A stretch of 21,931 nt of DNA from a virus, in the IMG/VR virus record IMGVR_UViG_3300023237_000087, positions 1-21,931 of that record. The stretch is one strand, 5' to 3'. The notes under the pieces are model-generated. The model worked only from the letters and a program-made list of their open reading frames with translations. It was not told where the DNA came from and made no database searches. Position numbers and translations under genes: made by a program. Position 1 is the first letter of the stretch, and every line of letters begins with the position of its first letter. Positions 1 through 21,931 of the stretch are shown here, piece after piece.

Positions 1-63
1 TAATTTATGCATCCACCATTTCCAAGGTTTATTGTGTTCTTTACTCACTTTACTCCAAGCCAT
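1..63 (-). CDS. Start of an unknown gene, cut by the window edge
   Basis: Only the first 21 codons are inside the window, beginning at an ATG at 63-61. The visible protein starts MAWSKVSKEHNKPWKWW and is rich in Trp and Lys. It is the first gene after the terminator that closes the SSB-like gene, on the same strand. I do not recognise it. The open frame is short enough that chance cannot be excluded, but its position after a terminator and an AT-rich leader fits a real gene start. Confidence 0.45.
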   Translation of the reverse strand, partial: MAWSKVSKEHNKPWKWWMHKL

Positions 64-113
64 AATTTTATATTTTAGTTTTATTAATCCGTACTAATAG
101 TTTTTAATTAGTT

Positions 114-141
114 AAAAAAAAGGGGCTTTTACACCCCTTTA
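114..141 (-). terminator. Rho-independent terminator after the SSB-like gene
   Basis: On the minus strand a GC-rich hairpin (AAGGGG pairing with CCCCTT, loop of about eight bases) is followed by an unbroken run of eight T. It begins only a few bases after the stop codon of the SSB-like gene and ends the recombination operon. Confidence 0.85.
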
Positions 142-144
142 AAT

Positions 145-456
145 TTAGAAAGGTAAATCATCTTCGTTAATTTTTGCTTTAGGGCCTCCTTGCGCTTTTG
201 TTGCGCTTTCATTATTAGGCTTCCATGTATCAACAATAAGGCTTACGCCTCCGATTTTTGTGCGCCATATTCCAAACTTTAATTGATTGGCCCCGTTGTA
301 TTGGGTATAATGATTTTTTGCCTCTGGCGAATCTAAAAATGCTTTTAATTCGTCTATGGAAACAACCCCGCTTGAAATTAATGTTTCCGGCTGCTTTTCG
401 TTTTTTGGAAATGTTCTAATTCCATTTAAAAAAATAGTACTTTTTTCTTCTGCCAT
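145..456 (-). CDS. Phage SSB-like protein (103 aa) with an acidic DDLPF tail
   Basis: The protein is 103 aa. It has a compact N-terminal part with alternating hydrophobic residues, compatible with a small OB fold, then a Gly/Lys/Asn-rich linker (about residues 80-97), and ends in NEDDLPF. An acidic tail ending in a hydrophobic-Pro-Phe tip (DDIPF or DDLPF) is the hallmark of bacterial and phage single-stranded DNA-binding proteins, where it docks partner proteins. The context supports this: the gene is the last of an operon with a Sak3-type annealing protein, two bases after the upstream small gene. The N-terminal half shows no motif I can name, so the SSB call rests on tail and context. It would coat ssDNA in the cytoplasm during phage replication or recombination. 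Confidence 0.7.
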   Translation of the reverse strand: MAEEKSTIFLNGIRTFPKNEKQPETLISSGVVSIDELKAFLDSPEAKNHYTQYNGANQLKFGIWRTKIGGVSLIVDTWKPNNESATKAQGGPKAKINEDDLPF

Positions 457-458
457 AA

Positions 459-599
459 TTATTTTAATTTAATTTGATTATCGTTTATTTTTTGTAATAC
501 TTCGCATATTGCCTCAGACGAACCGGTTATTGTTATAGAGGCTTGCGTAACGCTTTCATATATAACCTCCAAGTGGTCTATTGTTGTGGTTTGGCTCAT
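459..599 (-). CDS. Small protein of unknown function (46 aa) in the recombination operon
   Basis: The frame encodes 46 aa beginning MSQTTTIDHLEVIYES and ending in QIKLK. Its ATG overlaps the TGA of the Sak3-like gene in the typical ATGA arrangement of translationally coupled genes, and its stop lies two bases before the ATG of the SSB-like gene. This tight packing is the main evidence that it is real. I do not recognise a family. The second half (SITITGSSEAICEVLQKI) could form a strand followed by a helix, but no motif supports a function. Its place between the annealing protein and the SSB suggests a role in DNA recombination or replication, which is inference only. Confidence 0.65.
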   Translation of the reverse strand: MSQTTTIDHLEVIYESVTQASITITGSSEAICEVLQKINDNQIKLK

Positions 600-1249
600 A
601 ATGAAAACGCGGTATTTAATTGATTTTTGTATTCTTTTTTCATTCTAAATGATTTAATTACGTTTTCAGCTTGTTTGGCGTTACCTTTTAAAGCCGCAGT
701 CAATTCATTTTCTTTAAGCCATGGCCGGGTATCTTCTTCGTATTTTTTTTGAGGCTTTTTTATAGCCTTTATTTCACTTGAATCCGAACCCTCTGGTAAA
801 TCTTCACCGGCATATATGTAATGGCCCAAACCAAACATTGCAAAGTTCTTTACTAAGCATCGCATAATCGTTTTATTGACATCAAACATTGAAGCCGCTT
901 CAACTTCTTTTTGAACATCTGGCGCACCATTCCAACCTTTAACCATATAATTATAAGGCAATGCCTTCATGGCTTTATTAGCGCCATTCATAACGGGCAG
1001 CCACATTTCCAAAGTTTCGCCTTCAATAGTTACTGAAGTGCTGCATAAATAGCCTAAAATCGGATCTTCAATATATGGCTTGTTTGTTAATGGGTCTTTG
1101 TACACTTTATATGACGCGTTTGGATATGCTTTTTTAACCTCGGCCCACGCCCACGCCCATGACAAATAATTTAAGCCTTGCTTTTGCTCTACTTTGTCAT
1201 TTACGTTAATGGCAGATAGCGTTTCAAATACTGATTTTGTTTCATTCAT
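596..1249 (-). CDS. Sak3-like single-strand annealing protein (DUF1071 family)
   Basis: This 217-aa protein carries the signature YLSWAWAWAEVKKAYPNA at residues 28-45, followed by SYKVYKDP, which I recognise as the start of the DUF1071 domain. A second conserved block lies at about residues 120-152 (SMFDVNKTIMRCLVKNFAMFGLGHYIYAGEDLP). DUF1071 proteins were grouped with the Sak3 class of phage recombinases, which anneal complementary single strands during recombination and replication restart. The C-terminus (about 160-217) is Lys-rich and variable. The gene follows a small HTH-like gene by 19 bases and overlaps the next small gene by four, so it sits in an operon with an SSB-like protein, the usual partner of such annealers. 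It is likely an early gene with its own promoter. Confidence 0.88.
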   Translation of the reverse strand: MNETKSVFETLSAINVNDKVEQKQGLNYLSWAWAWAEVKKAYPNASYKVYKDPLTNKPYIEDPILGYLCSTSVTIEGETLEMWLPVMNGANKAMKALPYNYMVKGWNGAPDVQKEVEAASMFDVNKTIMRCLVKNFAMFGLGHYIYAGEDLPEGSDSSEIKAIKKPQKKYEEDTRPWLKENELTAALKGNAKQAENVIKSFRMKKEYKNQLNTAFSL

Positions 1250-1268
1250 AATATTTTGGTTTAAGTTG

Positions 1269-1436
1269 TTAAACAGTAATTTCTAATCCTAATTCCCTAA
1301 GTTTTTCAACATCTAAAATTGTTAATCGCTTAGGATCGTCTAATTTGCTTTTTAAAGTAGGCATAGTAACACCTAAATGTTTGCAAATATCCCTTTTTAA
1401 TAATTTTTTGAATTTAATTTGATCTTTTAAAGTCAT
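1269..1436 (-). CDS. Small helix-turn-helix-like protein (55 aa), possible regulator
   Basis: This 55-aa protein starts MTLKDQIKFKKLLKRDIC. The segment KRDICKHLGVTMPTLKSKLDD (about residues 14-34) has the shape of a helix-turn-helix: a helix, a turn at the Gly, and a recognition-like helix with the small residues in place. It continues with a final LxxLGLEI helix typical of compact phage HTH proteins. It is the first gene of the recombination operon, has a promoter-like box 18 bases upstream, and is followed by the Sak3-like gene after 19 bases. It is plausibly a DNA-binding regulator of the operon, or an accessory replication factor. The family cannot be named from the sequence alone. Confidence 0.7.
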   Translation of the reverse strand: MTLKDQIKFKKLLKRDICKHLGVTMPTLKSKLDDPKRLTILDVEKLRELGLEITV

Positions 1437-1453
1437 GTTATATATATTTTATA

Positions 1454-1461
1454 CAAAAATA
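1454..1461 (-). promoter_or_regulatory. Putative Bacteroidota -7 box of the recombination operon
   Basis: The minus strand reads TATTTTTG, an exact match to the Bacteroidota -7 consensus TAnnTTTG, 18 bases before the ATG of the HTH-like gene and downstream of the terminator that closes the tail operon. The surrounding DNA is so AT-rich that a chance match is possible. I see no convincing -33 TTTG. Confidence 0.5.
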
Positions 1462-1504
1462 AAAAATTATTTTTAATATAAGCTATATTTTTAAAGTATT
1501 TTTT

Positions 1505-1546
1505 AAAAAAAAAGATGGGCAGCAACTTAAAAAGCTACCACCCATC
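1505..1546 (-). terminator. Strong terminator at the end of the tail operon
   Basis: On the minus strand a 13-bp stem (outer GATGGG/CCCATC, inner part using G-T wobbles), with a seven-base loop TTTTTAA, is followed by a run of nine T. It lies 36 bases after the stop codon of the 1250-aa tail protein and separates the late tail genes from the recombination operon. Confidence 0.85.
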
Positions 1547-1581
1547 AGGCAAACAAAAAAGGAATCTTAATTAATTATACA

Positions 1582-4500
1582 CTAAGGGCAGAAAGTAAAT
1601 CCGGTATCAATAATAAATCCTGCGTTAGGCGTTTCTACTGTTGTTTCACCTTGTACCGTATAAAATTCTGATCCAACTCTAACTCTATCGTGAATAAAAA
1701 GCGTTATTTCGCTTGCCGTTTGTTGGCTTCTCCAATTTGTAGTTGTGTCAGAACATTTAGTCAATAAAATATATTTTATGCTATAATCAGGGCAAAAAGC
1801 CTGCCCGGTATTTGTTACTGTTCCAACATTATTTCCAGTTGTTGTTGTTCCGCTTACGGTATAAAAGATTGACCCAACTATAACTCTTTCGTTAATAGAA
1901 AGAGTTATTTGTGTAGTTTCTTGCTGTGTTCTCCAACCGGTGCTACTGTCTGAGCATTTTGTTAGGGAATAATAAACCGGCTCTGATGTTGGGCAACCCG
2001 TTTGGCCGGTATTGGTTACCGATCCAACACTACTTCCCGTTGTTGATGTTCCGGTTACTATATAGCTTTGAGCGCCAACCGTTACCCTATCGTTTGTATT
2101 AAGGCTTATTTGAGCGGTTGTTTGTTCGCTTCGCCAACCTCCCGTATTATCGCTACATCTTTCTAAAGTGTAGTAGAAAGGCGTTGGAGCAGAAGGGCAA
2201 CCAGTTTGTCCGGTATTTGTTACCGTTCCAACGCTTGTTCCGCTTGTTGTGGTTCCAGAAACCCTATAATCGTCACCAACGCCATTTTGAACCCTATCGT
2301 TATTAGATAGTGCAATTGCGCTTGTTTGTTGTTCTGTTCGCCAACCGGTGCTTCCATCTGAACATCTAATCAATGAATAATAGTTTAGCGTAGGAGTAGA
2401 AGGACAACCAGTTTGACCCGTTGTTGTAACATTTCCAACGCTTGTTCCCGTTGTTGTTACTCCAGTCACTATATAATTAACGGATCCAACCGCAACCCTA
2501 TCGTTGTTAGAAAGTGCAATTTGATTATTTTGTTGGGCGGTTCGCCAACCGGTGCTTCCATCTGAACATTTCTGTAAAGCATAAAATTCATTTGCCGGTG
2601 CGCTGCACTCGGTTACGCTTTGAACCTCACCCACTCCGCCACTAATAGTAAAGTAAAAAGCATTTACCATTAAATAGCTTCCATTTACTAAAGGACTTGT
2701 TGTGTTTGCCGTTGTATAAACAAGATCGCCAATTGTCGGATATGTTCCCGCTCCATCGTGATAGGCTGTAATGTCTGGCACTTGTTCGCATGGATTTGGA
2801 AACGCATTGTTAGACCTTTGAAAAGATGTCAATTCTACCGGAACCGGGCAACCAAATAAACCGGTATCGGTTATTGTTCCAACCGTTGAGCCAGTTACGC
2901 CTTGTCCTATAATAGTATAATTTACCAAACTTGAATCTTGAACCCTTCTGTTATTGCCAAGCGTTATCTCATTTGTGTATTGCGCCGATCTATACCCGGT
3001 ACTGCTATCGCTACATTTTTGTAATAAATAAAAGTTAAGACTAACAGTACATGTATCGTCTACATCAATTAAATTAGCATTAGGCGGTACGCTTGGCCTT
3101 GTGGTGGCGCAAAAGTCGTTGCCATCGCTATCAGCTTGTAGCGTAACCGTTTGAAAAGCCATGTCACAATCGTAATAAGAATAAGTGATTGAATTGTTTT
3201 GATCGTCATTTTGAACCCTATATGTCTTGCAATTAGTAATAAAAGGAATTGAGTAGCTTATTTGATTTGCCTTAAAATCAATAACCGCATCTATTAATTG
3301 GTTTCCTAAATGCGCCGAAAAATCATAAATATTTGATTTTACATTAAATTTTAAAGTGTCTATTACTAGCGGCAAAGTTTCAACTAAATTTACAAATTCA
3401 ATTTTTAACCTATTATGTAAAAAAATAGGTATTTCGTTGTTTAACTTCTTAATGCTTCCATCGTAGCGTTGTATTTTAACCCTATTGTCATTTATCCTTT
3501 GTTGTGCTGCCAAATCTTCTATGAAGCGATAGTTTATATCACTAGACCTTTTAAACATCGGCAAAACGCCTTTAAATTCATCACCAACCGGAGCCATGTA
3601 GCCCTTTAAGAATTGATTAAAAGTACTTCCCTGGTATATATCTTTGTATTCTAATTTATTAGTAAGTTTTTTTGTCGTTGTTTGAGTTGTTACCGTTTCT
3701 AAATCTTCGCCACTGAATATAAATTTTTCCGGCTCTGCCGTTGCGGTTTTGACATACAATAGATTTTTCCAATTAATTATGGAACCACCTAAATACATAG
3801 CTACATGAAAAGGCGAAGTTGTGGCGGGTTGCCCAAAATTTACAATAAAATTATGCGGCAAATATCCGCTTGTAACATCTGTAATATTATAGGCAATTTC
3901 TTTATTGTAAGTAAGCCATTCACCCCTTCCGGCGTAATTAAATTGATTTGTAAATTCGCTGCTTTGCCATTCGTTTGTTTGGTCATTAAAATAAAAATCT
4001 TCAAAATCGCTAGTTGGCTCACCTTCCGAATAACGTCTAAATGTTGCTAATAATTGATAAGGAACCGAATAAGAAGCTATTATTAATGGATAGCCTCCAT
4101 TTTCCATCTGAAGAACAAAAGAAAAATCAAAAACAGAATCCAAATAAGGCTTTGCCCCGGAATAAAATTCATTTTGTAAAACACGTACAAAAGCTGAATC
4201 CGTACCTATTATTTTAATTGATTGGCCCCTTATTCCGTTAGTAGAAAGTTCTACATTGTTAGGATCAATAAATGACCAATTTTCAAATCCATCTTCAAAA
4301 TTTCCGTTTGGAATAAAATTAATTTGCTCAGATAATAATACTTTGCTTTTTACCTCAATTACGCCGCCGCTAGTTTCTTTAATTAATGTTTCGCTTACGG
4401 GCAACCCTTCAGTTGGAATACTTATAAATGTATTTTTAATTATATTTTCAACGTAAACGCCTTCGCTATTGTACCTTCTATAATCTATATTTTCTAAAGA

Positions 4501-5334
4501 AGTTATGTCGGCATTATTAATAATGTAAAAATCTAAATCAGTTTGAAATATTCGGCAGTTAAAGCCGCTTAAAATTGAAAATAAAACCTCTGAACAATTG
4601 TATTTATAGGTGTTTTCATCTGTATAAGTACTTGTGTTAATTGTTAAATCTTCAAATACATTCGTAACCGCCGCCGCGTTTTCTTCTTTTAAATCTGTTT
4701 TAACATAAATATTGTACGTTAAACCCGTTTCTAATAGTACTTTATGTAAACACTCCCAAAGTGTCACCTCGTTGTTAGGTGTTAAAGGAAAATCAACTCC
4801 TTTAAGCAATCCCAAGCCATCAACCGCCTTAAAACTTACATTAAAGGGCGTTGAAGTAATGCTTTGTTCGTATGTATCTTGTATTAAATAGCCTTGCCAA
4901 AAGGCCCTATAATTGTCAGATGTAATACCTTGTTGCCAACCAACTGAATAATCGTTCCAATTTTCTGCAATTGTGTTCCAAACCTCGCTTTCATCGCCCC
5001 AATAGTCATTTGATAATTCCCAATTTTCTGTTTTATCTTCCCAAAAAGGAACGCGCGTTTCTGCATAATAAACTTTAACTAAAAATTCTCGTTCGTCAAA
5101 ATCGTAAAAATCTTCATAAACAACAAAATCCGTTTGAATTAAATTCACTTCGCAATTTGAAGCAATTAACGGGTCGTAAAAATCATTATTTTGCTCCCAT
5201 GACAAAACAACGGGGCTTCCGGTTCCAATTAAAGGAAAAACCGTATCTGAATAATCTTTTTTTAATATTTCTAAACGCCTTTTATTGCCTTGTGCATCTG
5301 AAAAATCTAAACGATATTTAACGCCGTATGCCAT
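1582..5334 (-). CDS. Tail tip or baseplate protein (1250 aa) with CBM-like domain and Cys repeats
   Basis: This 1250-aa protein directly follows the tape measure gene, the usual place of the distal-tail, tip or baseplate hub proteins in siphophages. The N-terminal part (about 1-330) is probably the structural part that attaches to the tail; it contains six tryptophans spaced exactly seven residues apart (W98 to W133). Residues about 340-531 begin NGNFEDGFENWSF and resemble the jelly-roll carbohydrate-binding modules found after such NGdFE...W starts. The C-terminal region from about residue 768 holds six repeats of roughly 62-68 aa (CSD..T.WR..Q......L...DRV, later a Gly/Thr-rich stretch, TG...CP), the first separated from the other five by about 85 aa. 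The repeats suggest an extended adhesive stalk. No hydrolase motif is evident. Function at the tail tip is inferred from position and domains. Confidence 0.75.
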   Translation of the reverse strand: MAYGVKYRLDFSDAQGNKRRLEILKKDYSDTVFPLIGTGSPVVLSWEQNNDFYDPLIASNCEVNLIQTDFVVYEDFYDFDEREFLVKVYYAETRVPFWEDKTENWELSNDYWGDESEVWNTIAENWNDYSVGWQQGITSDNYRAFWQGYLIQDTYEQSITSTPFNVSFKAVDGLGLLKGVDFPLTPNNEVTLWECLHKVLLETGLTYNIYVKTDLKEENAAAVTNVFEDLTINTSTYTDENTYKYNCSEVLFSILSGFNCRIFQTDLDFYIINNADITSLENIDYRRYNSEGVYVENIIKNTFISIPTEGLPVSETLIKETSGGVIEVKSKVLLSEQINFIPNGNFEDGFENWSFIDPNNVELSTNGIRGQSIKIIGTDSAFVRVLQNEFYSGAKPYLDSVFDFSFVLQMENGGYPLIIASYSVPYQLLATFRRYSEGEPTSDFEDFYFNDQTNEWQSSEFTNQFNYAGRGEWLTYNKEIAYNITDVTSGYLPHNFIVNFGQPATTSPFHVAMYLGGSIINWKNLLYVKTATAEPEKFIFSGEDLETVTTQTTTKKLTNKLEYKDIYQGSTFNQFLKGYMAPVGDEFKGVLPMFKRSSDINYRFIEDLAAQQRINDNRVKIQRYDGSIKKLNNEIPIFLHNRLKIEFVNLVETLPLVIDTLKFNVKSNIYDFSAHLGNQLIDAVIDFKANQISYSIPFITNCKTYRVQNDDQNNSITYSYYDCDMAFQTVTLQADSDGNDFCATTRPSVPPNANLIDVDDTCTVSLNFYLLQKCSDSSTGYRSAQYTNEITLGNNRRVQDSSLVNYTIIGQGVTGSTVGTITDTGLFGCPVPVELTSFQRSNNAFPNPCEQVPDITAYHDGAGTYPTIGDLVYTTANTTSPLVNGSYLMVNAFYFTISGGVGEVQSVTECSAPANEFYALQKCSDGSTGWRTAQQNNQIALSNNDRVAVGSVNYIVTGVTTTGTSVGNVTTTGQTGCPSTPTLNYYSLIRCSDGSTGWRTEQQTSAIALSNNDRVQNGVGDDYRVSGTTTSGTSVGTVTNTGQTGCPSAPTPFYYTLERCSDNTGGWRSEQTTAQISLNTNDRVTVGAQSYIVTGTSTTGSSVGSVTNTGQTGCPTSEPVYYSLTKCSDSSTGWRTQQETTQITLSINERVIVGSIFYTVSGTTTTGNNVGTVTNTGQAFCPDYSIKYILLTKCSDTTTNWRSQQTASEITLFIHDRVRVGSEFYTVQGETTVETPNAGFIIDTGFTFCP
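1585..3031 (-). repeat. Six coding repeats at the C-terminus of the tail tip protein
   Basis: Five consecutive units occupy about 1585-2587, with a period near 204 bp (68 codons). A sixth, more divergent unit lies at about 2846-3031, separated by a non-repeat stretch. Each unit starts near a CSD motif, has WR or YR some seven residues later, then DRV (RRV in the sixth unit, ERV in another), and ends with a TG...CP motif, giving two cysteines per unit. Inner units are most alike and the terminal unit at 1585-1770 is the most degenerate, as expected for tandem growth. Confidence 0.9.
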
Positions 5335-5337
5335 AAC

Positions 5338-7284
5338 TTACTTTATTCTCGATCTTGTTTTTTCTGCTTTTTGTAAAAGAACAACTAAATCTTGGCCGTT
5401 AATCCTAAATTCACCCGTTACGTTTACATTACTATTGCCGCCATTGCTACCTATAATATTCTTTAATTTATCCAAAGGCGCTATAACTTCAGGATTTGAT
5501 CTTGCACCGGGATATTCACCAACAAGACCCATTGTAGGCCCCGAAACAATACCGCCATCTGCAAAAGCTGAAAACCCTCCACTTTGAACCCTTGTAGCCA
5601 ATCCAGTTAATACGGTTCCTAAAGCTATCGCAGCTATTCCGGCAACCAATCCTACTCCGGGTATTGCAAAAGTTTTAGCCAAAGTAGAAGCCGCAACCGC
5701 CGCCGCTCCCATTTGTTGTAATAAACCTCCTAAAACGCCTAAAATTGCACCGGCTAAAGCCCCCATCATGTTTTTTCCTTCAACTATTGCACTAGCTAAT
5801 GCCATTCCCATAGTTTCTGCTATTTGCCCAAAATTTATTTCAAAAGCAACTTTTAAATTTTCTGTTCCTTTTTTTATCGTTTCAAAATACGATAGCGCTT
5901 GCGTTGTGCTTTCTTTAAGCGCGTTGGTGTCTATTCTTAATCCAAATTTATTGACATCAAAAAGACCCTTAAACAATTCATCGCGCTTGCGTTGTGCTTC
6001 CTCACCGTTTATTACTTCTACATTTTCAATTTCTAGTCTAGGCGTTATAACCGTTGCCGCTGATTTGCTTTTTTCAGGTGCATTTGGCATTAAAATAGTT
6101 TTGTAATCTAAGCCGTTTCCTCCCTTTTGACCAATAGCAGAGGCCGCTGCATTTGCCGTTGCCGCTGCATCTACAATCTTTTTGCTTTCTTCAATAGCCA
6201 ACCTTCCGGCAATAGACAAAGGAGCGGCTATACCGCTTAATGAGGTTTTTATTTGCTCCCAAGTGCTTAAACTAGGCGCAATTTTATTTGCAGCAACTAA
6301 AAAGGCAACACCCAAAGCCGTAACCGCTGCCGCTGCCGCAATAAATGGATTTGCCAATAAAGCGGTATTAACAGAAACAATTGCAACTCTCAAACCCGCC
6401 AAACCTTTAGCCATTAAACCAATAACAATAAGCAGAGGCCCAATGGCCGCAGCAATTCCAGCAATAACAACTATTGTTTTTTTTCCTTCTGGACTTAGAT
6501 TTTTGAAACCTTTTAAAATGCTGTTTAATTTAGTTACAACCTTAGTAAATAAAGGTAAAATTACCTCGCCAAATAACGCGCCCAATTCCTTCATGCTTTC
6601 TTGAAAAACTCGCATTTGGTTTGCGGCCCCATCTGAAGTTCTTGCAAAATCGCCAATTGCATTTTCAGATTTAGCCATTACAAAGGCGTAACGCAATTGT
6701 ACCTTCTCGGCTTGCGTAAAAGATTTTATGTTTTTTAATGTACCTTGTTCAAGTGCAAACTGCGCTAAATTGGCTTCGGTCATTACAATACCAAGGCGCT
6801 TTAAACTTTCGGTTTCGCCGGTAAACACGCCGTTAAGCGCGGTTGTAACTTCTTCAATGTTCATGTTCTTAAAAGAAGCTAAATCACCAGCCAATCCCAC
6901 TAAAGAAGTAGATAATTTTGCGGCTTCGGAAGTGCTAACGCCCATTGAAGTGGCCATATCGCCAAACAACGCTGCCATGTCTAGGGCCGTACCCTCGGCA
7001 ATACCAAAACTTTCTAAAGTTGTTTTAGCAAAATCTCGAACCTCATTAGAAGAACCTTTAAAAGCTACATCAACTTTATTAAGGCTTTCTTGAAAATCGG
7101 AAGCCATTTTAATTGCAGCGCCCCCGGCTAATATAATTGGAGCCGTTACAAAAAGGCTCATTGATTTGCCTATTTTAGTCGCTGAATCACCAAAAGATTT
7201 TAATTTCTTTTCAGCGGCGTTTAATGAAGCGCTTAATTTAGTAGCGTCACCGGTTAATATTACCTTTAATTCATTTGATGCCAT
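5338..7284 (-). CDS. Tail tape measure protein (648 aa)
   Basis: The start MASNELKVILTGDATKLSASLNAAEKKLKSFGDS is the characteristic N-terminus of phage tape measure proteins (minor tail protein, TP901 core type): a strand, then DxxxLxxxLxxAxxxLxxF. Ala-rich helices follow, with long hydrophobic segments near residues 270-335 and 490-570, expected for a protein that sets tail length and helps DNA pass the host membrane. It follows the chaperone genes and precedes the tip protein, the standard order. Using the general rule of about 0.15 nm of tail per residue, 648 aa would fit a tail near 100 nm; that is a rule-of-thumb inference. No lytic transglycosylase or peptidase motif is visible. A promoter-like box lies 19 bases upstream of the ATG. 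Confidence 0.92.
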   Translation of the reverse strand: MASNELKVILTGDATKLSASLNAAEKKLKSFGDSATKIGKSMSLFVTAPIILAGGAAIKMASDFQESLNKVDVAFKGSSNEVRDFAKTTLESFGIAEGTALDMAALFGDMATSMGVSTSEAAKLSTSLVGLAGDLASFKNMNIEEVTTALNGVFTGETESLKRLGIVMTEANLAQFALEQGTLKNIKSFTQAEKVQLRYAFVMAKSENAIGDFARTSDGAANQMRVFQESMKELGALFGEVILPLFTKVVTKLNSILKGFKNLSPEGKKTIVVIAGIAAAIGPLLIVIGLMAKGLAGLRVAIVSVNTALLANPFIAAAAAVTALGVAFLVAANKIAPSLSTWEQIKTSLSGIAAPLSIAGRLAIEESKKIVDAAATANAAASAIGQKGGNGLDYKTILMPNAPEKSKSAATVITPRLEIENVEVINGEEAQRKRDELFKGLFDVNKFGLRIDTNALKESTTQALSYFETIKKGTENLKVAFEINFGQIAETMGMALASAIVEGKNMMGALAGAILGVLGGLLQQMGAAAVAASTLAKTFAIPGVGLVAGIAAIALGTVLTGLATRVQSGGFSAFADGGIVSGPTMGLVGEYPGARSNPEVIAPLDKLKNIIGSNGGNSNVNVTGEFRINGQDLVVLLQKAEKTRSRIK

Positions 7285-7302
7285 ATCTAAAAATATATTT
7301 TA

Positions 7303-7310
7303 CAAAAATA
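7303..7310 (-). promoter_or_regulatory. Putative -7 box before the tape measure gene
   Basis: The minus strand reads TATTTTTG followed by TAAA, an exact TAnnTTTG match, 18 bases upstream of the tape measure ATG and in the short gap after the chaperone frame. It would give the tape measure and tip genes their own promoter. Local AT richness makes this a moderate call. Confidence 0.45.
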
Positions 7311-7326
7311 ACCAAAAAAACACAAT

Positions 7327-8033
7327 TTAAAAAAGCAGCTTATTCACTTTAGCCTCAAAGGCTTCTTTTTGTTCTTTTGTGCTTTGCGGTTCTTTGTTTG
7401 TTTTGCTTATTGAATCTTGCGGCAAAGAAAATAACTGATCGGGCCGCTTTGCATCGCCTTTTTTAGTTATGTTGGTGTTGTGAATCCACGATGCTAAATA
7501 CCGCGTCATTTCCCAATTTAAATTTGTTTTTATGATATAACTTTCGCCCAACAAAGCGTTTTCTTTCCATGTTTGGCCCCAAAATTTATGAGGTTCTATT
7601 CCGGCTTGTCCAATATAGAAATCCAATAAGGTGTTCCAATCAATTGGGCTTATGCTTTTTTTGGTTTTACCGCCCCTTTTGGATCCGCACCCCTTAAACC
7701 GCCGTTTAAATCATTACCTAAAATACGGCTTTGAGCAAGCGCGTTTGTAATATTTGTAAAATCTTCGGTTGTTAATTCATCACACCAAGCGCCCACTTTA
7801 TAGACATTGTAATCAATTGAATTTCCTTCTTCTTGGTCATAAGCTAAAATTCCGGCGTACACTAAGGCTCTTAATGTATTGAAATTCATTTCGGCGCTAA
7901 ATACTTTGTCGATTTGGCCTATTGAAATGCCTAATTCGTCTGTAAAAGCTGCCCAAAAATTCATTGAAAAGTGCATTGTTCTTTGTTTGCCGCCTAATTT
8001 AATAGCGAAAAACCCCCTTTGTTTGTTTACCAT
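7327..8033 (-). CDS. Tail assembly chaperone, frameshifted long form (G-T type, 235 aa)
   Basis: The long product joins the first 126 residues of the upstream chaperone (frame starting at 8033) to a second frame that ends at 7327, through a -1 shift on A AAA AAA at 7656-7662. After the slip, translation enters the second frame as SISPIDWNTLLDFYIGQAG and continues for 109 residues, total 235 aa. The second frame has no ATG near its start; its only candidate is a TTG at 7626, and it is open far upstream of the junction, which argues for synthesis by frameshift rather than as a separate gene. G and G-T proteins of siphophages recruit tail tube subunits around the tape measure, and the place between tube and tape measure genes fits exactly. 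Confidence 0.85.
7650..8033 (-). CDS. Tail assembly chaperone, short form (G type, 127 aa)
   Basis: This 127-aa protein (MVNKQRGFFAIKLGG...) lies between the tail tube and tape measure genes, the canonical place of the gpG-like chaperone. Residues 1-40 form strands (FFAIKLGGKQRTMHFSMNFWAAF), followed by helices, as in TAC family proteins. It ends GAVKPKKA, and the last codons contain the slippery A7 run; normal decoding stops at TAA two codons later. The protein would coat the tape measure during tail assembly and be absent from the virion. It starts downstream of the terminator behind the tail tube gene, so its level should be far lower than that of the tube protein. Confidence 0.82.
   Translation of the reverse strand: MVNKQRGFFAIKLGGKQRTMHFSMNFWAAFTDELGISIGQIDKVFSAEMNFNTLRALVYAGILAYDQEEGNSIDYNVYKVGAWCDELTTEDFTNITNALAQSRILGNDLNGGLRGADPKGAVKPKKA
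7656..7662 (-). promoter_or_regulatory. Programmed -1 frameshift site A AAA AAA
   Basis: In the frame of the short chaperone the codons read CCA AAA AAA GCA TAA, so the heptamer A AAA AAA fits the X XXY YYZ rule precisely and is followed by G. A -1 slip here yields AGC ATA AGC and enters the open second frame. The stop codon sits just two codons after the site. Confidence 0.88.
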
Positions 8034-8057
8034 TTTTCCTTTTTTTAAAATTTAACC

Positions 8058-8088
8058 AAAAAAAAGGCAGCCTTTATGACCGCCTTTT
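8058..8088 (-). terminator. Terminator after the tail tube gene
   Basis: The minus strand forms a 9-bp stem AAAAGGCGG/CTGCCTTTT (one G-T pair) with a nine-base loop, followed by further T residues. It lies about 20 bases after the tail tube stop codon. Together with the promoter-like box before the tube gene it would uncouple high tube expression from the chaperones. Confidence 0.8.
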
Positions 8089-8108
8089 ATATTATTATTT
8101 ATTGTCAA

Positions 8109-8519
8109 TTATACATTTGCAGATTTTACAATCGCGCCGGTAAGAGTTATCGAACCCGAATAAGAAACGGTGCTTTCCATTTCTGCGCTTTGTTCTACTG
8201 AAGAAATAAAACCTTCAGCGGTATAAATAGCATCACCAGTTGTCGAAGTTCCGAAAACACACGTTACAACGGTTCTGTTTAGAATATAGTCAATTAATTC
8301 AATTGCGCTTGCTGCATCTGAATAATCAACAAGCCCCTCAAAAGAAATCTCGCCGCTTCTAAGTCCTGAAATAACTTCAGAAAATCCATTGCTGTCTTTT
8401 GTGGTTGCATCTGGTAAATCGTGCGAAATTGTAAGGGAACATGAAGTTGTATGTCCTATTGTGTCACCTTCTACTTTCAAAAGTAAGTTGGTTCCATTAA
8501 ATACTCCGGTAGTAGCCAT
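8109..8519 (-). CDS. Major tail tube protein (136 aa)
   Basis: The 136-aa protein starts MATTGVFNGTNLLLKVEGDTIGHTTSCSLTISHD and is made of alternating strands. The features ATTKDSNGFSEVISGLRSGEISFEGLVDY (about residues 38-66) and ...SYSGSITLTGAI near the end are typical of TP901-1 type major tail proteins (contrast T/K-D-S with W or F strands around a Gly-Leu turn). It polymerises as hexameric rings into the tube around the tape measure. It is flanked by a promoter-like box 27 bases upstream and a terminator downstream, consistent with being the most abundant tail protein. The gene is separated from the other connector genes by the lysis and fibre cassette. Confidence 0.88.
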   Translation of the reverse strand: MATTGVFNGTNLLLKVEGDTIGHTTSCSLTISHDLPDATTKDSNGFSEVISGLRSGEISFEGLVDYSDAASAIELIDYILNRTVVTCVFGTSTTGDAIYTAEGFISSVEQSAEMESTVSYSGSITLTGAIVKSANV

Positions 8520-8546
8520 ATTTTTAATTTAAAGATTTATTTTTTG

Positions 8547-8554
8547 TAAAGATA
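8547..8554 (-). promoter_or_regulatory. Putative -7 box before the tail tube gene
   Basis: The minus strand reads TATCTTTA followed by CAAA, seven of eight matches to TAnnTTTG. It is 27 bases upstream of the tail tube ATG, directly after the truncated small gene. The same TATCTTTAC string occurs before the protease gene and the 70-aa gene. Confidence 0.5.
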
Positions 8555-8570
8555 ATATATTTTTTTCTTA

Positions 8571-8630
8571 TTAATTAAAGCCTAATGTTATAACATTTAT
8601 AAAAGATGTTTTAATGTCAGAAGTAGTCAT
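8571..8630 (-). pseudogene. Truncated copy (19 aa) of the holin-like gene at 11516-11671
   Basis: The frame MTTSDIKTSFINVITLGFN stops at TAA TAA. It matches residues 1-19 of the 51-aa membrane protein at 11671 in 14 of 19 positions and about 45 of 57 bases. Several differences are synonymous, which suggests both copies spent time as coding sequence. The transmembrane part is missing, so as it stands it is a remnant or a micropeptide. Its ATG is three bases after the stop codon of the fibre accessory gene. Confidence 0.65.
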
Positions 8631-8633
8631 ATT

Positions 8634-9005
8634 TTATTTATTAAATTCAATCCAGTTTAATTCTTCTTCACTCCAAGAGTACATTTTACCATCTGTTGGG
8701 TATTCAATAGGAGAATCCCATAAACAAGTTTCCTCGTTTAAAATCCAGCTATTAAAAGGTTTTGCAGGAATAAAAGCATCTAGCGTATTGTTGTACGAGA
8801 AACCTATTCCAGCGTAGTTTTTTCTAAGAGGTGTTGACGTAGACTCTAACCCAGTTGTTGGGTCGTAGTGCTTGCCTCCTCTTGTGTTGTACGATGTCTG
8901 TAACCATTGACCTGGAGAGTCATCAACAAAGTTGTTAAAAAAATCAGCCTCAGCAACTATTACTTTAGTTACTATTCCATTTGATACTTTTGCGTAGTGT
9001 GCCAT
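8634..9005 (-). CDS. Tail-fibre accessory protein (123 aa), marine-phage type
   Basis: The protein begins MAHYAKVSNGIVTKVIVAEADF and contains PGQWLQTSYNTRGGKHYDP, LRKNYAGIGFSYNNTLDAFIPAKPFNSWILNEETCLWDSP and a Trp-rich end YSWSEEELNWIEF. I recognise this layout from proteins common near tail fibre genes of marine cyanophages and other aquatic phages (AKVxNGxVxxVIVAE, YAGIGxxYdxxxDAFIxPKP, SWxLxxxTCxWxxP). It is probably a fibre component or a chaperone or cap of the fibre tip; its exact role is not established. It follows the Gly-rich adhesin by five bases. The family's spread across unrelated aquatic phages suggests that this part of the cassette moved horizontally. Confidence 0.7.
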   Translation of the reverse strand: MAHYAKVSNGIVTKVIVAEADFFNNFVDDSPGQWLQTSYNTRGGKHYDPTTGLESTSTPLRKNYAGIGFSYNNTLDAFIPAKPFNSWILNEETCLWDSPIEYPTDGKMYSWSEEELNWIEFNK

Positions 9006-9010
9006 AGTTG

Positions 9011-9955
9011 TTATGCGGTATATGTTCCGCTTGAGTTATATGTTAAAATCGTGTCTGTTCCGTCTGTTGTAACCGTAGGGCTTCCAGTCGTGGTGTTTGA
9101 GTAGTTTGCCGTTGGCATTCTTAGTATTACTACTCCAGATCCACCCGCTCCACTGTTTTTACCATCCCCACTACCTCCGCCGCCAGATCCGGTGTTTACA
9201 GAGGCATTAGTCCCATTTGTTGTTGATAAACCGCCATTACCGCCACCCCCAGAGCCCCCGGCCCCAGCAGTGTTTCCTCCAATTCCAGTACCTGCTGTAC
9301 CTCCCCCGCCTCCGGCTCTAGTAATTGAAGATCCTGTTATTGCCGAAGCTAATCCATTTCCGCCTGCGCCTCCAGATGCAGTAGCAGTAATTCCGTCCGC
9401 GCTTGCGCCACCACCACCTGCGCCAGAATAAGGATGAGCGGTCATTGATGTTCCTCCTCCGGCATATCCTTGACCAGAAGTTCCAGATACGGGGCCTCTT
9501 GTTCCTGTGTTAGTAGTTCCTTGCCCTCCCGCACTACCCCCGGAAACAGCAAGATTAGAATTTGATCCTCCTCCTCCTCCTCCTATAGATGTTATTGTGC
9601 TAAAAACTGAATCAGCCCCATTCTCGCCTACATATTGGTATTGGCTAGGGTATTGAATAATAGCCCCTCCCCCGCCTATGGTTACTGTATAAGAAACCCC
9701 GGTACTTAAAGTTAAAGAGGTTTCACTTGCTCCGCCACCCCCAGAGGTTTCAGAATTATATGAATTTCTATATCCACCCGCTCCTCCTCCTCCTCCGTTA
9801 CTACCTCCGGAAGCGCCGCCAGCAACAACTAAAAAGTCAATAGAGTAGTCTGTTATAATAGGAAATATTAAATTTGCCCCAAAGTAAACAGCAGATAATT
9901 CAGTAGCCCCTTTATAGACTTTTGATAGTTGCGTTGTGTTTTTATAAATTCCCAT
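9011..9955 (-). CDS. Glycine-rich tail fibre or adhesin protein (314 aa)
   Basis: The N-terminus (MGIYKNTTQLSKVYKGATELSAVYFGANLIFP) consists of short K/AVYxGxxxL repeats found at the attachment end of phage fibres. Residues about 40-280 are dominated by Gly runs (GGGGGAGGY, IGGGGGGSN, AGGSGGGGNGG), starting FLVVAGGASGG and ending GGSGVVILRM. This pattern is typical of aquatic phage fibre proteins and of adhesins whose Gly-rich part folds as a bundle of polyglycine II helices, as in the gp38-type adhesin of phage S16. The last 30 residues are Thr/Ser-rich and end ILTYNSSGTYTA. Likely role: receptor binding at the cell surface, with loops between Gly helices as variable recognition sites. Base composition is markedly richer in GC than in neighbours, mostly because of Gly codons. 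Confidence 0.75.
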   Translation of the reverse strand: MGIYKNTTQLSKVYKGATELSAVYFGANLIFPIITDYSIDFLVVAGGASGGSNGGGGGAGGYRNSYNSETSGGGGASETSLTLSTGVSYTVTIGGGGAIIQYPSQYQYVGENGADSVFSTITSIGGGGGGSNSNLAVSGGSAGGQGTTNTGTRGPVSGTSGQGYAGGGTSMTAHPYSGAGGGGASADGITATASGGAGGNGLASAITGSSITRAGGGGGTAGTGIGGNTAGAGGSGGGGNGGLSTTNGTNASVNTGSGGGGSGDGKNSGAGGSGVVILRMPTANYSNTTTGSPTVTTDGTDTILTYNSSGTYTA

Positions 9956-9956
9956 A

Positions 9957-10340
9957 TTACGAAATAAAGTAAATAGTATTAGCGTCTGGCGTTAAAGCGT
10001 CGTATTCTCCTTGTGTTCCCGACCAATATTTTAATAAACTAGCCTGCCCGTTTTCGTTAATTGTTCCGCTAACTTCTAAATCAATCCACTCGGTTAAGGT
10101 TCCGTCTGAAGCTAAGACCTGCCCGGCGGTTCCTAAGTTTCCAGCACTATCTTTAATGCCGCCTAATGCGTTAAAATCGCCTTCTATTGTTATATTTCCG
10201 TTCGTGTCAAAAGCAACCCCCGAAGAATTGCCTAAACCGTCGGTTAATAATTTAGGCGTTGAGGTTAAGGCGCTATCGTCTATTGTTTTAAGTAAGCCGT
10301 CGTAAGTACTTGAAATTGTTTTGCCCGTTAATGAAGCCAT
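9957..10340 (-). CDS. Tail fibre or virion structural protein (127 aa)
   Basis: The protein starts MASLTGKTISSTYDGLLKTIDDSAL and continues LLTDGLGNSSGVAFDTNGNITIEGDF, GTAGQVLASDGTLTEWIDL and YDALTPDANTIYFIS. The N-terminal block and the closing DALTPDANTIYFI segment are common in fibre-related structural proteins of Bacteroidota phages, and the AGQVLxSxGxxxxW motif is typical of fibre stalks. It probably forms the base of the fibre on which the Gly-rich adhesin sits; the adhesin gene starts one base after its stop codon. A perfect -7 box lies upstream, so the three fibre genes could be one transcription unit. No enzymatic motif is visible. Confidence 0.7.
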   Translation of the reverse strand: MASLTGKTISSTYDGLLKTIDDSALTSTPKLLTDGLGNSSGVAFDTNGNITIEGDFNALGGIKDSAGNLGTAGQVLASDGTLTEWIDLEVSGTINENGQASLLKYWSGTQGEYDALTPDANTIYFIS

Positions 10341-10358
10341 AATTTTATTTTTATGTTA

Positions 10359-10366
10359 CAAAGATA
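10359..10366 (-). promoter_or_regulatory. Putative -7 box before the fibre genes
   Basis: The minus strand reads TATCTTTG followed by TAAC, a perfect match to TAnnTTTG, 18 bases upstream of the 127-aa fibre gene. A TTTTG lies about 24 bases further upstream, slightly beyond the usual -33 spacing. This is the best promoter match in the window. Confidence 0.6.
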
Positions 10367-10378
10367 ATAAACTAAAGA

Positions 10379-10807
10379 CTATTTTTTTATTAGAACAAAA
10401 TTAAGCAAAATAGAAAATGCCGCCGCAACAATTAACCAAAGAGGCGTTTTATATCTTACAATCTCAATAGCTTGTTTTTCGGTGCTTTTTACTATTGTGC
10501 TTTTGTATTTCTTTTCAATACTTTGCACTATGCTATCTAAGTTAATTTTAGCCGTTATAGTGTTGTTTTTACCCTCTATCGTTATGTTTCCTTGTGCGGT
10601 CACTAATCGCTGCTTAAAAGGCTTTAAAATGCCTAATGTATCGCATGGGCTTTCTATTAAAAAACTATCTTTTACCGCTTTAAAAATATAGCGGTCTTTT
10701 GTTATAATAATTGTATCGTTTTTTACAATTTCTTTTGTTTGTTTTGTGGTTTTTTTTGCCGCACAACTTAGAAATAAAAGTAAAAATATTAAACTAAAGT
10801 ATTTCAT
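10379..10807 (-). CDS. Candidate unimolecular spanin (lipoprotein with C-terminal TM, 142 aa)
   Basis: The N-terminus MKYFSLIFLLLFLSC is a lipoprotein signal peptide with a lipobox ending LFLSC and the lipidated Cys at residue 15, followed by Lys-rich AAKKTTK. Residues about 16-119 are a soluble, strand-rich periplasmic part (repeated TIIITK, GNITIEG, NTITAKI), with a short charged helix near 92-112. Residues 121-140 (TPLWLIVAAAFSILLNFVLI) form a transmembrane helix followed by KK. An outer-membrane lipid anchor plus a C-terminal inner-membrane helix in one protein is the defining layout of unimolecular spanins such as T1 gp11, which fuse the two membranes in the last step of lysis. It follows holin-like genes and a DUF5675 gene, overlapping the latter by 14 bases, as a lysis cassette would. 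No direct sequence family is recognised. Confidence 0.7.
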   Translation of the reverse strand: MKYFSLIFLLLFLSCAAKKTTKQTKEIVKNDTIIITKDRYIFKAVKDSFLIESPCDTLGILKPFKQRLVTAQGNITIEGKNNTITAKINLDSIVQSIEKKYKSTIVKSTEKQAIEIVRYKTPLWLIVAAAFSILLNFVLIKK

Positions 10808-11225
10808 TTTTTTTGGGTTTGCTTTTTATCTCTAAATTAAAGCCTTTAGGGGCCAATTTAAGCAACTTTTTAATGGTTTTAACGCTATTAGTTACGTCTT
10901 TGTAGCTATCGCCATTAATATCAGTTAATTTTTCGCCTAATAATATACACCCCTTTATCTCAAAATTATAATTTCCCGGGTGAATCAATATAAAAGTTCT
11001 ATTTTTTACGTCTAAAACATGGTAATGGTTTCCGTATTGGGCGCTCTGCCTATTAACAACCTTATATTCTCCTTCTGGAATACAACTTTTTTGACTTTTA
11101 TTTTTTAGCCAAGGCAACTCTAAATTCTTACAACTAAAAACTTTTTTGTCTTTATTATCAAACAATTCAAACGATCCGGTAACTTGCAAATCTTGGAAAT
11201 TTTCTCTAATAAGTATTGCTTTCAT
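10794..11225 (-). CDS. DUF5675 family protein (143 aa), possible lysis protein
   Basis: The protein has the DUF5675 pattern: an N-terminal strand pair (AILIRENFQDLQVTGSFELF), LELPWLKN.SQKSCIPEGEYKVV at about 35-57, then FILIHPGNYNFEIKGCILLGE at about 78-98, with His82, Asn85 and Gly92-Cys93. The family is widespread in phages of Bacteroidota and others and often sits in the lysis region. The His...GC spacing recalls the His/Cys arrangement of YkuD L,D-transpeptidases, but I see no proof of homology. Position between holin-like genes and a spanin candidate suggests a role on the cell wall. An alternative is a structural or host-interaction role. The copy of a 29-bp repeat ends four bases before its ATG. 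Confidence 0.75.
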   Translation of the reverse strand: MKAILIRENFQDLQVTGSFELFDNKDKKVFSCKNLELPWLKNKSQKSCIPEGEYKVVNRQSAQYGNHYHVLDVKNRTFILIHPGNYNFEIKGCILLGEKLTDINGDSYKDVTNSVKTIKKLLKLAPKGFNLEIKSKPKKNEIL

Positions 11226-11228
11226 CTT

Positions 11229-11257
11229 CTAAAATTTTTTGTCTTTATTGTTTTTTA
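11229..11257. repeat. 29-bp direct repeat, copy 1 (upstream of DUF5675 gene)
   Basis: This stretch is identical over 29 bases to 11310-11338. It is non-coding here and lies directly before the ATG of the DUF5675 gene. Confidence 0.9.
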
Positions 11258-11309
11258 AATTAATTTATATGCTTTTATTGCTTATATATACATAATTGTA
11301 CTAAATAAG

Positions 11310-11338
11310 CTAAAATTTTTTGTCTTTATTGTTTTTTA
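11310..11338. repeat. 29-bp direct repeat, copy 2 (end of the 69-aa gene)
   Basis: This copy encodes the last residues of the 69-aa holin-like protein (NNKDKKF and stop). The two copies are 81 bases apart, and the 52 bases between them contain GCTTAT and ATAAGC as inverted ends of a 31-base segment. Confidence 0.9.
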
Positions 11339-11519
11339 TTAATGACCTTAAACCGTCAATGATAGTATCTGGAGCAAATAAAAAACCAATGCCTACGATT
11401 AATAGTATTGCAAATTGAAACACCTTACTATCTTCTACGATAAAAATATAAGTAATTCCGGCCCCTATAATTAAGAGGCCCAATAGGGTGGTTTTCCAAC
11501 TTGCAACTAAGTTTTTCAT
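11310..11519 (-). CDS. Holin-like small membrane protein (69 aa)
   Basis: The 69-aa protein has two hydrophobic helices, about residues 10-28 (TLLGLLIIGAGITYIFIV) and 33-49 (VFQFAILLIVGIGFLFA), with a short DSK link and a Lys-rich C-terminus (RSLIKNNKDKKF). Small size, two membrane helices and a charged tail match class II holins, and the phrase FAPDTIIDGLRSLIK resembles small membrane proteins found in Bacteroidota phage lysis regions. Its ATG overlaps the stop of the 51-aa gene (ATGA), so the two are translationally coupled. A holin and antiholin pair is possible. Other small phage membrane proteins have the same look, so the holin call relies on context. Confidence 0.65.
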   Translation of the reverse strand: MKNLVASWKTTLLGLLIIGAGITYIFIVEDSKVFQFAILLIVGIGFLFAPDTIIDGLRSLIKNNKDKKF

Positions 11520-11671
11520 TTATTTTTTTTATACATTAAATACCATTTGTGGGCTGTGTAGCCAATAGCAACCGCCGTTAATACTATTTTTAGCAATAAG
11601 TCTATTTGCATAAAATTAAAACCCAATGCTATTACATTAATAAAAGCAATTTTTAAGTCAGTTGTAGTCAT
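11516..11671 (-). CDS. Small membrane protein (51 aa), holin or antiholin candidate
   Basis: The 51-aa frame starts MTTTDLKIAFINVIALGFNF, continues QIDLLLKIVLTAVAIGYTAHKWYLMY and ends KKNK. One clear membrane helix lies at about residues 24-46, with an amphipathic N-terminal helix before it and a basic end. This layout recurs in small proteins next to lysis genes of Bacteroidota phages. Its stop overlaps the ATG of the 69-aa holin-like gene by four bases, and its ATG is 10 bases after the stop of the DUF3168-like gene. A truncated copy of its first 19 codons lies at 8571-8630, on the other side of the lysis and fibre cassette. Confidence 0.7.
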   Translation of the reverse strand: MTTTDLKIAFINVIALGFNFMQIDLLLKIVLTAVAIGYTAHKWYLMYKKNK

Positions 11672-11681
11672 TTTTATAAAA

Positions 11682-12119
11682 TTAAATAGGCTGAACCTTG
11701 TTTGAAAGTTCTAATATTGCCCTATAATATGTATGGTCTTTTAAATCTTCTTCTAAATAAGTAATCCCTTCATTTTCGCTAGTGTAAACTTTAAAACCGT
11801 CGGCATTTAAATCAAAATACCCTTCGGATCGTGTTCTAACTAAAGCTAAAATAGCGCTCATTGCTAAATTACTATCCAATTCACCGCCATTGCTTCCTAC
11901 AAACTTAGTAACCACCTCTATGCGGGTTAAAACTTGCATCGTTAAGCTAGTTTGGTTTTGATCTGTTTCGTTATTAGAAACGCTGTACACTATAATATAA
12001 GGCGTAACCGCATTGCTAGGAACCCTATTGTAAATTTGCAAAGAAGAACCATTCAAAACAATCTGCCCGGTTAATTTTGCGATAATCGCCTTTCTCACAA
12101 AATGAATACACTCTAACAT
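11682..12119 (-). CDS. Tail terminator-like protein (DUF3168-like, 145 aa)
   Basis: The protein starts MLECIHFVRKAIIAKLTGQIVLNGSSLQIYNRVPSNAVTPYIIVYS and has a central strand pair (MQVLTRIEVVTKFV), a helix (DSNLAMSAILALV) and a closing strand block (TYYRAILELSNKV). This helix, YxxVPxxxxxPYIxV, then strands order matches DUF3168 or gp17-like tail completion proteins, which cap the tail tube and join it to the head. The context supports it: it follows the gp10-like gene with a one-base overlap of stop and start (TAATG). The major tail tube gene would normally be next; here the lysis and fibre cassette comes between. Confidence 0.78.
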   Translation of the reverse strand: MLECIHFVRKAIIAKLTGQIVLNGSSLQIYNRVPSNAVTPYIIVYSVSNNETDQNQTSLTMQVLTRIEVVTKFVGSNGGELDSNLAMSAILALVRTRSEGYFDLNADGFKVYTSENEGITYLEEDLKDHTYYRAILELSNKVQPI

Positions 12120-12559
12120 TACCTTAAAAGTTTTTTAATTTTGTTTTCTATTTTTTCTAGTCCTTTTGACAATCCTATTCTTGCGCTACTAAATAAAAAC
12201 GGCCTTGCTGGCAGGTTTACTGATCTTATATCTTTGCCCCTAAACCTTTCTGCATAAGATGTTGGTATTCCCAACTCTATTAAATCGCTAAAATTTCTTT
12301 TGCCTCCGGTTCCAAACTCAACATAAGGCGCGTAAGGAGCCTTTGCTACAATCGCTAATGTTTTGCCTTTGGCTTCTACTGTAATATTTTGTTTTAAATT
12401 TCCAGTATCTACTACGACGCTTTGTTTAGCTATTCTAGCAACATCAAAGGCAATAGAAGCCACTTCTTTAGACAATTCCTTTTCGCTAAGTATTTTTAAC
12501 TTAGTAATCTTAGAATTTAATCGTGCTAAATCAGCGCTAACTATCCTGGCTCCTATCAT
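12119..12559 (-). CDS. HK97 gp10-like head-tail joining protein (146 aa)
   Basis: The 146-aa protein has a long N-terminal helical region (ARLNSKITKLKILSEKELSKEVASIAFDVARIAKQS), then VVDTGNLKQNI at about residues 48-58 and APYAPYVEFGTGGKRNF at about 73-89. The pattern xxDTGxLxxSI followed by YAxYVEFGTG is the hallmark of the HK97 gp10 family, which completes the head-tail interface or the tail end. It ends with KGLEKIENKIKKLL. Stop and start codons overlap by one base with genes on both sides, so it belongs to the tightly packed connector operon. Expected copy number is low, at the neck of the particle. Confidence 0.88.
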   Translation of the reverse strand: MIGARIVSADLARLNSKITKLKILSEKELSKEVASIAFDVARIAKQSVVVDTGNLKQNITVEAKGKTLAIVAKAPYAPYVEFGTGGKRNFSDLIELGIPTSYAERFRGKDIRSVNLPARPFLFSSARIGLSKGLEKIENKIKKLLR

Positions 12560-12885
12560 TAATCTATTTTTGTAGCTATTAATTGAGTATAAAATGCCAA
12601 ATCTGTTTCAAACTTATCATTTATGCGGTAAATTTCCGTTTGGCCCTCTAAAACAAATGTATCGCCAAGGTTAATATTATCGGCAGTCAATTTGCGCATG
12701 GTTATTATAACCTCGGTGCTAAGTGTTCTTTTTCCGTTTATTTGGCTTATTTCGCCGCTTATTGGAACGAAATTACACCAATAAGTGTTTGTTGAGGCTA
12801 TCGTGTTGTTGAAGCCACCATAACCATCTGAAACGCTTGTGTAAGTGCTTACCGTTATCCTTATATCTAATTTACCTGATTGCAT
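12559..12885 (-). CDS. Head-tail adaptor protein (Phage_H_T_join type, 108 aa)
   Basis: This all-strand 108-aa protein begins MQSGKLDIRITVSTYTSVSDGYGGFNNT, then has TYWCNFVPISGEISQINGKRTLSTEVIITMR and GDTFVLEGQTEIYRINDKFE. The strand with G-LxxRIxxxxx...D-GYGG, W-C..-P-SG-E followed by an R/T-V-I-T-R strand is typical of SPP1 gp16-like stoppers (PF05521). These proteins close the portal channel after packaging and bind the tail. It lies between the gp6-like and gp10-like genes with one-base overlaps, which is the canonical order. Confidence 0.88.
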   Translation of the reverse strand: MQSGKLDIRITVSTYTSVSDGYGGFNNTIASTNTYWCNFVPISGEISQINGKRTLSTEVIITMRKLTADNINLGDTFVLEGQTEIYRINDKFETDLAFYTQLIATKID

Positions 12886-13394
12886 TAAATAAACATCATT
12901 TTATAAGAAGTTAATAAACTTTTAACGTCTGTTTTAACCGCCGAAACGATTGTGCCGGTAACATAGTCGGCCCTATTGTCGTAAAGAGTGCTTACAAGCT
13001 GTAATAAGGCTTGTTTAATAAGGCCGTCATTAATACCAGTTGTCACATAAGTGGCTTTTACTTCTAAAGCTGGCCCGCCATTTAATTGAATACTTAAATC
13101 GTCTAAACCTAATTCTTGAAAAGTAACCTCAACCCCTTCAGCGGTAACACTTGAAACGCTTGTTACCGGGGCAAAAGGCAAATCAAATAAACCGGAAGAT
13201 TTTGGCAAATAATAAGTTCTGTTTTTTGAAACAATATCTCGCGAAATATAGTTTTCGCAAAAGATACGAGATTGAATAATCATGTCAGCAATCAAATCAT
13301 CGTCGGCAGACGTATCTATTCGAACATAGTTCTTTACGTCGGCTAAACTTATTATTTCGGTTCCTATTGTGGAATTAATTTTAATCTGGCGCAT
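12885..13394 (-). CDS. gp6-like head-tail connector protein (169 aa)
   Basis: The protein starts MRQIKINSTIGTEIISLADVKNYVRIDTSADDDLIADMIIQSRIFCENYISRDI, the characteristic helical N-terminus of HK97 gp6-like or DUF-type connectors (LxxVKxxLRIDxxxDDxLIxxLIxxAxxxxE). The centre is strand-rich (YYLPKSSGLFDLPFAPVTSVSSV...GVEVTFQ), and a closing helix carries IKQALLQLVSTLYDNR. It forms a ring under the portal that connects to the stopper. It starts one base after the stop of the 70-aa gene. Nothing appears truncated. Confidence 0.9.
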   Translation of the reverse strand: MRQIKINSTIGTEIISLADVKNYVRIDTSADDDLIADMIIQSRIFCENYISRDIVSKNRTYYLPKSSGLFDLPFAPVTSVSSVTAEGVEVTFQELGLDDLSIQLNGGPALEVKATYVTTGINDGLIKQALLQLVSTLYDNRADYVTGTIVSAVKTDVKSLLTSYKMMFI

Positions 13395-13607
13395 TTATTT
13401 TTTTTTAGTGCTTCTGTTTTTAGGCGATTTATGTTCTTTTGTTTCAAAAGAAGCCTTTTCATGCTTTATTGTTTGCTTTTCTTCTGGCTTTTCAGCCACT
13501 CCAACGGCTAAATAATGCTTTGCAATATCAGGATTTACCTCTACTATTGTACCTCGTATATGCGTCTGCCTTCCATCTACAACGCTTTTTAACATTAACA
13601 CTTTCAT
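13395..13607 (-). CDS. Small phage protein with KOW-like strand pattern (70 aa)
   Basis: The first 40 residues (MKVLMLKSVVDGRQTHIRGTIVEVNPDIAKHYLAVGVAE) follow the pattern of short proteins found before head-tail connector genes in many siphophages: KVxxLK, a G at the loop, GxxVEVxPxxAxxYLxxGVAE. The rest is a Lys/Glu/Ser-rich tail ending RSTKKK, probably disordered. Function is unknown; its constant position suggests a minor head or neck part. It is the first gene after two stacked terminators and has its own -7-like box 25 bases upstream, so it starts the connector operon. Confidence 0.72.
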   Translation of the reverse strand: MKVLMLKSVVDGRQTHIRGTIVEVNPDIAKHYLAVGVAEKPEEKQTIKHEKASFETKEHKSPKNRSTKKK

Positions 13608-13631
13608 AACAATTTGTTTTAGTTATTTGTG

Positions 13632-13639
13632 TAAAGATA
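13632..13639 (-). promoter_or_regulatory. Putative -7 box of the connector operon
   Basis: The minus strand reads TATCTTTA followed by CAC, seven of eight matches to TAnnTTTG, immediately after the T-run of the terminator at 13639-13676 and 25 bases upstream of the 70-aa gene. It would restart transcription after the terminator. Confidence 0.5.
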
Positions 13640-13676
13640 AAAAAAAAGGTGCTACTAATTAAAGTAACACCTTTTT
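13639..13676 (-). terminator. Second of two stacked terminators
   Basis: The minus strand forms a 13-bp stem AAAAAGGTGTTAC/GTAGCACCTTTTT with one G-T pair and an eight-base loop TTTAATTA, followed by more T (nine in all). There is no gene between it and the terminator at 13714-13752 except a possible four-codon frame. Confidence 0.85.
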
Positions 13677-13715
13677 AAACCAAAACCATTATGAAATTTA
13701 AACTTAGTAAAGATA
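13677..13715 (-). ncRNA. Possible short transcript between two terminators
   Basis: A -7-like box TATCTTTA at 13708-13715 follows the first terminator. A transcript from it would run only about 60-65 bases before the second terminator at 13639-13676. The only frame inside it is ATG GTT TTG GTT TAA. This could be a small RNA, an attenuated leader or just a spacer; the sequence alone cannot separate these. The interval given is the unpaired 5' part. Confidence 0.3.
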
Positions 13716-13752
13716 TAAAAAAAAATACACCCTCAACACAAAGGTGTATTTT
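13714..13752 (-). terminator. First of two stacked terminators, after the small-gene cluster
   Basis: The minus strand forms a 10-bp stem AAAATACACC/GGTGTATTTT with a loop of about 11 bases and a run of nine T. It is 22 bases after the stop of the 53-aa gene. The A-run before the stem also makes it a fair terminator in the plus direction. Confidence 0.85.
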
Positions 13753-13774
13753 TCCATTTCAAACACTAACTAAA

Positions 13775-13936
13775 CTATTTCTTTTTATAGTCGCTATAAA
13801 CATTTAAACCCGACACGCCAACCATCAATAACATGACAACAAAAGCGTATGTATTCCAGTTAATAAAGGTATTTACTACCCATACTGATAGCACCATTAA
13901 AAACAATATAATATTTCCAATTTTTTGTGTTTTCAT
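13775..13936 (-). CDS. Small two-helix membrane protein (53 aa), unknown
   Basis: The frame encodes 53 aa: a short basic start (MKTQKIGN), a first hydrophobic helix (IILFLMVLSVWVV, residues 9-21), a short polar link (NTFINWNTY), a second helix (AFVVMLLMVGVSGLNVY, 31-47) and a basic end DYKKK. It sits at the end of a cluster of very small genes between capsid and connector operons, five bases after the stop of the 30-aa gene. I do not recognise a family. The layout would fit a small inner membrane protein, for instance a holin-like or superinfection-exclusion protein, but nothing in it decides. Confidence 0.6.
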   Translation of the reverse strand: MKTQKIGNIILFLMVLSVWVVNTFINWNTYAFVVMLLMVGVSGLNVYSDYKKK

Positions 13937-13941
13937 AAATT

Positions 13942-14034
13942 TTATTTTTTATAAGTTACATAAATATAACAAAAAGTAAGCAATAAAATTGCAAATCCAA
14001 TTCCGTAGATCATCTCAAAAGTTTCTTTTTCCAT
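13942..14034 (-). CDS. Very small membrane protein (30 aa), unknown
   Basis: The frame encodes MEKETFEMIYGIGFAILLL followed by TFCYIYVTYKK: a short acidic start, one membrane helix (about residues 9-26) and a basic end. Its ATG overlaps the stop of the 75-aa gene by one base (TAATG), and the next small gene starts five bases after its stop, which is the main support for reality. Orientation by the positive-inside rule would put the C-terminus in the cytoplasm. Function unknown. Confidence 0.55.
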   Translation of the reverse strand: MEKETFEMIYGIGFAILLLTFCYIYVTYKK

Positions 14035-14261
14035 TAAAAAAAATCGTTTAGTTTTATTAATCCATATCGCTCAATTTCATCAATTGCGCTTTGCTCTAAT
14101 ATACTCATAATTGCAACATCTCCGGCGTAAATTTCCATCACTTCAAAAGTGCTAGGCTCTGGCGCTTCTTCATAACCTCCAGGCGTTCCTTTTATATATT
14201 CTCCTTCGGCAATTAAATTTACACCGCCATATTCAATCTTAATTCTTCTAATGTTTGACAT
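14034..14261 (-). CDS. Small acidic protein of unknown function (75 aa)
   Basis: The protein reads MSNIRRIKIEYGGVNLIAEGEY at its start and then GTPGGYEEAPEPSTFEVMEIY, ending LIKLNDFF. It is acidic and strand-rich, without membrane segments or cysteines. The start has the form of a small beta protein (IKIEYGGVNLIAEGEYIKGTPG). Small acidic proteins of this kind are common in phages of Bacteroidota, but I cannot assign a family. It overlaps the end of the 47-aa gene by 14 bases and the start of the 30-aa gene by one, in a compact cluster after the capsid gene. Confidence 0.65.
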   Translation of the reverse strand: MSNIRRIKIEYGGVNLIAEGEYIKGTPGGYEEAPEPSTFEVMEIYAGDVAIMSILEQSAIDEIERYGLIKLNDFF

Positions 14262-14391
14262 CTTTATAAGTTACTTCAATGTTATTAATTAATTTCTTTT
14301 TAAATTCTACTAATTTTTTTTGCAAAATTATGTTTTGACCAATATTTGCATGATCTATAATATTTTCTAAGTCGGCTATAAGTTCTTTCAT
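14248..14391 (-). CDS. Small helical protein of unknown function (47 aa)
   Basis: I take the start at MKELIADLENIIDHANIG (ATG at 14391), because this is seven bases after the stop of the 38-aa gene. A longer in-frame start at 14442 would overlap that gene by 44 bases and add 17 residues rich in Lys and Val. The protein is almost wholly helical (KELIADLENII, IILQKKLVEFKKKLINNIEV) and probably forms a short coiled coil. It ends YKDVKH. No family recognised. Confidence 0.6.
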   Translation of the reverse strand: MKELIADLENIIDHANIGQNIILQKKLVEFKKKLINNIEVTYKDVKH

Positions 14392-14398
14392 TTTAATT

Positions 14399-14515
14399 TT
14401 AACATTTACAACATTCTTTTTTTGGAATAAATAACGCGCCATCTTTATAGCTGAAAGTCAATGCCAATGTAAACACAATAATTATTATAATGGCGTAATG
14501 TGTTGTTTGTTTCAT
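14399..14515 (-). CDS. Small membrane protein with Cys-rich end (38 aa), unknown
   Basis: The frame encodes a basic start (MKQTTHYA), one strongly hydrophobic helix (IIIIIVFTLALTF, about residues 9-21) and a tail ending KKECCKC. It is the first gene after the capsid terminator, and a tight chain of small genes follows. The Cys-rich tail would lie in the periplasm if the N-terminus is cytoplasmic, or could be lipid- or metal-linked; this is speculation. The longer frame of the following gene at 14442 overlaps it in another frame, and only one of the two arrangements can be right. Confidence 0.5.
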   Translation of the reverse strand: MKQTTHYAIIIIIVFTLALTFSYKDGALFIPKKECCKC

Positions 14516-14607
14516 AATATTTGGTTTTTAATCTTATGCTAATTTAAAATAAATTTTTAATATACCAAAGAAAATAAAAGAAAATTTTAATATTAATTTT
14601 TAAGCAT

Positions 14608-14636
14608 AAAAAAGCCCCACCAATTTGGCAGGGCTT
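14608..14636 (-). terminator. Terminator after the major capsid gene
   Basis: The minus strand forms a 10-bp stem AAGCCCTGCC/GGTGGGGCTT (two G-T pairs) with loop AAATT, followed by a T-run. It lies 21 bases after the capsid stop codon, in line with very strong capsid expression and separate control of the following small genes. The 90 bases after it are AT-rich leader without a clear promoter. Confidence 0.88.
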
Positions 14637-14657
14637 AATTTGTGAAAAAACTATTGT

Positions 14658-15851
14658 TTAGCCTATTGTAAGTGCGGTAATATCGGTTGCAAAATCACCA
14701 GTTACAAAGCCTTTAGGTAAGTAATTAGTTAAAGCAACCCTTTCAGATACCAATACCGTTACGAAACCTTTAGTTACGTTATCGCTATCTTCTCTGAAAA
14801 ATTCAACACTAATATTCTCACGAACCCACAATTGAGTTCCCATTGCAAAGTTTCCAACTAAGTAATCGCCAGTAGGAATAGCTGTATTTATTACAACTGG
14901 AATACCCATAAAATTAGGCGCTAATCCGGTATAAACTTGCTTTGCCAAATACTCGCTAGTCGTAGATTTTAAAAGTAAAATCTTGTGAAAATCCGTTGGA
15001 TTTAGCATGATATAATCGGCGGTGTAATTTGCCAATGCTAATTGGTTAATCGCAACAACCAAAACATCAAATTGATTAGGTGTTGGAACCGCAGTTGCAA
15101 AACCACCCGCAGCAAATGCCGTTGCATCTGTTATGATACCGGATAAATTTACACCCGTTCCAGAACCTGAAAGAATCTGAGTATCTTCAACCTCTAAAAG
15201 TTTCTGTGGCGCTCTAGCAGATAGATAGGAAGTTAATTGAGGCGTGTCTGCTAACATTTCTTTAGAAATTCTAAAGTAAGTTTCAATAGACCTTACATTG
15301 GCATCTGCCGCCGTCATGTCAAATTCAGATTGAGCCGCTGCGGCCCCTTGTGCTTTTGGAGCAGCCGCGTTTGTGAAAGCGCTTTCTTTTACGAATCTTA
15401 CAACATCTGAAGTTGTGGATCCTAAAGGAATTAATTGTCTTACATGTACGGGTCTTGTTGGGTCAAACTTGTACCCGGCCACTCTATCGGCTGGAATAAC
15501 CTCGCCTGTAAAATTAGCGGCTACCGTCATATCTGCCTTGATTTCAAAACTTGCGCTTCGGTCTTTGCCTTTTACCATGCCTTCAACGGCTCCATCGCTT
15601 AACGCTTTGGCTAAAGCATATTTAAAAGACTTAGGTTCTGAGGCTGAAAAGTTTTTTTTCATTGAAACTTCAGAGGCATCTATTCTTTCATTTATTCCAT
15701 TGAATTTTAGCTCTAAAGCCGCAATTTCATTTTTTAAAGCAACGTCAGCTTCACCCGTTGCCGAATCTTTAGCTTGGCCCACTGCCTTTTCAATACGCGC
15801 ATCTAATTGCTTAGTAATTAGATCCATTTGATCTTTGATATTTTGATCCAT
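14658..15851 (-). CDS. Major capsid protein, HK97 family (397 aa)
   Basis: Residues 1-65 are charged and coiled-coil-like (MDQNIKDQMDLITKQLDARIEKAV, LKNEIAALELKFNGINERI), typical of the scaffolding delta domain that the prohead protease removes. From about 100 the mature part begins (SFEIKADMTVAANFTGEVIPADRVAGYKFDPTRPVHVRQLIPLG), which is the usual entry to the HK97 fold. Later blocks YFRISKEMLADTPQLTSYL, LLEVEDTQILSGSGTG, ADYIMLNPTDFHKILLLKS and VREDISVEFF-like WVRENISVEFFREDSDNVTKGFVTVLVSERVALTNYLPKGFV match HK97-type capsids. The cut site is probably between residues 90 and 110; the exact bond cannot be read. It follows the protease gene by one base and ends at a strong terminator. Confidence 0.95.
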   Translation of the reverse strand: MDQNIKDQMDLITKQLDARIEKAVGQAKDSATGEADVALKNEIAALELKFNGINERIDASEVSMKKNFSASEPKSFKYALAKALSDGAVEGMVKGKDRSASFEIKADMTVAANFTGEVIPADRVAGYKFDPTRPVHVRQLIPLGSTTSDVVRFVKESAFTNAAAPKAQGAAAAQSEFDMTAADANVRSIETYFRISKEMLADTPQLTSYLSARAPQKLLEVEDTQILSGSGTGVNLSGIITDATAFAAGGFATAVPTPNQFDVLVVAINQLALANYTADYIMLNPTDFHKILLLKSTTSEYLAKQVYTGLAPNFMGIPVVINTAIPTGDYLVGNFAMGTQLWVRENISVEFFREDSDNVTKGFVTVLVSERVALTNYLPKGFVTGDFATDITALTIG

Positions 15852-15852
15852 T

Positions 15853-16536
15853 TTATTTATTTGTTAAGTTATTAATTAAATATTTCCATATTTCGCTTTC
15901 GTCATTTTTTACAATTTCCGGCAAAGTGCCTAATGGCGGCTTTGTGGCATTTACAAAAATTGATTTAAGTTTATAAAGTTCTGCTTCTAATGCGTAACCT
16001 AATTCATCTGAGATGTCAGATTTTCTAATTAGTTTCGCTACGTTATCGTATTTTAAAGATATTTTTTCCAAATCAACATTCCCTTTAGCATCTAACATAA
16101 GGGCCTGATCATTTGCGGCTAATGTAACGGCGCTAATTTCAAAAAGTTTAACTTCTCTAATCTCACGTAAACCGTTTGCCATAGTGGCCTTATTTATTGG
16201 CAATATACCAACGCTATTTTCTGTAATTACACCCGCTTTAATTAGCTGCATAACATCTTTACCCAATGTTGTTAAAGGGATTTGAGCCTCAAAAACTAAT
16301 CCCTTTTCATCTTCAAAAAGATTTAGCATCTTACCTAAAGGCATATCCATGTTATGTTGATATAAATACTTAACGCGACTGCCATTTTCTTTTATGGTCT
16401 TTGAGTAAGCGCCATTTAAAATAATGTCACCATCTGAATCTACATTGCCAAACACCGAACCGTAACCTTTAATAATGCCGCTTTTATCGTCTGCATCAAT
16501 AAGTTCACCCATTGGCGCTGCTTTATATAACATCAT
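15853..16536 (-). CDS. Prohead protease, HK97 type (peptidase U35/S78, 227 aa)
   Basis: The motifs are in the right order: IIKGYGSVFGNVDSDGDIILNGAYSKTI (about 21-48), YLYQHNMDMPLGKM with the catalytic His at residue 61, AGVITENSVGI with the nucleophile Ser at 108, and KLFEISAVTLAANDQA with the supporting Glu at 133. This is the His-Ser catalytic arrangement of HK97 gp4-type proteases, which cut the scaffold domain of the capsid inside the prohead and then degrade themselves. The C-terminal 70 residues are helical and less conserved. Two adjacent ATG codons begin the frame (MMLYK); either may be used. A -7-like box lies 16 bases upstream, so protease and capsid may have their own promoter. Confidence 0.93.
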   Translation of the reverse strand: MMLYKAAPMGELIDADDKSGIIKGYGSVFGNVDSDGDIILNGAYSKTIKENGSRVKYLYQHNMDMPLGKMLNLFEDEKGLVFEAQIPLTTLGKDVMQLIKAGVITENSVGILPINKATMANGLREIREVKLFEISAVTLAANDQALMLDAKGNVDLEKISLKYDNVAKLIRKSDISDELGYALEAELYKLKSIFVNATKPPLGTLPEIVKNDESEIWKYLINNLTNK

Positions 16537-16551
16537 AATTCTAAATTTTTG

Positions 16552-16559
16552 TAAAGATA
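16552..16559 (-). promoter_or_regulatory. Putative -7 box before the protease and capsid genes
   Basis: The minus strand reads TATCTTTA followed by CAAAAATTT, seven of eight matches to TAnnTTTG, in the 43-base gap between head morphogenesis and protease genes. It would drive the two most highly needed head proteins. Confidence 0.5.
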
Positions 16560-16579
16560 ATCTATTTTTAATTTAATTT

Positions 16580-17395
16580 TTAAGCTAATCCAAAACCTAC
16601 ATTTTCAAAAGTTCCTATTGTATCTGCTTCAGGCTTTGGAAACGGGGCCATTGAACAACGGCAGTTAATGACATTCCTTCCCGATCCTATTCCAGGCCTT
16701 TGTATAAGTTCGCCACCAACTGAAAAATCTTCATTAAAATCAACAATTTGACCGCTTGCTTCTCTATGCCATTCCCTTTCCCTTCCATCTAAAGAAGTAA
16801 TCCATTCTTTTTGCATATCGGCCCCGGAAAAGACATCTTGCGCGCTTTGATAGGTTGCTGCATTTGCCGCGTTTGTTGCCTCGGTTCTTACTAATCTTCT
16901 GGCTTGAAAATTACTATAATGATTATAAGTCCGCCTTAACATTCTTGACTTCACAATTTCGCCTTCTGTTTGAAATATTGGATCGGCCATTAATTTCTTT
17001 AAAACTCTAATCAAATTTTCTTTTGCGGTTCCTTGTACTAAAGAAACTTTTTGCGCAGCTACTTGAATACCATAAGACCTAAAATAAGCCCTCCAAGGCT
17101 CTTGATTGGCTTGTATGTCTAAGTCTTTTTTAATATACTTTTGATTTTCTTTTGCGTACCAATTAGCAAATATTATTCCTATTTTTTCGTAAAGTTCTTC
17201 ATATCGTTTAGAAAATCCATCAATCGTAAATACGCCCAATAAATCGGGCGTTGTAATTGTATTTTTATTTCTGTAAATTTCAATTGCTTTTTCACTTTCT
17301 GCATTGTAATATCTTCTAAAGTCCTTAACGCTTTCAGCTTCGGCCCTATTTAAAAGCCTTTCAAAATCTCTTTGCCATTTAGCCGCATTAATCAT
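16580..17395 (-). CDS. Head morphogenesis protein, Mu F-like / SPP1 gp7-like (271 aa)
   Basis: The N-terminal half (1-150) is helical and charged (WQRDFERLLNRAEAESVKDFRRYY, YEELYEKIGIIFANWYAKENQ). The C-terminal half carries the family core: ARRLVRTEATNAANAATYQ at 165-183, KEWITSLDGREREWHREASG at 196-215, and NVINCRCSMAPFP at 241-253. The R-T-E, D-x-R-x-x-H and N-C-R-C residues are the conserved points of the Mu gpF-like family. These minor head proteins bind the portal or early prohead and may be injected with DNA. It overlaps the end of the portal gene by eight bases, the normal order. A metal-binding role of the CRC and DxRxxxH residues is often proposed but not shown here. Confidence 0.9.
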   Translation of the reverse strand: MINAAKWQRDFERLLNRAEAESVKDFRRYYNAESEKAIEIYRNKNTITTPDLLGVFTIDGFSKRYEELYEKIGIIFANWYAKENQKYIKKDLDIQANQEPWRAYFRSYGIQVAAQKVSLVQGTAKENLIRVLKKLMADPIFQTEGEIVKSRMLRRTYNHYSNFQARRLVRTEATNAANAATYQSAQDVFSGADMQKEWITSLDGREREWHREASGQIVDFNEDFSVGGELIQRPGIGSGRNVINCRCSMAPFPKPEADTIGTFENVGFGLA

Positions 17396-18728
17396 TTATT
17401 AATGGGTCTTTCATATTCATAGGAATTAAATTTGCCGGAATAAAATAATCGTCTAGTAAAGGGTTTTCATCTTTTCCAAAGTACATTGCTTCCCTTTTTT
17501 CGTTTGGCGTAACCCACCAAGCGTTTGCTAATTGGATAACCATTTTATCCATATCTTCCTGTAATTCAGGAACGCTAGTAAAATCAAAATCAATAAATAT
17601 ATCGTTTCCGTATTGAGGCGTAAGCCATCTATTTAACTCGTCGCGTATTTTAATAAGTTCAGGAATAACGGCGTTTTGATATAAAGCCTTCTTAGCCTCT
17701 TTCATGTTATTGTAAGTGCTGCTATCGGTATTGTTTAATAGCTGAACCGGAACGCCGTAAATGTTACATAAGTCCTTTATCGTTCCGTTGTATTGTTCAA
17801 TCAAAGCCAAGTCACTTGCTGGCAATCCGAAATTGATCCATGATAATTTAGCTGGCGTAATGATAATATCACCCGCATTTTTGCTGCCTTGGTGCTGGCT
17901 TTTAAATTTATCTTTTAGTTGTTGCGCTTGTACTTCGTTTACGGAACCATCTTCAGAAGATAATAAGCCCCTTCCCATCTGGTTCTGTAAATATTTAACT
18001 CCGGTTGTTAAAGCCTCGTTGTTTGCCGTCAATGACCTTAGACCGGCCCTAAGAGGGCTTTGTCCGTATAAATGAGTTCCCGTTCCGTCATAGTCTGGGT
18101 TAAAGTCTTTAATATGGCAAATAGTGTCTGCCGATGCTTCAAAAGTTCCGTTGTAAATAAGTTTATACCCTTGAATTGGCTGCATCATTCCACCGCTTAC
18201 AATTTCCATATTTTGCGATGGAAGCACGTATAATTCAGTAAACTTATTTGCATTGGCTCCGGTATCTGGCCCCACGCCGTATATATATCTGTTTCCGGTA
18301 AGCCTTCCAAAAGAAATTACTTCTGTTAGCCATGCGGTATAAGATTGTGAAGGATTGGGCCTATCTAATAGCTTCTGCAATGGGTGTTCTAAAGCCTCGG
18401 TAAAAGCCCTTTTTTTAAGTATGTTTGCTTTTAACATTGCACCGGCATCTAATGTACCCGATGTCATTGATTTATAAGTCTTGGCGGCTCCTTTGTCGGA
18501 AATCTTATAAACTTGTAAAGGAATTGTGCAAGCGGCGTTTGATATTTTATTTATTATAGAATAAACGGTTGCGTTTGTTTGATAGCCTTCTTTTATGTAA
18601 GTGTCGTCATTTTCTTGGTTCCAAATAATAGAATTTCCTAAAAAATTATAGAGCGCTTTGTTATAATTTATATTTGTATTTTGAAGATTTTTAAATACAG
18701 ATTTTGCCCTTTGAAGAAATGATGCCAT
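17388..18728 (-). CDS. Portal protein, HK97 type (446 aa)
   Basis: The 446-aa protein shows the features of HK97-type portals (PF04860): ATVYSIINKISNAACTIPLQVYK near 53-75, HPLQKLLDRPNPSQSYTAWLTEVISFGRLTGNRYIY at 115-150, YGQSPLRAGLRSL at 221-233, and the stem region TIKDLCNIYGVPVQLLNNTDSSTYNNMKEAKKALY at 316-350. Twelve copies form the channel at one vertex through which the terminase pumps DNA, and to which the connector binds. It is preceded by a 28-base gap with a promoter-like box and followed directly by the Mu F-like gene. Length is within the usual range for the family; nothing is missing. Confidence 0.94.
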   Translation of the reverse strand: MASFLQRAKSVFKNLQNTNINYNKALYNFLGNSIIWNQENDDTYIKEGYQTNATVYSIINKISNAACTIPLQVYKISDKGAAKTYKSMTSGTLDAGAMLKANILKKRAFTEALEHPLQKLLDRPNPSQSYTAWLTEVISFGRLTGNRYIYGVGPDTGANANKFTELYVLPSQNMEIVSGGMMQPIQGYKLIYNGTFEASADTICHIKDFNPDYDGTGTHLYGQSPLRAGLRSLTANNEALTTGVKYLQNQMGRGLLSSEDGSVNEVQAQQLKDKFKSQHQGSKNAGDIIITPAKLSWINFGLPASDLALIEQYNGTIKDLCNIYGVPVQLLNNTDSSTYNNMKEAKKALYQNAVIPELIKIRDELNRWLTPQYGNDIFIDFDFTSVPELQEDMDKMVIQLANAWWVTPNEKREAMYFGKDENPLLDDYFIPANLIPMNMKDPLIND

Positions 18729-18742
18729 TTATAAATTTTTTG

Positions 18743-18750
18743 TAAAAATA
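18743..18750 (-). promoter_or_regulatory. Weak -7-like box before the portal gene
   Basis: The minus strand reads TATTTTTA followed by CAAAAAATT, seven of eight to TAnnTTTG, 14 bases before the portal ATG, in one of the few gaps in the head operon. The location is suggestive, the match modest. Confidence 0.35.
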
Positions 18751-18756
18751 CGAATT

Positions 18757-20115
18757 TTACACAACAAAAAAGTTGTTTATTAAGTTTCGTTCTATTGCAT
18801 AGCTTGTTACATCAATGTGTTCATCGTGTTTTGCGTTTGGAAATGTACTCACTTGCTGAATAAATGCATCGTTCCAATTGTCTTGCACTAAAAAGACGCG
18901 GCCCCCTTCTATAAAAGGAGAAGAGGCTCTTGCTCTTTCTATTTTTGAATACCGGACAAAATTAGTAGAAAGTTCGGCTACATTAAAATTTGTTTCTCGC
19001 CTTAACAATTGCACTAATGATTTTCCAGAGGCTTTTGGTTCTACTAAAATTAGATTTATAGTAACGCCGCACGATAGTACAAATGAAGATATAAAGTTTT
19101 TTAATTCTGGCATTTCTAAATATTTGTCTATTGATTTTAAAATATAAAGATTGCCATCTTCACCTTTGCCGCTTATTTGTATGCCGGTAGGATCGTTTTT
19201 AGTGTCTTTAGTGTAAGCCCCATCAATAAACATTTCCCAATTTATATTGTTTGGAACCTCGGCTTTATTAATAATTTGAAACCAGTCTTTGCGCCATTCG
19301 CCACCCTCTAATGGAGCCGGCTCTTGCATATATTGACCTGAAAACGTGTATCTATCGGCTTGTCTTATTGCTTCTAATTCTTCAAAGGTGTGTTTGTTTT
19401 CCCATAATGGTACATTGTTTTCATCTAAGGCTGCGATTTTTAAGTGATGCCAATCTTCGCCACTACCACCATCTAGTAAAAAACCGCTTAAATCTTCTTC
19501 ATGCAGTCTTTGCATTATTAAAATAATAGGTACATCTCGACTATTTACTCTTGATCTAATTGTTGTGTTGTACCGATTGTTTATAAAACTTCTTTTGACT
19601 TCTGAAACGGCATCGTCAGGCTTTAATGGATCGTCTATGATAATAGCACCCCCGGAACCTGCTCCAAACCCGGTAATTGCCCCACCAGAAGCGGTAGCGT
19701 AAACACCGCCGCCGCTATTGGTGTACCATTTCTTATTGCTTTGACTATCTTTTTTTAATTCAATAGGCCAAAGGCTTTGAAAAGAATCACTTTGCACGTA
19801 TTCTTTTGTTAAACTTGAATTATCAAGGGCTAAAGCATCTGAGTAAGATAAATGTATAAATTTTGCTTTTGGATTTTTTGCCAATGACCATGCAATAAAC
19901 ATTTTAACGGCAATTTCTGTTTTTCCGTATCTTGGCGGTATATTGATAATAAGGCGCGTTATTTCGCCCTTAGCTACCTTTTCAAGGGTGCTGGCCAATT
20001 CTTTGTGAAATTCTGCAACCTCAAATTTACTTCCGGTATTTTCTTTAAATAAATACCTCGTAAAAAACAATAAAGAATTTTCGCATTTTTCTTTAATGAT
20101 TGCATCAATACTCAT
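18757..20115 (-). CDS. terL: Terminase large subunit (452 aa)
   Basis: This is the packaging motor and headful or cos nuclease. The ATPase part has a Walker A variant IPPRYGKTE at residues 59-67, Walker B AIIIDDP at 157-163 with the acidic pair D161-D162, and a coupling region IMQRLHEEDLSG at 200-211. The nuclease domain (RNase H fold) shows MFIDGAYTKDTKNDPTGIQ with D298, LILVEPKASGKSLVQLL with E359, and KHDEHIDVTSYA with D431 and D435 as metal ligands. The P-P-R-x-G-K-T form and the closing HDDxxD-like motif fit the large terminases of TIGR01630 type. It overlaps the small subunit gene by 11 bases. It acts at the portal of the empty prohead. Confidence 0.95.
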   Translation of the reverse strand: MSIDAIIKEKCENSLLFFTRYLFKENTGSKFEVAEFHKELASTLEKVAKGEITRLIINIPPRYGKTEIAVKMFIAWSLAKNPKAKFIHLSYSDALALDNSSLTKEYVQSDSFQSLWPIELKKDSQSNKKWYTNSGGGVYATASGGAITGFGAGSGGAIIIDDPLKPDDAVSEVKRSFINNRYNTTIRSRVNSRDVPIILIMQRLHEEDLSGFLLDGGSGEDWHHLKIAALDENNVPLWENKHTFEELEAIRQADRYTFSGQYMQEPAPLEGGEWRKDWFQIINKAEVPNNINWEMFIDGAYTKDTKNDPTGIQISGKGEDGNLYILKSIDKYLEMPELKNFISSFVLSCGVTINLILVEPKASGKSLVQLLRRETNFNVAELSTNFVRYSKIERARASSPFIEGGRVFLVQDNWNDAFIQQVSTFPNAKHDEHIDVTSYAIERNLINNFFVV

Positions 20116-20536
20116 TGTTTAATATTTCGTCTATTTTTCCTTTGGCTTCTTCAGACATTTTCCCAATTTGCATATTTGTTTGCACTTTCATTTCCGCTAA
20201 TGCTTTTCCAAAAGCGTAATCCCGAAAGTCAGCTAATGCTTTGCTTCTTGTTTTGGAATTGCTCATTTCGTTAATTATTAGGCGCAAAGCAAAGGGCTGT
20301 TTAAGATCTAATGCTATTAGCTTTAATTCTTCTTCTGGCAAATTAAATATAAGGCCATACGCCTCTACTAGCTGAGTTTTAGTGAGGGCCTCATGCCCTT
20401 CGGCCTTTAGCTTTTCATTAAATTGTGCAAATGATTTTTTAGGCACGCCTTTTTTATTAATGTTTTGAGGGTTTTTATCAAATCCATTAGTGTTTACTTT
20501 CGGGTGTTCATTTATTTTCCCTCTGCCTCCTGCCAT
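20105..20536 (-). CDS. Terminase small subunit-like protein (143 aa)
   Basis: The N-terminus (MAGGRGKINEHPKVNTNGFDKNPQNINKKGVPKKSFAQFNEKL) is basic and Gly/Asn-rich, with the GFDKNPQNINKKGxPK motif seen at the start of Bacteroidota phage small terminases and of DUF5681-type proteins. Residues 50-130 are helical, with LTKTQLVEAYGLIFNLPEEELKLIALDLKQPFALRLIINEMS as a probable DNA-binding helical part. The last residues (EEAKGKIDEILNNEY) could be the contact to the large subunit. The 11-base overlap with the large terminase gene is strong support. It would recognise the packaging site, probably nearby, but I cannot identify a pac or cos site. Confidence 0.78.
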   Translation of the reverse strand: MAGGRGKINEHPKVNTNGFDKNPQNINKKGVPKKSFAQFNEKLKAEGHEALTKTQLVEAYGLIFNLPEEELKLIALDLKQPFALRLIINEMSNSKTRSKALADFRDYAFGKALAEMKVQTNMQIGKMSEEAKGKIDEILNNEY

Positions 20537-20564
20537 ATTCAGTTGTTTTTCAGTTGCTTAATTG

Positions 20565-21008
20565 CTATATTTTATTGCCACAAGTAGGGCAAATTTCTTT
20601 GTCTTTTATTACTTCTTCTTTTGCTTCTTCTTCTTCTGCAAACAGATCATTAGGAAGGTCTAAGCCCCAATCTGTTATTTGAGCAACATTATAATCGTTT
20701 GCCAAAATATCCCAATCCCATGAGCCAAAGCCAACATTGTCTTTTATAATAAACTCACGCTTTTGCGCCTCGCTTAATCCAATAGCTTTGTCAATCCATA
20801 CTTCTTTTAAACCAACCTCTAAACAAGCCTTTAAACGCATATTACCGCCTAAAACAATCATTTCTTCATCAACTATGATCGGCCTAAGTTCTAACATTTC
20901 TGGAAACGCCTTAATGCTTTCAACTAACTTTTTAAATTTATCGTCTTTGATAAATCTTGGGTTGTTTTTATTTGCTATTATTGATTTAATAGGTGCTAAT
21001 TCTTTCAT
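20565..21008 (-). CDS. ParB/Srx-fold protein with C-terminal CxxC (147 aa)
   Basis: Residues 1-90 are a ParB N-terminal domain: IIANKNNPRFIKDDKFKKLVESIKAF, LRPIIVDEEMIVLGGNMRLKACLEVGLKEVWIDKA, with the NPR motif at 16-18 and the GGNMRLKA box at 54-61. This fold (ParB/Srx/KorB nucleotidase family) binds CTP or acts as a nuclease in related proteins; which applies here is not known. The middle (about 80-122) contains FIIKDNVGFGSWDWDILANDY, common in phage ParB-like proteins next to DNA methylases or terminases. Then comes an acidic run and an end with CPTCGNKI (140-147), half of a zinc ribbon. Start and preceding stop overlap as ATGA. A role linked to genome handling or packaging is inferred from its place before the terminase genes. 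Confidence 0.85.
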   Translation of the reverse strand: MKELAPIKSIIANKNNPRFIKDDKFKKLVESIKAFPEMLELRPIIVDEEMIVLGGNMRLKACLEVGLKEVWIDKAIGLSEAQKREFIIKDNVGFGSWDWDILANDYNVAQITDWGLDLPNDLFAEEEEAKEEVIKDKEICPTCGNKI

Positions 21009-21247
21009 GGTTTTGTTGTGTGTTTAGCGTAAAGGTAAGTATATAACTCATAAATCTTAGATTGCAGCGCCTCATTTGTGTAAGATTTTCCAGATTTTGT
21101 AATAATTCCCATTTCATCAACTAACAAAAATATACCGGAATTTGTTGGCTCAGGCAATATTTTAATATTGTTTTGAATACACCAAACCATTGAATTAATT
21201 TCTAAAGTAGAAGGTTTAAATTGCGATATTTTTTTTCTTTTAGCCAT
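21005..21247 (-). CDS. Small basic protein of unknown function (80 aa)
   Basis: The protein starts MAKRKKISQFKPSTLEINSMVWC and contains IKILPEPTNSGIFLLVDEMGIITKSGKSYTNEALQSKIYELYTYLYAK. The basic N-terminus could bind nucleic acid. The second half has two strands followed by a long helix. I do not recognise the family. It overlaps the ParB-like gene by four bases and begins right after the stop of the 45-aa membrane protein, so it belongs to the same operon leading into the packaging genes. Confidence 0.7.
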   Translation of the reverse strand: MAKRKKISQFKPSTLEINSMVWCIQNNIKILPEPTNSGIFLLVDEMGIITKSGKSYTNEALQSKIYELYTYLYAKHTTKP

Positions 21248-21385
21248 TTATTTTGCTGCCGCCTGATTAACCAAAATATGTAATACGCCAATAAGTATTG
21301 CTAGTTGTATTTCATCTTCATAGGCCATGCAAATAGCCGCTATTACAACCATTAAAGTAACTATTGTTTTAACTTTATTTTCCAT
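21248..21385 (-). CDS. Small membrane protein of unknown function (45 aa)
   Basis: I choose the ATG at 21385 (MENKVKTIVTLMVVIAAICM), which overlaps the end of the 47-aa gene by 11 bases. An in-frame ATG at 21430 would add 15 residues and overlap that gene by 56 bases. The protein has one or two hydrophobic helices (residues about 6-20 and 27-39) joined by the acidic AYEDEIQ, and ends NQAAAK. It looks like a small inner membrane protein. No family recognised. Confidence 0.55.
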   Translation of the reverse strand: MENKVKTIVTLMVVIAAICMAYEDEIQLAILIGVLHILVNQAAAK

Positions 21386-21518
21386 TTTCAATATGTTTTT
21401 GGTGTAATTCAATTCCTTTTTTAATACCATCTAAATAAGCATTGCCTTCTGTTATTGTAAACCCATTAGGAAAATAAATATTTAATAAGGCTTCTTGGTG
21501 TGCGTCTGTTAATAACAT
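21375..21518 (-). CDS. Small protein of unknown function (47 aa)
   Basis: The 47-aa frame starts MLLTDAHQEALLNIYFPNGF, continues TITEGNAYLDGIKKGIELHQ and ends KHIENGK. It is mixed helix and strand, without Cys or membrane segment. Its end overlaps the start of the 45-aa membrane protein by 11 bases. No family recognised. The overlap and in-frame openness over the full gap support it; composition is like the neighbours. Confidence 0.6.
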   Translation of the reverse strand: MLLTDAHQEALLNIYFPNGFTITEGNAYLDGIKKGIELHQKHIENGK

Positions 21519-21562
21519 GATGTTTTGTTTTTTAAATTGTTAAAACATACTCATATCGGATA

Positions 21563-21577
21563 GTTGGCAGCAATATT
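21563..21577. repeat. 15-bp inverted repeat, left copy
   Basis: The plus strand reads GTTGGCAGCAATATT. The reverse complement of 21861-21875 is the same with one change (G for A at position 11). The repeat overlaps the stop codon of the 91-aa gene by two bases. Confidence 0.75.
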
Positions 21578-21851
21578 AGAGCTCGTAATTCATAAAGTAA
21601 TGATACACTAACCCTTCATGCTGAATAGTTCCTAAGTATTCATTGTGTGTTGCTTCTAATCGCATCCCTTGTCCCGTAAAAAGCATATTTATCCTTACTA
21701 CTATTTCTTTACTTTCAGTATCTACCATTGCCCACATTACAGGTTTACCCTCCTGTATTTGAATATCCATTATTTCTGAATCTTCGGGCATTCTTATAAA
21801 AGTTCTGTTTTCAAAACTTAAATCGTACTTAAATATCTTGTTTTTTTGCAT
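21576..21851 (-). CDS. Unknown 91-aa protein between inverted repeats
   Basis: The protein starts MQKNKIFKYDLSFENRTFIRMPEDSEIMDIQIQEGKPVMWAMVDTESKEIVVRINML and continues FTGQGMRLEATHNEYLGTIQHEGLVYHYFMNYEL. It is strand-rich, with no Cys and no membrane segment, and reads like a small beta-barrel domain. The phrases IxxMPxxxxIxDIQxQxGxPxxWAxVD and YLGTIQxxGLVYHYF resemble small proteins of unknown function common in phages and bacteria (YLGTVxxxxxVxHVF-like end), but I cannot name the family. It is flanked by 15-bp inverted repeats and is separated from the next gene by 57 bases, so it may be an independent cassette rather than part of the packaging operon. Confidence 0.7.
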   Translation of the reverse strand: MQKNKIFKYDLSFENRTFIRMPEDSEIMDIQIQEGKPVMWAMVDTESKEIVVRINMLFTGQGMRLEATHNEYLGTIQHEGLVYHYFMNYEL

Positions 21852-21860
21852 AATTTATAA

Positions 21861-21875
21861 AATACTGCTGCCAAC
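21861..21875. repeat. 15-bp inverted repeat, right copy
   Basis: The plus strand reads AATACTGCTGCCAAC, the near-perfect reverse complement of 21563-21577. Its inner eight bases GCTGCCAA also pair with TTGGCAGC at 21896-21903, giving a potential hairpin with a loop of 21 bases in the 5' leader of the 91-aa gene. Confidence 0.75.
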
Positions 21876-21895
21876 AATTTGTATAAGTAATAGCC

Positions 21896-21903
21896 TTGGC
21901 AGC
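21896..21903. repeat. Third TTGGCAGC copy at the window end
   Basis: TTGGCAGC is in the same orientation as the copy at 21563-21577 and inverted relative to 21861-21875. Upstream of it (minus strand) the window ends; a TAA at 21913-21915 could end a preceding gene, which cannot be judged. Confidence 0.6.
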
Positions 21904-21931
21904 GTTAAGGCTTTACTCAAAGTTTTGTTTA

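Follow-up and report, generated by a model that had tools for sequence, protein, structure and literature searches.

We examined if two overlapping open frames on the minus strand of a marine phage genome are translated as one fused protein through a programmed -1 ribosomal frameshift, as had been proposed in a preliminary description. The window, meaning the whole stretch of DNA that was analysed, is 21,931 nucleotides long (positions 1 to 21,931 of IMG/VR record IMGVR_UViG_3300023237_000087) with a GC content of 35.5%. The ATG at 8033 starts a 127-codon ORF (zero frame; 7650..8033, minus strand), whose 3' end reads GTA AAA CCA AAA AAA GCA TAA, with the TAA stop at 7652-7650. One codon 5' of this stop, at 7662-7656 on the minus strand, the heptamer A AAA AAA fits the X XXY YYZ phase. 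The -1 frame stays open between 7710 and 7327; read from the slip (7327..7656, minus strand) it supplies 109 codons plus a stop, giving a predicted fusion of 126+109 = 235 aa with the junction VKPKK-SISPIDWN. Re-reading of the minus strand agreed with the preliminary description in the sequence, coordinates and phase of the heptamer, in the 109 open codons to 7327, and in the 127-aa and 235-aa products as predicted ORF lengths.

The pair is flanked by tail genes on the same strand. Upstream, at 8109..8519 (minus), lies the major tail (tube) protein gene, in the V position of the lambda order (Phage_tail_2 PF06199, E 9e-12; PHROG 1407), and downstream, at 5338..7284 (minus), the tail length tape measure gene, in the H position (PHROG 1535, E 4e-42). 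A heptamer A AAA AAA or A AAA AAG is found in phase 14 times among 6391 codons elsewhere in this AT-rich window, so the window site taken alone is weak evidence; by arithmetic from these counts, one such heptamer would fall within the 19-codon overlap about 4% of the time. One copy could be chance, and it is the relatives that decide the matter.

Relatives were collected from IMG/VR by scanning with each half and with a second-half profile, which gave more than 150 loci; the family numbers at least 579 matches in the profile scan. The tube protein gene lay upstream of the pair in 100/100 relatives with room for it, and a tape measure match lay downstream in 102 of 105, about one third of these matches covering only the later part of the protein, 1-2.3 kb on. 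The second half was in the -1 phase in all 161 loci that contain both halves. Among 108 distinct loci, 102 carried A AAA AAA, A AAA AAG or G GGA AAG/A in phase within the overlap, four carried C CCA AAG and one G GGA AAC, so that an X_XXY_YYZ heptamer of a known kind was found in 107. The remaining locus, L122, kept both frames and the -1 phase without a canonical heptamer (GAA GCA AAG TAG), possibly representing an A_AAG-type site or an assembly error. Loss of the slippery run from relatives that keep both frames had been named beforehand as the result that would tell against a frameshift; this loss is seen literally for the A7 run, but not in substance, with A AAA AAG or G GGA AAG standing at the junction in most relatives. 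On the tree the heptamer class switched at least four times, with lambda's G GGA AAG among the outcomes, which argues that slipperiness is conserved, rather than an A run or the amino acids. In the G-class the base preceding GGA AAR was G in 21/21 representatives, compared with G at 15% of third positions overall. Heptamer conservation among the relatives is far beyond chance. The same counts bear on the idea that an assembly or sequencing indel has split one gene: the A7 homopolymer at the break is where such an error might fall, but 161 loci drawn from many assemblies show an identical -1 break, at differing sequences, which already refutes it, and we give this reading practically no weight. 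A second in-phase heptamer, T TTA AAC, 17 codons 5' of the stop, was rejected as a candidate; the -1 frame is closed there in L009, a member of the window clade, and the heptamer is absent outside that clade.

The second frame could instead be a separate gene, started at a TTG or by reinitiation after the zero-frame stop. The TTG at 7626, 10 codons beyond the slip, is the only nearby start in the window's -1 frame, with no ATG or GTG before it (the preliminary description likewise noted the TTG and the lack of a near ATG), and the second ORF of Cellulophaga phage phi10:1 has ATG ATG. However, 82 of the 108 distinct relatives have no ATG, GTG or TTG close to the second-frame start (ATG is found there in five loci), starting at the TTG would remove the conserved W7, and a separate gene has no need for the heptamer to be kept. 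We consider independent initiation very improbable. Within the window clade, codons of the -1 frame with single changes gave 292 synonymous to 93 non-synonymous differences, whereas the same codons read in the other two frames gave 78:287 and 12:359, these figures being pair counts and not independent events; the differences cluster at third codon positions of the -1 frame. The second frame is under protein-coding selection, and most relatives give it no start of its own. The corrected gene call is one that automatic annotation would miss, across a large family of uncultivated phages.

The 127-aa product is predicted to be a tail assembly chaperone, G-like in position. It matches PHROG 2115 'tail protein' (E 3e-9), as did 10/10 family members tested, and the BFVD matches of its AlphaFold model (pLDDT 78.7) include phage tail assembly chaperones. 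In a PDB search with this model the HK97-type chaperone 2OB9 came first but weakly (Z 3.2, rmsd 5.1 over 83 residues), scoring no higher than unrelated entries. The 109-codon half, predicted to be the T-like C-terminal part of the fusion, had no useful PDB match. Phage_TAC_6 (PF09550) scored 12.5 bits against it, below the curated Pfam cut-off of 23.4, and reached E<0.1 in the second halves of 19/54 members (best 0.0031, weak); Phage_tail_T matches were also weak (second halves of 4/54 members, best E 0.0058). Both halves thus resemble the GTA chaperones (TAC_11 gp10 and TAC_6/TIGR02216) only weakly.

The comparison with lambda (J02459) is closest in arrangement. Both have the order tube protein, G, T and tape measure (V-G-T-H), with the -1 shift site close to where G stops; lambda G closes with GCG GGA AAG TGT, and the G GGA AAG of the window's relatives is lambda's heptamer (G_GGA_AAG; PMC7618472) in the same place. 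The window differs in its heptamer, A AAA AAA, and its relatives in having a conserved 3' stem. Lambda G/T homology was not detected (with single lambda sequences, hhalign gave a probability of about 0), so the term lambda-like, used for the layout in the preliminary description, applies to gene arrangement and mechanism, but not to close kinship. Other known sites are of the same kinds: E. coli ribosomes are prone to shift on G_GGA_AAG, C_CCA_AAG and A_AAA_AAG, and the haloarchaeal virus HCTV-1 uses G_GGA_AAC (PMC5009743).

Downstream of the heptamer, the 85 nt on its 3' side folded better than shuffled copies (mean z -1.88 for 33 representatives; z -0.67 for the window's own fold). G-class loci have a stem that begins 5-6 nt past the heptamer, in the forms GCCAAC/GUUGGC, GCCGAC/GUCGGC, CCCAAC/GUUGGG and CCCAGC/GCUGGG. 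Over 23 ungapped sequences 92% of the cells pair, and the covariation score was 0.183, compared with 0.114 for shuffled copies and no more than 0.06 for slid positions of the stem. Three independent branches show a GC to CG flip of the outer pair, each time with both bases changed, three flips being too few for significance in a sign test. MAFFT aligned the two A-class clades in the wrong codon register, and stem pair counts were therefore made ungapped. In the window's sister clade the stem is GCTTCC/GGAAGC, and in the window clade GCCC/GGGC occupies this register, so that three pairs differ on both sides with pairing retained (one clade split); RNAalifold recovers the stem in both clades. 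In window coordinates the proposed 5' arm GCCC is at 7646..7649 (minus), 6 nt past the heptamer, and the 3' arm GGGC at 7576..7579 (minus). A stem 5-6 nt 3' of the heptamer, with compensatory changes, is well supported in most relatives; the preliminary description makes no mention of it. Its pairing probability was 0.85-0.98 in L009 and about 0.08 in the window alone, so the window stem was treated as possible and unproven, and the case for it in the window itself is weak. We put at even odds the fuller proposal that in this clade the G/GT shift is set by the heptamer plus a compensating 3' RNA stem, in which one heptamer class gives way to another, paired bases in the stem flip or change partner, the distance between the two stays at 5-6 nt, and a reduced stem, in the register of the sister clade, persists in the window clade. 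The conserved downstream stem and the heptamer exchange are the fresh elements here; no description of them for these phages was found in open-licence papers. The Shine-Dalgarno-like AAAGGGG at 7673..7679 (minus), 10 nt 5' of the heptamer, was noted from the sequence and may be a possible 5' stimulator, to be taken as a lead only; a like element (AAAGGAG) is present in L012, but it is absent in most relatives and not conserved in sister clades.

The stem also bears on RNA polymerase slippage, by which some mRNAs would gain one base on the A run and the fusion would be read with no ribosome slip. A7 is a homopolymer, Flavobacterium phage 11b and Cellulophaga phages carry runs of A8-A10 at this junction, and phi17:1 and phi18:1 do not share one frame relation. 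On the other side, G GGA AAG, which is not a homopolymer, stands in most relatives, 0/161 loci drift from -1, and an RNA stem at ribosomal spacing is conserved. Since most relatives lack the homopolymer, transcriptional slippage is disfavoured, and we consider it improbable for this family, though it may be relevant in the Cellulophaga phages.

A lambda-type G/GT programmed -1 ribosomal frameshift, in a siphovirus of flavobacterial type, is the reading that best accounts for these data, and we give it a probability of about 0.94; counted against it were L122 without a heptamer, the five ATG loci, the undetected lambda G/T similarity and the weak window stem. The mechanism is already known from phage lambda, and the relatives show that the site is real and maintained by selection. 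Most ribosomes would read the zero frame and release the 127-aa chaperone at the TAA; a minority would slip back by one nucleotide at A AAA AAA, enter the -1 frame and complete the 235-aa fusion, and the RNA stem 5-6 nt downstream would raise the efficiency of slippage. The slippage itself, its efficiency and the roles of the two proteins are what we infer. In lambda, where G and GT are made at about 30:1, the binding partner of G is the tape measure protein and that of T is the tail tube protein (PMC5009743), and frameshifting in an HK97-like chaperone cluster was measured at 6-7% (PMC3711429). By analogy with lambda, the G part would bind the tape measure protein and the T part would recruit the tail tube protein, with tail assembly set by the ratio between these two products. 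Within the family, one protein pair carries a range of natural heptamers and stems across which frameshift efficiency could be compared.

Neither half, nor the tail tube protein, gave a tblastn match to named phages, and named relatives were reached instead via structure and the portal protein. The nearest by portal protein were the Cellulophaga Helsingorvirus phages and Flavobacterium phage 11b, and a flavobacterial host is therefore likely. Two loci in MAGs titled Woesearchaeota and Gammaproteobacteria (L101 and L102) are probably misbinned phage contigs and were for that reason left out of the host inference. Cellulophaga phi18:1, phi12:1 and phi17:1 and phage 11b have two small ORFs that overlap at an A9-A10 run, and have portal proteins and chaperone folds related to those of the window; in the Cellulophaga phages the pair lies between a tail protein and the tape measure, as in the window. 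They differ from our reading of the window in that the pair is annotated as separate hypothetical proteins. The same gene pair is found in phi18:1 (L167:30231-30942) and phi12:1 (L168:1604-2315) with an A9 junction and a +1/-2 relation as deposited, and in phi17:1 (L171:1741-2453) with an A10 junction and a -1 relation; this discrepancy could represent homopolymer error or transcriptional slippage. Phage phi10:1 (L169:9529-10228) has an unannotated chaperone ORF (9529-9903) that overlaps gp086, which begins ATG ATG, with an A8 run and a +1/-2 relation as deposited. In phage 11b (L170:9865-10529), gp38 and gp39 overlap at an in-phase A AAA AAA within an A9 run, in the -1 relation; the annotation begins gp39 at an internal ATG and so probably misses the N-terminal part of the protein. 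Elsewhere in the window, 1582-5334 encodes a 1250-aa protein, probably a tail or receptor-binding protein, with several 'SSTGWRT...GQTGCP' repeat units close to its C-terminus.
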